A DNA stretch of 64,000 nt from Paraburkholderia phytofirmans PsJN (GTDB taxonomy: Bacteria; Pseudomonadota; Gammaproteobacteria; Burkholderiales; Burkholderiaceae): the NCBI RefSeq assembly GCF_000020125.1, contig NC_010681.1, forward strand, positions 2,480,001-2,544,000. Direction: 5' to 3'. The notes below the pieces were generated by a model. It saw only the letters and a program-made list of their open reading frames with translations. It did not search any database and was not told where the DNA came from. Positions 1 to 64,000 of this stretch are shown here, piece after piece (positions within the stretch are counted from its first letter, which is position 1; every line of letters begins with the position of its first letter). Position numbers and translations under genes: made by a program.

Positions 1-417
1 GGCACGGTGGTCGACCGTGTCGGCGGCCTCGAAGCGGGCGCCGACGACTATCTCGGCAAGCCCTTCGATCTGACCGAACTGATCGCCCGTTGCCGGGCCC
101 TGTTGCGCCGCGCACAGGGCCGCAGCGTCGAGCAGATCCGCTATCAGGACCTGACCGTCAACCCGGCCGCGCAAACCGTCGAAGTGGGCACGACACGCGT
201 GCCGCTCACTTCGCGCGAATGGGCGATCCTGTTGCAGTTGCTGACCAATCAGGGAATTCCCCAGTCGCGCTCGCGGCTCGAAGAAAGCCTGTATGGCTGG
301 CAGGAAGAAATCGAGAGCAACGCAATCGAGGTGCACGTGTCCAATCTGCGCAAGAAACTCGGCGCCAAGCTGATCAAGACGGTGCGCAATATCGGCTACG
401 TGGTGGAGAAAGAATGA
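1..417 (+). CDS. Response regulator, OmpR/PhoB family (C-terminal part)
   Basis: Only the end of the gene is inside the window; the frame is open at base 1. What remains is the tail of a receiver domain, with the conserved Lys in 'YLGKPF', followed by a winged-helix DNA-binding domain of the OmpR/PhoB type ending in 'VRNIGYVVEKE'. It should bind DNA and switch transcription after phosphorylation by the kinase encoded next. The stop codon overlaps the ATG of the kinase gene (414-417), so the two are translationally coupled. The sequence resembles the QseB/PmrA subgroup, but the phospho-acceptor Asp lies outside the window, so the subgroup is inferred. Confidence 0.9.
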   Translation, partial: GTVVDRVGGLEAGADDYLGKPFDLTELIARCRALLRRAQGRSVEQIRYQDLTVNPAAQTVEVGTTRVPLTSREWAILLQLLTNQGIPQSRSRLEESLYGWQEEIESNAIEVHVSNLRKKLGAKLIKTVRNIGYVVEKE

Positions 418-1817
418 TGGGCGCCTCCATTCGCCGGCGTCTCGTGCTGCTGGTGCTGACCAGCATCGCGCTGGTCTGGGGCGTTGCGCTGGTGTCGAGT
501 TATCGTCAGGCCACCCGCGAAGTCGCCGAATGGGAAGAGGCGCGCCTCGCGGAACTCGCGCAGATTCTCGCCCTGCTCGATCAGCCCAACCTGAGCACGC
601 TCGCCAACGCGCGCATCGACGTGCGCGAGGAAGAAAAAGGCGGCGAGCCGGGCGCCAACGACCGCGACGACGACGACGCGCTGCCGCGCGACGCGCTATT
701 CCAGGTGCGCGGCCCGAACGGCGCGGTGCTGGCGGGCAGTCCGCAACTGCACGAACTCAAGGCCTGGGATCTGCCGGTGCCGGCGGTGAGCGGCACGCAG
801 GACATCACGCTCGGCGGCCAGATGTATCACTCGTTCACCTTGCGCGATACCGCGCTCGGCCACACGGTGCGCGTCTTCGAACCGGCCAATACGCGCAGCG
901 ATCTGGTGAGCGGCGTCGCGAGCCGCATCGCCCGTCCTACCCTGGTCGCGCTGCCGGTGCTGGCGGTGCTGGTGTGGTTCAGCATTGGCTGGAGTCTGGC
1001 GCCGCTCAGGCTGCTCTCGCGCGCCATCCGTGCGCGCGATGTGAACCGGCTGGAACCGGTCGACATCGGCCGCGCGCCGACCGAGGTGCGCCCGCTCGTC
1101 GATGCGATCAATCTGCTGCTGTCGCGTCTGCTGCATTCGCTGGAGCGCGAACGCGCGTTTACCGCCGATGCCGCCCATGAACTGAAAACGCCGCTGGCCG
1201 CGATCAAGGTGCAGGCGCAAGTCGCGCTGGCGGAAACGGAAACGGCGCGCCAGCGGCTGGCGATGGAGCGCGTGGTGCAAGGCGTCGACCGCAGCGCGCG
1301 GCTCGCGGAGCAATTGCTGCTGCTCGCGCGTCTGGACGTGCATGAAAAAATTTCAACCGCGCCGCTCAAGCCGGCAACGGTGGCCAAAGACGCGCTGCTC
1401 GCCAACGAGCGCAATGCGCAGCAGAAAGACATTCACGTGACGCTGCTCGGCGACCTGCGCGCCGAGATCGACGCGGAGCCGGTGCTGATCGGCATCCTGC
1501 TCGACAATCTGCTCGATAACGCGATCAAGTACGGACACGCCGGCGGCAGCATCGAAGTGGCGGTGCAGCACGCACAGGACCGCGTGCAGGTGACCGTGCG
1601 CGACGACGGCCCCGGTGTCGAGGCGGGCGACCTCGACCGTCTGACGAATCGTTTTTTTCGTGCGACCGGCAATCAGGCCACCGGCAGCGGGCTGGGTCTG
1701 TCGATCGTCGCGCGGATCGCGGAGCATTTCGGCGCGAGCCTGCATCTGGGTAAAGGCATCGGCGAGCGCGGGCTCGCGGTCGAAGTGTCGTTCCCGGCTT
1801 ACGCGCAGGCGAGTTGA
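414..1817 (+). CDS. Sensor histidine kinase, QseC/PmrB-like
   Basis: Inner-membrane sensor kinase of 467 residues, partner of the upstream response regulator. It has a first membrane segment at about residues 8-28, a periplasmic region to about 172, a second membrane segment at about 175-195, then a HAMP-like linker. The H-box 'AHELKTPLAA' follows, with the phospho-accepting His at 255. The N-box 'DNLLDNAIKYG' and the G-box 'GSGLGLSIV' complete the ATPase domain. ATG 414 overlaps the regulator stop; ATG 417 is an equally possible start. The periplasmic part carries an acidic low-complexity stretch (about residues 72-88, rich in Glu and Asp), which could bind cations. That is an inference; the real signal is unknown. 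Confidence 0.92.
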   Translation: MMGASIRRRLVLLVLTSIALVWGVALVSSYRQATREVAEWEEARLAELAQILALLDQPNLSTLANARIDVREEEKGGEPGANDRDDDDALPRDALFQVRGPNGAVLAGSPQLHELKAWDLPVPAVSGTQDITLGGQMYHSFTLRDTALGHTVRVFEPANTRSDLVSGVASRIARPTLVALPVLAVLVWFSIGWSLAPLRLLSRAIRARDVNRLEPVDIGRAPTEVRPLVDAINLLLSRLLHSLERERAFTADAAHELKTPLAAIKVQAQVALAETETARQRLAMERVVQGVDRSARLAEQLLLLARLDVHEKISTAPLKPATVAKDALLANERNAQQKDIHVTLLGDLRAEIDAEPVLIGILLDNLLDNAIKYGHAGGSIEVAVQHAQDRVQVTVRDDGPGVEAGDLDRLTNRFFRATGNQATGSGLGLSIVARIAEHFGASLHLGKGIGERGLAVEVSFPAYAQAS

Positions 1818-1946
1818 GGAGAATCCGCAAGCGGCCTCGCGACGGTGCGTCTCGATCGTGAGGGTGCGCTTTCTCGTATTAATGCGGCGCCCATGTGCCG
1901 CGAACCGTGGCGCCTTGGCGCCCATGCGCCGCGCGCCGTTCGTTCT

Positions 1947-2942
1947 CTAAGGCGCGCGCTCGAACGCGCGCTCCGGCGCGCGGTTCGACGACTCCGCGAA
2001 CTGCCACGCAATCAGGCCGGGCACGAACATCACGAGATCGCGAATCCGGCGCGCGCCGGCCAGCGCGAGACAGGTGGAGGGATCGAGGCCCAGCGCGCCG
2101 CCGATCAGAATGAAGCCGCCCTCCTGCACGCCCAGACCGCCCGGCACGAAGAACGCAGCACTGCTGATCGCCTGGATCAGCGATTCGATCACCACCGCTT
2201 CCACGAGCGTGACCTGCACGCCGAGAAAGTGCAGCGCCAGCCAGATTTCCAGCGAGGTGAGAAAGCACTGCAGCGGTTGCCAGAAGAACAGATAGCGCAG
2301 CACCACGCCGCGCCGCCGCCAGATCAGCTTGATAGCCTGATCGATCTGCGCCGACTGCCCGACCAATGCGGCGAGCTTGCCGCTCGTCAGATGATTGAGC
2401 GCGCGCGTCATGCGCTCGAACGGACTCGCGTGCTGTACGAGCGCGAACAGCACCAGTAGCGGCGTGAGCACCACCACGCCCCACGCCAGTTGTCCGGCGA
2501 GCCGCAGCGTATCGGAATGCGCATGCGCGAACAGAAAGCCGATGCCGACCATGGTGAAGAGCAACTGGCTGATCACCGTGAGCTGCATATCCACGACAAT
2601 GCTCCCCACCGCCGTGGACGGCCGCACGCCCCAACGCTTGAGCATGCGAAACGACACGAGCTCGCCGCCGATGCGCGCCACCGGCAGCATGCTATTCACC
2701 GATTCGCGCACCCACACGAGATGCAGCATATTGACGAGGCCGGGACGGTTCGCGCCGCGAATCAGCGAACGCCAGTCGCAGGCATTGGCGAGCATGGGCA
2801 GTACGTGCGCGAGCGCGGCCAGCAGCAGCCCCGCGCCGGCCGCGCGCAGCGCGCCGAGTACAGCACCGGGATTGTCATGCCAGACGAGCCAGAGCGACAC
2901 CAGCAAGCCGGCTAACGCGGCGACGCGGCCGAGATGCTTCAT
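1947..2942 (-). CDS. hpnL: HpnL-like integral membrane protein (hopanoid locus)
   Basis: Polytopic inner-membrane protein of about 331 residues in the lysylphosphatidylglycerol-synthase transmembrane-region superfamily (the flippase-like fold of MprF). The conserved 'FVPGGLGVQEGGFILIG' signature is present near residues 255-275. Its place directly after hpnI, 93 bases downstream on the same strand, points to the hopanoid-associated HpnL family. A role in moving a hopanoid or lipid intermediate across the membrane is inferred, not shown. A GTG directly before the chosen ATG (2945) is an alternative start and fits the GAGG ribosome site better. Confidence 0.75.
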   Translation of the reverse strand: MKHLGRVAALAGLLVSLWLVWHDNPGAVLGALRAAGAGLLLAALAHVLPMLANACDWRSLIRGANRPGLVNMLHLVWVRESVNSMLPVARIGGELVSFRMLKRWGVRPSTAVGSIVVDMQLTVISQLLFTMVGIGFLFAHAHSDTLRLAGQLAWGVVVLTPLLVLFALVQHASPFERMTRALNHLTSGKLAALVGQSAQIDQAIKLIWRRRGVVLRYLFFWQPLQCFLTSLEIWLALHFLGVQVTLVEAVVIESLIQAISSAAFFVPGGLGVQEGGFILIGGALGLDPSTCLALAGARRIRDLVMFVPGLIAWQFAESSNRAPERAFERAP

Positions 2943-3038
2943 CACGCGCGCACCTCGTACGCGCGCCCGACGCGCCTTGCCCTGCTTTTAACCGCTGCTT
3001 TAAAAACCCTGTGCATCATGGCCGTTCCGTACTGCCGT

Positions 3039-4199
3039 TCATTCGTCCTGTGCCGCCGACAACAGGCCGTCGCCGTCCACCTTGAAGCTGAAGCCTCGCC
3101 AGATCACGCGCGACGAACAGAAGCTCGCGACAAAAATCGCAAACGATACGATATCCCAGAACGGCAACAGCCACAGATCGCGATGCGCCTGTTTCAGCGC
3201 GCGATCGGACAGCAGTTTCAAGGCGAGCCGCGCCCCCATGGCGGCCAATGCGAGCGACCACGCCCACCATGCGCCTGCCGAAAAGACCACCGCGAGCAGC
3301 GCGAACGCGAACGGATGAACCAGCGCGGAGCCGAGATGGCCGAGCGGATCGATGCGGCGAATGGTGCGGCTCCAGCGCAGTTCATGCGCGATCAGTTGCG
3401 CCGCGCTCGATTCGACACACGCATGCGAGATCGTGAACGGCGGAATCACCACCTTCTCGCCGAGCAGGCGCACCGCCTCGCCGATCGCGTGGTCCTCGGC
3501 CAGATGCCGCACGAACGGTGTGAAGCCGCCGATCTTTTCGAGCGTATCGCGCCGCATCACGATGGTCTGCCCGAAGCACGGACGCGCGAGCCCGAGCGCG
3601 AGACCGGTCACGACACCCGGCAGGAACTGATAGTTGGTCGCTTTCGCCGACAGGCGCGGCCAGAAGCCCGGATCGGGCTGTCCGCGATACGCGCAGGTAA
3701 CGAGCCCCACGCCCGGTTTCTGCAACTCGCCGATCACATTGCGCAGATAGTCCGCGCCGACGCTCACGTCGCTGTCGGCGAACACGAGCACGTCATGCCG
3801 CGCTTGCGGCAGCATGTTGAGGATATTGCTGATCTTGCGGTTCGGACCGTACAGGCGCGCGTCGGCCACCACGGTGATGTCCGCGTCCGGATAGAGACGG
3901 CGCAGGTCGTCGACGGTTTGCAGCGCGGGGTCGGCCGAGTCGTGCACGCCGAACAGGAATTGCACGGGGCCAGGATAATCCTGGCAGCAGAAGCTCGACA
4001 GATTGGCGAGCAACGCCCACTCGTTGCCGTGCAGCGGCTTGACGATCGTGACCGGTGGAAAGGCAGTCGGCTCGGACACCGCTCGCGCGAAGAACCGGCC
4101 GATCAACGCGCCGGCGAGCACGGTATAGCCCACACCGAAAACCGCCCCCGCCGCGCACGCATACCCGAGCGTGACGGCGAGCAGGTGCGCGGCGCTCAC
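3039..4199 (-). CDS. hpnI: Hopanoid glycosyltransferase HpnI
   Basis: Membrane-anchored GT21-type (ceramide-glucosyltransferase-like) enzyme of 386 residues. HpnI is known to transfer N-acetylglucosamine to bacteriohopanetetrol. Visible are an N-terminal membrane segment, the nucleotide-binding Asp in 'GVHDSAD' (D87), the metal-binding 'ADSDVSV' (142-144), the catalytic Asp in 'LAEDHAIG' (D236) and the acceptor motif 'ELRWSRT' (around 274). C-terminal membrane helices follow (about 285-345). The GTG start lies in a GTGA overlap with the hpnJ stop, so hpnJ and hpnI are translated together. The deacetylase hpnK, which acts after HpnI, is not found between hpnI and hpnL. Confidence 0.92.
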   Translation of the reverse strand: MSAAHLLAVTLGYACAAGAVFGVGYTVLAGALIGRFFARAVSEPTAFPPVTIVKPLHGNEWALLANLSSFCCQDYPGPVQFLFGVHDSADPALQTVDDLRRLYPDADITVVADARLYGPNRKISNILNMLPQARHDVLVFADSDVSVGADYLRNVIGELQKPGVGLVTCAYRGQPDPGFWPRLSAKATNYQFLPGVVTGLALGLARPCFGQTIVMRRDTLEKIGGFTPFVRHLAEDHAIGEAVRLLGEKVVIPPFTISHACVESSAAQLIAHELRWSRTIRRIDPLGHLGSALVHPFAFALLAVVFSAGAWWAWSLALAAMGARLALKLLSDRALKQAHRDLWLLPFWDIVSFAIFVASFCSSRVIWRGFSFKVDGDGLLSAAQDE

Positions 4200-5617
4200 G
4201 CCTCGTGGGCGCGCAGGAAACGGAAGAATTCGACGCCTTCACGCAAGCGCCGTTTCATCATGTCCCAACTCGTCAACATCTCACGCAGGATTTCCCAGAT
4301 CTTCGACGGGCGGAAATAGAAACGCTTGTAGAAGTTTTCGAGCTGATGGTAGATCTCGTCGCGCGACAGATGCGGATAGCCGATCGCGGCCAACTGCACG
4401 CCTTCCTTGCTTACGAGATTGATCACCTTGTTCTCTTCGAGCCAGCCGTTCTCGACGGCCTGGTTGTAGAGCGTCGTGCCCGGATACGGCGCGGCGAGCG
4501 ACACCTGGATCGTGTGCGGATTGATCTCCTTGGCGTACTCGATCGTCTTCTGGATCGTGTCCTGCGTTTCGCCCGGCAAACCGAGAATGAAGGTGCCGTG
4601 AATCTTGATGCCCAGCGTGCGGCAATCGTTGCTGAAGCGGCGCGCGATGTCGGTGCGCAGCCCCTTCTTGATGTTCAGCAGGATCTGGTCGTCGCCGGAT
4701 TCGTAGCCGACCAGCAGCAGGCGCAGGCCGTTCTCCTTCATGATCTTGAGCGTCGCGTACGGCACGTTCGCCTTGGCGTTGCACGACCACGTCACGCCGA
4801 GCTTGCCGAGACCGCGGGCGATTTCCTCGACGCGCGGCTTGAAGTCGGTGAAGGTGTCGTCGTCGAACATGATCTCCTTGACTTCAGGCATGTTGTCGCG
4901 AATCCACTTCACTTCCGCCAGCACGTTCTCGACCGAACGCGTGCGGTAGCGATGGCCGCCCACGGTTTGCGGCCACAGACAGAAGGTGCACTTCGAACGG
5001 CAGCCGCGGCCCGTGTAGATCGACACGTACGGATGCTTCAGATAGCCGATGAAGTAGTTGTCGATCTTCAGATCGCGCTTGTACACGGGCGCCACGAACG
5101 GCAATTCGTCCATGTTCTCGAGAATCGGGCGGGCTTCGTTGTGCTCGATCGAGCCGTCGCTGTTGCGGTAGCTGAGACCTTTGATTTGCGCGAACGGTTT
5201 GCCCTCTGCGACTTCCTGGCAGGTGAAGTCGAACTCCTCGCGGCACACGAAATCGATCGCCTCGCTCGCGGTCAGCGAATTGTGCGGATCGACCGCGACC
5301 TTCGCGCCGACCATGCCGATTACTATCGACGGCTTGCGTTTTTTCAGGTCTTCGGCGAACAGCGCGTCGGTGGGAAAGGACGGCGTGCTGGTGTGGATCA
5401 CCACCAGCTCGTAGTGCTGTGCGATGTCGAGCGAGGCCTCGACCGACAGGCCGTCGGCGGGCGCGTCGAGCACGCGGCTATCGGGCACGAGTGCGGCGGG
5501 TTGCGCGAGCCACGTCGGATACCAGAACGAGCGGACTTCACGCTTGGCCTGATAGCGCGAACCCGCGCCACCATCGAAGCCGTCATACGACGGCGCCTGC
5601 AAGAACAGGGTTTTCAT
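4196..5617 (-). CDS. hpnJ: Radical SAM protein HpnJ (hopanoid cyclitol-ether formation)
   Basis: Cytoplasmic enzyme of 473 residues. An N-terminal cobalamin-binding-like domain (about 1-150) precedes a radical SAM domain. The [4Fe-4S] ligands are in 'GCRSKCTFC' (C206, C210, C213). HpnJ is implicated in ring contraction of the glucosaminyl head group to give bacteriohopanetetrol cyclitol ether. It is the first gene of the hpnJ-hpnI-hpnL minus-strand unit. The start ATG has a GGAG ribosome site. The family assignment is strong; activity on this substrate is taken from the family. Confidence 0.93.
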   Translation of the reverse strand: MKTLFLQAPSYDGFDGGAGSRYQAKREVRSFWYPTWLAQPAALVPDSRVLDAPADGLSVEASLDIAQHYELVVIHTSTPSFPTDALFAEDLKKRKPSIVIGMVGAKVAVDPHNSLTASEAIDFVCREEFDFTCQEVAEGKPFAQIKGLSYRNSDGSIEHNEARPILENMDELPFVAPVYKRDLKIDNYFIGYLKHPYVSIYTGRGCRSKCTFCLWPQTVGGHRYRTRSVENVLAEVKWIRDNMPEVKEIMFDDDTFTDFKPRVEEIARGLGKLGVTWSCNAKANVPYATLKIMKENGLRLLLVGYESGDDQILLNIKKGLRTDIARRFSNDCRTLGIKIHGTFILGLPGETQDTIQKTIEYAKEINPHTIQVSLAAPYPGTTLYNQAVENGWLEENKVINLVSKEGVQLAAIGYPHLSRDEIYHQLENFYKRFYFRPSKIWEILREMLTSWDMMKRRLREGVEFFRFLRAHEA

Positions 5618-5948
5618 GGATGCTCCAGCAAGCCTTGAATCGGCGCTTTCAGTTCTCTGTCGACAAACTATCGGAACTATTGCCCGCCGGGAGACGGGCG
5701 ATCGCGCAAATACTACGGAGCAAAGCTGAAGGAAACCTTAAGGAAAATTCGGGCGCTGACAATGACGGCGGCGCTGTTCCATGTGCCTCGAAACAGGCGG
5801 TGAAGTGGGTGCAGCAGAGAGGATCGAGCGGGTGGGATCCCGCTAGCGGCGCTTCATGTCACGCGTGTGAACGAGGCGCTTTTTTATGTGTGGATCGCAC
5901 GCATTGATGGCCGGCCGCACGCGTTGCGCGCGCGAACCGGCCATGGCG
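5618..5948. other. Intergenic region upstream of hpnJ, 331 bases
   Basis: Between two minus-strand genes (cspA stop and hpnJ start). It should hold the hpnJ promoter, but no convincing -10/-35 pair was seen. A short hairpin (GCCCG/CGGGC) lies near 5680. At the cspA side a perfect 8-base stem (ATGGCCGG/CCGGCCAT, about 5917-5945) may be the cspA transcript end, though it has no T-run. A plus-strand structure ending in six T is listed separately. No protein-coding gene was supported. Confidence 0.5.
5827..5885 (+). terminator. Possible plus-strand intrinsic terminator without a plus-strand gene
   Basis: A perfect 6-base stem (AGCGGG/CCCGCT, 5827-5832 with 5839-5844) is followed by a second, interrupted stem (5849-5856 with 5868-5879) and then six T (5880-5885). 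On the plus strand this looks like the end of a short transcript, but both flanking genes are on the minus strand. It may end a small RNA, or be chance. Confidence 0.3.
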
Positions 5949-6152
5949 TCAGACCGGCTTGATATCCGCCGCCTGCTTGCCCTTCGGCCCCTGCTTGATT
6001 TCAAAGCTGACCTTCTGGTTTTCCTGCAAGGACTTGAAACCTTCGGAGCGGATCTCCGAGAAGTGCGCGAACAGATCTTCGCCGCCGTCGTCGGGGGTGA
6101 TGAAGCCGAAACCTTTCGCGTCGTTAAACCATTTCACTGTACCGGTTGGCAT
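5949..6152 (-). CDS. cspA: Cold-shock protein, CspA family
   Basis: Single cold-shock domain, 67 residues, the usual length. RNP1 'KGFGFIT' (13-19) and RNP2 'LFAHFS' (27-32) are both present, so it should bind single-stranded RNA and DNA as an RNA chaperone. The chosen ATG gives the standard '[11 protein letters not shown]' N-terminus and has a strong GAGGAAA ribosome site. A longer in-frame upstream extension is not conserved-looking and was rejected. Which csp paralogue it is cannot be told from the sequence. Confidence 0.95.
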
Positions 6153-6473
6153 GTCGTTTCCTCTGTGCATCTGGGTTGATTGGGCTGCATTCGCCGAGCT
6201 TCGCCCGCCGCCGCGGGTGTGCGCCGGATTCTGCCTCCGCCGCTCGACTCTACGCTTCTTTGCGCGGCGCTGCTTCGCCCGGTTTTTCGCCGCCGCGACA
6301 GCCATGTCGCAAGCACCGTGCCTTGCGCCACGAGCTTGCAGCCCGCCGGTGCGATTCCGTCCAATCAGATAAACTGTTTGGTTATCGGCAGTCCATCCAG
6401 GGCCCGCGCAGATTCAGCCCGATGTTTCATGAGCGCGCGGCCTTGTCGTTTTCCCCTACACAGGAACCCCAGC
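6153..6473. other. Divergent intergenic region between cspA and the aldehyde dehydrogenase gene
   Basis: 321 bases that must contain the promoter and probably a long 5' leader of cspA on the minus strand, and the promoter of the aldehyde dehydrogenase on the plus strand. A ribosome site (AGGAA, about 6462) precedes the dehydrogenase ATG. No clear promoter boxes, repeats or small genes were recognised. Confidence 0.4.
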
Positions 6474-7919
6474 ATGGCAACCTCGAGCTATACCGATACC
6501 CGACTTCTGATTAACGGCGAGTGGTGCGACGCCGCCAGCGGCAAGACCCTCGACGTCATCAATCCTGCTACCGGCAAGGCCATCGGCAAAGTGGCGCACG
6601 CCGGCATCGCCGATCTGGACCGCGCGCTGGCCGCCGCGCAGCGCGGCTTCGAAGCCTGGCGCAAGGTGCCGGCCAACGAGCGCGCCACGACCATGCGCAA
6701 GGCCGCCGCGCTGGTGCGCGAACGTGCCTCGGACATCGGCCGCCTGATGACGCTGGAGCAAGGCAAGCCGTTCGCCGAAGCCCGCATCGAAGTGCTGGCG
6801 GCGGCCGACATCATCGAATGGTTCGCCGACGAAGGCCGCCGTGTCTACGGCCGCATCGTGCCGTCGCGCAACCTCGCGGCGCAGCAACTGGTGCTGAAGG
6901 AACCGATCGGCCCGGTCGCCGCCTTCACGCCGTGGAACTTCCCGGTCAACCAGGTCGTGCGCAAGCTGAGCGCCGCGCTCGCGTGCGGCTGCTCGTTCCT
7001 CGTCAAGGCGCCGGAAGAAACCCCGGCGTCGCCGGCGGCGCTCCTGCAGGCTTTCGTCGAAGCCGGCGTGCCAGCGGGCACGGTCGGCCTGGTGTTCGGC
7101 GACCCGGCTGAGATCTCGAGTTATCTGATTCCGCATCCGGTGATCCGCAAGGTCACGTTCACCGGCTCGACGCCGGTGGGCAAGCAACTGGCTGCACTGG
7201 CCGGCTCGCACATGAAGCGCGCGACGATGGAACTGGGCGGTCATGCGCCGGTGATCGTGGCCGAAGACGCCGACGTGGCGCTCGCCGTGAAGGCCGCGGG
7301 CGGCGCGAAGTTCCGCAATGCCGGCCAGGTCTGCATCTCGCCGACGCGTTTCCTCGTGCACAACAGCATCCGCGAAGAATTCGCCGCGGCGCTGGTCAAG
7401 CACGCTGAAGGCCTGAAGCTGGGCGACGGCCTCGCCGAAGGCACCACGCTCGGCCCGCTCGCCAACGCACGCCGTCTCACGGCAATGAGCAAGGTGCTCG
7501 ACGACGCGCGCAAGACCGGCGCCAAGGTCGAAACCGGCGGCGAGCGCGTGGGCTCGGAAGGCAACTTCTTCGCGCCGACCGTGCTGACCAACGTGTCGCT
7601 CGAATCGGACGTGTTCAACAACGAGCCGTTCGGTCCGATCGCCGCGATCCGCGGCTTTGACAAGCTCGAGGAAGCGATCGCCGAAGCGAACCGTCTGCCG
7701 TTCGGCCTCGCGGGCTATGCGTTCACCAAGTCGTTCACCAACGTGCATCTGCTGTCGCAGCAACTGGAAGTCGGCATGCTGTGGATCAACCAGCCGGCTA
7801 CGCCGTCGCCGGAAATGCCGTTCGGCGGCGTGAAGGATTCGGGCTACGGTTCGGAAGGCGGCCCGGAAGCGATGGAAGGCTATCTGGTCACCAAGGCGGT
7901 ATCGGTGATGTCGGTTTAA
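6474..7919 (+). CDS. NAD(P)-dependent aldehyde dehydrogenase, succinate-semialdehyde dehydrogenase-like
   Basis: Cytoplasmic ALDH-superfamily enzyme of 481 residues oxidising an aldehyde to an acid with NAD(P). Visible are the 'FTPWNFP' motif with N155, the general base Glu in 'TMELGGH' (E253) and the catalytic Cys in '[12 protein letters not shown]' (C287). The length and pattern fit the succinate-semialdehyde / alpha-ketoglutaric-semialdehyde dehydrogenase group. The substrate cannot be fixed from sequence, and no neighbour settles it. A perfect intrinsic terminator follows 8 bases after the stop, so it is probably monocistronic. Confidence 0.93.
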
Positions 7920-7927
7920 CACGGACA

Positions 7928-7954
7928 GAGGCGGCTTACCGGCCGCCTCTTTTT
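7928..7954 (+). terminator. Intrinsic terminator of the aldehyde dehydrogenase gene
   Basis: Perfect 8-base stem GAGGCGGC/GCCGCCTC (7928-7935 with 7942-7949), 6-base loop, then TTTTT (7950-7954). Confidence 0.9.
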
Positions 7955-7970
7955 GCACCACCGTGCCGGG

Positions 7971-8002
7971 TCCGCGAGTCATCGATTCGCGGACCTTTTT
8001 TT
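7971..8002 (+). terminator. Second tandem intrinsic terminator just before the GNAT gene
   Basis: Stem TCCGCGA/TCGCGGA (7971-7977 with 7987-7993), 9-base loop, CC, then seven T (7996-8002). It ends three bases before the ATG at 8006. Either it is a backup terminator or it regulates entry into the acetyltransferase gene. Confidence 0.75.
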
Positions 8003-8005
8003 GCC

Positions 8006-8605
8006 ATGAACGATATCGACCGACGACTCATGCAACCCACGCTGACCGGCAAGACCGTGGAACTGCAGCCGCTTCAGCGGGAACACGCGCAAGGTTTACT
8101 CGACGCCGCCGCGGAAGGGCAATTGTGGAATATGAAGCTGACCGTGGTGCCTGGAGCCGGCACCGTCGACGGCTATATCGCGACGGCGCTCGAAGGCCGC
8201 GCGGCCGGCACCGTGATGCCGTTCGTGATCGTGCGCCGCGACACTGGCGCGCTGGTCGGCAGCACGCGGTTCTGGAAGATCGACCGCGTGAATCGCAAGC
8301 TCGAAATCGGCCACACATGGCTGGGCGAATCGGTGCAACGCTCGGCGGTAAATACCGAAGCGAAGTATCTGCTGCTGTGCCACGCGTTCGAAACCATGCA
8401 ATGCGTGCGCGTCCAATTCACCACCGACGAACTCAACGAAAAATCGCGCGCGGCGATTCTGCGCATCGGCGCGAAACAGGAAGGCGTGGTTCGGCACGAA
8501 CGCATCATGCCGGATGGCCGCAAGCGCAACTCGGTGCGCTTTAGCATCATCGATGAAGAATGGAGTGAAGTGAAGGCGATGCTCGAGGCGAAGCTGGCGC
8601 GATAA
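8006..8605 (+). CDS. GNAT-family N-acetyltransferase
   Basis: 199-residue protein of the RimJ/RimL-like GNAT group ('PFVIVRRDTGALVGSTRFW' in the strand-4 region, 'GHTWLGESVQRSAVNTEAKYLLLCHAF' in the acetyl-CoA loop region). It should acetylate an amine or protein N-terminus; the substrate is unknown. The ATG at 8006 lies right after a terminator T-run and has no ribosome site. A second in-frame ATG at 8030 is the alternative start and would lose 8 residues. How the gene is transcribed and started is therefore unclear. Confidence 0.85.
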   Translation: MNDIDRRLMQPTLTGKTVELQPLQREHAQGLLDAAAEGQLWNMKLTVVPGAGTVDGYIATALEGRAAGTVMPFVIVRRDTGALVGSTRFWKIDRVNRKLEIGHTWLGESVQRSAVNTEAKYLLLCHAFETMQCVRVQFTTDELNEKSRAAILRIGAKQEGVVRHERIMPDGRKRNSVRFSIIDEEWSEVKAMLEAKLAR

Positions 8606-8672
8606 AACCGCCAGCGTGCGGCCCGCTTACGCCTTAAATACAAGCGCGCAAGCGAGCCGCCGTTACCCTGCC

Positions 8673-9698
8673 CTACACATGCACATCCCGTTCATTCAGC
8701 GGCGGCGCACTGCCTGCCGCGCCCGCCGCGAACTCCTCGCGTAACGCATCGCGCGCATGATGCCGGCGCACCCACATCGCCGTGAGGATCGGCACCAGAA
8801 TCGCGGTCACGAGACACGCCGTCGCGACCATCGCGGTGGCGGCCGGCACCAGCGGCTTGAAGCTCGGAATCATCTCGCCGATGATCGCCGGATTCGCCAC
8901 CGCGGCTCCCGCCGTCGACGAAGCCGCCAGCCCCGCCGCGCCATTGCCGCCGGCGATCCAGCGATCCGCGAAAATCAGCGGAATACCCGTCACGACGATC
9001 ACGCCGAGACCCAGCACGATCCCCGGCAGGCCGCTTTTCACGATCACGCCGAGGTCGATGCCGTTACCGAGCGCAAAGCCGAAGAACGGAATCAGCGGAT
9101 GCACGCAACGGCCGAAGAACTCGCGCAGCTCGCCGTCCAGATTACCCAGCGTGAAGCCGACCAGAAACGGCAGCACCGCGCCGACGAACAGACGCGGCTC
9201 GAAGAACGCCACACCGGTCGCGCCGAGAATGATCATGCTGACGAGCGGCCCCGATTCGACCGACATCAGCACGAACGCGCCCGCCTCCTCCTTGGTGCCG
9301 TATTGCTGCATCACGGCCGCGTAGAGGCCGCCGTTGGTCATGTCCATCGAGGTCGTGATCGCCAGCACGGAGAGGCCCGCGAACAGCCCGGCCTTGACGC
9401 CGTCGATTGGAATGAAGTGCGAGGCGACGATCGTCGCGATCCACGCCACGAGCATTTTCGTCACCAGCAGCGTGCCCGACTTGCGCAGCACCGTGCCGGT
9501 CGCCCGCAGATCGATGGTCGCGCCCATGCAGAAGAACCACACCGCCAGAATCGGCACGGTGCCGGAGATCAAGCCATTGGTGAACGAGCCGAAGTACTTG
9601 CCCGCGCCCGGCGCAAATGTGTGGACGCAGGCGCCGAGCAGCAACGGCACCAGCATCAGGCCGCCAGGAATGCGGTCGATGGCCTTCTTGAGCTTCAT
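8673..9698 (-). CDS. kdgT: 2-keto-3-deoxygluconate permease
   Basis: Inner-membrane secondary transporter of 341 residues, about 10 membrane helices, of the KdgT family. Signatures include '[13 protein letters not shown]' near the N-terminus and '[12 protein letters not shown]'. It should import 2-keto-3-deoxygluconate with protons, feeding the Entner-Doudoroff route. The ATG at 9698 has a GGAGGAGG ribosome site; upstream in-frame extensions lack one. It is divergent from kduI across a 269-base region with IclR-like operator motifs, so co-regulation with kduI/kduD is likely. Confidence 0.92.
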
Positions 9699-9803
9699 GC
9701 CTCCTCCATGGACTTCGCGTCCAGTTATTGGGTAATTCACCCTGGGTAATGTCCCGTTCTCGCGCCGGGCTGCTCCCTTTCGGCGCAATATAGCACCGTG
9801 AAA

Positions 9804-9816
9804 GGAACGCTGTTCC
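9804..9816. promoter_or_regulatory. Candidate operator, kdgT side
   Basis: Inverted repeat GGAAC-gct-GTTCC about 106 bases upstream of kdgT. It shares the TGTTCCG core with the site at 9908-9919, which suggests one regulator for both. The adjacent IclR-family gene is the obvious candidate (inference). Confidence 0.45.
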
Positions 9817-9907
9817 GTTTCGGTCGGAAATCTCGCTCATCGTTTACCCGTGTGCTCCTCAAAACCCTTGCCAGTCTTTACTTAGGGTGGCGATATTTTC
9901 GGACCAC

Positions 9908-9919
9908 TGTTCCGAAACA
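9908..9919. promoter_or_regulatory. Candidate IclR-type operator upstream of kduI
   Basis: TGTTCCGAAACA, a near-perfect palindrome of the type bound by IclR-family regulators, 48 bases before the kduI start. A possible -35 (TTGCCA, 9868-9873) with a weak -10 near 9891 lies just upstream, so a bound repressor would block transcription start. Confidence 0.5.
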
Positions 9920-9967
9920 CTATTTCTGCGCTACAGTCGAGCCCACAACCCCAGCGGAGAAAGAACA

Positions 9968-10804
9968 ATGGAAGTGAGACAGGCCATCAATAGCGACTAC
10001 GCGAAGACGCTCGATACCGACGGGCTACGCAAGGCGTTTCTGGTCGATCAGGTGTTCGAGCGCGATGCGCTGAAGCTGACCTATAGCCATATCGACCGGA
10101 TCATCGTCGGTGGCGTGATGCCGGTGGCGCGCGCGGTGGAGGTGCCCAGTTCGCTCGGCAAGTCGATCGGCGTGAGCTATCTGCTGGAGCGGCGCGAACT
10201 CGGCGCGATCAACATCGGCGGCGACGGCTGGGTCGACGTGGACGGCACGCGCCACACGGTGCGCAACGAAGAGGCGATCTACATCGGCCAAGGCACGCAA
10301 GCCATCGCCTTCGGCAGCGACGACGCCGCGCGTCCGGCGAAGTTTTACCTGAACTGCGCGCCCGCCCACACGTCGTATCCGACTCGCACGATCTCGCTCG
10401 CGCAAGCCTCGCCGCAAACGCTCGGCGACCCGGCCACGAGCAATCGCCGCACCATTTACAAGTTCATCGTTCCCGAAGTGCTGCCCACCTGCCAGCTTTC
10501 CATGGGCATGACGAAACTCGAACCGGGCAGCCTGTGGAACACCATGCCGTGCCATACGCACGAACGCCGCATGGAGGTGTATTTCTACTTCAACGTCGCC
10601 GACGACGCCGCCGTCTTTCACATGATGGGCGAGCCGAACGAGACGCGGCATATTCTCGTGCACAACGAGCAGGCGGTGATTTCGCCGAGCTGGTCGATTC
10701 ACTCCGGCGTCGGCACGCGGGCGTACACGTTCATATGGGGCATGGTCGGCGAAAACCAGGTGTTCGGCGATATGGATCACATCGCAGTGCGGGATTTGCG
10801 TTGA
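9968..10804 (+). CDS. kduI: 5-keto-4-deoxyuronate isomerase
   Basis: Cupin-fold zinc enzyme of 278 residues, the same length as E. coli KduI. It interconverts 5-keto-4-deoxyuronate and 2,5-diketo-3-deoxygluconate in unsaturated-uronate (pectin, alginate or glycosaminoglycan) breakdown. The zinc ligands H196, H198, E203 ('[15 protein letters not shown]') and H245 ('SIHSG') are present at the numbers known for E. coli. The ATG has a GGAGA ribosome site. It is followed 40 bases later by kduD, forming an operon. Confidence 0.96.
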
Positions 10805-10844
10805 TGCGCAGCCCTTCTCACATCAGCAATCACGACCGCACGAC

Positions 10845-11615
10845 ATGGGCTTGAACATCGTGAATCCCTTTGATCTTTCCGGCCGCGTCGCGATCGTCAC
10901 CGGCAGCAATACGGGCCTCGGCGCCGGCATGGCCGTCGCACTCGCCGCAGCGGGTTGCGACATCGTCGGCGTGAGCCGCGCCGACGCCGGCGACACCGCC
11001 GCGCGCGTCGAAGCATGCGGACGGCGCTTCGCGGACGTGCGCGCCGATCTCGGCTCGATTGCGCCGGTCGAGGACATCGTGCGCGCCGCGCTCGAAGCGT
11101 TCGGCCGCGTCGACGTGCTGGTGAATAACGCGGGCATCATCCGCCGCGAGAACGCGCTCGATTTCACCGAAGCCGACTGGGACGCCGTGGTGGACGTCAA
11201 TCTGAAGAGCCTGTTCTTTCTCTCACGGGCCGCCGCGCGACAGTTCGTGAAGCAGAAAAGCGGCGGCAAGATCATCAACGTCGCGTCGATGCTGTCGTTC
11301 CAGGGCGGCATCCGCGTCGCGTCCTACACGGCGTCGAAAAGCGGTGTGCTGGGGCTCACGCGGCTGCTCGCGAACGAATGGGCCGCGCAAGGCATCAACG
11401 TCAATGCGATTGCGCCGGGCTACATGGCAACCGCGAACACGGCGGCGCTGCGCGACGACGCCCAGCGCAACGACGAGATTCTCAGCCGCATTCCGGCCGC
11501 CCGCTGGGGCACGCCGGACGATCTCGCGGGACCGGTGGTGTTCCTCGCGTCGCCGGCTTCGGACTACGTGCATGGGCATACACTGGCGGTAGACGGCGGC
11601 TGGCTCGCGCGCTGA
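10845..11615 (+). CDS. kduD: 2-dehydro-3-deoxy-D-gluconate 5-dehydrogenase (SDR family)
   Basis: Classical short-chain dehydrogenase of 256 residues. The cofactor motif is 'TGSNTGLG' (19-26), with 'NNAG' at 94-97 and the catalytic Tyr161-Lys165 in 'YTASK'. KduD reduces 2,5-diketo-3-deoxygluconate to 2-keto-3-deoxygluconate, the step after KduI. The position directly after kduI supports this over a generic SDR function. The C-terminus 'VDGGWLAR' is family-typical. Confidence 0.95.
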   Translation: MGLNIVNPFDLSGRVAIVTGSNTGLGAGMAVALAAAGCDIVGVSRADAGDTAARVEACGRRFADVRADLGSIAPVEDIVRAALEAFGRVDVLVNNAGIIRRENALDFTEADWDAVVDVNLKSLFFLSRAAARQFVKQKSGGKIINVASMLSFQGGIRVASYTASKSGVLGLTRLLANEWAAQGINVNAIAPGYMATANTAALRDDAQRNDEILSRIPAARWGTPDDLAGPVVFLASPASDYVHGHTLAVDGGWLAR

Positions 11616-11738
11616 CTCGGCAGCAGGCGCCGGACGCGGTATGCTCTCGGCGCCTCGCCGGCGCATGCCGGCAAGCGCGGCATAGTCGCGACAAGCTCGC
11701 GGGCAGGTCGCGGGAACGGATAGACAGGGAACACGGAA

Positions 11739-12611
11739 ATGGCATCGACAGGAAAACGGCGCAAGGACGACGGCGCCGCACAGGCGCAAGACGCGGAGAA
11801 CGCCGACTGCGGCGAACGGGGCGAATCGGCCTCGTCCATTGGTCGCGTCTTCGCGATTCTCGGCGCGATCGGCGACAGCGGACAGATCGGCATCAGCGAA
11901 CTGTCGCAACGGCTCGGCATGTCGAAGACCACCGTGCACCGCGTGATCCAGACGCTGAAGGCGCTCGGCTACGTGACGCAGGAAGTGGAAACCGAGCGCT
12001 ACCGGTTGACCATCCGCCTGTTCGAACTCGGCGCGAAGGCGCTGGAAAGTGTCGATCTGGTGCGCGAGGCGGACGTGGAAATGCGCCGCATCGGCGAAGC
12101 GACGCGCGAGGCGGTGCACCTCGGCGCATTCGACGAAGACGCCATCATCTACATTCACAAGATCGATGCGGACTACGGGCTGCGCATGCAGTCGCGCATC
12201 GGCCGGCGCAATCCGTTGCATAGCACGGCGATCGGCAAGGTGTTGCTGGCGTGGATGGATCCGGCCGACGCGCGCGAAGTGCTCTCGCACGTGGAATTCC
12301 GCAAGTCGACGCAGAAGACGCTCTCCTCCGCCGAGGCCGTGCTGAACATTCTGCCGCACGTGCGCGAGCAAGGTTACGGCGAGGACAACGAGGAACAGGA
12401 AGAAGGCCTGCGGTGTCTCGCGGTGCCGGTGTTCGACCGCTTTGGCCGCGTCATCGCGGGCCTGTCGATTTCGTTTCCGACCATGCGCTGCGGCGCCGAC
12501 ACGAAGTCGCACTACGTCGCGCTGCTCAGGAAGTCGGGCCTCGCGATCTCGACGCGGCTCGGTTATCGCGAAACGACGGCGCCGGAACAGATCGCCGCCG
12601 AGCCGGGCTGA
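11739..12611 (+). CDS. IclR-family transcriptional regulator, KdgR-like
   Basis: 290 residues: a charged N-terminal tail (1-33), a winged HTH (about 34-95, 'GISELSQRLGMSKTTVHRVIQTL') and an IclR effector domain (about 110-275). It closes the kduI-kduD-iclR array and faces kdgT across kduI. It is probably the repressor that senses 2-keto-3-deoxygluconate or a related acid and controls both kdgT and kduID through the TGTTCCG palindromes. The specific effector and the KdgR identity are inferred from context. Confidence 0.9.
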   Translation: MASTGKRRKDDGAAQAQDAENADCGERGESASSIGRVFAILGAIGDSGQIGISELSQRLGMSKTTVHRVIQTLKALGYVTQEVETERYRLTIRLFELGAKALESVDLVREADVEMRRIGEATREAVHLGAFDEDAIIYIHKIDADYGLRMQSRIGRRNPLHSTAIGKVLLAWMDPADAREVLSHVEFRKSTQKTLSSAEAVLNILPHVREQGYGEDNEEQEEGLRCLAVPVFDRFGRVIAGLSISFPTMRCGADTKSHYVALLRKSGLAISTRLGYRETTAPEQIAAEPG

Positions 12612-12642
12612 ACGCCGGGCTGCTCGCTAGATCCTCAGGCCG

Positions 12643-13575
12643 TCAGGCCGCCTTCGCCGCCGGGTTGGGCTGCACGCTGCGCGTGAAACTGCGGCGGCCG
12701 TCCACACTCACCGGCACGTCGCCGTTCAACGTCACGCGGCGCACCACTCGGTGCGCGTCGCCGTAATCGTTGACGGCGTAGTGCTGGGTCGCGCGGTTGT
12801 CCCAGATCGCGACGTCGCCGGCCTGCCAGCGCCAGCGCACGATGTTCTCGTGACGCGTCACGTAGCCTTGCAGCAGTTCCAGTAGATGCGCCGACGCGCT
12901 CGGCGCGAGGCCCACGAAACTCTTCACGAAGTGCCCGAGAATCAGCGTCTTTTCGCCGGACTCGGGATGCACGCGCACGACCGGATGCTCGGTCTCGTAA
13001 CGCGTCGACACGAACGCCTCGCGATGACGCCTGATCGCTTCGGCGTCGCGGCCGCGTTCGCCGACGCTGGTGTGATTCGCGTAGTCGTAGTCGTTGCTGT
13101 GCACGGCCCAGAGTTGATCGGCGAGCGCTTTGAGCGGCGGCGGCAGATCCTCGTACGCGGTGGCCGTGTTGGCCCACACCGTGTCGCCGCCTACTGCCGG
13201 AATCGTCACGCCGCGCAGGATCGACGCCTGCGGATAAGCATCGACGAAAGTCACGTCCGTGTGCCACGAATTAGCGCGGCCGCCGCGATGCGAGTCGAGT
13301 TCGAGCAGATAGTCCGTGCCGTCCACCACCGGCACCGTGGGATGCGAAACCGGCTCGCCGAGCAGCCTGGCGAAGGCTTCCTGATCGGCGTCCTGCAAGT
13401 GCGTCTGGCCGCGGAAAAAGATCACCTTGTGACGTATCAGAGCCGCGCGAATCGCTTCGACGGTGGCCGCTTCGAGTTGGCTCGACAGCCGTACGCCGCG
13501 AATTTCCGCGCCGATGCGGCCAGTGACGGGATGAATGTCCAGTGCGTTGGACGTCGCGAGACTCAGATTCGACAT
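12643..13575 (-). CDS. TauD/TfdA-family Fe(II)/2-oxoglutarate dioxygenase
   Basis: 310 residues. The iron-binding facial triad is visible as His and Asp in 'SWHTDVTF' (about 105-110) and the distal His in '[13 protein letters not shown]' (about 260). The 2-oxoglutarate-binding Arg lies in 'HRVVRRVTL'. The family hydroxylates sulfonates, sulfate esters or aryloxy acids. AtsK-like alkylsulfatases and taurine dioxygenases are the closest-looking groups, and the substrate is not decided. The chosen ATG has a good ribosome site (CAGGAG). There is no sulfonate transporter next to it. Confidence 0.9.
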
Positions 13576-14167
13576 GCTATGCCACTCCTGGTGTGATGAC
13601 GATCGGGAACGAGAGAGGCCGGCGTTGACCGGCACGAATGCGATTGACTGAGGCGGCTGACGGTCAGCCAATGCAGCGATCTAACCAGTCCCGGCGGCGT
13701 GCGTAAAACACTTGTTTCTCATGTGCTTATCACACGCGACGGCATAAGGATCGCGTGCCGATGCGATGACGCCGATATCGTCACGCCGCTGTCGTTCATG
13801 TTCGCTATCGACGCTCGCATATCGCGCGAACGCATGCGCCCGCGCGGTCAGCGCGATAAATCGGCCAGGAATGCAGATCGGCGCAGTTAGTCTGCAACCG
13901 AATGTATCCGCACGGCATAGCTGCAACGACACGCGCCACGGCGTGCGCGAAACGCTCGACCAATCCGTCTTTTACACAATGCGTTCAATGGCTTGCACAT
14001 GCGGCCGCTCGCCTCACCCCTCTCCTCGCTGCACATTCAAGCACGCTATTCACACGACGCACGCGTTGCCCGCATACGTCGCAATCGACACGTCCTGTTA
14101 CACACAAACACACCGGAAATACCGCGGCTCAGTAGAGTTCGGGTCACAGAGAAACAGGAGCAATGTC
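13576..14167. other. 592-base intergenic region between the dioxygenase and a small lipoprotein gene
   Basis: It holds the dioxygenase promoter region (minus strand), including a perfect 15-base palindrome listed separately, and the leader of the lipoprotein gene, whose ribosome site AGGAG ends at 14160. Two overlapping open frames on opposite strands (13681-13932 and 13902-14135) have no ribosome site or recognisable protein character and were not called. No terminator or repeat family was recognised. Confidence 0.5.
13655..13669. promoter_or_regulatory. Candidate operator upstream of the dioxygenase gene
   Basis: GGCTGAC-g-GTCAGCC, a perfect inverted repeat with 7-base arms, 80 bases upstream of the dioxygenase start. 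It overlaps a possible minus-strand -35 (TTGGCT). The regulator is unknown. Confidence 0.45.
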
Positions 14168-14281
14168 ATGAAAAGAATTTTCGCGCTGGTCATTCTGGCC
14201 GTCACGCTCGGCAGTGCCTTGGGCGGTTGCATCGTGGTTCCGGAAGGCGGCTACCACAATCACTATCACGATCGCTATTGA
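14168..14281 (+). CDS. Very small lipoprotein, 37 residues
   Basis: The protein starts 'MKRIFALVILAVTLGSALGGC', a textbook lipoprotein signal with lipobox LGGC (Cys21). It would therefore be lipidated and leave a mature chain of only about 17 residues with a His/Tyr-rich tail (HNHYHDRY). A clear AGGAG ribosome site lies 7 bases before the ATG. It precedes a His-rich exported protein gene by 53 bases and may be co-transcribed. No function is known; metal binding at the outer membrane is a guess from the His content. Confidence 0.7.
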   Translation: MKRIFALVILAVTLGSALGGCIVVPEGGYHNHYHDRY

Positions 14282-14334
14282 ACGCGAGTCGCGCAGGACT
14301 TTCCACTCACCCTCGTAGAAGCCGGAAATAAAAC

Positions 14335-14724
14335 ATGAAGCAATCACAAAACCGCTGGCTGTCCATGGCGATCGTCGCGGGTCTCGGAATCGGCGCATCG
14401 TCGGTCGCGCTGGCCCACGTCGATGTGGGCGTGAACATCGGCGTTCCGGGCGTCGTTTATGCGCCCGAACCCGTGTACGCTCCGCCGCCCCCGCCGGTCT
14501 ATGCGCCGGCTCCGCCGGTGGTCGTCGTGAGTCCCGGCTGGTACGGCGAGCGCTATTACGACGGCAACCGCTATTGGGAACGGCGCGAGTGGGAAGAGCG
14601 TCATCACGGCGGACGCGAATGGCACGAAGCGCGTGGTCCGCACGGCGACTGGCGCGGTCACGACAACGGCTGGCATGGTCATGGCGACGATCGCGATCAC
14701 GGCCACGGCCACGGCGATCATTGA
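14335..14724 (+). CDS. His-rich exported protein of unknown function
   Basis: 129 residues with an N-terminal signal peptide cleaved after 'VALA' (about residue 27), then a Pro/Val/Tyr-rich linker ('YAPPPPPVYAPAPP'). The C-terminal half is rich in Trp, Arg, Gly and His and ends 'DRDHGHGHGDH'. It is probably periplasmic or surface exposed. The terminal His cluster suggests metal binding (inference). It belongs to a type of proline- and histidine-rich small protein common in Burkholderiales. A GGAAAT ribosome site precedes the ATG. Confidence 0.8.
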   Translation: MKQSQNRWLSMAIVAGLGIGASSVALAHVDVGVNIGVPGVVYAPEPVYAPPPPPVYAPAPPVVVVSPGWYGERYYDGNRYWERREWEERHHGGREWHEARGPHGDWRGHDNGWHGHGDDRDHGHGHGDH

Positions 14725-14802
14725 TGCGTAGGCCGCGGCCGCGTCGACGACGCGGCTGTGCCGCACACGCATTCGCGCCACACGTTCTGCAGGAGCGACG
14801 AT

Positions 14803-15051
14803 TTGCTACGCAGCGATCCGAGACGAGTCACCGCGCACATCAACGACACGCTGATCAGCGCCGAATACAGCGAGCAGACCGGTCAATTGTGTTTGCGTCA
14901 GGACGGCGCACTGTTGCGCGAATGGTTTCCACCGCACTCGTGGATCGCGATTGCGTCAGTGGCGGGCGCGCGGCATTGGGGCACGCGGCCTAGCGATGAT
15001 GATTTGCTGGCGCTGCTGCACAACGAGATGACACTATTGCGCACGCCATAG
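14803..15051 (+). CDS. Small protein of unknown function, 82 residues
   Basis: Not recognised. The frame is open from a GTG at 14758, but a TTG at 14803 with AGGAG at 14791-14795 is the better start. The predicted protein is soluble, with a Leu-rich acidic C-terminal end ('DDDLLALLHNEM'). It follows the His-rich exported protein gene on the same strand. The coding call rests on the ribosome site and open frame only. Confidence 0.5.
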   Translation: MLRSDPRRVTAHINDTLISAEYSEQTGQLCLRQDGALLREWFPPHSWIAIASVAGARHWGTRPSDDDLLALLHNEMTLLRTP

Positions 15052-15069
15052 AAGAAGAGAGTCAGTCTC

Positions 15070-15096
15070 GCGCGCGGTGACAGGCTCGCCGCGCGC
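15070..15096. terminator. Hairpin between convergent genes
   Basis: Perfect 8-base stem GCGCGCGG/CCGCGCGC with an 11-base loop, sitting between the ends of two facing genes. There is no T-run, so intrinsic termination is uncertain. Confidence 0.35.
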
Positions 15097-15108
15097 TTCG
15101 TGAAATGC

Positions 15109-15351
15109 TTAACGCACGTTGCGGATCGGCGGCGAGTACGAGCTGACCGTCGTATCGCTACCTTGACCTGCCTGCCACGTGCCGACGCTGGCCGAACCGT
15201 ATCCACTGTTATTGGCCTGAGCGGAATCCTGACGGCCCGCAGCTTGCGTTTGCGCGCCTTGCGATGCGGGATCATTGGACGACTGAGCGAACGAGGCTAC
15301 CGGCGCGGCGAGAACAACGGCGATAGCAACGGCTTGAATGAGCGACTTCAT
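15109..15351 (-). CDS. Small exported protein, DUF4148-like
   Basis: 80 residues. A clear signal peptide ('MKSLIQAVAIAVVLAAPVASFAQ', cut after SFA) precedes a Gln/Ser/Ala-rich low-complexity mature part. Burkholderia genomes carry many such short periplasmic proteins with this N-terminus (DUF4148 group); their role is unknown. A strong GGAGGTGG ribosome site precedes the ATG. Confidence 0.75.
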   Translation of the reverse strand: MKSLIQAVAIAVVLAAPVASFAQSSNDPASQGAQTQAAGRQDSAQANNSGYGSASVGTWQAGQGSDTTVSSYSPPIRNVR

Positions 15352-15679
15352 GAAACCACCTCCAGAGATTGTCTTTCTACGCGCTGCGGCAAGGGCTGTC
15401 GTTGCAGCGGTAAAAAGAGTGTAGGCGGCAAGCGCGGCGGGATAAATCCGCCAATCCTGAATTCACTGTTGCTGCTGCCACTACAATGAAAAACGGCTGT
15501 TCAGCGAGTGCTTTTTAAATTTCATTTGCTCGGAATTTGCCGTTCTTCTTGCTGCAGTGGAGAGACTGTTCTGCATTACGCGCATAGTTGCGTAGTGCGG
15601 CGCGACGCCGGGAGCGCCGGCGCGCGGATCCGGTTGCCAGGTCACGATCCGTGCGCACCATACCGTTAGCGTGGGTAAT
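15352..15679. other. Intergenic region, 328 bases
   Basis: Lies between the DUF4148-like gene start and the ManD-like gene stop, both on the minus strand. It must hold the promoter of the small exported protein. A 5-base hairpin GGCGG/CCGCC with loop GATAAAT (about 15433-15453) is present. No gene and no terminator for the ManD-like gene were recognised. Confidence 0.4.
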
Positions 15680-16927
15680 TCACGGCGTTTGTAGCGTGCC
15701 GTCTTTCAGGCGGGTTTGCGTCCACGTCGTCACGCTATTTTCGCAGGGATATTTCGCGGCCTCCGCTTCGTCGATATCGACGCCAAGGCCCGGCTTGTCG
15801 TTGGCGTACACGTAACCCTGCCTGAACTCGGGCAGGCCGGGGAAGACATCGAGTAACGCTGCTCTCGGCCCCTTCAGGTCCTGGATCACGAAATTCGGCG
15901 GCTCGGTTCCCGACCATTCCTGCACGCCGAAATTGCGCGCGGCCAGATCGATATGAATATTCGCGGCATGCGCCAACGGCGACATGTCGCCGGGGCCGTG
16001 CCATGCGGTTCGAACGCCGAATTGCTCGGCAAAGATCTGCAGCTTGCGTGCCGCGGTAATCCCGCCGATCTGGCTGAGATGCACGCGAATGAAGTCGATC
16101 AGACGTTCGGTAATCAGGAAGCGCCATTCGTACGGGTTGTTGAACAGTTCGCCCTGCGCCAGCGGCGTGGTCGTTTTGGCGCGCAGCTGACGCATCCATT
16201 CCCCCTCCTCCAGCGCGATCGCGTCTTCGAGAAAGAACAGCTCGTACCGCTCCAGTTCGCACGCAAAGCGGATCGCTTCGACCGGCTTCAAACGTTCATG
16301 CACGTCGTGACACAGCGCGACGTCGAAACCGATCTTGCTGCGAATGCCGTCGAACAGTTTGAGCGTGTCGCGCATGTACTTCCGGCTGTCGAGATACACG
16401 CCGTCCGCCGAGCCATGCGGCGCGCTCGCCGGCGCCTTGCCGAAACCACCGCCGCCATAGCCGCCGCTCTGGCAGCGTATGTGCGTGATGCCCTGCTCGC
16501 GATATTTCTGAATGTTCTCGCACAACTCGTTCAGATCGCGGCCATCCGCGTGGCGATAGATCGGCACGCCTTCACGGCACTTGCCGCCGAACAGCTGGTA
16601 GAGCGGCATGTTCGCCAGTTTGCCCTTGATGTCCCACAGCGCCATGTCGACACCGGAGATCGCATTGTTCTCGATCGGTCCGTTGCGCCAGTACGCGTTC
16701 TGATGCATCAGTTGCCAGAGCTCCTCGATCGCGTCCGCATCGCGCCCGATCAGCAGCGGTCGCAGATATTCCTCGATCAGACACTGCACCGCCACATGCC
16801 GGTAAGCGAACGTCGAGCATCCCAGACCATACAGACCGGGCTGGTTTGTCTCCACCTTGACGACAATCAGGTTGATGCCTTCCGGCGCGGTCAGGATGAC
16901 TTTTACATCGGTAATCAGGGTTGCCAT
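15680..16927 (-). CDS. Enolase-superfamily sugar-acid dehydratase, ManD/RspA-like
   Basis: 415-residue member of the mannonate dehydratase (ManD) branch of the enolase superfamily, clearly similar in layout to E. coli RspA. The metal ligands are visible as D208 ('CHDVHERL'), E234 ('FFLEDA') and E260 ('LAQGELFN'), with catalytic H210 and H310 ('RTAWHGPGDMSP'). The reaction is Mg-dependent dehydration of an aldonic acid such as D-mannonate or D-gluconate. It leads a cassette with an anion:cation symporter-family transporter, a gluconate 5-dehydrogenase-like SDR and a GntR regulator, so a sugar-acid catabolic role is well supported. The exact substrate is open. Confidence 0.9.
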   Translation of the reverse strand: MATLITDVKVILTAPEGINLIVVKVETNQPGLYGLGCSTFAYRHVAVQCLIEEYLRPLLIGRDADAIEELWQLMHQNAYWRNGPIENNAISGVDMALWDIKGKLANMPLYQLFGGKCREGVPIYRHADGRDLNELCENIQKYREQGITHIRCQSGGYGGGGFGKAPASAPHGSADGVYLDSRKYMRDTLKLFDGIRSKIGFDVALCHDVHERLKPVEAIRFACELERYELFFLEDAIALEEGEWMRQLRAKTTTPLAQGELFNNPYEWRFLITERLIDFIRVHLSQIGGITAARKLQIFAEQFGVRTAWHGPGDMSPLAHAANIHIDLAARNFGVQEWSGTEPPNFVIQDLKGPRAALLDVFPGLPEFRQGYVYANDKPGLGVDIDEAEAAKYPCENSVTTWTQTRLKDGTLQTP

Positions 16928-16965
16928 GCTCTATCTGCCAGGTTTCAGCCAATGAATTCGATCGA

Positions 16966-18264
16966 CTAGTGTTGCGTGCGATGCAGCGGCAGCGCTGCTC
17001 CGCGTTTCGCATGTTCGTCGGAATTCGCCGGCACGGTGATCATGAGGATCACGGACGACAGCAAGCCGCCCGCCATGAAAATATAAGAAGCCGCCGGGCT
17101 GCCGGTCACGCCGTTCAGGTACCCCACCACCCATGAACCGGCGAACGCACCGAGCGCGCCGCACGCGTTGATCAGACCGATCGCGCCGCCCAGCACGTTG
17201 CCGGGAATCAACTCCGGCACCAGCGCGAAGAACGGCCCGTAGGGTGCGTACATCGTTGCGCCCGCGACGACCAGCAGCGCGAAGGAGATCCAGAAATGCG
17301 AGCCGCCGATCAGGTAAGACGCCACGAACGCAATCGTGCCCACCAGCAGCAGCGGCCAGACGAACAGCTTGCGGTTACGCGTCTTATCCGAGAGCCACGA
17401 CGCGAGCAGCATCAGGATGATCGCCGCGAGATACGGAACGGCGGCGAGCCAGCCGACGGAGACGATGTCGATCGTCGAGGCCGCCTTGAGGATCGACGGC
17501 AGCCACATGATGAAGCCGTACACGCCGATACTCCACAACGCGTGAATCGCGCAGAACTTCAATACGATCGACGAGCGGAACGCCGCCTTGTAGTCACGCA
17601 CCGGTGCGATATGCGCCTGTTCGGCTTTCAGGCGCGCGTCGAGCTCGGTCTTTTCGGCGGCGCTCATCCACGGCGCGTCGGCCGGGCGATCTTTCACCGT
17701 GAACCACCACACGACCGCCCAGATGAGCGCCGGCGCGCCTTCGAAAACAAACATTTCACGCCAGCCGAAGCTGCGCACCAGATAGCCCGACACCACCGAC
17801 ATCCACAATACCGTCACGGGATTGCCGAGAATCAGGAAGGTATTCGCGCGTGAGCGTTCGCTGCGGGTGAACCAGCGGCTGATGTACATTAGCATCGACG
17901 GCATCACGGCCGCCTCCACCACACCGAGCACGAAGCGCAGCATCATCAGCATCGGAATGTTGCTGACCATGCCAGTGGCCGCCGCGCACAGCCCCCAGAG
18001 AATCAGGCTGAAAAAGATCAGCTTCTTCACGCTATTGCGCTGCGCGTAAATCGCGCCGGGCACCTGAAACAGGCAGTAACCGAGAAAGAACAGCGAACCG
18101 ATCAGCGACGACGTGCCGTGCGTGATGCCGAGATCGCGATCGATGCCCGCTGCGGCGGCAAAGCCGTAGTTCGCGCGGTCGAGATACGCGAGACTATAGG
18201 TGATGAAGATGATGGGCATCAGATACCACCATCTTTGGGGTGCTACGGGTTTGACGCTTTCCAT
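16966..18264 (-). CDS. MFS transporter, anion:cation symporter (ACS) family, hexuronate/aldonate type
   Basis: 432 residues with 12 predicted membrane helices. The family's N-terminal motif 'YLDRANYGFAAA' and the typical ACS spacing are seen. It probably imports a hexonate or hexuronate with protons for the adjacent ManD-like dehydratase. It is 38 bases upstream of that gene on the same strand and 81 bases downstream of the SDR gene, consistent with one operon. Confidence 0.9.
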   Translation of the reverse strand: MESVKPVAPQRWWYLMPIIFITYSLAYLDRANYGFAAAAGIDRDLGITHGTSSLIGSLFFLGYCLFQVPGAIYAQRNSVKKLIFFSLILWGLCAAATGMVSNIPMLMMLRFVLGVVEAAVMPSMLMYISRWFTRSERSRANTFLILGNPVTVLWMSVVSGYLVRSFGWREMFVFEGAPALIWAVVWWFTVKDRPADAPWMSAAEKTELDARLKAEQAHIAPVRDYKAAFRSSIVLKFCAIHALWSIGVYGFIMWLPSILKAASTIDIVSVGWLAAVPYLAAIILMLLASWLSDKTRNRKLFVWPLLLVGTIAFVASYLIGGSHFWISFALLVVAGATMYAPYGPFFALVPELIPGNVLGGAIGLINACGALGAFAGSWVVGYLNGVTGSPAASYIFMAGGLLSSVILMITVPANSDEHAKRGAALPLHRTQH

Positions 18265-18345
18265 GATGTCTCCGGATCGGTACGGCTTACTAACTATTTA
18301 GCGCGGGCGGGGTTTTTGTTGTGCTCTACCCGTGCGGATCTGTCT

Positions 18346-19113
18346 TTACAATACGGCCAGCCAGCCGCCGTCCACGTAAATGATCTGGCCGTTCACATAG
18401 CTCGAAGCCGGCGACGCCAGGTACACCGCCGTGCCGACCAGTTCTTCAGGCCTGCCCCAGCGTTGCGAAGGATTGCTGTTCTTGACCCACGCATCGAACG
18501 CGGCGTTTTCGATCAGCGGCTTGTTCATGTCGGTCAGGATGTAGCCCGGACCGATCGCATTGGCCTGAATGTTCGCGCCCGCCCACTCGGCGCTCATGGC
18601 GCGGGTCAGCATCTTGATGCCGCCTTTCGCCGCCGTATAGGCGCCGACCGTCGCGCGCCCGGCCTCGCTCGTCAGCGATCCGATGTTGATGATCTTGCCG
18701 CCCGTGCCGCGTGCGATCATGCGGCGCGCGGCCTCTTTCGCGACAATGAATGCGCTCGTGAGGTTGGTGTCGATCACGCGTTGCCAGTCGCGCAGTTCGA
18801 GGTCGACGAGCGGTTTGCGAAACTGGATGCCGGCATTGTTGATCACGATGTCGACCTGCACGCCGTCCTTGTCCCATTGCGCGAAGGCTTCGGCGACGGC
18901 GGCTTCGTCGGTGACGTCGAACGCGCGGCCTTGAGCGTTCAAATCCTTGGCGCGCAGCCGCTCGACGGCTTCAGCCACCGTGTCGGCGCGTGTGCCGTTC
19001 AGGATCACACCGGCGCCGGCGGCAGCGAGGCCTTCCGCGAACGCGAAGCCGATGCCGCGCGCCGAGCCGGTAATGAGCGCCGTGCGGCCGCTCAGATCGA
19101 ATAACTGTGTCAT
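18346..19113 (-). CDS. Short-chain dehydrogenase, gluconate 5-dehydrogenase-like
   Basis: 255 residues. The cofactor motif is 'TGSARGIGFAFA' (about 15-26), with 'NNAG' near 91 and the catalytic Tyr-x-x-x-Lys in 'AYTAAKGGIK'. The overall sequence fits the gluconate 5-dehydrogenase (IdnO/Ga5DH) branch, which interconverts 5-ketogluconate and gluconate. It is the first gene of the ManD/MFS unit, preceded by the GntR gene on the same strand. A GAGGA ribosome site precedes the ATG. Confidence 0.88.
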   Translation of the reverse strand: MTQLFDLSGRTALITGSARGIGFAFAEGLAAAGAGVILNGTRADTVAEAVERLRAKDLNAQGRAFDVTDEAAVAEAFAQWDKDGVQVDIVINNAGIQFRKPLVDLELRDWQRVIDTNLTSAFIVAKEAARRMIARGTGGKIINIGSLTSEAGRATVGAYTAAKGGIKMLTRAMSAEWAGANIQANAIGPGYILTDMNKPLIENAAFDAWVKNSNPSQRWGRPEELVGTAVYLASPASSYVNGQIIYVDGGWLAVL

Positions 19114-19274
19114 GCACGTGTCCTCTCGATGTTCGACAACAAGGCGCGAGTGCGCCCCTCGCGTGCCGTTATGACAATCGCGATAAATGAGTTGAGGATG
19201 CAACGCCGCTGCTTCTGGACGGTTCGTCTAAGGGGCCGGTCCGTGCGGTCGCGTTGCGTGGTCCAGGCGCTTCG

Positions 19275-19994
19275 TCAAACAGGCTTCTCGCGAGCGCTGC
19301 GATCGAGCGCGGCACGGTCCTCGAAGTCCTGCTCGGCGCGCTGGATCAGCGTCAGCACGGCCTGCTCCGCGGCCACGGGGTCGCCCTGCTCGATCGCGAC
19401 GCACAGCGCCTCGTGCATGGGCAGCGAACGAGCCGGGCCGCCCTCGATCTCCGAGCTGAGTTCGAAGCTGGTGCGCAGGATCGCCGACAGCGCGTTCTGC
19501 ATCTGCTGGACAAACTGGTTGTGGCAGGCCGTGAGAATGGCGCCGTGAAACGCCAGGTCGGCGGGAACATATTCGCCATGCCCGGCGACCGCGCGCTCCA
19601 TCAGTTTGAACGCGCGCCGGACCGCGACGCGGTCTTCCGCCGTCGCGCGCTTCGCGGCGAGCCGCGCCGCGTTCGGCTCGATGATCAGGCGCAACTCCAT
19701 CAGATCTTCAATGAGGCCGGGCTCCACAGCGCCCGCGCGAGCCCGCCACGTGATCACGTCCGGGTCGAACAACTGCCATTGCGAACGCGGCAGCACGACC
19801 GTGCCGTAGCGGCGGCGCACCTGAAGCATGCCCTTGGCGGACAGCGACTTCATCGTCTCGCGGATGGTGATGCGGCTCACCTGCATCTGCTCGGCAAGCA
19901 CGGGCTCGGCGGGAAGAATGTCGCCGGGCATGAACTTGCCTGAACAGATCTGCTCGCCCATCTGATTCAGGACCTGCCTGTGCAAAGTCGCCAA
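19275..19994 (-). CDS. GntR-family regulator with FCD domain
   Basis: 239 residues: an N-terminal winged HTH (about 1-72, 'LAEQMQVSRITIRETMKSLSAKGMLQVRRRYGTVV') and a C-terminal FCD ligand domain (about 90-215) with the metal-binding pattern Asp/His...His ('DLAFHGAILTACHNQ', 'MHEALCVAIEQGD'). It is of the DgoR/UxuR type and probably represses the downstream sugar-acid cassette until an aldonate is present. The start is TTG; upstream in frame a stop follows quickly. A 12-base palindrome directly upstream suggests autoregulation. Confidence 0.9.
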   Translation of the reverse strand: MATLHRQVLNQMGEQICSGKFMPGDILPAEPVLAEQMQVSRITIRETMKSLSAKGMLQVRRRYGTVVLPRSQWQLFDPDVITWRARAGAVEPGLIEDLMELRLIIEPNAARLAAKRATAEDRVAVRRAFKLMERAVAGHGEYVPADLAFHGAILTACHNQFVQQMQNALSAILRTSFELSSEIEGGPARSLPMHEALCVAIEQGDPVAAEQAVLTLIQRAEQDFEDRAALDRSAREKPV

Positions 19995-20009
19995 AATACA
20001 CTCTCTAGG

Positions 20010-20021
20010 TCATACGTATGA
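20010..20021. promoter_or_regulatory. Palindromic operator upstream of the GntR gene
   Basis: TCATACGTATGA, perfectly self-complementary over 12 bases, 16 bases before the TTG start of the regulator. The position and symmetry fit an autoregulatory site for a dimeric FCD-type GntR protein. No identical copy was seen before the neighbouring SDR or MFS genes. Confidence 0.55.
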
Positions 20022-20274
20022 TGTAGAAAGATAGGCGTAGGAGCTTGGCTTGGCAATCCGGGTTGACCCGGAGGCCAGCGGGAATGGAGAGAAACGAACC
20101 AGGGAGGCGGCCGGGACGGGCTTCCGGCGGCAATGACTAGACTATCCCGCGATCCAGCAAGCCGCCGAAGGCATGCGGCTGGACAATTCTGTGCGTGCGC
20201 CCGGCTTCAAGGGGATTGGATGCTAGTGGCTGGCCGGCGAACCTCGCGCCACGATTCGCCGTCGAAAAAGCCGT

Positions 20275-20916
20275 TTACGAAGCGACCGCCACGGAAAACG
20301 CCGGCCTCGCCTTGATCGCTCGAAGCCACCGATCCACCGAAGGCAACGCCTGCGGCGCCCCCAACGTGTCCGGGAACCGCTCAGCCAGTTGCACCCAGCG
20401 ATGCGCCGCGAGGCCGACGCCGATATCGGCCACGGTGAAGCGATCCTGCGCGAGGTAGTCGTGTTTTTCGAGGATCGCGTCGGCGATGCCCAGAAGCCGC
20501 GTTGCTTCACGATATGAACGCTCGATGGCGTCGTAATCGCGTTGCGCCTCCGGCACGCGCGTGAGCCCCAGAAACGTGACGCGCAGCGTCGCCCACAGCG
20601 TGCCGAGTTGCCAGTCCATCCAGCGCTCGACGTCGGCACGGGCAGCCGGTTCGGATGGCAAGAGCGTCTGCGCGCCATATTTCGCGGCCAGATAACGGAC
20701 GATCGTATTCGACTCCCACAACCCACTCTCGCCGTCGACGAGCGTCGGCACCAGGCCATTCGGATTGCGTGCACGATATTCCGGCGTGTCGATCACGCCG
20801 TACTCCAGTCCCGCGTCGATCCGCGAAAACTCCCGGCCTTCTTCGAAACCCAGTTCAGCGAGACACCACAGCACTTTCTGCACATTGATCGAATTGCGTC
20901 TGCCATAGACCTGCAT
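20275..20916 (-). CDS. Glutathione S-transferase family protein
   Basis: 213 residues with an N-terminal thioredoxin-like domain (about 1-80; 'RRNSINVQKVLWCL' with the likely active Ser, 'NPNGLVPTLVD' cis-Pro loop, 'ESNTIVRYLA') and an all-helical C-terminal domain. It should conjugate or reduce substrates with glutathione; the substrate is unknown. The ATG at 20916 fits the GAGG ribosome site better than the GTG two codons upstream. It is 16 bases downstream of the chromate transporter pair and may be co-transcribed. Confidence 0.9.
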   Translation of the reverse strand: MQVYGRRNSINVQKVLWCLAELGFEEGREFSRIDAGLEYGVIDTPEYRARNPNGLVPTLVDGESGLWESNTIVRYLAAKYGAQTLLPSEPAARADVERWMDWQLGTLWATLRVTFLGLTRVPEAQRDYDAIERSYREATRLLGIADAILEKHDYLAQDRFTVADIGVGLAAHRWVQLAERFPDTLGAPQALPSVDRWLRAIKARPAFSVAVAS

Positions 20917-20932
20917 TGCCACACCTCGTTAG

Positions 20933-21469
20933 CTAGAGAACGTGGCCGATTATCACATTCACGAGTCCTGCGGCGAACAGAACGATCAGGGGATTCATCT
21001 TCGGCTGCGCAAGAAAGATGCTCAACGCGACGGCCGCGAGCGCCCAGATCGTCCACGTCGAAGAAGAAGCGCGCAGCACGGAAAATGCGCCGGCGAGTAT
21101 TAGCCCGGTCGCGATCGGAGCAAGACCCTGTTCCGCCGTCCGATGCCAGGGATGCTGCTTGTGCCGCGTCCATGCGAGTGTCGCCCCGTAGGCGAGCACC
21201 GAAGACGGCACGAACAGCGCGAGCGACGCTATCACCGCGCCGAGAAAGCCCGACGCTTTCCAGCCGATCAACGTGGTCAGCAATGCGCCCGGTCCGGGCG
21301 CCGCGCGAGAAATCGCGAACAGGTCGACGAATTCGGCTTGCGTCACCCAGCCGTGGATCGTCACCGCCTGCTGGTTGATATCGGCGACGATACTTTGTCC
21401 GCCGCCCAGCGACAGTAGCGACAAAGGCGCGAATACGGCGATGAGTTGCAGATAGATGTTATCGCGCAC
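20933..21469 (-). CDS. Chromate transporter family, short-chain subunit (second of pair)
   Basis: Membrane protein of about 178 residues equal to one half of a ChrA transporter. It has the CHR motifs 'SLGGGQSIVADI' and 'ISRAAPGPGALLTTLIG' and several membrane helices. The best start is GTG 21469, 9 bases after a GGAGGA site; a TTG at 21490 is the alternative. Either overlaps the end of the upstream partner (21459), so translation is coupled. As with other short-chain CHR pairs, the two halves probably assemble into one chromate or related anion exporter. Confidence 0.88.
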   Translation of the reverse strand: MRDNIYLQLIAVFAPLSLLSLGGGQSIVADINQQAVTIHGWVTQAEFVDLFAISRAAPGPGALLTTLIGWKASGFLGAVIASLALFVPSSVLAYGATLAWTRHKQHPWHRTAEQGLAPIATGLILAGAFSVLRASSSTWTIWALAAVALSIFLAQPKMNPLIVLFAAGLVNVIIGHVL

Positions 21470-22031
21470 CTTGGCGGCTCCTCCACGCAACGTACAGACC
21501 GGCGGCTCCCGTCACGATCGCGACCGGCACGAGCGGCCAGCGCAGCACGCCGACCGCGACGAACACCACGACGATCATCGCGAGCGGCCAGCGTTGCGCC
21601 GTGAGCAGCGAGCGCGCGGTACGGAAGCCCACCGACGCGGTCATGCCGATCGCCGCCGCGGCGACGCCTTCGAGAAACTCATGCAGCCACGCGAGTTGCG
21701 CGTACTGATGAAACACCGTGGCGAGCAGGACGATGACGACCATCGGCGGCACCAGTAGCGCGGACACGGCCACCGTGCTGCCGATCGCGCCTTTCATGCG
21801 GTAGCCGACATAGATCGACAGATTGATCACGTTCGAGCCGGGCAGGATCTGGCCGAGCGTGAGGGCGCCGAGGAATTCGTCTTCTTCCAGCCATCCTCGT
21901 TGCGTGACCACCTCGCGGTATATCCAGGCGGATAGACCGCCACCGAAACTCGTCAGTCCGACCCGCGCGAAGAGCAGAAGAATTTCCAGCAGCGTGACGT
22001 CGCCCGGTTTGCGCCCGGATATTGATTGCAT
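21459..22031 (-). CDS. Chromate transporter family, short-chain subunit (first of pair)
   Basis: 190-residue membrane protein with the CHR-domain motifs 'LTSFGGGLSAWIYREVV' and 'TLGQILPGSNVINLSIYVGYRMKG'. It is the upstream partner of the short-chain pair, starting at an ATG with an AAGGAAAG ribosome site. The paired gene overlaps its 3' end. The substrate is presumed to be chromate or sulfate-like oxyanions from the family; no chrB regulator is nearby. Confidence 0.88.
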   Translation of the reverse strand: MQSISGRKPGDVTLLEILLLFARVGLTSFGGGLSAWIYREVVTQRGWLEEDEFLGALTLGQILPGSNVINLSIYVGYRMKGAIGSTVAVSALLVPPMVVIVLLATVFHQYAQLAWLHEFLEGVAAAAIGMTASVGFRTARSLLTAQRWPLAMIVVVFVAVGVLRWPLVPVAIVTGAAGLYVAWRSRQGAR

Positions 22032-22112
22032 GCGGACTTTCCTTCTGCTGTGTCATATCGCGGCGCATGCAGCGACGAATGCTGCATGCGCAAGGTAAGC
22101 CTCGGATAAAAC

Positions 22113-22358
22113 TCAATGCCGCTCGTTCGCCAGCCGATGCGCGGCGGCAACCTGCTCCTCCACTTCGCGCACCAGCTTCGACGACTTCCTCCGGCGGCTC
22201 CAGACCGACGCCCCAACGCTGACGGCAGCACAGCCGAGCAGACTCGCGGCAATCGGACTGCGAAGAAACACGCTCGGATCGCCATTCGAAATCGTCAATG
22301 CCTGACGGAACGACTGCTCGAGCGTATGGCCCAGAATCAGGCCGAAAAGCAGCGGCGC
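22113..22358 (-). pseudogene. Disconnected C-terminal part of tctA after an in-frame TAG
   Basis: Reading on in the tctA frame past the TAG at 22359-22361 gives 'APLLFGLILGHTLEQSFRQAL', then '...SNGDPSVFLRSPIAASLLG', which is the usual C-terminal sequence of TctA proteins, and a charged tail ending at TGA 22113. It has no plausible start or ribosome site of its own, so it is the severed end of tctA. A single-base change (for example TTG Leu to TAG) would explain it. Alternatives are a sequencing error or readthrough. Confidence 0.75.
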
Positions 22359-23660
22359 CTAGGGAATATCGAACTTGCGAAACGCGTAGCCGACAATGCC
22401 GAAGAATAGCGCGAGGAACAGATCGAACACATCGTTACTGAACGAATACACGCCCGCCGATGCAATCACCAGAATCAGACACAGCAGCACGCCGGACGGC
22501 ACGTACAGAATGCGCGACAGAATGCCCACAAGCGGCAGATTGAGCAGCAACAGCATGATGTTGCCGACGTACATGCTCGCAATAAGCCCCCACACCAGAT
22601 CCGGTTGCGTGTGAAACAGCATCGGGCCCGGCTGGATGCCGTACATGATGAACGCGCCCATGATCACCGCCGTCGCGCCCGAACCCGGCACGCCGAGGGC
22701 CAGCAGATGCACGAATGCGCCGCACGTGTCCGCGTTGGTGGCGGCTTCCGGCGCGGCGACACCTTCAATGGCGCCGTGGCCGAACTCTTCGGGATGCTTC
22801 GAGACCTTCTTTTCCAGCACATACGAGAGCATGGCCGCGAGCGTGCCGCCGAGGCCCGGCGCCGCGCCGCAGAGAAAACCCACCGCCGAGCCGCGGAAGA
22901 TCGCGGGCCGCGCGCGCCGCCATTCCGCGCGAGTGAACCACAGCTTGCCTTCGACACGCACCGTATGCAGCGTGCCGCCGAGCGTGCCTTCTACCATGCG
23001 GCTGACTTCGGCAATGGCAAACAGGCCGACCACTACAACCAGAAAATTCACGCGATCCTGCAACTGCGTGAGGCCGAGCGTAAAGCGCGGCACCCCGCTT
23101 TGCAGATCGATGCCCACGGTCGCGAGACCGAGTCCCATGAACACCGCCATCATGCCTTTGCCCAACGAATCGCCGGTGAGCGCGCCGACGGTCGACAGCG
23201 CGAAGCAGATCAGCGCGAAATATTCAGTGGGTCCGAAATGCAGCGCGACGGCAGCGAGCGGCGCCGCCACGAACGCCAGCGCGGTGACACCCATCATGCC
23301 GGCCATGAACGAGCTGACGGCGGCAATCGCCAGCGTCGCGGCCGCTCTGCCTTTGCGCGCCAATGGATAGCCGTCGAGCACCGTCATCACCGCGGCGGCG
23401 TCGCCCGGCGTATTGAGCAGGATCGCCGTGACGGCGCCGCCGTACATGCAGCCGTAGTAAATGCCGGTGAGCATCATGAGCGCGGAAATCGGATCCATGC
23501 CGAAGGTCACCGGAATCAGCAACGCGATTCCCGCCGACGGGCCGATGCCCGGCAAATGGCTGATCATCGTGCCGATAAAAACGCCGAAAAGCGTATACAT
23601 GAGATGCATCGGCGTCGCGGCAACCGCGAGTCCGTGCAGAATGCCATGCAGACTGTCCAT
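22359..23660 (-). CDS. tctA: Tripartite tricarboxylate transporter, large membrane subunit TctA (cut short by TAG)
   Basis: 433 residues ending '...GYAFRKFDIP' at an amber codon; intact TctA proteins are about 500 residues. The family motifs are present: 'GIGPSAGIALLIPVTFGMDP' near the N-terminus, 'YYGCMYGGAVTAILLNTPGD' and 'ALGVPGSGATAVIMGAFIMYGI'. It forms the main membrane channel with TctB and the periplasmic binder TctC. Loss of the last helices would probably inactivate it unless the codon is read through. It starts 13 bases after the tctB stop with a GAGG ribosome site. Confidence 0.9.
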   Translation of the reverse strand: MDSLHGILHGLAVAATPMHLMYTLFGVFIGTMISHLPGIGPSAGIALLIPVTFGMDPISALMMLTGIYYGCMYGGAVTAILLNTPGDAAAVMTVLDGYPLARKGRAAATLAIAAVSSFMAGMMGVTALAFVAAPLAAVALHFGPTEYFALICFALSTVGALTGDSLGKGMMAVFMGLGLATVGIDLQSGVPRFTLGLTQLQDRVNFLVVVVGLFAIAEVSRMVEGTLGGTLHTVRVEGKLWFTRAEWRRARPAIFRGSAVGFLCGAAPGLGGTLAAMLSYVLEKKVSKHPEEFGHGAIEGVAAPEAATNADTCGAFVHLLALGVPGSGATAVIMGAFIMYGIQPGPMLFHTQPDLVWGLIASMYVGNIMLLLLNLPLVGILSRILYVPSGVLLCLILVIASAGVYSFSNDVFDLFLALFFGIVGYAFRKFDIP

Positions 23661-23672
23661 GATGCGAACGCC

Positions 23673-24191
23673 TCAAAATGGGAGAAGGCCGGTCGGCACC
23701 GGAACGCCGAGAAGCTGGGAAAACAGCAGATCGAAAACCACGGTCACGCCGAGCGCGATGGCAAGATTGGTTTTGTGGCGCTGGCGGTTGAAATAGCTGA
23801 GCAAGCCAAACAGAAAGACCGAGGTCGAGAGTACGTAGCCCACAGGCTCGAAACACAGGTAATAGATGGCAGTCCAGACCACCATGCTGATCAGAATGAA
23901 CGGACGTTGCTTCGGCTCCGGTACTGCATGGTTCACAAGCGCGGGCTCTGCGTCGGCCGCTGTTTGTGCGGGAGGCGCTTCGACCGCTTTCGCATGCGCC
24001 TTGCCGCGCCCTTCGAGCAGAAGAACGACTGCCGAGGCGATCAGTCCCACACCGACGAGAGCCGGAAACGCCTTAGGCCCGAGCGGGTCGCTCAGCCGGA
24101 CTTCCGGCAGACGCATGTCCATGTACAGGTACACGACGGCGAGCGCCATCGCGCAGAATGCGAGCCATACGTCGCTTCTGATGCTTTTCAT
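23673..24191 (-). CDS. tctB: Tripartite tricarboxylate transporter, small membrane subunit TctB
   Basis: 172 residues with four membrane segments and a central Ala/Pro-rich loop, the usual TctB layout ('SDPLGPKAFPALVGVGLI' near residue 35). It partners TctA. A GGAGGAGAC ribosome site directly precedes the ATG. Upstream lies a 158-base gap with a 9-base stem hairpin. Confidence 0.9.
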   Translation of the reverse strand: MKSIRSDVWLAFCAMALAVVYLYMDMRLPEVRLSDPLGPKAFPALVGVGLIASAVVLLLEGRGKAHAKAVEAPPAQTAADAEPALVNHAVPEPKQRPFILISMVVWTAIYYLCFEPVGYVLSTSVFLFGLLSYFNRQRHKTNLAIALGVTVVFDLLFSQLLGVPVPTGLLPF

Positions 24192-24211
24192 GTCTCCTCC
24201 AGAGTTCGACT

Positions 24212-24247
24212 CCTGAGAGGCTCGCCAACCAAGGTGATCCTCTCAGG
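24212..24247. other. Hairpin in the leader of tctB
   Basis: Perfect 9-base stem CCTGAGAGG/CCTCTCAGG with an 18-base loop, 21 bases upstream of tctB and downstream of the VOC gene on the same strand. It has no T-run. It may be an mRNA processing or stability element within the operon, or an operator. Confidence 0.4.
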
Positions 24248-24349
24248 TTCGCCCAGTCCGCGTGGGACTCGCGTAGTCGTGCTCGTTGATTCGCTTGCGC
24301 CGGGTTGTCCCCATGCGCTGCTCTGCCTGTCAGCAACGACAGCGCCGCA

Positions 24350-24730
24350 TCACTTCTCGTTGTAGCGGCCCGGCTTCACCACTTCGGCGATCGTGCCGTC
24401 CGGCGCACGGAACTTCAGCGCGCCCTCGCCCTTTGCCGAAAGAATCTCACCACCGTACTGCCTGATCTTTTCGGCGGCGGCTTCCTGGTCGTCGACCGTC
24501 ACGCCCCAGTGGTGCAGACGCGGTCCGGCGCCGGCAATCTGCGCTTCGTGCGAGTCCTCGCTGTCGTACTTCATCAGCGTGAAGTCGATGTGACCATCGG
24601 TCATGTGACGCGAGATGTGTTCGCGATTGCGGCCGGTCTTCACTTCCGTGAAGCCGAACACTTCGGTATAGAAACGGGTGGCCTGCTCGAGGTCGTCGAC
24701 CTTGACTGCGAGGTGAACGATGCGTGACAT
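24350..24730 (-). CDS. VOC-family (glyoxalase/dioxygenase fold) protein
   Basis: 126 residues forming one vicinal-oxygen-chelate domain: 'VHLAVKVDDLEQATRFYTEVFGF' at the start, the metal-ligand-like His in 'RLHHWGVTVDD' and Glu in 'TIAEVVKPG'. It could be a lactoylglutathione lyase-like enzyme or a small ring-cleavage or epimerase-type protein. Its place between tctC and tctB suggests that it acts on the acid imported by the transporter. The ATG at 24730 has a GGAG ribosome site. Confidence 0.85.
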   Translation of the reverse strand: MSRIVHLAVKVDDLEQATRFYTEVFGFTEVKTGRNREHISRHMTDGHIDFTLMKYDSEDSHEAQIAGAGPRLHHWGVTVDDQEAAAEKIRQYGGEILSAKGEGALKFRAPDGTIAEVVKPGRYNEK

Positions 24731-24776
24731 ATGGATCTCCATGTCGATAGGTACTGCGGGTTAAAAGAAAGATTCG

Positions 24777-25775
24777 CTACTTCGCGATGCCGAGCTCGCC
24801 AAGCAGAGGGGTCAGGCGATTGCGCTCGCCCTGAAGGAAAGCACGGGTCTGAGTGCTGTTCTTGTAGTCGGCGGTCCAGAGATTGCGCTTCACGGCGACC
24901 GCCCATTCCGGCGATGCGGTGGCCTTCTGCAATACGTTGTCCCACCACGCTATTTCGGCGGGCGTCATGTTCTTCGGGCCGACCAGCACGCGCCAGGTCG
25001 TGAAGTCCACATTGATGCCCTGCTCTTTCCAGGTCGGCACGTTCGCGAGTTCGCCGCCTTGACGCGCGCCGCCGGGGATCGCGATCATGCGCACGCTGCC
25101 CGACTTGCTCGGTCCCAGCACCACGCCGGCGGGCGTCGCCGACGCGGTCACGTGGCCGCCCATCAGCGCGGTCAACGCTTCGCCGCCAGAGTCGAAGAAC
25201 ACGACCTTCATCTTCTTCGGATCCTGACCCGCGCCTTTCATTACCAAGGCCGCGGCGTCGTGACTCTGGCCGCCGGGTGAACTCGACACGCCGAGCGTGA
25301 CGCTGGTCGGGTCTTTCTTGAGCATCTGCACGAGATCGCTGCCCGACTTGATAGGCGAATTGCCCGGCACGGAGAACACCACCTGTTCAGTGACGAACAC
25401 GGCGAGCGGCGTCACGTCGTCGATGCCTACCGTGGAAAGACCCGTGATCCGGTTGGTGATCAGCGGCAGCGCCTGGACCGTGACGAAGTGGCCGTCGGCT
25501 TCGTGCGAATTGATGTACGCGATGCTCACCGTGCCGCCACCGCCCGGACGGTTGATCACCGTCACGGGTTTGGCCGAGAGCTTCTCCTGCTGAATCACAC
25601 TCTGCAACGTACGCGCGACCAGGTCGAGTCCGCCGCCGGGCGCGCTCGGCACCACGATCTCGATCGGGCGCCGGGGCTGCCATGCGTCCGCGGCATTGGC
25701 GAGCGTCGCGCACGCTGCAAGCAACGCAACACAGATGCCTCGCGCGACACTCGATGTCTCAAGCCTCCTCTTCAC
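24777..25775 (-). CDS. tctC: Tripartite tricarboxylate transporter, periplasmic binding protein (Bug family)
   Basis: 332 residues with a signal peptide (cut after 'LANA', about residue 28). The Bug-family signatures 'PIEIVVPSAPGGGLDLVARTLQ' and 'VINRPGGGGTVSIAYI' form the ligand-binding loops. It binds a carboxylate in the periplasm and delivers it to TctA/TctB. The GTG start has an AGGAG ribosome site. Context with a dihydroxyphthalate decarboxylase-like gene suggests an aromatic or dicarboxylic acid ligand. Confidence 0.9.
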   Translation of the reverse strand: MKRRLETSSVARGICVALLAACATLANAADAWQPRRPIEIVVPSAPGGGLDLVARTLQSVIQQEKLSAKPVTVINRPGGGGTVSIAYINSHEADGHFVTVQALPLITNRITGLSTVGIDDVTPLAVFVTEQVVFSVPGNSPIKSGSDLVQMLKKDPTSVTLGVSSSPGGQSHDAAALVMKGAGQDPKKMKVVFFDSGGEALTALMGGHVTASATPAGVVLGPSKSGSVRMIAIPGGARQGGELANVPTWKEQGINVDFTTWRVLVGPKNMTPAEIAWWDNVLQKATASPEWAVAVKRNLWTADYKNSTQTRAFLQGERNRLTPLLGELGIAK

Positions 25776-25808
25776 TTTCGTCTCCTGTTTATGGTGCTCT
25801 ATTGCGGT

Positions 25809-26792
25809 TTAAAAATTGAATGCGTCGAAGGTGCTGGCGGCGAAGAGTTTCTCCATGGGCACCTCGTCCTGGATCAGGCCGTCGCTTTTCGCATAACGCT
25901 GCAACGTGTCGAGGTCGGGACGGTTCTCTTTCAGACCGTAGCGCCAGTAGTCGTCGCCCATCAGCGATTTGACGCACTCGTATTCTGATGTGATCCACGG
26001 ATGCATGACGCGCAACGTGTCGGTGATCGCGAGTTCGCCGAGGGCGATATCGCGCGACTTCCTGAACGCGGCAAACACGTTGACCGGCAACCACGGATGC
26101 TGCTCAACGAGCGAGCGGCGAATGCCGACCATGTGCATGGGCGGAAACAGCCGTGTTTTGCGAAACCACGCTTCCTCGTTTTCGCGGAAAGCGGGAAAGA
26201 GCCGCTGCACGTGTTCATTGCGACCGAAGCACGATGGCGGCTTCGGCGCGATCAGTGCATCGATCTCGCCTTTATCGAGCAGACGCGCGAGTGTCTGGTC
26301 CGCGGCGATCGGTTCCACCTGAATTGCGGAAGGCAGGTTGTAGGGCACGCGCGCCTCGCGGCCCGCCTGCTCCAGGCCGCCGATCACCCATTGCACGTCG
26401 CGGCTGCTCACACCGTATTCGTCCGCGAGCATGCCGCGCACCCAGATGCCCGCCGTCTGCTGGAAGTCGGGCACGCCGATGCGGCGGCCCTTTAGCGCCT
26501 CGGGAGAATCGATACCGCGATCGTTGCGGATGTAGATTGCGGAATGACGAAACGAGCGCGACAGAAACACCGGCACGCCGATATAACTGGTTTGCCCACG
26601 CGCGGTGGTCAACAGATGCGTGCCGAGCGACAACTCCGAGATATCGAATTCGCCATGACGGAACGCGCGTTGAAAGAGTTCCTCGGCGGGCCCATTCACG
26701 AAGTTGATCTTGCATCCGTCGATCGCGACCTTTCCGTCGAGCAGCGCACGTGTGCGGTCGGTAATCTGACAAGCCAGCGATAGTTCAAGCAT
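25809..26792 (-). CDS. 4,5-dihydroxyphthalate decarboxylase-like protein
   Basis: 327-residue protein with a periplasmic-binding-protein-like fold and no signal peptide. Motifs of the phthalate decarboxylase family (Pht5/PhtD type) are present: 'FDISELSLGTHLLTTARG', 'SRSFRHSAIYIRNDRGI', 'GRRIGVPDFQQTAGIWVRGML' and 'FPPMHMVGIRRSLVEQHPWLP'. The family decarboxylates 4,5-dihydroxyphthalate to protocatechuate, but many members are uncharacterised. It heads the tctC-VOC-tctBA unit 33 bases upstream of tctC. Confidence 0.85.
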   Translation of the reverse strand: MLELSLACQITDRTRALLDGKVAIDGCKINFVNGPAEELFQRAFRHGEFDISELSLGTHLLTTARGQTSYIGVPVFLSRSFRHSAIYIRNDRGIDSPEALKGRRIGVPDFQQTAGIWVRGMLADEYGVSSRDVQWVIGGLEQAGREARVPYNLPSAIQVEPIAADQTLARLLDKGEIDALIAPKPPSCFGRNEHVQRLFPAFRENEEAWFRKTRLFPPMHMVGIRRSLVEQHPWLPVNVFAAFRKSRDIALGELAITDTLRVMHPWITSEYECVKSLMGDDYWRYGLKENRPDLDTLQRYAKSDGLIQDEVPMEKLFAASTFDAFNF

Positions 26793-26971
26793 AGAAGTGA
26801 AGCGCCGTAGGCTGGTATAGAAACTGGGGAATAGTGCTTAAAACAAGCTGAAATGTGCTCACGTCATTCGTAGTGCAAATTAATGCTCATGCGCCCGACT
26901 CAACGTTGGGCACCCATCAATCCGCGCTCGTCGAACGCGGTGCTACTTTGGTTTTCCTATGACTCGCTTCG

Positions 26972-27709
26972 TCAGGCGATCTGATCCGTGGCAGGCGGCG
27001 CCACCGCTTCTTCGCCGGATTTCACCATGCCGTCCAACGCGACGAGCATGCGCTCCTTGCCCTTCGACACGTGACTGAAACTCATCTCGTAGCTCAGGCT
27101 CGCATTGCGGGATTTCAGCGCGTTGACGATCTCACGGTGCTCTTCATTCGACTGCAGCAACGCGCCGCGCTGAACCATTCCATGCACGCGGAACAGATGG
27201 AATTCCTTGACGAAGCCGCGATACAGCTTGATCAATCGCGAGTTGCCCGTCGATCGCACGATGTAGTCGTGAAACTCGAGATTCAACGGATCGAAGCGCG
27301 AAAAATCGCCTTTCTGCGCGGCCTCCTGCATCTCGTCGACATAGGCGTCGAGCTGCGTCGCCATGTCGTCGGTCAGGAGCGGTGCGAGCAACGACGCCGA
27401 CAATGCGGTGAGTCCCGCGCGCAGATCGTAGACTTCAATCGCATCGTCACGCGTGACACGCTGAATGAACACGCCTCGCTGCGGGATCAAATACACGAGG
27501 CCGAGTTCGGCAAGCGCGCGGCATGCCTCGCGCACCGGCCCGCGGCTCACCGAAAGCTTGTCCGCCACGGCCTTTTCGTTGAGCCGTTGCCCCGGCTTCA
27601 ACTCGCCGCTCAGAATCATTCGCTCGATCTCGTGTTGCACGACGCCGGTCAGTGTATGCGCCCGGAAATCAGCCAGAGAGACGGTTGGGGAGATGTGATC
27701 AGTTTCCAT
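26972..27709 (-). CDS. GntR-family regulator with FCD domain
   Basis: 245 residues from ATG 27709: winged HTH (about 20-88, 'AVADKLSVSRGPVREACRALAELGLVYLIPQRGVFI') and FCD domain (about 95-220). It lies 179 bases upstream of the decarboxylase/Tct unit and just downstream of the porin gene, so it probably controls these genes. A longer frame reaches GTG 27760, but that would place an operator and promoter inside the coding region; ATG 27709 is preferred. It lacks a good ribosome site, and the predicted transcript starts at or next to the ATG. Confidence 0.88.
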   Translation of the reverse strand: METDHISPTVSLADFRAHTLTGVVQHEIERMILSGELKPGQRLNEKAVADKLSVSRGPVREACRALAELGLVYLIPQRGVFIQRVTRDDAIEVYDLRAGLTALSASLLAPLLTDDMATQLDAYVDEMQEAAQKGDFSRFDPLNLEFHDYIVRSTGNSRLIKLYRGFVKEFHLFRVHGMVQRGALLQSNEEHREIVNALKSRNASLSYEMSFSHVSKGKERMLVALDGMVKSGEEAVAPPATDQIA

Positions 27710-27716
27710 GAAAACG

Positions 27717-27750
27717 AGTCTATGTGGCACCCTGAAAAATGTCAACACTT
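27717..27750 (-). promoter_or_regulatory. Promoter and operator of the GntR gene
   Basis: On the minus strand TTGACA (27740-27745), a 17-base spacer and TAGACT (27717-27722). Overlapping the -35 is AAATGT-CA-ACACTT (27737-27750), one mismatch from the perfect inverted repeat at 29237-29250. This fits autorepression by the GntR protein. Transcription would begin at about 27710, beside the ATG. Confidence 0.6.
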
Positions 27751-27872
27751 TACTTTTCACGATCTCATCCCTGCGAAACGCCCGTGCAGCGGGCCTGACA
27801 CGTGTGCCATCTCACTGACATTTTCACGTCAGATCCATTCGCCAACGTACGACATGCTCGTGCGCCCAGCCC

Positions 27873-29036
27873 TCAAAACCGATGCCGCATGCCGATCCGG
27901 AAAGCCAATTGGTTCTGCGCATCGCTGCCCGAGTTGCCGAAGTAGCTCGTCGATTTGCCGATCATTGCCTGAACCGGCACACCGTCGTTGTTCCCGGACG
28001 CCTTCTGGTAAATGGCGAGCGCATACACGCTGGTGCGCTTGCTCAGCGAATACTCGACACTGCTGTTGATCTGGTTCCACGTGCCCGTCGACGACCCTCG
28101 AACCTGAGTACGCGTATAGCCCAACGCGGCCTCCAGCGGCGCGGTGACCTGATACACCACGCCGCCCTCGTAAATGTTCAGCGTAGCGGCCGTGTGGTCC
28201 AGGTTCTCGAGCCGGGTGTTGGTCCATAGCGCGTAGCCGAGTACCTTGCCGAACTGATATTTGGCGCCCAGACCCAAGGTGCGCAAATCCCGTTCGCCAA
28301 GCGGATCCAGATTGGCGAGCGTCAGTTTGAGCGGGGGCACTTCCTGCAACGGATACGTGATGTCCGTATAGGCGAAGCCCATGCTGAACGGCCCATTCTT
28401 GTAGTCGACGCCGAAGCTGTAGGTCCGTGACGAGCCGCCCTTGCCGTTGTCGCCGTCCGAGCCGCCAAACTCGCCCGCCGCATTCGAAAAGCCGTACATG
28501 GCGCCGACCTTGAAGCCGTACATGCGCACGCTGTCGAATTTCACCGAGTTGTTGATCCGCACCGAGGTCAGCAGATCGAGCGTGTCGATGTGATACGCGT
28601 AAGCGTCGCCGGCAGTGAGGCCGCCGGTCGAATAGCGGTTCAGGTAGTCGTGCGAGAACGGATACTGGCGGCCCATCGTGAACGAGCCTACGCCGCTTCT
28701 GGATATGCCCACGAAAGCCTGCCGGCCGAACAGCGCGCCGCCCTGGCTGATCGAACCGTCGGCAAGACCAAAGCCACTTTCCAACGTGAAAATGGCCTTA
28801 TAACCGCCGCCCAGATCTTCCGCGCCCTTCAAACCCCAGCGGTTGCCGCCGTTGATGCCGTCGTCGAACTTGACCAGGCTGGAACTGCCGCCGGAGGCGT
28901 TCTGCGCATGGTTGACGTAGCTGATGCCGGCGTCGATCAATCCATAAAGAGTCACGCTGCTCTGCGCGTGGGCCGCGCCAGCCAACCCTCCTAGTGCTAC
29001 GGCGCACATCAGCTTCTGAGCCTTGTGGGTGTTCAC
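27873..29036 (-). CDS. Outer-membrane porin, Gram-negative OmpC/Omp32 type
   Basis: 387 residues with a signal peptide (cut after 'AHAQ', about residue 25). A 16-strand beta-barrel pattern begins 'SSVTLYGLIDAGISYV' and ends with C-terminal Phe ('GMRHRF'), as expected for a trimeric porin of Burkholderiales. It allows diffusion of small solutes, perhaps the substrate of the Tct system. GTG start with an AGGAG ribosome site. The divergent upstream region carries a perfect copy of the operator also found at the GntR promoter. Confidence 0.93.
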   Translation of the reverse strand: MNTHKAQKLMCAVALGGLAGAAHAQSSVTLYGLIDAGISYVNHAQNASGGSSSLVKFDDGINGGNRWGLKGAEDLGGGYKAIFTLESGFGLADGSISQGGALFGRQAFVGISRSGVGSFTMGRQYPFSHDYLNRYSTGGLTAGDAYAYHIDTLDLLTSVRINNSVKFDSVRMYGFKVGAMYGFSNAAGEFGGSDGDNGKGGSSRTYSFGVDYKNGPFSMGFAYTDITYPLQEVPPLKLTLANLDPLGERDLRTLGLGAKYQFGKVLGYALWTNTRLENLDHTAATLNIYEGGVVYQVTAPLEAALGYTRTQVRGSSTGTWNQINSSVEYSLSKRTSVYALAIYQKASGNNDGVPVQAMIGKSTSYFGNSGSDAQNQLAFRIGMRHRF

Positions 29037-29207
29037 TTAAGTCTCCTAATTTTTATATCTGATTGAAAGGAATTCCTCGATTCGGGTTTCGGCCTCCACC
29101 GCTGCCCTTGAACTTCCACCTTCAACTGCCTTACAGCCGAATTCCGCACTTCCACGTTGCGGCGACGCAACCCGCCGCCAGAGCCGGTTCCGCTGATGCG
29201 TCACAAC

Positions 29208-29250
29208 TTGAAACGGAGTGTCGAAGGTTTTATGATAAATGTCAACATTT
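29208..29250 (+). promoter_or_regulatory. Promoter and GntR-type operator between porin and Hsp70-like gene
   Basis: Plus strand: TTGAAA (29208-29213), 17 bases, TATGAT (29231-29236), a strong sigma-70 match. The perfect inverted repeat AAATGT-CA-ACATTT (29237-29250) starts at the first base after the -10 and would cover the transcription start. On the minus strand the same repeat contains TTGACA, which could serve as the porin -35. One bound regulator could therefore control both genes. Confidence 0.65.
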
Positions 29251-29286
29251 TACACACCCAGGGTTTTCCTGACACTCGGCATCGAT

Positions 29287-30537
29287 ATGGCTTACTGCGC
29301 AATAGATTTCGGCACTTCAAATTCAGCCGTTGCGGTCCCGGATCGCGACTGCATCGCACTCGTTTCCGTTGAAAAAGGCGCCACCACCCTGCCGACGGCC
29401 ATCTTCTTCAACAGCGACGACCACACTCACGCATTCGGACGCGCCGCACTGGCGGCCTACGTCGACGGTTTCGACGGCCGCCTGATGCGCGCCATCAAAA
29501 GCATTCTCGGGACGGGCATCGCGGAATCCAGCACAGCTTTGGGCGACGGATCGGCAATCGCGTATCTCGACGTGATCGCGATGTTCGTCGGGCATCTGAA
29601 GGGCTGTGCGCAAACACGTCTTGGCGCGCCGGTCGATCGCGCGGTGCTCGGCCGCCCGGTGTTTTTCATCGACGACGACCCGGCCGCCGACGCTCGCGCG
29701 CAACGGCAGCTCGAGGCCGCCGCCCGCTCAGTGGGTTTTCGCTACCTCGAATTCCAGTACGAGCCGCTCGCCGCGGCCTTCGATTACGAATCGCGGCTCG
29801 GAGAAGAGAAAGTCGTGCTGGTCGCCGACATCGGCGGAGGCACCTCGGACTTCTCACTGGTGCAAGTGGGTCCGCAGCGAATGTCGAGGATGGATCGCAA
29901 GGACGACGTGCTTGCGCATCACGGTGTGCACGTTGCGGGAACGGATGTCGACCGGCGGGTTGAACTGGCTGCCATTCTGCGAGAAGCCGGTTACCGCAGC
30001 CTGGACAAGGAAGGACGTGAAATACCGAATCGCGCCTATTTCGATCTGGCGACGTGGCATCTGATCAACTCGCTCTACACGCCCAAGCGGCAAACCGAGC
30101 TGCGGCTCATGCGCCATCTGTACCGGAACCCGCTTCATCATGACCGGCTGATGCGAGTGGTGGACCGGCGGCTCGGCCATGCGCTCGCCGCGAGTGCGGA
30201 ACGGGCAAAGATTGCGATTGCGGCTGGCGGCGATACGCTGATCGAGATCGACCCGATCGAGCCGGGCCTGAGCGTCGCTTTCGACGAACAGCAACTCGTC
30301 GACGCCACGCGCGAGGAAAGAACGCGGATTGTTCACGCCGCGCGGGAGACGGCGCGGCTGGCCGGCATCGCTGCGGGCAAGGTCGATGCCGTCTATTTCA
30401 CCGGCGGATCGACGGGCCTCGCCTCCTTGACCCGCGCCATTGCGGGTGCGTTTCCCGAAGCCGAGCTCGTGTTCGGCGATCCGCTAGCGAGCGTGGCCAC
30501 CGGTCTCGGCATCCACGCAAAACGGGTCTTTGGCTAG
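29287..30537 (+). CDS. Hsp70-family protein, YegD-like
   Basis: 416 residues holding only an actin-like ATPase domain: phosphate 1 'AIDFGTSNSAVAV' at the N-terminus, phosphate 2 'VVLVADIGGGTSDFSLV' (about 180), and the adenosine motif 'AVYFTGGSTGLASL' (about 365). There is no substrate-binding domain, so it resembles YegD-type DnaK relatives whose role is unclear. ATG 29287 is chosen because an upstream in-frame ATG (29239) falls inside the operator. The promoter/operator suggests regulation by the neighbouring GntR protein, which is unusual for a chaperone-like gene. Confidence 0.88.
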   Translation: MAYCAIDFGTSNSAVAVPDRDCIALVSVEKGATTLPTAIFFNSDDHTHAFGRAALAAYVDGFDGRLMRAIKSILGTGIAESSTALGDGSAIAYLDVIAMFVGHLKGCAQTRLGAPVDRAVLGRPVFFIDDDPAADARAQRQLEAAARSVGFRYLEFQYEPLAAAFDYESRLGEEKVVLVADIGGGTSDFSLVQVGPQRMSRMDRKDDVLAHHGVHVAGTDVDRRVELAAILREAGYRSLDKEGREIPNRAYFDLATWHLINSLYTPKRQTELRLMRHLYRNPLHHDRLMRVVDRRLGHALAASAERAKIAIAAGGDTLIEIDPIEPGLSVAFDEQQLVDATREERTRIVHAARETARLAGIAAGKVDAVYFTGGSTGLASLTRAIAGAFPEAELVFGDPLASVATGLGIHAKRVFG

Positions 30538-30576
30538 CGGCAGATTTGTCTCGATGACGTGGCCCCGCGGCGCCGC

Positions 30577-31341
30577 TTAGTCGATCAATTCCCGATGCAA
30601 TGCCACGAATTCCTGAGCGAGCTTATGACGGGGATCGAAGTGAATCATCGGCTTCGCATACTGGTGCGACTCGCGAATCTTCACGGACGTCGACAGTCGC
30701 GACTCCAGCACAGGCAAGCCTTCGCCGATCAGTTCCTCGACCAGTTGAAGCGGCAGACTCGCGCGCGGCTGAAACTGGTTGATCACGATTCCTTCGACTT
30801 CCAGTCCGGGATTATGGTCCTGCTGAATTTCCTTGACGTTGTCGAGCAGCGTGTACAGCGCGCGACGGGAGAAGTCGTCGCAGTCGAACGGAATCAGGCA
30901 ACGCTCCACCGCGATCAGCGCTGAGCGACTATAGAAATTCAGCGCCGGCGGTGTGTCGATGTAGATCGCGTCGTACTCATCCAGTTCGTTCAACGCGTCA
31001 CGCAGCTTGTAGATCTTGTAGCGCGATTCGAGCTTGCCGTGCAGCGTGTCGAGATCCGGATGCGAGGGCATCACATGGAGGTTCTCGAACGGCGTGGGGT
31101 GGATGAACGTCGAGACCGGTGTCGGCCGGAAACTGAAGCTCAAAGCCGTTTCGAAGAAGTCCGCGACGTTGGGCTTGAGATCGCTGGCCTGCTTGCCGAG
31201 AAGATACTGGCTGGAGTTGCCTTGTGGGTCCAGATCGATGACTAGCGTACGCAAGTTCTCGCTGGCGTTGATGGCCGCCAGGTTGCATACGATGGTCGAT
31301 TTGCCCACACCGCCCTTCTGGTTGAATATCACACGCCGCAT
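30577..31341 (-). CDS. ParA-family ATPase without a ParB partner
   Basis: 254 residues. A deviant Walker A 'NQKGGVGKST' (7-16), Walker A' 'DLDPQGNSSQYLLG' and Walker B 'YDAIYIDTPP' are intact. No parB, parS site or cell-division gene lies next to it, so this is an orphan ParA, perhaps placing a protein cargo rather than DNA (inference). It is convergent with the Hsp70-like gene and upstream of nothing on its strand. A full-length, probably active ATPase. Confidence 0.9.
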   Translation of the reverse strand: MRRVIFNQKGGVGKSTIVCNLAAINASENLRTLVIDLDPQGNSSQYLLGKQASDLKPNVADFFETALSFSFRPTPVSTFIHPTPFENLHVMPSHPDLDTLHGKLESRYKIYKLRDALNELDEYDAIYIDTPPALNFYSRSALIAVERCLIPFDCDDFSRRALYTLLDNVKEIQQDHNPGLEVEGIVINQFQPRASLPLQLVEELIGEGLPVLESRLSTSVKIRESHQYAKPMIHFDPRHKLAQEFVALHRELID

Positions 31342-31474
31342 TGACCTCTGCCCCTATATTGAGAACGCACCAAAGGCACAGCTTACCCTGGCAAAATGAC
31401 AGCGCGAGGTGCGTCCCTATGAATAGTTTTTGAAGGCGTTTGCTTGTGTCAATCCGGCCAGGCGCCCTGCCCGT

Positions 31475-32743
<1,269 letters not shown>

Positions 32744-32894
32744 CTAATTTAAAGATAGCAGCCGTGGTCGGGCACGTGCAGCCGGTCAGCGCAATCGGGC
32801 CCTAACGCCGTCCAGACGGGGCTTGTGGCCCATTCGTTCGACGGCTCATCCTTCGAGTTGCATTCCTTCTGATAAAGGTAAACCCCGAGCCGCA

Positions 32895-34469
32895 CTACGA
32901 CGCAAGAAACAGTCGATACACCGGGTTCTGCGTCTCTTCCCAGTTCGGATAGCCGAGCGTGGCGAGAAACTTGTTGAACGCCTCGTTCTCGCTATCCGGC
33001 ACCTGGATGCCGACCAGAATCGAGCTATAGTCCGCGCCCTGGTTGCGATAGTGGAACAGGCTGATGTTCCAGTTCGGCGCCATCGACGAAAGGAATTTCA
33101 TCAGCGCGCCTGGCCGTTCGGGAAACTCGAAGCGGAACAGACGTTCGTCGTGTGCCAAGGGCGAGCGCCCGCCGACCATGTAGCGGATGTGCTGCTTGGA
33201 GAGTTCGTCGAACGTCAGATCGACGGTGGCGAAGCCGTGCGCTTCAAACGCGCCCGCGATCTGCGCCGACTCGCTGCGATTCCTGATCTGCACGCCCACG
33301 AAGATATGGGCGGAGTTCGCATCCGCAATACGATAGTTGAATTCGGTGACGCTGCGTGTGCCGACCAGTTCGCAGAAGCGGCGGAAACTGCCGCGCTCTT
33401 CGGGGATCGTCACGGCGAACACCGCTTCGCGCGCTTCGCCGACTTCGGCGCGCTCGGCCACGAAGCGCATGCGGTCGAAATTCATGTTCGCGCCCGACGT
33501 GATCGCGATCAGCGTCTGGTTCTCGATGCCTTCGCGCTCCGCATACTGCTTGGCGCCGGCCACGGCCAGCGAGCCCGCGGGCTCCAGCACACTGCGGGTG
33601 TCCTGGAAGACGTCCTTGATCGCGGCGCAGAGCGCGTCGGTATTCACGAGCAGCACGTCGTCGAGATATTCGCTGCACAGGCGGAAGGTTTCTTCACCGA
33701 CGAGTTTCACCGCCGTGCCGTCCGAGAACAGACCGACCTCATTCAGCGTGACCCGCTCACCGGCTTTCAGCGATGCTGCCATTGCACACGAATCATCGGT
33801 CTGCACGCCGATCACCTTGATCTCGGGCCGCACCGATTTCACGTATGCAGCCACACCCGCCGCCAGTCCACCGCCGCCGATCGGCACGAAGATCGCGTGA
33901 ATCGGCCCCTGATGCTGGCTGAGAATTTCCATCGCCACGGTGCCCTGGCCGGCGATCACATACGGATCGTCGAACGGATGCACGAAGGTCAGATCGCGCT
34001 CTTTTTGCAGCTTTACTGCGTGCTCATACGCGTCGCTATACGATTCGCCGAACTGCACCACTTCGACGGTCGGGCCGCCGTGCGCGCGCACCGCGTCGAC
34101 CTTCACCTGCGGCGTCGTAACCGGCACCACGATGATCGCTTTCACGCCCATACGCGCCGCCGACAGCGCCACGCCCTGCGCATGATTGCCCGCCGACGCC
34201 GTAATCACCCCACGTTCCAACGCTTCAGCGGAAATATGCGCCATTTTGTTGTACGCGCCGCGCACCTTGAACGAGAACACCGGCTGGTTGTCCTCGCGCT
34301 TCAGATAGACCGGATTGCGCAGACGTGCCGACAGATTCGGCGCGCGTTCGAGTTCGGTCTCGCGGGCCACGTCGTAGACGCGCGCGGTCAGGGTTTTTTT
34401 CAGGTAGTCGTGGCGCAGCGCGACGCTATCGGCGGCTTCGGCCACCTGTTTGAGTTGGTGTAACGACAA
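32895..34469 (-). CDS. ilvA: Threonine ammonia-lyase (threonine deaminase), biosynthetic
   Basis: 524 residues. The N-terminal PLP domain has the Schiff-base Lys in 'FSFKVRGAYNKM' (K68), 'SAGNHAQGVALSA' and the phosphate-binding 'IGGGGLAAG'. Two C-terminal ACT-like regulatory domains (about 335-520) are present, as in E. coli IlvA, so isoleucine feedback is expected. It converts threonine to 2-ketobutyrate, the first step to isoleucine. The TTG start follows AGGAG by 6 bases. An Ile-rich leader peptide and terminator lie directly upstream, indicating attenuation. Confidence 0.95.
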   Translation of the reverse strand: MSLHQLKQVAEAADSVALRHDYLKKTLTARVYDVARETELERAPNLSARLRNPVYLKREDNQPVFSFKVRGAYNKMAHISAEALERGVITASAGNHAQGVALSAARMGVKAIIVVPVTTPQVKVDAVRAHGGPTVEVVQFGESYSDAYEHAVKLQKERDLTFVHPFDDPYVIAGQGTVAMEILSQHQGPIHAIFVPIGGGGLAAGVAAYVKSVRPEIKVIGVQTDDSCAMAASLKAGERVTLNEVGLFSDGTAVKLVGEETFRLCSEYLDDVLLVNTDALCAAIKDVFQDTRSVLEPAGSLAVAGAKQYAEREGIENQTLIAITSGANMNFDRMRFVAERAEVGEAREAVFAVTIPEERGSFRRFCELVGTRSVTEFNYRIADANSAHIFVGVQIRNRSESAQIAGAFEAHGFATVDLTFDELSKQHIRYMVGGRSPLAHDERLFRFEFPERPGALMKFLSSMAPNWNISLFHYRNQGADYSSILVGIQVPDSENEAFNKFLATLGYPNWEETQNPVYRLFLAS

Positions 34470-34537
34470 GGCAAGCTCCTGTGCGGCAAGGACGAATCAG
34501 CAGAGAGTTCACCAGGAGGCAGGCTGCAAGCGGACAT

Positions 34538-34564
34538 AAAAAAACCCGCCTCGTGGGGCGGGTT
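34538..34564 (-). terminator. Attenuator terminator in the ilvA leader
   Basis: On the minus strand an 8-base stem AACCCGCC/GGCGGGTT (34557-34564 with 34543-34550) with a 6-base loop runs into seven T. It lies after the leader peptide and 68 bases before ilvA, so it stops transcription before the structural gene. Confidence 0.88.
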
Positions 34565-34589
34565 ATGTGTCACTGCTATCCGACGCGCG

Positions 34590-34652
34590 CTAACCCACCA
34601 TTCGATGAATGATGCTAATAATCAGCGCAATACGGATGTCGAGGCAGTTCAT
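34590..34652 (-). CDS. Leader peptide for ilvA attenuation, 20 residues
   Basis: MNCLDIRIALIISIIHRMVG followed by TAG. Six of 20 residues are Ile, with two pairs of adjacent Ile codons, and further Leu and Val codons. Its position between a TTGACA box and a T-tailed terminator ahead of ilvA is classical for a branched-chain amino acid leader. The ribosome site is weak (GAAGA), and initiation may be near-leaderless. The peptide itself needs no function; stalling of its translation is the signal for isoleucine shortage. Confidence 0.85.
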   Translation of the reverse strand: MNCLDIRIALIISIIHRMVG

Positions 34653-34815
34653 GCGTTCGATCTTCGTTGACTTGAGGCGCTTTGTCAATCCCCGCTAATT
34701 GCCATGCTCACCGCGGCGAGTTATCCGCATGACTGCCACATGCGCTCGCCACCACGCTCGCCCGCCGTCACGAACAACATCGTGACTACGACGCCGAGTC
34801 TGCGCGATGCGACGA

Positions 34816-36084
34816 TCAATGCACCCCGCTCTGCTTCCTGAAGGCGTCGAGAATGCGCTTTTCAAGCGAGTTGTAATCGCCGCCAAAGTGATGATCGCCA
34901 GACGTGCGAATCACCTCGATGCCGGTTTTGGTCAGCGTCGGACACAAGGTGTCCTTCTCGTTCTCGCCGTAGAAGCACTGCACGATGGCGGGCGGCACGC
35001 GCGTCAATTCCGGCTGGACCTTCAACGCCTTGTCGCTTGCCGGCATGCCGAGCCAGCCGCCCACGCGAATCTGAAAATCGGCATCGGGCGCGAAGCCGAG
35101 CAGCGCGATCAGCGAGACCTTCGCGCGCAACGCTTCCGGCAGACGGTTATAGGCGAACGGCATCACATCCGCGCCGAACGAATAGCCGACGAGCGCAATA
35201 TGCTGCGCATTCCAGCGCGCGCCGTAGGTTTGCATCACGCGCGCGAGGTCGCGGCTGGTTTGCGCGGGCGGCTTCTCGCTCCAGAAATAGCGCAAGCTGT
35301 CCCAACCGATCACGGAGACGCCGTCTTTCTGCAAAGCCTGCGCGATCGTCTTGTCGAGATCGCGCCAGCCGCCGTCGCCGGAAATCACGATGGCCATCAG
35401 GCCGTTTGGATGCGCCGCCGGCAATTCGATGAGCGGCAGATCGGAAACGTCGTCGTCGCTCGTCGACACGGCCTGCAAATGCGGCGTGAGCAACGCGACG
35501 AGGCGCGCGCGATCCGCATTGCCCGTGGCCGCCTTTTCGACGAAACCGGGCACCTTGTCGCGGATAATCGTCGGGTCCGGCGGGCAAGGCTGAAAGCGTG
35601 CATCGAGCGTGTGCTCGGCATCCACCGCGACCGCGCCGGCAATCGTATTCGACGGCGCCTGTTCGAGCACATGCATCGCGAGCGTGGCACCCTGACCCGT
35701 GCCCGCGACGATCGGCGCGAAATAATGGCTCGACTTCGACTGCCGTTCGAGCTGATGGCTCAACGCTTCCGCATCGCCCACCAGTTGATGGCAGGCCTCT
35801 TTCTTCGCGGCCAGATTGGCGGCGTAGCGAGCCGTGTCGACACCGACGGTCAACGCACCGGCCTTGGCGAGCGCATCGGCGCTCTGCTGATCCGCCGCGC
35901 TCCAGCCGCTCGCTTGCGAGTACAGCACCACGAAGCCGCGTAACGGACCGGGTCCAGTCGGCTGAGTGACCGTGACGTCGCCATAACGGCCGCCGGGCAC
36001 CGTGGTGGTTGCCGCGTGCGCGAGCGCGCCACCGGTCACGAGGCTCGCTGCGAGAGCGAGCTTGAACAACGAATGCAATGTCAT
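34816..36084 (-). CDS. acvB: AcvB/VirJ-family periplasmic hydrolase
   Basis: 422 residues with a signal peptide (cut after 'AHA', about residue 24) and an alpha/beta-hydrolase domain in the C-terminal half. Features are 'IVISGDGGWRDLDKTIA', the nucleophile elbow 'LVGYSFGADVMPF' and the terminal His region 'SGDHHFGGDY'. AcvB-family proteins in Agrobacterium and Rhizobium hydrolyse lysyl-phosphatidylglycerol in the periplasm. The ATG overlaps the mprF stop (ATGA), so synthesis and breakdown of the same lipid are coupled. A GGAGG ribosome site also precedes the ATG. Confidence 0.9.
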   Translation of the reverse strand: MTLHSLFKLALAASLVTGGALAHAATTTVPGGRYGDVTVTQPTGPGPLRGFVVLYSQASGWSAADQQSADALAKAGALTVGVDTARYAANLAAKKEACHQLVGDAEALSHQLERQSKSSHYFAPIVAGTGQGATLAMHVLEQAPSNTIAGAVAVDAEHTLDARFQPCPPDPTIIRDKVPGFVEKAATGNADRARLVALLTPHLQAVSTSDDDVSDLPLIELPAAHPNGLMAIVISGDGGWRDLDKTIAQALQKDGVSVIGWDSLRYFWSEKPPAQTSRDLARVMQTYGARWNAQHIALVGYSFGADVMPFAYNRLPEALRAKVSLIALLGFAPDADFQIRVGGWLGMPASDKALKVQPELTRVPPAIVQCFYGENEKDTLCPTLTKTGIEVIRTSGDHHFGGDYNSLEKRILDAFRKQSGVH

Positions 36085-38675
36085 GAACGCCGGCCTCCTG
36101 CCAGCAATGACAGGTCCGCGAGCGTGAAGAACACGCCGACCGAACCCGACGCCGCGAGATAGCGCGGCTCCCAATGCGGCTGGAACTTGCTTTTGAAAGC
36201 ACGCAGTCCGCGGAAGTTATAGAAACGGCCGCCGAAGCGCCATACGATGCCGGCGAACCGGTGCCAGCGCGACGCCAGCGGCGTGGGCTGCATGCCGGAG
36301 AGCGGTGCGATGCCGAGACTGAGCGAGCGGAATCCCGCCTGCTTCAGATGCAGCGCCAGTTGCGTGAACAGATATTCCATTGCATACGGCGACGCGCTTT
36401 CCACATGACGCATCACGCCGACGGTCGCCTCGGTGTTCATGTCGGTCGTCATGAAAGTGACGAAAGCAGCGGGCTCGCCGTTCTGACGCACCAGCATCAC
36501 CGATTGCGCGGCGAGATATTCGTCCGTGAAGGCGGCCACCGAGAAGCTCTTTTCGCGCGCGTCGCGGCTGTCGAGCCAACCGTCGGAAATCTCGCGCAAC
36601 GTGTCGAGCGACGCGGGCACGTTCGCCTGATCGATCACTTCGACGGTGAAGCCATCGCGCTCGCCACGCTTTAACGCATAGCGAAGATGCGCGCGATGCG
36701 AGCCCTTCAGGTCGAAATCGTCGAGCACGACGTGCGCTTCCTCGCCGAGCTTCATCAGCGTGAGGCCGGCATCGAGGTAAAGCGGCAATGCGTTCGCGCG
36801 CACCTGATAGAACGCAGCGCGGCCGCCGTGCGTGTGCGCGAGCGCGACGAACTTGCCTATCAGACCGGCCCACTCTTCGCGCGGACCCACCGGATCGTGC
36901 AAAGCGGCCCACGTGCGGCCGTATTTCGCGTACATCAGGAAAGCCTTGCGCGACTCGGAGAACAGGAAGCTCTTGTCGCCCATCAGTGCGAGACCGGCGT
37001 CGCTGCGTTCCTGCGCGCGCACAATGCGCGCCGCGTCGTGCAGATCTTGCGGCGCAGGTTTGACGAAGCGCCCCGGCGCGGGACGCAGCAGCTGCCAGAA
37101 CGAGAACGTCGCAGCGAACAGGCTCGCGGCCAGCGTCGCGCGCAATGCACGCGGCGCGCGTTCGTCGAAGGCGAATTGCCACCACAGGTCGCGCGTGTAC
37201 GGCACGTCGCGGAAAGCAAACAGCATGACCCAGGTGGCCAGCATCAGCACCATCGCGACCGACACCAGCCAGCCCGCCGTGAAGCGCTCCGCGAACAGCG
37301 ACGAATGACGGTTGAAACGCCTGCGCGTGGACAGCAGCAACACGACCAGCATGCCGAGCACGCCGGCTTCCACGAACGCGAGACCTTTGGTCAGCGACAA
37401 CGCGAGACTCAGCACCGCCAGCAGAAGCGTCATCCACCACGCGGCGTCCAGGCGCCGCAGCAAACCACGCGCGACGAACAGCAGCAGCACGCCCAGCACG
37501 CTGCAAAGCATCTGCGAACTTTCGAGCACCCACAGCGGCAGCACGTTGCGCAGCATGTGAATGCGTTGCCAGAACGCGGGCGTCGCGCTGGAAATCACCA
37601 GCATGCCGCCGACCACGAAGGTGACGAGACTCAGAAACAGCGGCGCGAGCTTCGACGCCGCAGCGGCATGTTGCAGCGGCAAACGGCTTTTCAGCGCGCG
37701 CCCTTCGAATCCGGCGAGCAGCGCGGCCGAAACGATCAACGGGACACCGAAGTAAATCGCGCGATACGCGAGCAAGGCCGCAACCATCTGATGCGTTTGC
37801 ACGCTGCCGTTCAGCGTGAACACCATCGCTGCTTCGAACACGCCGACGCCGCCGGGCGTGTGGCCGATCATGCCGAGCAGCATGGCCGCGGCGTACACCG
37901 TGATGAAGGTCACAAAGCTCACGTCCGCATGTGGCAGCAGCGCCCACAAGGCGAGGCCGGCGGCCACCACATCGAGCACCGCGAGCGCCACTTGCGCGAG
38001 CAGATCGCGGCGTGCGGGGATATCGAACGAGAGCCACTGCCAGCGCGTGCGCACCGGGCGCGTTTCGCCGCGGCAGGCGGCCGCCGCCGAGGCGAGCGCG
38101 GCGAGCAGCGCCACGCCGGTCCAACGCAGCGTAAGCGGTTCGAGATGCAGCATCGGTGCGAGCGTGCCGGCCACGCCGACCATGCCGAGCGCCGTCATCA
38201 GCACCAGTGCGAGCGCGAGCGACACGCTCGTGAACACCGTCATGCGGCCGATCTGCGCGGGCGTGACGCTCGCCACGCTGTAGACCCGCGCGCGCACGGC
38301 GCCTCCGGTCAGCGCGCCGAAACCGGTGGCGTTGCCCAGCGCCGAGCCCGCCGTCGCGCCGATCCACAGCGCCACACGCGGCACGGCCGCGCCCAGATAG
38401 CGCAACCCGACGGCATCGCGGCCGACCAGCGCCACGTAGCTGAGCGCGGTGGCGCCGAGCGCGGCGCTCCATTCGCCGGCCGTCAGTCGACGCAACTCGC
38501 GCATCACCGAGCGATAGTCGACTGCTTGCGAGAGGTGTTGCAAGACGACCAGCAGCAACGCGCCAATTCCAAGCGCGAGCAGGGGCGAGAGAAGTGCCCG
38601 GTTGCCGAGCGTTTTCGACGCCCGGTCGAACATCGCGCCTAGCCGGTCGAATTTATAGTTATATCGATGGAACAT
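36081..38675 (-). CDS. mprF: Bifunctional lysylphosphatidylglycerol flippase/synthetase
   Basis: 864 residues. The N-terminal half is a multi-spanning flippase domain ('GHTPGGVGVFEAAMVFTLNG'); the C-terminal third (about 560-850) is the cytoplasmic aminoacyl-tRNA:PG transferase domain with 'MGDKSFLFSES', 'HRAHLRYALKRGERDG' and 'YAMEYLFTQLALHLKQAGF'. It attaches lysine from Lys-tRNA to phosphatidylglycerol and moves the product outward, lowering surface charge and protecting against cationic peptides and acid. ATG 38675 ('MFHRYNY') is chosen; an upstream ATG at 38732 lacks a ribosome site. It forms an operon with acvB. Confidence 0.92.
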   Translation of the reverse strand: MFHRYNYKFDRLGAMFDRASKTLGNRALLSPLLALGIGALLLVVLQHLSQAVDYRSVMRELRRLTAGEWSAALGATALSYVALVGRDAVGLRYLGAAVPRVALWIGATAGSALGNATGFGALTGGAVRARVYSVASVTPAQIGRMTVFTSVSLALALVLMTALGMVGVAGTLAPMLHLEPLTLRWTGVALLAALASAAAACRGETRPVRTRWQWLSFDIPARRDLLAQVALAVLDVVAAGLALWALLPHADVSFVTFITVYAAAMLLGMIGHTPGGVGVFEAAMVFTLNGSVQTHQMVAALLAYRAIYFGVPLIVSAALLAGFEGRALKSRLPLQHAAAASKLAPLFLSLVTFVVGGMLVISSATPAFWQRIHMLRNVLPLWVLESSQMLCSVLGVLLLFVARGLLRRLDAAWWMTLLLAVLSLALSLTKGLAFVEAGVLGMLVVLLLSTRRRFNRHSSLFAERFTAGWLVSVAMVLMLATWVMLFAFRDVPYTRDLWWQFAFDERAPRALRATLAASLFAATFSFWQLLRPAPGRFVKPAPQDLHDAARIVRAQERSDAGLALMGDKSFLFSESRKAFLMYAKYGRTWAALHDPVGPREEWAGLIGKFVALAHTHGGRAAFYQVRANALPLYLDAGLTLMKLGEEAHVVLDDFDLKGSHRAHLRYALKRGERDGFTVEVIDQANVPASLDTLREISDGWLDSRDAREKSFSVAAFTDEYLAAQSVMLVRQNGEPAAFVTFMTTDMNTEATVGVMRHVESASPYAMEYLFTQLALHLKQAGFRSLSLGIAPLSGMQPTPLASRWHRFAGIVWRFGGRFYNFRGLRAFKSKFQPHWEPRYLAASGSVGVFFTLADLSLLAGGRRS

Positions 38676-39126
38676 GGTCAATGCTGGGCCTTGCTTGGAG
38701 CTGTTGCGACGACGGATCGTCTGCCGCGGCATCGCCGGCTAATGGCGATTACAAATGGATAACGGCACAGGGGTAAAAAGGTTGACAGCGTCAGCCGTAT
38801 TGCGGGGGTTTAACCTGATAACGCCATTGGATTTGAAAGCGCCGCGCGGCGCGCCACGGCGATTTGCGTGAATATGCGGTCGATATTGCCGATTGCGGCG
38901 CGAGCGAGGCGCGCCTGATAGCTGACAAGGGGCTGAAGTTTAAACGCTATTTGCGCGCTGAGAATGAAGATTCGACGTCGCGTCGATCGCATGCGCATGC
39001 CGTATCGCTCGATGTGTTGAAGCACGGCATCAAGATTTTCTCTTCGCGTGCCGTAATCGAGAGCAATAGCTCAGTGAAACGCGGCGCATTTGCCGGGTGA
39101 AATTCGGTACTTGAAGGGGAATGAAG
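38676..39126. other. Intergenic region upstream of mprF, 451 bases
   Basis: Between mprF (minus) and a very small plus-strand gene. A perfect 14-base GC palindrome lies at 38839-38852. A TTGACA occurs at 38782-38787 on the plus strand, but without a -10 at proper distance. Two antiparallel open frames (38810-39025 minus, 38864-39100 plus) show no ribosome site or protein-like character. The mprF promoter must be here but was not identified. Confidence 0.4.
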
Positions 39127-39267
39127 ATGGCGGAACAGGATTGGATGATGGCGGGCGTGTATCTGGTCGGCCTGGTGTCGATGGCGCTGTTGATGAGCGC
39201 GCTGGCCACGAGAGCGACCAAGGAACGCAAGACCGCAGCGACGGTGTCGAGCCGCGCTCGCGACTGA
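39127..39267 (+). CDS. Very small membrane protein, 46 residues
   Basis: Starts 'MAEQDWMMAGVYLVGLVSMA' and contains one hydrophobic helix (about 7-27), followed by a Lys/Arg-rich tail, so it would sit in the inner membrane with the tail inside. An AAGGGG ribosome site lies 8 bases before this ATG; the ATG two codons upstream is too close to it. No family is recognised. The signals are good but the protein is too short for certainty. Confidence 0.55.
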   Translation: MAEQDWMMAGVYLVGLVSMALLMSALATRATKERKTAATVSSRARD

Positions 39268-39465
39268 ACCAGGCCACGACGTACGGTCCGGTGCCGTACG
39301 AGATTGGAACTCGAGCGGCGTCACGAAAGCCGCTCAAACGCGCAAATTACGCGCGTGCTGCCGCTGCAACGAGATTCGAATGACTGAGGAACCGGATCGC
39401 GCAGCACACGCTGCGCATGTCCGCGCCCCGCTCTATCGGTCAGCGCATGCGGCGCGGCCTTTCTC

Positions 39466-39618
39466 TTACTCAGGACGGCGATGCGCTTCCGCGATCACGG
39501 CGCAGTTTTGCAGATGCAGGTTCAGCGCATGCAGGGCCAGGGCGCGCAGCTTGCCGAAGAACGTGTTGTTGGCGGGGACGGCAGCGCGGACGGCGGAAGC
39601 ATTGGAAGCGGTGTTCAT
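39466..39618 (-). CDS. Very small protein of unknown function, 50 residues
   Basis: A 50-residue Ala/Asn/His-containing protein with a central amphipathic helix ('FFGKLRALALHALNLHLQNC'). It has an AGGAG ribosome site 7 bases before the ATG and a good sigma-70 promoter (TTGCAG-16-TATAAT) about 42 bases upstream, with an inverted repeat GTATA-gggtt-TATAC (39630-39644) in its leader. No family is recognised. Confidence 0.6.
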   Translation of the reverse strand: MNTASNASAVRAAVPANNTFFGKLRALALHALNLHLQNCAVIAEAHRRPE

Positions 39619-39659
39619 GGCGGACTCCTGTATAGGGTTTATACCTAGGCAATAACCCG

Positions 39660-39687
39660 ATTATAACGATCTCCTGCCGCACTGCAA
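39660..39687 (-). promoter_or_regulatory. Sigma-70 promoter of the 50-residue small gene
   Basis: Minus strand: TTGCAG (39682-39687), 16-base spacer, TATAAT (39660-39665). The consensus -10 is rare in this GC-rich window, so the match is meaningful. Confidence 0.65.
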
Positions 39688-39847
39688 CAAATATCAATAA
39701 AACCTTAGGCCTCTGCCCGACGGTCACCTGCACAGCCGTCCCAATCTCAAAAAAGGGTGACATCGGCTGCCGCACTTTTAACAATCCGCACCGTACAGGT
39801 GCAATAATGACCCCTTTGCCCGCGACCATTCGCCGCAGCCCGCCTTC

Positions 39848-41245
39848 ATGACCGCCGTTCAGAAAGCCCTGATTGCGCCCTTGATCGTCGCGTGCGCGAT
39901 GTTCATGGAAAGCGTCGATGCCAACGTGATCGTGACCGCGCTGCCCGCCATGGCGCGCGACTTCGGGCGCGATCCGGTCACGCTGAAAATCGCAGTGACG
40001 AGCTATGTGCTTGGGCTCGGCGTGTTCATCCCCGTGTGCGGCTGGCTCGCCGACCGGTTCGGCGCACGCACGATCTTCCGTACGGCAATCGGCATCTTCG
40101 TGACGGGTTCGCTGCTGTGCGCGGCGTCGAATTCTCTCGCCACCTTCACGCTCGCGCGTTTCGCGCAAGGCGTGGGCGGCGCGATGATGGTGCCGGTCGG
40201 GCGGATCATCATCTTCCGGGTGGTGCACAAGGCGGACTTCATCCGCGCGATGAACTATCTGAGCGTCCCCGCCATGCTCGGTCCCGCCGCGGGGCCGCTG
40301 CTCGGCGGCTTCATCACGACCTATCTGCACTGGCGTCTGATTTTCTTCATCAACGTGCCGATCGGCATTCTCGGCATCTATCTGACCAACAAGCACATCG
40401 CCAACACACGCGAGCCGGATCCCGGCCCGCTCGACTGGATCGGTTTTTTTCTGTCGGCGGCGGGCGCGGTGCTGCTTCTGCTCGGGTTGTCGCTGGTCGG
40501 CGGTGAACTGATCTCGAATCGCGACGCGTTCGGCATGTGCGCATGCGGCGCGGTTCTGCTCGCGGGCTATATCGCCTACGCGCAGCGCGTCCCGCTGCCG
40601 CTGCTGGACTTGCGCTTCTTCAAGGTGCCGACGTTCCAGGCAAGCGTGCTCGGCGGTTCATTGTTCCGGATAGGTCTCGGCGCACTGCCGTTCCTGTTGC
40701 CGCTGATGCTGCAGGAGGGTCACGGCATGAGCGCGTTCGAATCCGGCCTGATCACCTGCGCGTCCGCGTTCGGCGGCATGTTCATGCGCACGGTCGCCGC
40801 GAGCGTGCTGCATCGTTTCGGGTTCCGTTCGGTGCTGGTGGTGAACGCCGCGTTGTCGGGACTTTCGATCGCGGCCTGCGGACTGTTTTTCCCCGGCACG
40901 CCGACCTGGATCATCTGGGTGGTCGTGTTGCTCGGCGGCTTCTTCCCGGCGCTTCAATTCACGAGTCTGAACTCGCTCACTTACGCGGAAATCGCGAGCC
41001 GCGACGTGGGCCGCGCCACGAGTCTCGGCAGCGTCGTGCAGCAGATGTCGCTCGGCCTCGGCGTGACGATCGGCGGTATCGTGCTGCAGATCTCGCGCGT
41101 GCTGCATGGGCATCCGGGCATCACATGGTCGGATTTCTGGCCGGCGTTTCTGGTGGTCGGGCTGTGCTCGTTCGCGTCGATTCCGGTCACGCTGCGCATG
41201 CCGCGCGGCGCCGGCGAGGAAATCGCGCGCGGCGGCCGGGGTTGA
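39848..41245 (+). CDS. MFS drug efflux transporter, DHA2 (EmrB/QacA) type
   Basis: 465 residues, about 14 membrane helices. Motifs include 'MESVDANVIVTALPAMARDF' in helix 1, 'GWLADRFGARTIF' (motif A) and 'RFAQGVGGAMMVPVGRIIIF'. It is likely a proton-driven exporter of hydrophobic compounds. No membrane-fusion partner is next to it. It converges with the DUF421 gene, with only 10 bases between the stops. A second, related DHA2 protein is encoded at 51625-53025. Confidence 0.9.
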   Translation: MTAVQKALIAPLIVACAMFMESVDANVIVTALPAMARDFGRDPVTLKIAVTSYVLGLGVFIPVCGWLADRFGARTIFRTAIGIFVTGSLLCAASNSLATFTLARFAQGVGGAMMVPVGRIIIFRVVHKADFIRAMNYLSVPAMLGPAAGPLLGGFITTYLHWRLIFFINVPIGILGIYLTNKHIANTREPDPGPLDWIGFFLSAAGAVLLLLGLSLVGGELISNRDAFGMCACGAVLLAGYIAYAQRVPLPLLDLRFFKVPTFQASVLGGSLFRIGLGALPFLLPLMLQEGHGMSAFESGLITCASAFGGMFMRTVAASVLHRFGFRSVLVVNAALSGLSIAACGLFFPGTPTWIIWVVVLLGGFFPALQFTSLNSLTYAEIASRDVGRATSLGSVVQQMSLGLGVTIGGIVLQISRVLHGHPGITWSDFWPAFLVVGLCSFASIPVTLRMPRGAGEEIARGGRG

Positions 41246-41255
41246 CCGGTTCGAT

Positions 41256-41747
41256 TCACGCCTCTTTGCGGATCACGCTCACTTCGCCGTTGCGTTCGAG
41301 AATCGCCGCGGCCACGTTTTCCATCGAACGTGAGCCGGTTTTCTGCCGCACGCTTTCCTGGACATCGGTTCGGCTGATCAGCGCGGCGTCCATCTCGCGC
41401 TCGTTGAACTCACCGTTGCTGAACACCTCGCGCTCGACGCCGCCCACTAGCCGCTCCAGCGCGCGCGAGTGCATGCACGCCCACGCCAGCGCCCGGTGAC
41501 AGATGACGATCATGAACGAAGCGCCCACGGTGGCGATAAACGGCGACGCGCCGACGATGGCCCGGCTCAATGTCGCACCGAGCAGAATGACCACCACCGA
41601 ATCGAACGGCGAGCGTTGTCCGAACGAGCGCCGGCCCGAAATCCGGATCAGCACCAGCGCGATCAGAAACACGACAATCGCGCGCATGGCCATCTGCAGC
41701 GGGTCAAGCGCCCTGCCCTGACCGAATAGCAGCAACGTCGCTTCCAT
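41256..41747 (-). CDS. DUF421 (YetF-type) membrane protein
   Basis: 163 residues: three N-terminal membrane helices and a cytoplasmic DUF421 domain with 'RISGRRSFGQRSPFDSVVVILLGATLSRAIVG'. The function of the family is unknown. It is the last gene of the minus-strand cluster with the acyl-CoA dehydrogenase, methyltransferase and glycosyltransferase, 35 bases after the glycosyltransferase stop. A GGAGGG ribosome site precedes the ATG. Confidence 0.85.
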   Translation of the reverse strand: MEATLLLFGQGRALDPLQMAMRAIVVFLIALVLIRISGRRSFGQRSPFDSVVVILLGATLSRAIVGASPFIATVGASFMIVICHRALAWACMHSRALERLVGGVEREVFSNGEFNEREMDAALISRTDVQESVRQKTGSRSMENVAAAILERNGEVSVIRKEA

Positions 41748-41782
41748 CACGTCGCCCTCCTTTGACAGCAAGCGACGACCGC

Positions 41783-42439
41783 TTATCCGGCCGCCGCCCA
41801 CGAAGCAAGCGTATCGCCGAAGCCGCCCCGAGCGCGGGCCGCTGCGCGCGCGCTCGTAATGACGCGCGGCGCCGCGCTCCACGCGATGCGCGCGCCGATC
41901 GCGATGAGCCGGTCGACCAGCGCGACATCCTCGCTGCATTTGAGAGGCGGAAAGCCGCCCGCGCGCCGGTAGGCATCGGCCGACACGCCGAGGTTCGCGC
42001 CGTGAATGTGACGATGACCGTCTGCATCCACGTAAGTCTTGCGGAAATATTCGCGCACGCTGTGCGGATGCGCGGTCCAGTCGTCGACTGCAATCGAACC
42101 GCACACTGCGTCCGCATCCAGCGAAAGCTGCGCGACCAGCCAGCCTGACGAGACGCGGCTGTCGGCATCGGTGAACGCGAGCCAGCGCGCGCCGTCCGCG
42201 AGCAGGAAGTCCGCGCCGGTCGCGCGCGCAATGCCGACGTTGCGCGCCTTCAGCGTGAGCGTCTCGACGCCGTAGGCCCGCGCGATCGCGCCGCTGAAGT
42301 CGTCGCATGCGTCGAGCACGACCACGATGCGCACCGTTTCGCCCGCCAGATCCTCATGGCGCGAAGCAGCGATCAAGGCAGCGAGACAAGACGCGAGCAA
42401 CGCCTCTTCGTTATGCGCCGGAACGATCACGCCGATCAT
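41783..42439 (-). CDS. Family 2 glycosyltransferase
   Basis: 218 residues, GT-A fold: 'GVIVPAHNEEALLASCLAAL' at the N-terminus, 'VVLDACDD' and the DxD-like 'FTDADSRVSSGWL' (about 91), then 'CSEDVALVDRL' near 170. It is soluble, with no membrane helix. The ATG overlaps the methyltransferase stop (ATGA), so the two are co-translated. The sugar donor and acceptor are unknown; the neighbours suggest a modified glycolipid or saccharide product (inference). Confidence 0.9.
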   Translation of the reverse strand: MIGVIVPAHNEEALLASCLAALIAASRHEDLAGETVRIVVVLDACDDFSGAIARAYGVETLTLKARNVGIARATGADFLLADGARWLAFTDADSRVSSGWLVAQLSLDADAVCGSIAVDDWTAHPHSVREYFRKTYVDADGHRHIHGANLGVSADAYRRAGGFPPLKCSEDVALVDRLIAIGARIAWSAAPRVITSARAAARARGGFGDTLASWAAAG

Positions 42440-43041
42440 AGGAGCCCCTCGCGTTGCGCAACCGAGCGTGCGTCGCGCGACCAGACATCGATCAGCAGAT
42501 CGGCTTCATCGTGATGCGCGAGACGCGTGAGGCCGCAGCGCGCATCGAACAGCGCATGCGCGGCATCGGCGGTTTCGAGCGCTTCGGCGAAGGGCCGGCG
42601 CCAATGACAGGCGAGCAACGTGCCGTCCGTGGTGAGCGAGGCGGCAATCCGTGAAGCCAGCGTTTCAAGCTCCGCCGAATCGAGGTAATACGCGAATTCG
42701 CTGATCACGATCAGATCGAATGGGCCGGCCTCGGTCGGCCATTCACGCGGCACCGTGCGCTGTTCGACACGCACGTGCGTTATGCCGGCGACGCGCTCGC
42801 GCGCCAGTTCCACCGCGCGCTCATGCAGATCCGCCGCGAGCAGCCTGTCGCAGCGCTTCGCCAGCTCGACGGTCAGTTCGCCATTCGCGCAGCCGGGTTC
42901 GAAGGCGTTCTGGTAACGCGGACGCGGCAGCAGCGCGAGCGTCAGCGCACGCTTGCGGCTCTCGTACCAGCCTTCGCGCAGCTTCCACGGATCGTCGCTG
43001 TGCCGATAGAGTTCATCGAAGTAGGTAGCCGGCGAGCTCAT
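42436..43041 (-). CDS. SAM-dependent methyltransferase, NodS-like
   Basis: 201 residues with a class I methyltransferase core: 'NAFEPGCANGELTVELAKRC' (SAM-binding glycine loop, about 45-65), an acidic loop near 'LLAADLHERAVELARERV' and 'FDLIVISEFAYYL'. The N-terminal 'YFDELYRHSDDPWKLREGWYE' is typical of the NodS family, whose nodulation members N-methylate a deacetylated chitooligosaccharide. Here it is linked to a glycosyltransferase by an ATGA overlap and to an acyl-CoA dehydrogenase 24 bases upstream. Confidence 0.9.
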   Translation of the reverse strand: MSSPATYFDELYRHSDDPWKLREGWYESRKRALTLALLPRPRYQNAFEPGCANGELTVELAKRCDRLLAADLHERAVELARERVAGITHVRVEQRTVPREWPTEAGPFDLIVISEFAYYLDSAELETLASRIAASLTTDGTLLACHWRRPFAEALETADAAHALFDARCGLTRLAHHDEADLLIDVWSRDARSVAQREGLL

Positions 43042-43065
43042 GTCAACGGCCCTCCGTGCATGACG

Positions 43066-44244
43066 TCAGAGCGTCCACGGGGCACCTCCGGCATCAGCAT
43101 CGTCGTGATTGTCGGCGGCTTGCGCGGCTGCGATCAGTTCGCCGAGCGCGGCGAGATCGCGCTCGGCGTGGCTCTGCCGCAGGAACACCGGCAGATCCGC
43201 CAGCGCACGCGCGAAGCGCGCGTTGCGGCACAACGGGCCGGCGCCCAGCGTACGCGTCGCGTGATTCATCACGGCAGTCGACGCCTCTTCCACCACGAGA
43301 CGCGCGCGCATAGTCTCGCGCTGCGAATCGGCTAGCGGATTGGCGTCGATGTGCGCGGCAGTCTCGCGCAATACTGCGGCCGCGCCCGCCAATGCCACCT
43401 CCACCGCACCGAGATGAGCGAGCCGATGCGGATCCACGCGCTGCGTGCACGCGTCGCGCAGCATCCGTCCGATCTGCGCGGCGGCCCCGTACCAGCACGC
43501 GGCGATACCGGCGCCGCCGTGCCAGAAGCCGGGACGCTGTACATAGCCATGCGCGCCGCCCACGAGTGTCGCCGCTGCGTGATCGAAGCTCACGTCGGCG
43601 CTGGCCGTGGCCTGCATGCCGACCGCTTGCCACTTCGACGTGTCGATTGAAATGGACGGCTGATTCATCGCGACGGCCGCCAGCACCGGCTCATCGTCCA
43701 ACCAGGCGGTAACGAGCGCATGCGTGGCGACACGCGCGCCCGAGCACCAGGCCTTCGTGCCGGTGAGACGAAGGTCTGCGCCGTCGCTTCGGATTCCTAC
43801 TTTGAGCGCCTGCACGCGCGCATCGGGCGGCTCGGCGGCCCAGACACCCCAGCGGCTATCCGCGGGCGGCGTGGGGCCGCGAAGCTCGGCGAGAATCGCG
43901 AGCGCATCCGTGTGTCCTTCGAACAGCTTGACAAGCCCGAGATCACACGCGGCCACCGCAGCGAGGCTGCGCCAGCGCACGAGCGTCTCGCCGTGGCCAG
44001 GCAAGGGCGAAAAAGGCGCGCGGTCAAAGCCGCGTTCGACCAGCGCGCGCAACACGTCGCCGAGCGCGGCGGAGTCGTTGGGATCGAAAGGCGTGTCACG
44101 CAGAAATTTTTCAAGCGACCCGGCAGGTTGCGCGTCCTTCCGGGTGCTGCTCGCGACCGCATGGAAATCGCGGGACGCGGCCATGGCGGAGCTTTGCGGC
44201 GGCCGCGCATTGACGCCGGCCGCACGATCACGCGTATCGAGCAT
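43066..44244 (-). CDS. Acyl-CoA dehydrogenase-like flavoprotein
   Basis: 392 residues with the acyl-CoA dehydrogenase three-part layout: an alpha domain, the middle beta domain ('LRLTGTKAWCSGARVATHALV', 'WQAVGMQATASADVSFDHA') and a C-terminal alpha domain. FAD-dependent desaturation of an acyl thioester is expected, but the catalytic Glu could not be placed with certainty. It is the first gene of the cluster with the methyltransferase and glycosyltransferase. ATG 44244 has a GGGAGG site; an upstream in-frame extension is not conserved-looking. Confidence 0.85.
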   Translation of the reverse strand: MLDTRDRAAGVNARPPQSSAMAASRDFHAVASSTRKDAQPAGSLEKFLRDTPFDPNDSAALGDVLRALVERGFDRAPFSPLPGHGETLVRWRSLAAVAACDLGLVKLFEGHTDALAILAELRGPTPPADSRWGVWAAEPPDARVQALKVGIRSDGADLRLTGTKAWCSGARVATHALVTAWLDDEPVLAAVAMNQPSISIDTSKWQAVGMQATASADVSFDHAAATLVGGAHGYVQRPGFWHGGAGIAACWYGAAAQIGRMLRDACTQRVDPHRLAHLGAVEVALAGAAAVLRETAAHIDANPLADSQRETMRARLVVEEASTAVMNHATRTLGAGPLCRNARFARALADLPVFLRQSHAERDLAALGELIAAAQAADNHDDADAGGAPWTL

Positions 44245-44319
44245 CGTGCCTCCCTGAAGCTGTTCGATCGATTGCCGGCGGACTCTCGAGGGCCGCCGCT
44301 CACAAAAGATCCTCAGCAA

Positions 44320-44363
44320 GTGGCGTGCCTCCGGCGCCCAACGCCGGGACACGCACCACTTTT
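44320..44363 (+). other. Strong imperfect hairpin with T-run between kinase and dehydrogenase genes
   Basis: Arms 44320-44336 and 44342-44359 pair over about 15 bases with a 5-base loop, followed on the plus strand by TTTT. Both neighbouring genes are on the minus strand, where the T-run would be absent, so its role (end of the kinase transcript, or a plus-strand RNA) is unclear. Confidence 0.4.
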
Positions 44364-44441
44364 CTTCAGGAATCAGGAATGCCGATGCACGCAGGCCGTC
44401 AAACCACGCTGGTATGAAGGAAGCGTGCCTCGGTCGATGGG

Positions 44442-46415
44442 CTAGCCGGGACCGCGTTCGCTGCGCCGCGCTTCCACGTCGGCCAGCAAAGCATCGAACA
44501 GCTCAAGTGCAACCGGCTTCACGAGGTGCGCATGGAAACCGGCTTCGCGGGTACGCTCACGATCGCTCGCCTGGCCGAAACCGGTCATGGCGGCGTACAG
44601 GGTATGGGCGAGTTCGGGCATCGCGCGCAGCGCCGCGATGGTCTCGTAGCCGTCCATCTTCGGCATCGCAATGTCGATCACCGCGAGGTGAGGCACGAAG
44701 CGCGGCGCGACCTGCACCGCCTGTTCGCCCTCGTAGGCAATGCGCACCTCGTGGCCTTTGAGTTCGAGCAGCATGGCGAGACTGTCGGCGGAATCGCGAT
44801 TGTCGTCGACCAGCAGAATGCGCAGTGGCCCGACTTCGGTGTCCGCTGCGTTCGCCTCATCGCCCGTCGCCTCGGGCAGCGCGGCGGCCAGCGGCAGACT
44901 CAGCGTAAAGGTGCTGCCGCAGCCCGGCCCTTCGCTGCTCGCGATAATGCTGCCGCCGTGCAGCTCGACGAGCGACTTGCACAACGTGAGGCCGATGCCG
45001 AGACCGCCCTCGCCGGCATTCTGCCCGTCCTTTTCCTGAGCGAACAGCTCGAAGATCCTGTCGAGCGAACGCACAGGAATGCCGCAACCCGCATCGCGCA
45101 CTTCGAGCACGGCCATGTGGTAGTCGATGCGCGCCGCGACCTCGATGGCGCTGCCGACCGGCGAGAATTTCGCGGCGTTGTGCAAGAGGTTCTGCAACAC
45201 CTGCACGAGGCGCGTCATGTCGCCGCGCACGATCACCGGCTCATCGGGCATATGCTGGACGACCCGCTGCTCGTGCGCGTCCGTAAACGGCCGGGCGGCC
45301 TCGATCGCGCGCCCCATGACCTCGGCCAGGTCGACACGGCCAAGGCGCAACTCGACCTTGTTCGACATGATCCGGCCGACGTCGAGCAGATCGTCGACGA
45401 GGCGCGTGAGGTGCGTGACCTGCCGGTCGATCAGGTCGCGCGAACGCGCCAGCGTGGGACTCACGCCGGTTTCGAGTTGCATCACGCCGATCGCGTTGCG
45501 GACCGGCGCCAGCGGATTGCGCAATTCATGGGCAAGGGTCGCGAGAAACTGGCGCATGCGTTCGCCCGAACGTTCCAGTTCTTCACGCTGACGCCGCTCG
45601 GTCAGGTCGCGCGTGACCTTGGCGAAGCCGCGCAGCCGGTTCGATTCGTCATGCACCGCGGTGATGACGACGTTGGCCCAGAAGGTCGTGCCGTCCTTGC
45701 GCACGCGCCAGCCTTCGTCCTCGACGTGGCCGAGCTGCCGGGCAATCGCCAGTTCGCGCGCGGGCTTGCCCGCCGCCGCTTCCTCGGGTACGTAGAAGGT
45801 CGAGAAATGCCGGCCGACGATTTCCTCGCGCGTATAGCCTTTGATGCGCGCGGCGCCCGAATTCCAGCTCACCACGTAGCCTTGCGGATCGAGCATGAAG
45901 ATCGCGTAATCCTTGACGCAGTCGACCAGCAAACGGAAACGCTCTTCGCTTTGACGCAGCGCTTCGACGTACTCGCGTTGCGCGCTGAGATCGCGCGTGA
46001 TCTTGGCAAAGCCGGTGAGTATGCCCGCGTCGTCGCGCATCGACGTGATCACGACATTCGACCAGAAGATCGTGCCGTCCTTGCGCTTACGCCAGCCTGT
46101 GTCCTCGAAGCGGCCGGTCAGCGATGCCTGCTGCAGTTCGTAGGCGGGCCAGTCGCGCGCCACGGCTTCCTCGGTATAAAAGCGCGAAAAGTGCTCGCCG
46201 ACGATCTCCTGCTCCGAGTAGCCCGTCAGCTTGTATCCCCCGCCGTTGCAGCTCACGATCCGCCCGGACGGATCGAGCAGGAAGATCGCATAGTCTTCGA
46301 TTGCCTCCAGCAGTGCCCAGTAATCGATTTCGACAGACGCCCTCGAGCGGGCCGCGGCCGGGACTTTGGCGGGCTTGCCGTTCTCGCCGGCGGAAGGGAC
46401 ATCAAGCTGTTTCAT
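44442..46415 (-). CDS. Hybrid sensor histidine kinase, PAS-PAS-HisKA-HATPase-REC
   Basis: 657 residues without membrane segments: PAS domain 1 (about 30-145), PAS domain 2 (about 155-270), the His box 'ATLAHELRNPLAPVR' with H296, the ATPase N- and G-boxes ('NLLHNAAKFS', 'GGLGIGLTLCK'), and a receiver domain (531-650) with acceptor D581 ('VIDIAMPKMDGYE'). The two PAS domains are near-duplicates of each other ('GRHFSTFYVPEEA' against 'GEHFSRFYTEEAV'). A cytoplasmic, possibly redox or light/ligand-sensing phosphorelay kinase. No partner regulator gene lies next to it. Confidence 0.93.
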   Translation of the reverse strand: MKQLDVPSAGENGKPAKVPAAARSRASVEIDYWALLEAIEDYAIFLLDPSGRIVSCNGGGYKLTGYSEQEIVGEHFSRFYTEEAVARDWPAYELQQASLTGRFEDTGWRKRKDGTIFWSNVVITSMRDDAGILTGFAKITRDLSAQREYVEALRQSEERFRLLVDCVKDYAIFMLDPQGYVVSWNSGAARIKGYTREEIVGRHFSTFYVPEEAAAGKPARELAIARQLGHVEDEGWRVRKDGTTFWANVVITAVHDESNRLRGFAKVTRDLTERRQREELERSGERMRQFLATLAHELRNPLAPVRNAIGVMQLETGVSPTLARSRDLIDRQVTHLTRLVDDLLDVGRIMSNKVELRLGRVDLAEVMGRAIEAARPFTDAHEQRVVQHMPDEPVIVRGDMTRLVQVLQNLLHNAAKFSPVGSAIEVAARIDYHMAVLEVRDAGCGIPVRSLDRIFELFAQEKDGQNAGEGGLGIGLTLCKSLVELHGGSIIASSEGPGCGSTFTLSLPLAAALPEATGDEANAADTEVGPLRILLVDDNRDSADSLAMLLELKGHEVRIAYEGEQAVQVAPRFVPHLAVIDIAMPKMDGYETIAALRAMPELAHTLYAAMTGFGQASDRERTREAGFHAHLVKPVALELFDALLADVEARRSERGPG

Positions 46416-46606
46416 TGTGGTCGAAAATAAGGTCTACGGCCAAAAGCATACACCGCCAATCGCCGCCTGCTTCGCCTATGGTTTCACCTGAGGTCCGCGA
46501 GAAAGGCCAGCGCCAGCGTTCGCGTCGAGAAAAGCGCCGTCTGGATCGCCGGGCCCCGCAATTGCTACTCCCTGATCGCACCACCATCAAATAATAGGAG
46601 TCGCAA

Positions 46607-46849
46607 TTGAAACAGGCATTCACCACCCTTGCTCTCGCTGCCGCGCTGGCACTCACCTGCACCGCCGCGCAAGCCGAGGGCTGTACGAAAGGCGCGGTCG
46701 TAGGCGGCGTGGCCGGCCACGTCGCGGGTGACCACGGCGTAGCGGGCGCGGCGGCCGGCTGCGCGATCGGACATCACGAGGCCAAGAAGAAGGACAAGGA
46801 AGCCAGCGCGGCCGCGGCCGCGGCCGCGAGTCAACCCGCCGGGAAATAA
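46607..46849 (+). CDS. Small exported glycine-zipper protein
   Basis: 80 residues: a signal peptide (cut after 'AAQA', about residue 22), then a Gly/Ala-rich segment 'KGAVVGGVAGHVAGDHGVAG' resembling glycine-zipper motifs, then a Lys-rich and Ala-rich tail. It is probably periplasmic or membrane associated. The start is TTG, 6 bases after AGGAG. No enzyme motif is present; function unknown. Confidence 0.75.
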   Translation: MKQAFTTLALAAALALTCTAAQAEGCTKGAVVGGVAGHVAGDHGVAGAAAGCAIGHHEAKKKDKEASAAAAAAASQPAGK

Positions 46850-46859
46850 CGGCGTGTAG

Positions 46860-46898
46860 AAAAGAGCCGGTAGTGACCTGCGGATCACTACCGGCTCG
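46860..46898 (-). terminator. Intrinsic terminator of the ferredoxin-NADP reductase gene
   Basis: Perfect 13-base stem (46865-46877 with 46886-46898), 8-base loop. On the minus strand it is followed by TTTTT (complement of 46860-46864), 33 bases after the reductase stop. It may also block plus-strand readthrough from the small exported protein gene. Confidence 0.9.
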
Positions 46899-46931
46899 CT
46901 CAATCAGGGACTCGATATCTTCGCAAGATGA

Positions 46932-47981
46932 TCACCCGGTGGCGCTGACCTTTTCCGCCAGCTTTGCGTCGTAGCTGGAATGCACGTGCACGCGCTTTTT
47001 GTCCGGATAAGCGTACGAATATGCGCGGCGCAGCGCCAGCGACGCCTCATGAAAACCCGACAGGATCAGCTTCTGCTTGTTCGGATAATTGGCGATGTCG
47101 CCCACCGCGAAGATGCCGGGCCGCGAGCTCTCATAGTTCGACGTATCCACATCGACGCGCCCGGCGTGAATCGATAGCCCCCATTGCGCGATCGGCCCGA
47201 GATCGGCAACCAGTCCATAGAGCGCGACGAGATGCTCGGCCGCGAGTTGCGTCTCGCCCTCGATATGTCGCAACGTGATGGACTTCAATGCATCGCCTTC
47301 AACGTTGAGCCCCGCAATCGCGCCGACGATGAAATCCATCTCGCCCGCCTCGACCGCGCGCCGCATCGACGCCACACTCGAATCGGCCGCACTAAAACCG
47401 CTGCGCCGATGCACCAGCGTCACACGGCGCGCGACCTTGCGCAGCGCCAGCGCCCAGTCGAGCGCGGAATCGCCGCCGCCGGCCACGACCACGACCTTGT
47501 CGGCAAAGTCAGCGAGACGCGGCACGCTGTAGTGCACATGACGCGACTCCAGCGGCACGGCTTCGGCCAGCGCCAGCTTTTGCGGCACGAATGCGCCGTT
47601 GCCGGCAGCGAGCAGGATCGCCGCGACGTCGAACACGAGGCCGCGATCGGTGCGTACCGTCCAGCGTCCATCGTCGTTCTGTTCGACCGACTCGACCCGC
47701 TGTTCGAGATGGATAGGCGGATCGAACGGCTTGCATTGCGCCAGCAGCCGCTCGACCAGTTCACGCGCGGTGCACGAGGCAATAGCGGGAATGTCGTAGA
47801 TCGGCTTGTCCGGATAGAGCTCGATGCATTGGCCGCCGACCTTGTCGAGCCCGTCGACGATCTGGCAGGACAGGCCGATCACGCCCGCCTCGAAAGCGGC
47901 GAAAAGCCCCACGGGGCCGGCGCCGACGATCAGGACGTCGGTGCGGATCGGCGGCGGTTGTTGGTCTGCAGCGGAAGTCAT
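46932..47981 (-). CDS. Ferredoxin/flavodoxin-NADP+ reductase, thioredoxin-reductase-like type
   Basis: 349 residues with an FAD-binding 'VLIVGAGPVGLFAAFEAG' near the N-terminus, 'GGQCIELYPDKPIYDIPA', an NADPH-binding 'VVVVAGGGDSALDWALAL' (about 160), and 'GIFAVGDIANYPNKQKLILSGFHEA' near the C-terminus. The redox-active CxxC of thioredoxin reductases is absent, which fits the type 2 ferredoxin-NADP reductase group. It passes electrons from NADPH to ferredoxin or flavodoxin. It is divergent from an AhpD-like gene across a region with a large palindrome. Confidence 0.9.
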   Translation of the reverse strand: MTSAADQQPPPIRTDVLIVGAGPVGLFAAFEAGVIGLSCQIVDGLDKVGGQCIELYPDKPIYDIPAIASCTARELVERLLAQCKPFDPPIHLEQRVESVEQNDDGRWTVRTDRGLVFDVAAILLAAGNGAFVPQKLALAEAVPLESRHVHYSVPRLADFADKVVVVAGGGDSALDWALALRKVARRVTLVHRRSGFSAADSSVASMRRAVEAGEMDFIVGAIAGLNVEGDALKSITLRHIEGETQLAAEHLVALYGLVADLGPIAQWGLSIHAGRVDVDTSNYESSRPGIFAVGDIANYPNKQKLILSGFHEASLALRRAYSYAYPDKKRVHVHSSYDAKLAEKVSATG

Positions 47982-48124
47982 GCGCAATCTCTTCGGATGG
48001 ATAGATGGGCGAATGACCCACCATACCGAATCAGCCGATGCGCGGCAACGATGCCATTACCACCGGTAAGGACGCTCGGCGTGCCACCCGCGGTCGTCGC
48101 CGCCAAATCGAAGTGGTTACCTGA

Positions 48125-48146
48125 AAATAGCCGAAATCGGTTATTT
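48125..48146. promoter_or_regulatory. Candidate operator between the reductase and AhpD-like genes
   Basis: Inverted repeat AAATAGCCGA-aa-TCGGTTATTT (10-base arms, one mismatch). It lies in a 239-base divergent region, 75 bases before the plus-strand gene and about 144 bases before the reductase gene. The regulator is unknown. Confidence 0.5.
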
Positions 48147-48220
48147 CCCAGAACCAGTCAAGCGCCTAATCTTCACTCATCGCATCACGGCATGCGTCCA
48201 ACCCAACTCAGGAGTGAATC

Positions 48221-48658
48221 ATGGAACAACGTCTCGACTTCTACAAAGCCAACCCCGCCGCGATCAAGGCGCTGATCGGTGTTGAAGAACGCATCGGCAA
48301 ATCGGCGCTCGAAAAATCGCTGACCGAACTGGTTCGTCTGCGCGCCTCGCAGATCAACGGCTGCGCGTACTGCGTCGATATGCACACCGCCGACGCCCGC
48401 AAGGGCGGCGAAACCGATCGCCGCCTGGCCACCGTGGTGGTCTGGCGTGAAACGCCGTTCTTCACGGATCGCGAACGCGCCGCGCTCGAATGGACGGAAG
48501 CGCTGACGCTGGTATCGCAGGAGCACGTGCCCGACGCTGTGTGGGAAGCCGTGCGCCCGCACTTCAGCGACGAAGAACTGGTCGATCTGACGCTGCTGGT
48601 CTCCGCGATCAACGCATGGAACCGCTTCGCGATTTCGTTCCGCAAGCTCCCGGCCTGA
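48221..48658 (+). CDS. Carboxymuconolactone decarboxylase / AhpD-like protein
   Basis: 145 residues, all-helical CMD domain with the redox motif 'NGCAYCVDMHTADAR' (C-x-x-C and the following His), as in AhpD-type alkylhydroperoxidases. It probably acts in peroxide or electrophile defence; the paired Cys argues against the gamma-carboxymuconolactone decarboxylases of aromatic pathways. A clear GGAG site precedes the ATG. The next gene is on the other strand. Confidence 0.9.
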   Translation: MEQRLDFYKANPAAIKALIGVEERIGKSALEKSLTELVRLRASQINGCAYCVDMHTADARKGGETDRRLATVVVWRETPFFTDRERAALEWTEALTLVSQEHVPDAVWEAVRPHFSDEELVDLTLLVSAINAWNRFAISFRKLPA

Positions 48659-48694
48659 GGGCCGCGCGCTCAAAGGCACACCGATTAAGTTAAG

Positions 48695-50269
48695 TTAGAA
48701 AGCAGGCTCGCGCTGCGCCGCATCGCTCGCGACTTTGAAGGCCACGGTCAACTCGCTCAATTGCCGCGCCTGATCCGCGAGCGAGTTCGCGGTCGCCGCG
48801 CTCTCCTCGACCAGCGCCGCATTATGTTGCGTGACCTCGTCCATCTGCGTGACGGCGAGGCTCACCTGCTTGATGCCCTCGCTCTGCTCTTTCGAAGCCG
48901 CCGCAATCTCGCCGACGATACGCGCCACGCGGTCGATCGCGGCTTCGATTTCCTGCATCGTCTCGCCCGCTTCATTGACGAGCCCCGCGCCGCTCTCGAC
49001 GCGCGAAGTCGACTCCGCGATCAGGGTGCCGATTTCCTTCGCGGCCGCCGCTGAACGCTGCGCGAGACTGCGCACCTCGCCAGCCACCACCGCGAAACCG
49101 CGCCCTTCCTCGCCCGCGCGCGCCGCTTCGACGGCCGCGTTCAGCGCGAGAATATTGGTCTGAAACGCAATGCCTTCGATCGCGGTAATGATGCCGGTCA
49201 TTTTCGACGAACCCGCGTGAATCACGCGCATCGTCTCCACCATGCTGCCGACTGAAGTGCGCCCGCGCGCGGCCATCTCCGAAGCACGCGACGCGAGTTC
49301 GCTCGCGTGATGCGCGTTCTCCGCGTTCAGTTGCACGGTCGACGTGAGCTGCTCCATCGCCGCCGCGGTTTCTTCGAGCGATGCCGCCTGTTCCTCGGTG
49401 CGTTGCGAGAGATCGAGATTGCCGGCGGCGATCTGCTGCGTCGACGACGCGATCGAATGCGAGCCGGCTCGTACCGTGGTGACCGTGGCGCCGAGCTTGT
49501 CCTGCATCGAGGCGACGCCGCGCAGGAGTGTCGCCATTTCGTCGTTCGAACGAATCGGCACGCGGGTGGTCAGTTCGCCGGCGGCGATCGCGTCGAACTG
49601 GCGCAAAGCGTCGTTCAGCGGGGCCATGATCGCGCGGCGCAGCGTGCGCCAACTGATGGACGCAACCGTCAGCCCCAGCAGCGTGCTGCCGATGCACGCA
49701 GCCAACAGCGTATGAAAGAGCGCGGCCGAACGCTCGCTGGCGTCGCTCGCCTGCTGGTTCAGATAGTCCTCCAGCGCGCCCTGGCTCGCGTTCATCGCCG
49801 TGTAAAGGCCGATCAGATGGTTCGCGCGGCTTTCGTCCATCCAGCTCGCGTCGCCGGTGCGGATCGCCTCGATCAGCTTGTCGATGCCGTCGCGGCGCAC
49901 GGCGGTGCGCTTCGCGTCGAGGTCGCCGGTGAGGCGTTGCAGTTCGGGCGTTTTCGGCAGATCGCGAAAGCTGTTCCACCATTTATCCGAATCGCCGAGC
50001 AGCATGCGCGCACGTTCCAGTTGCGCATTCAGTTGCGGGGAGTGCGGATTGCTCATCGCCCAGTCGAGCCCGAAACGCGCCCGCGACATGGCCGTGCCCG
50101 ATTTGCCGAGCGCGACCACGGAAGCGAAATGCACCGTGTAGGCGTCGCGCTGCGCCGAGTTGCTTTCGCGCATGCCGAGAATGCCGAGCATGCCGGTGGC
50201 GATCAGCAGCACGCCGAGAAACGCGATGGTGATCGCGATCCGAAGATTGATGGTCAGATTCTTGCTCAT
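48695..50269 (-). CDS. Methyl-accepting chemotaxis protein
   Basis: 524 residues: a membrane helix at about 10-30, a periplasmic four-helix-bundle ligand domain to about 188, a second helix at about 190-212, a HAMP domain ('[31 protein letters not shown]'), and a signalling domain with the conserved hairpin tip '[37 protein letters not shown]'. It is of the Tar/Tsr length class. No CheR-binding pentapeptide ends the protein ('REPAF'). The ligand is unknown. It signals to CheA/CheW encoded elsewhere. Confidence 0.95.
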
Positions 50270-50594
50270 CTTGGTTTTTATCGCTCTGGCTGGTTCTGGC
50301 GCTCTGGCTTATGACGTGCGGCCCCGCGCACGTGAACGATCAAACGTTCCTTATATGGAGCACTGAACCGTATGTGGAAAGTATAGCGATTCGCCTTCCG
50401 GTGAAAAAACAAAATTTCGCGGACGCGGTAAACGCGCAACAGGCCGCGACGTGCTTGTTTCGCCGGTGGGCGGTGCCGCCGGGCTCGGATAGATTTAATC
50501 GACGAACCACCAGACAGCGGCATGCCGCTGCGGATTATTCTGGAATCCTAGTTATACGGCACGCAAGCGTGGCATGGGTCCTCACGGCTCGCCC
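50270..50594. other. Intergenic region, 325 bases
   Basis: Between the chemoreceptor start and the LysR gene stop, both on the minus strand. It holds a possible receptor promoter on the minus strand (TTTTCA-16-TATACT, with the -10 near 50390), which is weak. A perfect 16-base palindrome (50515-50530) near the LysR end could be a transcript-end hairpin, though it has no loop or T-run. No gene was seen. Confidence 0.4.
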
Positions 50595-51455
50595 CTATTC
50601 GCCGATCCACGACCCGCGCAGATCGCTGTCATGCAGCAATTGCAACAGCGTGCCCGCCGGCTTGCTGAGCCGTTTCGCCGCCAGCGCAATGAATTCCACC
50701 GACGGCAGCGTCGGCAGACTCGCCATGTTCAAGGGCGCCGCGAGACCCCGCGCCGCCAGATACTGCGGACGAACCGTAATGCCGAGCCCGCCGCGCGCGG
50801 CCGCGATGCAACCCGCGTGGCTGCTGCTCGTGCACACCAGCTGCCAACTGAAGCCCGCCTCGGCGAGCGCGTCGAGCACGACGGCGCGCGTCACGCTCGG
50901 TTCGGCGACCAGAATCAGCGGCAACGGCTGGCTTAGATCGACCAGCGTGCCGGCGCGCGCCAGCCACTCCAGCCGCCCGGTGAAGAGCGGCACGCCGCGG
51001 CGGTCGCCGAGACGCCGCTTGCCGACCAGCAGATCGATCGCGCCGGCGTCGAGCAGTTCGTACAGCTTGCCAGTCATGCCGATGGTAATTTCCAGTTCGA
51101 CGTCCGGATGCGCGTCGCGAAACGCCGCCAGCACGGTGGGCAATGGGCCGAGCGCGACGTCGTCCGAGGAACCGAGCCGCACGCGGCCTTTCAGACGCGG
51201 CGCGCGAAACTGCGATTCGGCTCGCGCGAGCGCCTGCAGAATCACGCTGGCGTGCGCGAGCATGGCTTCGCCGTCGGGCGTCATTGCGAGCGAATGGGTG
51301 TCGCGCACGAAAAGCCTCCGGCCCACGCTCTGTTCGAGCCGGCGGATGTGTTCGCTGACGCTCGATTGCGTCAGGTCGAGCCGCCGCCCCGCCTCGGTGA
51401 AGCTGTGGCAGGCCGCGACGGTCGAAAAGGTCTTGAGCCAGATGGGATTGAGCAT
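50595..51455 (-). CDS. LysR-family transcriptional regulator
   Basis: 286 residues: N-terminal winged HTH (1-60, 'FTEAGRRLDLTQSSVSEHIRRLEQSVGRRLF') and a periplasmic-binding-like effector domain. It is divergent from a DHA2-type exporter gene; an ATTGAC-N6-GTCAAT repeat lies between them. It probably controls that exporter in response to an unknown ligand. Confidence 0.93.
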   Translation of the reverse strand: MLNPIWLKTFSTVAACHSFTEAGRRLDLTQSSVSEHIRRLEQSVGRRLFVRDTHSLAMTPDGEAMLAHASVILQALARAESQFRAPRLKGRVRLGSSDDVALGPLPTVLAAFRDAHPDVELEITIGMTGKLYELLDAGAIDLLVGKRRLGDRRGVPLFTGRLEWLARAGTLVDLSQPLPLILVAEPSVTRAVVLDALAEAGFSWQLVCTSSSHAGCIAAARGGLGITVRPQYLAARGLAAPLNMASLPTLPSVEFIALAAKRLSKPAGTLLQLLHDSDLRGSWIGE

Positions 51456-51519
51456 GGAGCATTGTCGCGCTGCTCATCGGCAAAGTCGATAACAGTCAAC
51501 ATCCCTAGTGGGGTTCCCG

Positions 51520-51537
51520 ATTGACGAGGATGTCAAT
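51520..51537. promoter_or_regulatory. Candidate LysR operator at the exporter promoter
   Basis: ATTGAC-gaggat-GTCAAT, perfect 6-base arms, in the lysR-exporter intergenic region. It touches a possible plus-strand -10 (TATGAT, 51537-51542), so binding there would affect exporter transcription. Confidence 0.5.
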
Positions 51538-51624
51538 ATGATTACGGAATTGCCTCACTGAATGCTCGGAGCCGGGACGGCCGTCACCGCCGTCACCGCC
51601 GCCGCCCCGCTGCTCCGTCAAAAG

Positions 51625-53025
51625 ATGACCAAGGATTCTTCCCAGACTGCTTTGCTCTGGATCGTCGCCGCCGGCTTTTTCATGCAGTCGCTCGACACGA
51701 CCATCGTCAACACCGCGCTGCCGTCGATTGCGAACAGCCTGTACGTGGCGCCGCTCGCGATGCAGCCGATCGTGGTCGCCTACACGCTGACCATGGCGAT
51801 GCTCACGCCCGCCTCCGGCTGGCTCGCCGACCGCTTCGGCACGCGGCGCGTCTACTTCGCCGCCATTCTCGTGTTCGTGCTCGGCTCGATCTGCTGCGCG
51901 AGCGCGCATACGCTCGGCCAACTGGTGATGGCACGCGTGCTGCAAGGCGTGGGTGGCTCGATGCTGCTGCCGATCGGGCGGCTCGCCGTCCTGCGCAGCG
52001 TCACGGGCGACCAGTACGTCGCGGCGCTCGCGTTCATCTCGGTGGCCGGACAGCTGGGCCCGATCGCCGGGCCGACGCTCGGCGGCTGGTTCGTTCAGGC
52101 GATCACGTGGCACTGGATTTTCCTGATCAACGTGCCGATCGGCGCCGTGGGTCTGTACGCGGTGCAGCGCTTCTTGCCGTCGCATGGCGAAGCAAAGGCG
52201 CCGCCGTTCGACTTCGTCGGCTGCGGGTTGCTCTCGTTGTGCATGATCGCGTTCTCGCTCGCCGTCGACTCGCCGATGCCCACGCATCGCGTGGCGTGGT
52301 CGGTGGCGCTGTTCGCGCTCGCCGCTATTAGCGCGCTCGCCTACATCCCGCATGCGAGACGCCGCGTGAATCCGCTCTTCAAGTTGTCGCTCTTTCGCGA
52401 GCCGAACTTCAGTGTGGGCCTGATCGGCAATCTGGTGTGCCGCATCGGTTCGAGCGCGGTGCCGTTTCTCGTGCCCTTGCTGCTGCAATTGCAACTGGGC
52501 TACTCGCCGCTCCATTCCGGTCTGATGATGCTGCCCGCGGCTCTCGCCGGCACCGTCGCCAAACGCTGGATCGCGCCGCTCGTGCGCCGCTATGGCTACG
52601 ACACCTTCCTGCTGATCAATACGATCGTTGTCGGTTCGTCGATCGTTGCGTTTGCACTGATTACGCGCGGCACGCCGCTCGTGGTCGAAATCGCGATTCT
52701 GGCCGTGTTCGGCGCGGCCAACTCCATGCAATTCGCGGCCATGAACAGCGTCACGCTCAAAGGCCTCTCGCATGAAGATGCCGGCAGCGGCAACAGCCTT
52801 TTTTCGATGGTGCAGATGCTGGCCATCGGGCTGGGCGTATCGATCGGCGGCGGGCTGGTGAATCTTTTTTCGGCGCAAGCCGGATCGGCGGCGCTCGGTT
52901 TTCGGCTCGCCTTTGTGTGCGTCGGCGTGATCACACTGGTGTCGGCGTGGGTGTTTCGCCACCTCGACGAAGCGCCTGCCTCGCGCCCGGTGCAGGGGCA
53001 AGCGACGCAGGGCGCGGGCCGCTGA
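51625..53025 (+). CDS. MFS exporter, DHA2 family, MdtD/HsrA-like
   Basis: 466 residues, about 14 helices. The start 'MTKDSSQTALLWIVAAGFFMQSLDTTIVNTALPSIA' closely parallels E. coli MdtD, as do 'PASGWLADRFGTRRVYF' and 'RVLQGVGGSMLLPIGRL'. A longer frame begins at ATG 51562; neither start has a strong ribosome site, and 51625 fits the family length. A probable exporter of an unknown compound, regulated by the divergent LysR protein. Confidence 0.88.
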   Translation: MTKDSSQTALLWIVAAGFFMQSLDTTIVNTALPSIANSLYVAPLAMQPIVVAYTLTMAMLTPASGWLADRFGTRRVYFAAILVFVLGSICCASAHTLGQLVMARVLQGVGGSMLLPIGRLAVLRSVTGDQYVAALAFISVAGQLGPIAGPTLGGWFVQAITWHWIFLINVPIGAVGLYAVQRFLPSHGEAKAPPFDFVGCGLLSLCMIAFSLAVDSPMPTHRVAWSVALFALAAISALAYIPHARRRVNPLFKLSLFREPNFSVGLIGNLVCRIGSSAVPFLVPLLLQLQLGYSPLHSGLMMLPAALAGTVAKRWIAPLVRRYGYDTFLLINTIVVGSSIVAFALITRGTPLVVEIAILAVFGAANSMQFAAMNSVTLKGLSHEDAGSGNSLFSMVQMLAIGLGVSIGGGLVNLFSAQAGSAALGFRLAFVCVGVITLVSAWVFRHLDEAPASRPVQGQATQGAGR

Positions 53026-53045
53026 TATCCACGCCTTGCGTCACG

Positions 53046-53819
53046 TCAATCCGGCAAGCGGATGCCGGAAAATCCCGCGCACGCCTCGATCAAACGCTCC
53101 TGAACGGCAACGTCGCGCACAGCCGGGTGTGTTTCGCACTGCTTCATGTGATAGAAATACGCGCCGCTGACGGTGGCCGCCGGCTCGTCGCTGACGGCGA
53201 GCCACACTTGAGTTTTCGGCGCGGCCTGCAAATCGTCCGGTGCACCCGGACCACCCATTTTCGTCGCCACCCAACCCGGCTCCAGCGCATTCGACAACAC
53301 CCTCGGCCAGCGCCGCGCCATCGCGAACGCCAGCAACGCATCGTGCAGTTTCGAGTCCGAGTACGCCGCCGCGCCTCGCCAGGGACGCCGCTCCCAGGCC
53401 AGATCGTCGAGGCTCGCGTCGCCGCTGCGATGCAGGCCCGAACTCAGATAGACAAGCCGCTTCGGCTTCTCGATCAAAGCGGTGAGAATGTACGGCGCCA
53501 GCGTATTGACCGCGAACACGTGCGGCAAGCCGTCGACGGTGGCGACCCGCCGCGGCTCCTGATAGCCGACCGCCGCGTTGTGGATCACCGCGTCGAAACG
53601 GCCAAGCTGGTTGACCTGCTCCGCGAGCGCCACCGTGGCCGCGATGCTCGACAGGTCGCCGGCCAGCGCGGCTTGCGCTTGCGGCACGGCTTGCAACGCC
53701 TGGTCGGCGCGCGCCGCGCTGCGCGCATGCAACACCACCTGATGGCCGGCCTCGACAAGTAGACGGGCAGCCATTTGACCGAGACCATCGGCGGAACCGG
53801 TAATAAAAATTCGCGACAT
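53046..53819 (-). CDS. Short-chain dehydrogenase/reductase, unknown substrate
   Basis: 257 residues. The cofactor motif is 'ITGSADGLGQMAARLL' (6-21), with 'DAVIHNAAVGY' near 80 and the catalytic Tyr-x-x-x-Lys in 'AAYSDSKLHDALLAF' (about 152-156). It resembles the retinol-dehydrogenase-like group of extended or atypical SDRs. It is divergent from the LysR gene at 54071, its likely regulator, and converges with the exporter gene 20 bases away. Confidence 0.88.
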   Translation of the reverse strand: MSRIFITGSADGLGQMAARLLVEAGHQVVLHARSAARADQALQAVPQAQAALAGDLSSIAATVALAEQVNQLGRFDAVIHNAAVGYQEPRRVATVDGLPHVFAVNTLAPYILTALIEKPKRLVYLSSGLHRSGDASLDDLAWERRPWRGAAAYSDSKLHDALLAFAMARRWPRVLSNALEPGWVATKMGGPGAPDDLQAAPKTQVWLAVSDEPAATVSGAYFYHMKQCETHPAVRDVAVQERLIEACAGFSGIRLPD

Positions 53820-54070
53820 GGGACGTCCTCCTTGTTCAGCGTGAATATGCCCGATGCATGACGAGAAGCACTTGTCTTGGTGCTTCGGGCGAACGCCAAC
53901 AGATTAACGCCCGCCGCTCGACTGACGCGATAGCCTGGCTGTCATTCCACTCATGACATCACATCATTCGTTCGCCTTACTAGGCGGCGTTTCCCCGAGT
54001 CCACGCGTGAATTCAAACGGACTTTCGCGTTAGCATGTCACGCATTAACGAATAACAAAGGACTTATCAC

Positions 54071-55000
54071 ATGCCATTTGACGAGCGCATGCTGAACGGC
54101 ATGGGCGTCTTGACGGCGATTGTCGATTGCGGGAGTTTTGCGGCAGCCGGAGAAGCGCTCGACATGTCGCAATCCGGGGTGAGCCGTTCGGTCGCGCGGC
54201 TCGAAGCGCGTCTGGGCATCCGGCTCTTCGATCGCACCACGCGTTCTGTCACGCTGACCGACGAAGGCCGGCGTTTCTACGAACAGATCGTACCGCTGCT
54301 GGGCGGACTCGAAGAAGCGGCGGCTTCCGCCGCCCAAGGCGCAACCGCCGTGCGCGGACGTTTGCGCGTGAACATGGATCCGTTCTTCTCGCGCCTCGTA
54401 CTCGGGCCTCGGCTGGGCGGTTTTATCGACAAGCATCCCGATCTGCAGCTCGAACTGATCACCCGCGATCAATTGGGCGATCTGGTCGGCGACGGCTTCG
54501 ATCTCGCGATCCGTTTCGGCGATCCGCCGGTGTCGACGCTGATCGCGCGCAAACTATTGGACACGCGAATTCTCACCGTAGCCGCGCCGTCGTATCTCAA
54601 GAAGCACGGGCATCCGACGACTCCGGCCGAACTCGAAAACGGCAAGCATGTCTGCATCAAGTTTCGCGACCCGCTCACGGGCTACCCGTTCAGTTGGGAA
54701 TTTCATCGCGGCCGCAAGAAAATCTCGATCGCGCCGCAGGGTCGCTTGACCGTGAACGACGTGGGCACCCTGCACAGCGTTTGCACGGCGGGCCAGGGCG
54801 TCGCGCAGATTCTCTCGCTCGGCACCGAGTCGTTGATGGCGAGCGGAAAGCTCGTCGAGCTATTTCCCGATTGGGGCGACGAGGTTTATCCGCTGTATGC
54901 GCTCTATCCTTCGCGGCATCATCCGCCGGCGAAGGTGCGGGCGTTTTACGATTTCATCGTGTCGCTGACAGGCGGCGCACAGCGCGAAACGGCGGCTTGA
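54071..55000 (+). CDS. LysR-family transcriptional regulator
   Basis: 309 residues: HTH (about 5-65, 'FAAAGEALDMSQSGVSRSVARLEARLGIRLFDRTTRSVTLTDEG') and an effector domain of the DmlR/YafC subgroup ('DGFDLAIRFGDPPVSTLIARKL'). An AAGGA ribosome site lies 9 bases before the ATG. The divergent SDR gene 251 bases away is the likely target. Confidence 0.93.
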   Translation: MPFDERMLNGMGVLTAIVDCGSFAAAGEALDMSQSGVSRSVARLEARLGIRLFDRTTRSVTLTDEGRRFYEQIVPLLGGLEEAAASAAQGATAVRGRLRVNMDPFFSRLVLGPRLGGFIDKHPDLQLELITRDQLGDLVGDGFDLAIRFGDPPVSTLIARKLLDTRILTVAAPSYLKKHGHPTTPAELENGKHVCIKFRDPLTGYPFSWEFHRGRKKISIAPQGRLTVNDVGTLHSVCTAGQGVAQILSLGTESLMASGKLVELFPDWGDEVYPLYALYPSRHHPPAKVRAFYDFIVSLTGGAQRETAA

Positions 55001-55053
55001 GGCCGTGTTCGGCGACGTCCGCGCATTGGCATGATGCCCTGCGCCGCGCCGCG

Positions 55054-55305
55054 TCAGGAAATCGTGTAGCGGTTCTGTGGGCCGCCGATGTACAGACCGC
55101 GCGCGAGCGTGAGAATCTGCTCGCGATGCTGGTCGAACGCGGCAAGCACCGCTGGTTCGTCGGAGCCGACGCTTGGGCTCAGATTCGAAATCACCGACCG
55201 GTTGACGGCAAAAGCGATTTCGCGTGCGTTGTCGTAGCCCCAGAAATTCACGCAGTGATGCGAGGCGTCGTAACTGCGGCTGGGATTCGGGAAGTTGAGG
55301 GACAT
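55054..55305 (-). CDS. DUF1488-family small protein
   Basis: 83 residues. The N-terminus 'LNFPNPSRSYDASHHCVNFWGYDNAREIAF' is characteristic of DUF1488, a single small domain of unknown function common in Burkholderiales. A GGGAG ribosome site precedes the ATG. Confidence 0.8.
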   Translation of the reverse strand: MSLNFPNPSRSYDASHHCVNFWGYDNAREIAFAVNRSVISNLSPSVGSDEPAVLAAFDQHREQILTLARGLYIGGPQNRYTIS

Positions 55306-55479
55306 GTCGTACTCCCGGGAGGTAGGGTGCTCCTTGCACGGTGCGCTGAATGGGGGAACGGGTCAAGGCTTTGTTTGTCAGCGCGCGCAGCGCGATGGCC
55401 AGACCCGAACAAAACACGAAACATGCGCCCAGGTCTGCCGATTGCTGCACTACTCATGTCATCCAACCAGGAGAGGATC

Positions 55480-55659
55480 ATGAGCGAAACCAAAGAACAG
55501 GCCAACAACAAACCGGCCGATATCGAGCATCCGCAGCCCGCCGCGCACAGCGACAACGAGAAGAGCAAGCTGCCCAAACGCGACGACGAAGGGCGCGATC
55601 AGGCGCCATCGGACAATCCGGGCAAGAAACCCCGCGAGGGCGAGCCGCCTGTCGGCTGA
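55480..55659 (+). CDS. Small disordered hydrophilic protein, 59 residues
   Basis: Highly charged, Pro/Lys/Glu/Asp-rich and without hydrophobic segments, so probably unfolded in isolation ('KLPKRDDEGRDQAPSDNPGK'). An AGGAGAGG ribosome site directly precedes the ATG, which makes translation likely. No family with a known role is recognised; a stress-related role is only suggested by its composition. Confidence 0.65.
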   Translation: MSETKEQANNKPADIEHPQPAAHSDNEKSKLPKRDDEGRDQAPSDNPGKKPREGEPPVG

Positions 55660-55871
55660 AATATTAAGCGCCAATCCCGGAGCGGCTTTGCTGCTTTTCG
55701 CCAGCGAAGCCGCATAAATTTTTCCCTTCTGGCGGCTTTCATAAGCCAAACATTTCTTCCTGTTTTTTACCGATTATTTTTTCCGCGTGATGGACTATTT
55801 TTCTGCTTGCAGCGACGTGTGCGCCAAGCAGACCAGCTGCCGCCCCTCAACAGATAACAAAGGCGACGCTT

Positions 55872-56954
55872 ATGTCCATCTCCTCGACTCCCCCTCACCG
55901 CCCCCACGTGTCCATCTGTCTGCCGACCTGCGATCGCCCTGAGCTGATCGCAACGTGCATCGACTCGTGCCTCGCGCAGAGCTACGACGATCTGGAGATC
56001 GTGATTGGAGATGACTCGAAGGACGCGCGCACCGAGCGGTTGATCGCAGCCCGCTACGCGCACGAACCGCGCGTGCGCTATGTGAAAAATCAGCCGCCGC
56101 TCGGCCAGGCGCGCAATGTTGCAAGCCTGTTCGAGCGCGCCAGCGGCGACAAGATTCTGCTGATCCACGACGACGATCTGCTCGCCACGGACGGCGTCGA
56201 AAAGCTCGTGTCGCTATGGCTGCGCCACCCGCAACTCGATGTGGCGTTCGGCGACCAGTACGAAGCCGATCACGGCGGCGCCATCGATTTCGCGGCGAGC
56301 GCGAAGCTCAACGCCGCATTCCGGCGTACGAAGGACGCTGAAGGCCTGCAGTCGCAGCCCGGTCGAACCGGTCTGATCCAGATGTTTCCGAACAACGGCT
56401 GGATGGCCAACGCCGAACTCGTGAAGCGGATCGGCTACCGGGAAGAATACGGTGTGTGCTGCGACTTCGTATTCGGCACCGAACTCTGTCTCGCTGCGCG
56501 CGAGGTGTTCTATCTGCACGACTATGTCTCGGTGTATCGAAAGACGGCAAGCTCCATCTCGCATAGCACGCGCGGCACAGCAGTCGCGGCGACGGTCAGC
56601 GCGTATGCATTCGTCAAGGCGTTGCAATTGCCCGGGCAACTGGAGCCATCGCGCAAGCTGGCGTTGCGCCGGCTCGCGCCGATCGTGGTATCGGTTCACG
56701 CCAGAAATAATCAGGTGCTCGACGGGCTCAAGGTCGCCTTCACGCATCTGTTCGCGTACAACTACGGCTTGAGCACGCGGCTTTACTATCATCTTCTCGC
56801 GCTTGCGCGTGGCGCGCTGAGGGCCCCTCAGCAAGCCGTCGCGGCGGCCGCGGTGGCGGCGGTGGCGGCCGCGCCCGTTGTGGCCGCGGAGCCGGCCGCC
56901 GTGGTGAAGGAACTCGTCTCCGAACTGGTAAGCGATCGTTCGGAACCGGTCTGA
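55872..56954 (+). CDS. Family 2 glycosyltransferase with Ala/Val-rich tail
   Basis: 360 residues. The GT-A domain occupies the first 215 or so ('VSICLPTCDRPELIATCIDSCL', 'LEIVIGDDSKDARTERLI', the DxD motif 'ILLIHDDDLLAT' near 98-103, and 'GTELCLAAREVFYLHDYVSVYRKT'). After residue 315 comes a low-complexity tail of Ala and Val repeats ending in a short charged helix, unusual for the family. No polysaccharide cluster surrounds it, so the acceptor is unknown. Confidence 0.85.
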   Translation: MSISSTPPHRPHVSICLPTCDRPELIATCIDSCLAQSYDDLEIVIGDDSKDARTERLIAARYAHEPRVRYVKNQPPLGQARNVASLFERASGDKILLIHDDDLLATDGVEKLVSLWLRHPQLDVAFGDQYEADHGGAIDFAASAKLNAAFRRTKDAEGLQSQPGRTGLIQMFPNNGWMANAELVKRIGYREEYGVCCDFVFGTELCLAAREVFYLHDYVSVYRKTASSISHSTRGTAVAATVSAYAFVKALQLPGQLEPSRKLALRRLAPIVVSVHARNNQVLDGLKVAFTHLFAYNYGLSTRLYYHLLALARGALRAPQQAVAAAAVAAVAAAPVVAAEPAAVVKELVSELVSDRSEPV

Positions 56955-56969
56955 CGCGCCGCCGGCGAC

Positions 56970-56996
56970 GCGTGCAGCGCGTGCAGCGCGTGCAAG
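56970..56996. repeat. Tandem 9-base repeat, three copies
   Basis: GCGTGCAGC repeated at 56970, 56979 and 56988 (the last copy ends AAG), directly after the glycosyltransferase stop. It is a short tandem array that could vary in copy number. Confidence 0.7.
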
Positions 56997-57122
56997 CCTT
57001 CAGCAATCAGCGTGTTTTATGCTAAGCATCCCGTGCTAAGCAAACGCGGATTTATTGCTTGGTCCGGCGTGGCGCACTGATTACGATGAAAGCGAACCAT
57101 CACCAGCCCCGAGGTGACTCGC

Positions 57123-57344
57123 ATGTCCGATAGTGCCTGTTTCAAGCCGCGTGTGATCGAACCCGTCGTCGTCAACCAGCCTGAAGGATTGGGCCTCGCT
57201 GTGGAGCTATGGCTCGCGCAACCCGTCGACGGAATCGCGGGGCGGGCGCTGCAGATTCATTTACGCAGCGACGCAAAAATGGCGCAGGCCGAGACGCTGC
57301 GCGATCTGCTGCACGCGTTGGGCACGGAGATAGTCGTGGCGTGA
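57123..57344 (+). CDS. Small soluble protein of unknown function, 73 residues
   Basis: 73 residues with no signal or membrane segment and a mixed alpha/beta appearance ('IEPVVVNQPEGLGLAVELWLA', then a C-terminal helix 'QAETLRDLLHALG'). GAGGTG ribosome site, ATG start. It stands alone between a glycosyltransferase and a convergent permease gene. Not recognised. Confidence 0.65.
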   Translation: MSDSACFKPRVIEPVVVNQPEGLGLAVELWLAQPVDGIAGRALQIHLRSDAKMAQAETLRDLLHALGTEIVVA

Positions 57345-57397
57345 GCATGGGCTTTGGCCATGAGGCGCGATGGGTTTGCATCGCTGCCCACGCGCAT

Positions 57398-57435
57398 AAA
57401 AAATCACGGCGGCCAAGGTTGCCCTGGACCGCCGT
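57398..57435 (-). terminator. Intrinsic terminator of the permease gene
   Basis: Stem ACGGCGG/CCGCCGT (57406-57412 with 57429-57435), extended by a G-U and further pairs. It is followed on the minus strand by six T (complement of 57398-57403), 60 bases after the permease stop. Confidence 0.85.
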
Positions 57436-57496
57436 TCTCATGCGTCGCCCGAACGTACTTCGCGAGCGAGCGGGCCTCGATTCAAAGCTTCAAGCC

Positions 57497-58801
57497 TCAA
57501 GGCTCCAGACGCAAATACCCTTCTTTCGACGGATCGCGCATCCGCAGCGAAACGATGCCGGCAATCGCGCACAGCGCGGTCACGTACCAGTAGAAAATCG
57601 ACTCGTTGCCGACCGACTTCAGCCACAGCGCCACATACTCGGCCGAGCCGCCGAAGATCGCATTCGCCACCGCGTATGAAAGCCCCACGCCGAGCGCACG
57701 CACTTCCGGCGGGAACATTTCCGCCTTGATCAGGCCGCTGATCGACGTATAGAAACTGACGATCGCCAGCGCCACCACGACCAGACCGAAGGCCGCATAA
57801 GGGCTCGTCACGTCTTTCAGCGCGTGCAGCAGCGGCACGGTGCCGATGGTCGCGAAGAAGCCGAAGAACAGCATGGAACGACGGCGGCCGATGCGGTCCG
57901 ACAACGCGCCGAACGCCGGCTGCATCACCATGTAGACGAAGAGCGCCGCGGTCATCACGTTGCTGGCCGTCTTGGCGTGCATGCCGGCCGTGTTGACCAG
58001 GTACTTCTGCATGTAGGTGGTGAACGTGTAGAAAATCAGCGAGCCACCGGCCGTGAAACCGAGCACGGTCATGAACGCGCCTTTGTGCAGCCACAGGCCG
58101 CGCAGCGTGCCGGCTTCTTTGCGCTGACGGGTTTCGGCGGTGGTGGTTTCGTCGAGCGATTTACGCAGATACAGCGCGACCAGTGCCGCAACCGCGCCGA
58201 TTGCGAACGGCACGCGCCAGCCCCATGCTTTCAGTTCATCGTTGGAGAGCGTTTGTTGCAGCACCACCAGCACCAGCAGCGCACACAACTGCCCGCCGAT
58301 CAGCGTGACGTACTGGAACGATGCGAAGAAACCGCGCCGGCCCTTGAGCGCGACTTCACTCATGTAGGTCGCGCTGGTGCCGTACTCGCCACCCACCGAC
58401 AAGCCCTGGAACAGCCGCGCGACCAGCAGCAGCGCCGGCGCCAGCGCGCCGATCTGCGCGTAAGTGGGCAGCACGGCGATCACGAGTGAGCCGCCGCACA
58501 TCATGAACACCGACACCATCATGGCGGTGCGGCGGCCGTGCTTGTCGGCGAGGCGGCCGAAGAACCAGCCGCCGATCGGACGCATCAGGAAGCCGGCGGC
58601 GAACACGCCCGCCGTGTTGAGCAATTGCGTGGTGGTGTTGCCGCTCGGGAAGAACGCCGGCGCGAAATACAGCGCACAGAACGAATACACGTAAAAGTCG
58701 AACCACTCGACGAGATTGCCCGATGAAGCGCCAACGATCGCGAAGATGCGGCGCCGGGTGTCGTGAGCCGAGGCCACGGTTTGGTCGGTTAGGTCGGTCA
58801 T
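57497..58801 (-). CDS. MFS transporter, metabolite:H+ symporter family, alpha-ketoglutarate permease-like
   Basis: 434 residues, 12 helices. MHS-family motifs are clear: '[25 protein letters not shown]', '[23 protein letters not shown]' and '[21 protein letters not shown]'. The sequence is close to KgtP-type alpha-ketoglutarate permeases; related MHS proteins carry other acids, so the substrate is probable rather than certain. Proton symport is expected. Confidence 0.88.
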
Positions 58802-58997
58802 GCTTGTCTCTATCCTTGTAATTGAACGGAGGTCACCGTGGTGGCGCCGCCTTCAGATCGCGTGCACGGGAGCGTTTATCCCGTCCAGGCTAATTTTACA
58901 GAATCGCAAGGGAGAGTTGGAGCTTTGTTCGGGCAGTTAAGGAGCTAAGTTGTCGCGCAGCCGCGCTCGTGTCTGAATCTGCTGCATCGCATATAAG

Positions 58998-59027
58998 AAA
59001 AAGCCAGCTCGAGATAGGAGCTGGCTT
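58998..59027 (-). terminator. Intrinsic terminator after spoVR
   Basis: Perfect 11-base stem AAAGCCAGCTC/GAGCTGGCTTT (59000-59010 with 59018-59027), 7-base loop. On the minus strand a T-rich tail follows, 58 bases after the spoVR stop. It closes the prkA-yeaH-spoVR unit. Confidence 0.88.
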
Positions 59028-59084
59028 TCGTCTATCGCACCGTATATGGCGCCGTATATAGCGCGTCCTGCTGCAATGCGCCGG

Positions 59085-60608
59085 TCACACTCTCACTGCA
59101 GGCGGCACATAGCGGCACTCGTAGCGCTTGCGAACCGTGCCGTTCTCATCGACGCTTTCCAGATACACGTCGAACTGCCACAGCCGCGCCATGTGCTTGA
59201 GCACTTCGTCGCTATCGCCGGAGAGATGCCGGTTGTCGCTCATGAAGTGCCGTAGCGTCAAACTCCGGTCGCCACGCGTATTCACCGCCCACACCTGAAT
59301 GTTCGGCTCGCGGTGATGCATGTCGTACTGCCGCGACAACGCCTGACGCACGTACTGATAGCCGCTGTCGTCGTGAATCGCCGAGACTTCGAGCGCGTCG
59401 CGCATGTCGTCGTCGAGCACCGAGAAGAGGCGCATTTCGCGGATCAGATGCGGCGACAGATACTGCGCGACGAAACTCTCGTCCTTGAAGTTGCGCATCG
59501 CGTAGTGCATGGCCGGGAGCCACGGACTGCCCGCCAGTTCCGGGAACCACTTGCGGTCTTCTTCCGTGGGCGTTTCGCAGATGCGGCGAATGTCGCTCAT
59601 CATCGAAAAACCGAGCGCGTACGGATTGATGCCGCTGTAGTACGGCTTCGTGACCGGCGGCTGATAGACCACGTTGCTGTGCGAATGGAGAAACTCCATC
59701 ATGAAGCCGTCTTCCAGCTTGCCCTGGTTGTACATGGTGTTGAGCAAGGTGTAGTGCCAGAAGGTCGCCCAGCCCTCGTTCATCACCTGGGTCTGCCGTT
59801 GCGGATAGAAATACTGGCCGACCTTGCGCACGATGCGGATCACTTCCCGCTCCCACGGCTCCAGCAGCGGCGCGTTTTTCTCCGCGAAATACAGCAGATT
59901 TTCCTGCGGCTCCGGCGGATAGCGCTCCTCGACTTCCTCCGGCAACGGCGTATGCCGGGTCGGCAAGGTGCGCCACAATTCGTTCACCTGCGACTGCAGA
60001 TAGGCCTCGCGTTCACGGCGCGCTGCAAACTCCTTTTGCAGCGACAGCTTCTGCGGACGCTTGTAACGGTCCACGCCATAGTTCATCAACGCGTGGCAGG
60101 AATCGAGCAGTTCCTCGACCCGGTCGAGCCCGAAACGCTCCTCGCACTCCGCGATGTAATTCTTCGCGTACACGAGGTAGTCGATGATCGCGTGCGCATC
60201 CGTCCACAGCCGGAACAGATAGTTGCCCTTGAAGAACGAGTTGTGGCCGTAGGCCGCATGGGCGATGACGAGCGCCTGCATCGTCATCGTGTTCTCTTCC
60301 ATCAGATACGCGATGCAGGGGTTCGAATTGATGACGATCTCGTACGCCAGCCCCATCTGCCCGCGACGGTAGCTTTTTTCGGTGGAGAGAAAGTGTTTGC
60401 CGAACGACCAGTGACGGTAGTTCACCGGCATACCGACGGACGCGTACGCATCCATCATCTGTTCGGCGCTGATGAGTTCGAGCTGGATCGGATACACGTC
60501 GAGTTCATATTGCTCTGCAACACGGGCAATATGCGAGTCGTACTCTTCGATCAATTCGAAGGTCCAGTCGGACGGGCACGGCAGAGGCCGTCTATCGGCT
60601 ACGTTCAT
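59085..60608 (-). CDS. SpoVR-family protein (YcgB)
   Basis: 507 residues, the length of E. coli YcgB (510), and collinear with it: 'DWTFELIEEYDSHIARVAEQYELD', 'EQMMDAYASVGMPVNYRHWSFGK', 'SCHALMNYGVDRYKRPQKLSLQ', 'PYYSGINPYALGFSMM'. Function is not settled; in many proteobacteria it is co-expressed with prkA and yeaH under starvation. ATG 60608 has an AAGGGAAG ribosome site. A longer in-frame start at 60815 overlaps the yeaH stop (ATGA) and would add 69 Gln/Gly/Ala-rich residues. Confidence 0.93.
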   Translation of the reverse strand: MNVADRRPLPCPSDWTFELIEEYDSHIARVAEQYELDVYPIQLELISAEQMMDAYASVGMPVNYRHWSFGKHFLSTEKSYRRGQMGLAYEIVINSNPCIAYLMEENTMTMQALVIAHAAYGHNSFFKGNYLFRLWTDAHAIIDYLVYAKNYIAECEERFGLDRVEELLDSCHALMNYGVDRYKRPQKLSLQKEFAARREREAYLQSQVNELWRTLPTRHTPLPEEVEERYPPEPQENLLYFAEKNAPLLEPWEREVIRIVRKVGQYFYPQRQTQVMNEGWATFWHYTLLNTMYNQGKLEDGFMMEFLHSHSNVVYQPPVTKPYYSGINPYALGFSMMSDIRRICETPTEEDRKWFPELAGSPWLPAMHYAMRNFKDESFVAQYLSPHLIREMRLFSVLDDDMRDALEVSAIHDDSGYQYVRQALSRQYDMHHREPNIQVWAVNTRGDRSLTLRHFMSDNRHLSGDSDEVLKHMARLWQFDVYLESVDENGTVRKRYECRYVPPAVRV

Positions 60609-60811
60609 ACGGACTTCCCTTTGCCCCTGAGTGGGCGTTCCGGTGTGTCCCCGTGCTGCAGCGGTGTGGACTGCTCCGGCTGCGGCGGTTCCGGTATCGT
60701 CCGCCCTTGCCTCGGCATGCCCCGACTGTTGCTGCTGCGGCACGCCTTTCCCGCGCTCCGGCGCGCCGTTCTCCGGCTCGCCGCGCGCTTCGTTGTGCAG
60801 GTGCTCGTTCG

Positions 60812-62083
60812 TCATGAATTCGCCGCCTGCTTTTCGAACAACTCGCGAAACACCGGATAAATGTCGGCCGCGGTCTCGACTTTCTTCATCGCCATGTGCG
60901 GCTGGCTCAAGGCCAGCTGCGCATACTCCAGCCACAGATTCTGTTCTTCCGGCGTCACCTGAATATACGCAAAATAGCGCACCTTCTCCAGGATGTCATC
61001 CGAGAGTATCTTGCGGCACTTCGGCGAGTCGTCGGTCCAGTTGTCGCCGTCCGACGCCTGAGCGCCGTAAATATTCCATTCAGTCGGCGAATAACGCTCG
61101 TCCATCACCTTCTGCATCAGCTCAAGCGCGCTCGACACCACCGTGCCGCCGCTTTCGGTCGAATGGAAGAACGTGTCTTCGTCGACCTCTTCGGCGCGCG
61201 TGTGGTGACGAATGAACACCACTTCGATCTTCTCGTAGTTTCGCTTGAGGAACAGATACAGCAGGATGAAGAACCGCTTGGCGAGGTCCTTGCGCTGCTC
61301 GTCCATGGAACCGGACACATCCATCAGACAGAACATCACGGCCTGACTGGAAGGCGTGGGCTGTTTCACGCGATTCACGTAGCGCAGATCGAACGGATCG
61401 ATGAACGGAATCCGCCAGATGCGGCCGCGCAAATGGTGAATCTCCTCTTCGAGCAGCTTGATCTCTTCGCGACGATCGTCGGGATCGGCTTTCATGACCT
61501 CCAGTTGCCGTTCCATCTCGTGCAGCTGGTTGACGAGCGGCGCACCGAGCGCGATACGGCGGCCGAGCGCGCTGCGCAGCGAACGCACCACGTCGATGTT
61601 GTTCGGCGTGCCTTCGGCAGCCCAGCCCGCGCGGATGCTTTTCCACGTCGGCACGGCAAGCAGATGGGTTTTGACGAGACGCGGCAGTTCGAGATCGTCG
61701 AAGAAATACTGCATGAATTCTTCGCGGCTCAGCTCGAACACGAAGTCGTCCTGACCCTCGCCTTCGTTGCTGGCCTGATTGCCCCCGCCTCCGCCGCCGC
61801 CCCCTTGCGGGCGCTGGATCTTGTCGCCGCGGATGTAGTCGGAATTGCCCGGATGCACCATTTCCCGCTTGCCGCCGGGGCCATGTCGGAACGACGGTTC
61901 GGCAATGTCCTTGCGCGGGATGGTGATGCTCTGGGTGTTCTGAATGTCCTTGATGCTGCGGTCGCGCACGGCTTCCGAAACGGCGCGACGAATATAGTTC
62001 TTAACGCGACGCAAAAAACGTTCGCGATTCGCAATGCTTTTGTTCTTGCCTGCTAACCTGCGGTCGATAATTTGATGAAGCAC
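60812..62083 (-). CDS. yeaH: YeaH/DUF444-family protein
   Basis: 423 residues, collinear with E. coli YeaH (427). It has the N-terminal 'IIDRRLAGKNKSIANRERFLRRV', a Gly-rich linker with eight consecutive Gly, and a von Willebrand A-like domain with a MIDAS 'CLMDVSGSMDEQRKDLAKRFF'. It is the conserved partner of the PrkA kinase and SpoVR. The GTG start at 62083 has a GGAG site; the longer upstream frame runs through the prkA-yeaH gap and is rejected. Confidence 0.93.
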   Translation of the reverse strand: MLHQIIDRRLAGKNKSIANRERFLRRVKNYIRRAVSEAVRDRSIKDIQNTQSITIPRKDIAEPSFRHGPGGKREMVHPGNSDYIRGDKIQRPQGGGGGGGGNQASNEGEGQDDFVFELSREEFMQYFFDDLELPRLVKTHLLAVPTWKSIRAGWAAEGTPNNIDVVRSLRSALGRRIALGAPLVNQLHEMERQLEVMKADPDDRREEIKLLEEEIHHLRGRIWRIPFIDPFDLRYVNRVKQPTPSSQAVMFCLMDVSGSMDEQRKDLAKRFFILLYLFLKRNYEKIEVVFIRHHTRAEEVDEDTFFHSTESGGTVVSSALELMQKVMDERYSPTEWNIYGAQASDGDNWTDDSPKCRKILSDDILEKVRYFAYIQVTPEEQNLWLEYAQLALSQPHMAMKKVETAADIYPVFRELFEKQAANS

Positions 62084-62169
62084 GCCCGGTCTCCCGCTGT
62101 AATATCGCGTTTGCGAGACGTAGCTGCCCAAGGCAACGCTATGTCCATGCAGCTTGCGCCTCGCAGGGT

Positions 62170-62194
62170 GCCCGCGCGGTCGGACCGCGCGGGC
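62170..62194. other. Strong GC hairpin between prkA and yeaH
   Basis: Perfect 10-base stem GCCCGCGCGG/CCGCGCGGGC with a 5-base loop, 16 bases after the prkA stop. There is no T-run, so it is more likely an RNA stability or processing element that could set different levels of prkA and yeaH-spoVR messages than a full terminator. Confidence 0.55.
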
Positions 62195-62209
62195 GGCACG
62201 CAATACGCA

Positions 62210-64000
62210 TCATGACGACTTGCGCACGCGCAGATACCAGTCACACAGCAAGCGCACCTGCTTCGGCGTATAGCCCTTCGTCACCATGCGATTGACGAAG
62301 TCTTCGTGCTTGCGTTGTTCCTCCGCCGAGCCCTTGGCGTTGAACGAAATCACCGGCAGCAGTTCCTCCGTGTTCGAGAACATCTTCTTTTCGATCACGA
62401 CGCGCAGCTTCTCGTAGCTGACCCATGCCGGATTCTTCCCGCCATTGGCAGCACGCGCACGCAGCACGAAGTTCACGATCTCGTTGCGGAAGTCCTTCGG
62501 GTTGCTGATACCCGCCGGTTTCTCGATCTTCTCCAGTTCGGCGTTCAGCGCCGCGCGGTCGAAACTCTCGCCTGTGTCGTGGTCGCGGAACTCCTGATCC
62601 TGAATCCAGAAGTCAGCGTACGTCACATAACGATCGAAGATGTTCTGACCGTACTCGGAATACGACTCCAGATACGCGGTCTGAATCTCCTTGCCGATGA
62701 ATTCCGCGTAGCGCGAGGCGAGCACGTCTTTAATGAACGACAGATACTTCTGCTCGGTTTCCGGTGGGAACTGCTCGCGTTCGATCTGCTGTTCGAGCAC
62801 GTACATCAGATGCACCGGATTGGCCGCGACTTCGGTCGAGTCGAAGTTGAACACGCGTGAGAGGATCTTGAACGCGAAACGGGTCGACACGCCGGTCATC
62901 CCTTCATCCACGCCCGCGAAATCACGGTACTCCTGATACGACTTGGCCTTCGGATCGGTGTCCTTCAGATTCTCGCCGTCGTACACCTGCATCTTCGAAA
63001 ACAGGCTCGAATTCTCCGGCTCCTGCAACCGAGTCAGCACGGACATCTGCGCCATCATCTTCAAGGTGCCCGGCGCGCACACCGCATTGGCCAGCGACGA
63101 GTTACGCAGCAGCTTCTCGTAAATCTTGATCTCTTCACCGTAGCGCAGGCAGTACGGCACCTTCACCACGAAGATCCGGTCGAGCAGTGCTTCGTTGTTG
63201 CGGTTGTTACGGAACGCCTTCCATTCGGACTCGTTCGAGTGAGCCAGAATCACGCCGTCGAACGGGATCGCACCGAAGCCTTCCGTGCCCTTGAAGTTGC
63301 CTTCCTGGGTGGCGGTAAGCAGTGGGTGCAGCACCTTGATCGGCGCCTTGAACATTTCGACGAACTCGAGCAGGCCCTGATTGGCGAGACACAAGCCACC
63401 GGAGTAGCTGTATGCGTCCGCGTCGTCTTGTGCGTACTGTTCGAGCTTGCGGATGTCGACCTTACCGACCAGCGACGAAATGTCCTGATTGTTTTCGTCG
63501 CCCGGCTCGGTCTTGGCGATACCGATCTGGCGAAGGATCGACGGGTAGCGGCGCACCACGCGGAACTTGCGGATGTCGCCATTGAATTCGTGCAGGCGCT
63601 TGACCGCCCACGGGCTAAGAATGCTTTTCAGGTAGCGGCGTGGAATGCCATATTGTTCTTCGAGAATCGGGCCATCTTCCTCGTAGTCGAACAGACCGAG
63701 AGGCGACTCGTTCACGGGCGAGCCCTTGATCGAATAGAACGGCACGCGTTCCATGAGCTGCTTGAGACGTTCCGCGATTGATGATTTACCGCCGCCGACC
63801 GGGCCCAACAGATACAGGATCTGCTTCTTTTCTTCGAGCCCCTGGGCCGAGTGGCGGAAGTAGGCGACCACCTGCTCGATCACCTCCTCCATTCCGTAGA
63901 ACTCACGGAATGCGGGGTATACCTTGATGACCTTGTTCGCGAAGATGCGCGACATGCGCGGATCGTTACGAGTGTCGATCTGTTCCGGCTCCCCGATCGC
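62210..64000 (-). CDS. prkA: PrkA-family serine protein kinase (YeaG), start beyond the window
   Basis: 597 codons are visible and the frame stays open to base 64000; E. coli YeaG has 644 residues, so about 45 are missing at the N-terminus. The AAA+ part shows Walker A 'LLGPVGGGKSSIAERL' and 'TKTEPGDENNQDISSLVGK'-type conserved blocks. The C-terminal kinase-like part is nearly identical in pattern to E. coli ('YSEYGQNIFDRYVTYADFWIQD', 'EKIEKPAGISNPKDFRNEIV'). It acts in starvation and stationary-phase signalling, heading the prkA-yeaH-spoVR unit. Confidence 0.95.
   Translation of the reverse strand, partial: AIGEPEQIDTRNDPRMSRIFANKVIKVYPAFREFYGMEEVIEQVVAYFRHSAQGLEEKKQILYLLGPVGGGKSSIAERLKQLMERVPFYSIKGSPVNESPLGLFDYEEDGPILEEQYGIPRRYLKSILSPWAVKRLHEFNGDIRKFRVVRRYPSILRQIGIAKTEPGDENNQDISSLVGKVDIRKLEQYAQDDADAYSYSGGLCLANQGLLEFVEMFKAPIKVLHPLLTATQEGNFKGTEGFGAIPFDGVILAHSNESEWKAFRNNRNNEALLDRIFVVKVPYCLRYGEEIKIYEKLLRNSSLANAVCAPGTLKMMAQMSVLTRLQEPENSSLFSKMQVYDGENLKDTDPKAKSYQEYRDFAGVDEGMTGVSTRFAFKILSRVFNFDSTEVAANPVHLMYVLEQQIEREQFPPETEQKYLSFIKDVLASRYAEFIGKEIQTAYLESYSEYGQNIFDRYVTYADFWIQDQEFRDHDTGESFDRAALNAELEKIEKPAGISNPKDFRNEIVNFVLRARAANGGKNPAWVSYEKLRVVIEKKMFSNTEELLPVISFNAKGSAEEQRKHEDFVNRMVTKGYTPKQVRLLCDWYLRVRKSS

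Follow-up and report, generated by a model that had tools for sequence, protein, structure and literature searches.

The region analysed here, referred to as the window, is a 64,000-nucleotide stretch of the Paraburkholderia phytofirmans PsJN genome (NC_010681.1, positions 2,480,001 to 2,544,000) that carries, on its minus strand, ilvA, encoding a biosynthetic threonine ammonia-lyase. The protein scores 820.8 bits against TIGR01124 (cut-off 411.3) and contains the domains PALP and Thr_dehydrat_C. Upstream of ilvA lie a short open reading frame rich in Ile codons, a hairpin followed by a run of T, and the other elements listed here in the order of transcription:

34683..34688, minus strand: -35 box, TTGACA; TTGAC occurs in the displayed Paraburkholderia leader loci, and the distance to the ATG is the same in most of the family
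34660..34665, minus strand: -10 box, GAAGAT, after a 17-base spacer and 7 bases 5' of the leader ATG; a weak match to TATAAT, at a position conserved in most of the family
34590..34652, minus strand: leader peptide open reading frame MNCLDIRIALIISIIHRMVG, with its ATG at 34652 and a TAG ending at 34590; probably leaderless
34541..34625, minus strand: match to Rfam RF00624 (P9), 54.8 bits, gathering cut-off 43, E 7.2e-11
34607..34614, minus strand: segment 1, CAUCAUUC, overlapping Ile codons 14-15 and pairing with segment 2
34592..34603, minus strand: segment 2, GAAUGGUGGGUU, the final leader codons and the first base of the stop; partner of segment 1 or segment 3
34557..34564, minus strand: segment 3, AACCCGCC, 5' arm of the terminator and partner of segment 2
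34543..34550, minus strand: segment 4, GGCGGGUU, 3' arm of the terminator
34538..34544, minus strand: run of seven T, the first two shared with the stem
34476..34480, minus strand: Shine-Dalgarno-like AGGAG of ilvA, 6 bases 5' of the TTG start (34469)
32895..34469, minus strand: ilvA (TIGR01124), the gene proposed to be under control

On the same strand, just 5' of the leader, a VirJ-family gene (34816-36174) overlaps a gene of the LPG_synthase (phosphatidylglycerol lysyltransferase) type at 36081-38732.

A preliminary description of this DNA had proposed a translation-coupled attenuator in front of ilvA, and its account of a 20-residue leader with six Ile codons was correct as written (34652-34590, minus strand). 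The isoleucines are residues 6, 8, 11, 12, 14 and 15; for six within 19 leader codons a binomial calculation at a rate of 4.5% gives a post hoc P of 1.4e-4, the Ile rate in six window genes being 4.7%. The complementarity claimed between GGTGGGTT (34599-34592) and the 5' arm of the terminator likewise exists, the 2:3 helix including one G-U pair. The terminator hairpin spans 34564-34543 with a stem of 8 pairs, and its T run extends to 34538; both the stem and the seven T reported earlier are present, but two T had been counted twice, as they also belong to the stem, which leaves five unpaired U. Absent from that list of parts were segment 1 and the promoter abutting the leader ATG. Folding pairs CAUCAUUC (34614-34607) with GAAUGGUG (34603-34596), and as this 1:2 pairing is found in addition to the leader and the terminator, the classical layout is complete, with all four segments.

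The RNA matched in Rfam is folded there into two hairpins, which correspond to segments 1:2 and 3:4 here. When the P9 model was used for searching, it matched 34 of 398 genomes across the phylum (18 above the cut-off), 5 of 150 across the order (4 above the cut-off) and none of 14 control genomes; its three best matches, at 82.8-86.3 bits, all lie 5' of ilvA genes, in genomes that, to judge by the name of the model, would be Pseudomonas. As so few genomes were matched, a new model, R1, was built from 15 sequences, five of them from non-ilvA loci, and with it matches were found in 18 of 399 genomes at the level of the order, in 10 of 369 for the class, in 48 of 200 for the family and, for the family to which a P9 genome belongs, in 39 of 99; these genome searches used strict filters, by which weak matches were missed. 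After exclusion of 21 further matches with E above 1e-5, and of repeats of the same place, 123 matches from 115 genomes were examined, and these yielded 122 leaders, the match at L135 being without an open reading frame. Paraburkholderia and other Burkholderiales share the leader frame, the Ile codons and the pairing segments, as do genomes scoring 83-86 bits with the P9 model, other genomes of the class and a few outside it. The preliminary description had staked its proposal in part on conservation of the leader frame and stems in relatives, and they are conserved. A locus 5' of a thrA-like gene, with a Thr/Ile leader (L112), was treated as an attenuator distinct from this one. A third leader, L142 (G457:C13), is present in one genome of the same genus; its hairpin is weaker, the sequence that follows contains no recognised gene, and this leader may be a decayed copy.

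A simple promoter scan detected none before the leader in the window, and the promoter is visible through comparison only. In 101 of 115 leaders a distance of 6-8 bases separates the end of the best sigma-70-like promoter from the leader ATG that follows, seven of the 122 (L107, L110, L113, L134, L148, L228 and L239) having been dropped beforehand because attenuator parts were not found or the wrong open reading frame had been picked; with no leader dropped, and with slightly different scoring, the count is 104 of 122. When upstream sequences are grouped into clusters of under 55% identity, the same spacing occurs in 41 of 54 clusters versus 9.5% in shuffles, and no Shine-Dalgarno 4-mer precedes the leader in 47 of the 54, one being present in only seven. 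Exceptions to the spacing at the chosen ATG include L111, L116, L117, L142 and L146; by our own reading, three others (L221, L222 and L223) fit if a second ATG, two codons on, is used. As R1 starts only at the Ile codons and reaches no further than the terminator, the promoter is independent evidence.

In the window, the positions of TTGACA and GAAGAT lead to a predicted transcript start at 34653 or 34652. The leader peptide is therefore probably leaderless, its start being placed at the AUG by the promoter and no Shine-Dalgarno sequence preceding it. According to the respective reports, the transcript of trpL in Sinorhizobium meliloti has its 5' end at the leader start codon and is leaderless (PMC7298713), and that of ilvL in Corynebacterium glutamicum starts one base from the leader start codon (PMC11857589). 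The start predicted here, at or one base from the ATG, resembles both, but these systems are alphaproteobacterial and actinobacterial, respectively, and involve other genes and codons. Further studies record leaderless mRNAs for B. cenocepacia (PMC4603805) and C. metallidurans (PMC7563307), and call their number low in P. aeruginosa (PMC3272035). RF00624 is absent from the Rfam matches in Table 3 of the B. cenocepacia start-site study.

The 112-base RNA beginning at the ATG folds better than all of 200 shuffles (z -4.1). For a 158-base RNA that includes flanks the z value is -2.5, and four shuffles out of 200 fold as well; the fold of the 66 bases from just 5' of segment 2 onward is not unusual (z -0.6). 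Covariation was assessed on 85 leaders, 60 of them distinct, from which leaders with segment 2 at another place or with a short segment 2 had been excluded, as had L010, L116, L130, L142, L218 and L219. Across the 60 distinct leaders, the 1:2 helix is paired in 416 of 480 cells (mean 367 and maximum 387 in 2000 shuffles) and shows 61 both-side changes against a shuffle maximum of 35, figures that constitute support and not a probability, as the shuffles ignore sequence relatedness; controls in which the partner was slid along gave 148-278 paired cells out of 420 or 480. The main covarying pair (G-C in 29, A-U in 23) joins position 1 of a Thr/Ala codon to position 2 of a Val/Ala codon, and since changes in both bases alter the peptide, the covariation argues for selection on the RNA. 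The 2:3 and 3:4 helices display no covariation, their sequences being nearly invariant. Segment 2 is complementary to the 5' arm of the terminator in 117 of the 122 leaders, and in 91 of these its position over the stop is the same; in the other five, segment 2 or the terminator was not found, and the selections made for L011 and L144 are evidently wrong.

It could be argued that the hairpin is a mere terminator of the VirJ-like gene, which is on the same strand and has its stop about 250 bases 5' of the hairpin. Between the two, however, lie a conserved promoter and the leader open reading frame; the element, moreover, is found 5' of ilvA in numerous genomes, and the complementarity of segments 2 and 3 is as widespread as just described. 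We regard this explanation as extremely unlikely.

The attenuation reading of the preliminary description draws support from the conserved parts, the 1:2 covariation and the position of the promoter, all of which, together with the conservation itself, are shown here. We conclude that the element is very probably a real and conserved ribosome-mediated transcription attenuator, with charged tRNA-Ile as its signal and ilvA as its target. Transcription would begin at the leader ATG or one base 5' of it, as the promoter position implies, and ribosomes would load on the leaderless AUG. When isoleucine is present, the ribosome at the stop codon would cover segment 2, and the 3:4 hairpin would halt RNA polymerase after about 110 bases. 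A shortage of Ile-tRNA would make the ribosome stall at the Ile codons and cover or disturb segment 1, so that 2:3 could pair and transcription would continue into ilvA. With no ribosome on the RNA, the 1:2 helix would keep segment 2 off segment 3, making termination the default.

A footprint model, which assumes a ribosome edge located 12 bases beyond the A-site and a single minimum-energy fold, predicts eight 2:3 pairs when Ile codon 11, 12 or 14 occupies the A-site and seven when codon 6, 8 or 15 does so; when the A-site holds codon 20 or the stop, no 2:3 pair forms. In the ribosome-free fold 1:2 is present and 2:3 absent. Equilibrium folding of the full RNA prefers 3:4 at every modelled ribosome position, and thus the order of synthesis must matter, with 2:3 forming before segment 4 has been made.

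The genes that follow the 123 matches, identified with tblastn, belong to one of a few families in 118 cases. IlvA comes next in 61 and DUF4440 then IlvA in 5 (together 66); the remainder comprise AAA_33 (20), DUF4440 with AAA_33 (11), DUF4440 (9), an AAA_18-like P-loop kinase (7), PhzF (3), PhzF with GNAT (1), GNAT (1), other genes (4) and a short contig (1). In L241 (109-2167) a P9-type leader, DUF4440 and ilvA follow one another, the ends of the genes overlapping, and in L249 (244-1117, reverse complement of the locus) an Ile leader is followed by a single open reading frame in which DUF4440/SnoaL is fused to an AAA_33 kinase-like domain. The 66 ilvA-linked leaders contain 2-6 Ile each, four having only two Ile codons, and 61 of them have an Ile-Ile pair, as do 16 of 19 AAA_33, all 11 DUF4440 with AAA_33, 8 of 9 DUF4440 and all 7 AAA_18-like leaders; the pair is found in none of the four PhzF-linked leaders and not in the GNAT leader. 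At the PhzF-type loci (L131, L132, L140 and L012), RMICTT or RMIHST replaces the pair. Ile codons are few in the PhzF leaders (mean 1.3 in three), which may sense something else, perhaps another amino acid. The shared layout makes common descent of all these leaders likely, and the AAA_33, DUF4440 and AAA_18-like genes would be tied to isoleucine through their control, not through known function. A separate observation concerns codon choice: in 51 ilvA-linked leaders the Ile codons are mostly ATT (161 ATT, 32 ATC, 3 ATA), whereas six genes of the window prefer ATC (30 ATT, 104 ATC, 5 ATA); the window leader's own Ile codons lie at 34608-34637.

The presence of similar leaders before AAA_33, DUF4440, PhzF and GNAT genes, which are not obviously isoleucine genes, raises the question of whether the signal is a general slowing of ribosomes, or an antibiotic, and not isoleucine. 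A precedent for drug sensing is PA5471.1-armZ of Pseudomonas aeruginosa, where, according to PMC13041342, a leader peptide is likewise combined with competing hairpins; that system, however, responds to ribosome-targeting drugs, controls an anti-repressor and uses other codons. Against drug sensing here are the 66 of 123 matches with ilvA downstream, 5 of them via DUF4440, and the Ile-Ile pair in nearly all of those leaders. We consider drug sensing improbable, and isoleucyl-tRNA remains the favoured signal.

The Rfam entry itself suggests a different function. Rfam assigns RF00624, which the window matches, to the class of genes under the name 'Pseudomonas sRNA P9'; the RNA could accordingly be mainly a trans-acting small RNA in which the open reading frame is incidental; a terminated leader would equally look like an abundant small RNA. 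The leader frame, the Ile codons, the distance from ATG to promoter and the overlap of segment 2 with the stop are nevertheless conserved, and the narrow range of genes after the matches also speaks against this explanation, which we judge very improbable. It is in any case compatible with attenuation: the trp leader of S. meliloti serves as an attenuator and, in addition, as a trans-acting RNA, according to PMC7298713.

The window matches P9 above its gathering cut-off and shares its two hairpins, but, unlike the sRNA of the Rfam label, contains a leader with an open reading frame whose stop overlaps segment 2. Since the three best P9 matches precede ilvA, P9 is best read as this ilvA attenuator. 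Rfam models of other amino-acid leaders score below their gathering thresholds in the window (Trp RF00513, 23.7 against 41 bits; Leu RF00512, 23.6 against 50; Thr RF00506, 20.7 against 55). A search limited to open-licence papers found no description of a stand-alone ilvA attenuator in these bacteria and no mention of the accession RF00624. The earlier remark that such a leader is little described thus holds for the attenuator in that literature but not for the RNA, which was already in Rfam as sRNA P9. The original P9 report is said to be Livny 2006.

The distribution of the leader was also examined at named ilvA loci, the best 80 of 435 ilvA matches (near end only; closest records Paraburkholderia), five of which had no upstream sequence. 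Among the 75 remaining loci from these best 80 matches, 19 have the leader and terminator. The leader is carried by 18 of 21 loci with no queF detected and is absent from 53 of 54 queF-linked loci; viewed from the other side, queF or its neighbour was not detected nearby in 18 of 19 leader loci and was detected in 53 of 56 loci without the leader. Three loci have neither leader nor detected queF (L025 and L049, whose contigs stop at the gene, and L053, which is full-length), and by eye their upstream sequence is of the type seen at queF-linked copies. Leader and queF linkage occur together in one species, P. phosphatilytica (L069).

The genome of the window has a second ilvA (G000:C3:702960-704477, L007), which is queF-linked and has no leader. 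Over 1512 bases the two copies (window 32902-34413 versus L007) share 99.87% identity, and their flanks are unrelated. In 14 of 14 genomes the within-genome pairs are more alike (95.6-99.9% identity) than either is to its counterparts in the other 13 genomes (at most 94.4%). This pattern suggests gene conversion between the copies that would have spared the upstream switch. One genome would thus hold two near-identical ilvA copies, one switchable and the other not, and the second, unattenuated copy would blunt the effect of the attenuator.

The leader attenuators of the enterobacterial ilvGMEDA, trp, thr and leu operons have a four-segment layout, control codons and a terminator with a T run, all of which are present here. 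Unlike those systems, the gene in the window is a stand-alone ilvA, the leader has no Shine-Dalgarno sequence, and related leaders precede non-biosynthetic genes. The attenuation mechanism is thus known; what appears to be new is the probably leaderless leader and the wider set of genes.

A broader reading is that a widespread leaderless Ile-codon attenuator defines an Ile-tRNA starvation regulon in beta- and gammaproteobacteria, comprising ilvA, DUF4440 proteins and P-loop kinases (the last two sharing operons or fused, and DUF4440 also standing before ilvA), with sRNA P9 as its Pseudomonas ilvA branch. We put this forward tentatively, as a proposal whose chances fall a little short of even. 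If it is true, the DUF4440 and P-loop kinase genes would serve as a stress response triggered when isoleucine runs low or isoleucyl-tRNA synthetase is inhibited. This study points to an amino-acid attenuator with a probably leaderless leader peptide in beta- and gammaproteobacteria, gives the Rfam 'sRNA' P9 an identity that can be tested, and provides for the DUF4440 and AAA_33 genes a metabolic clue, the supply of isoleucine.
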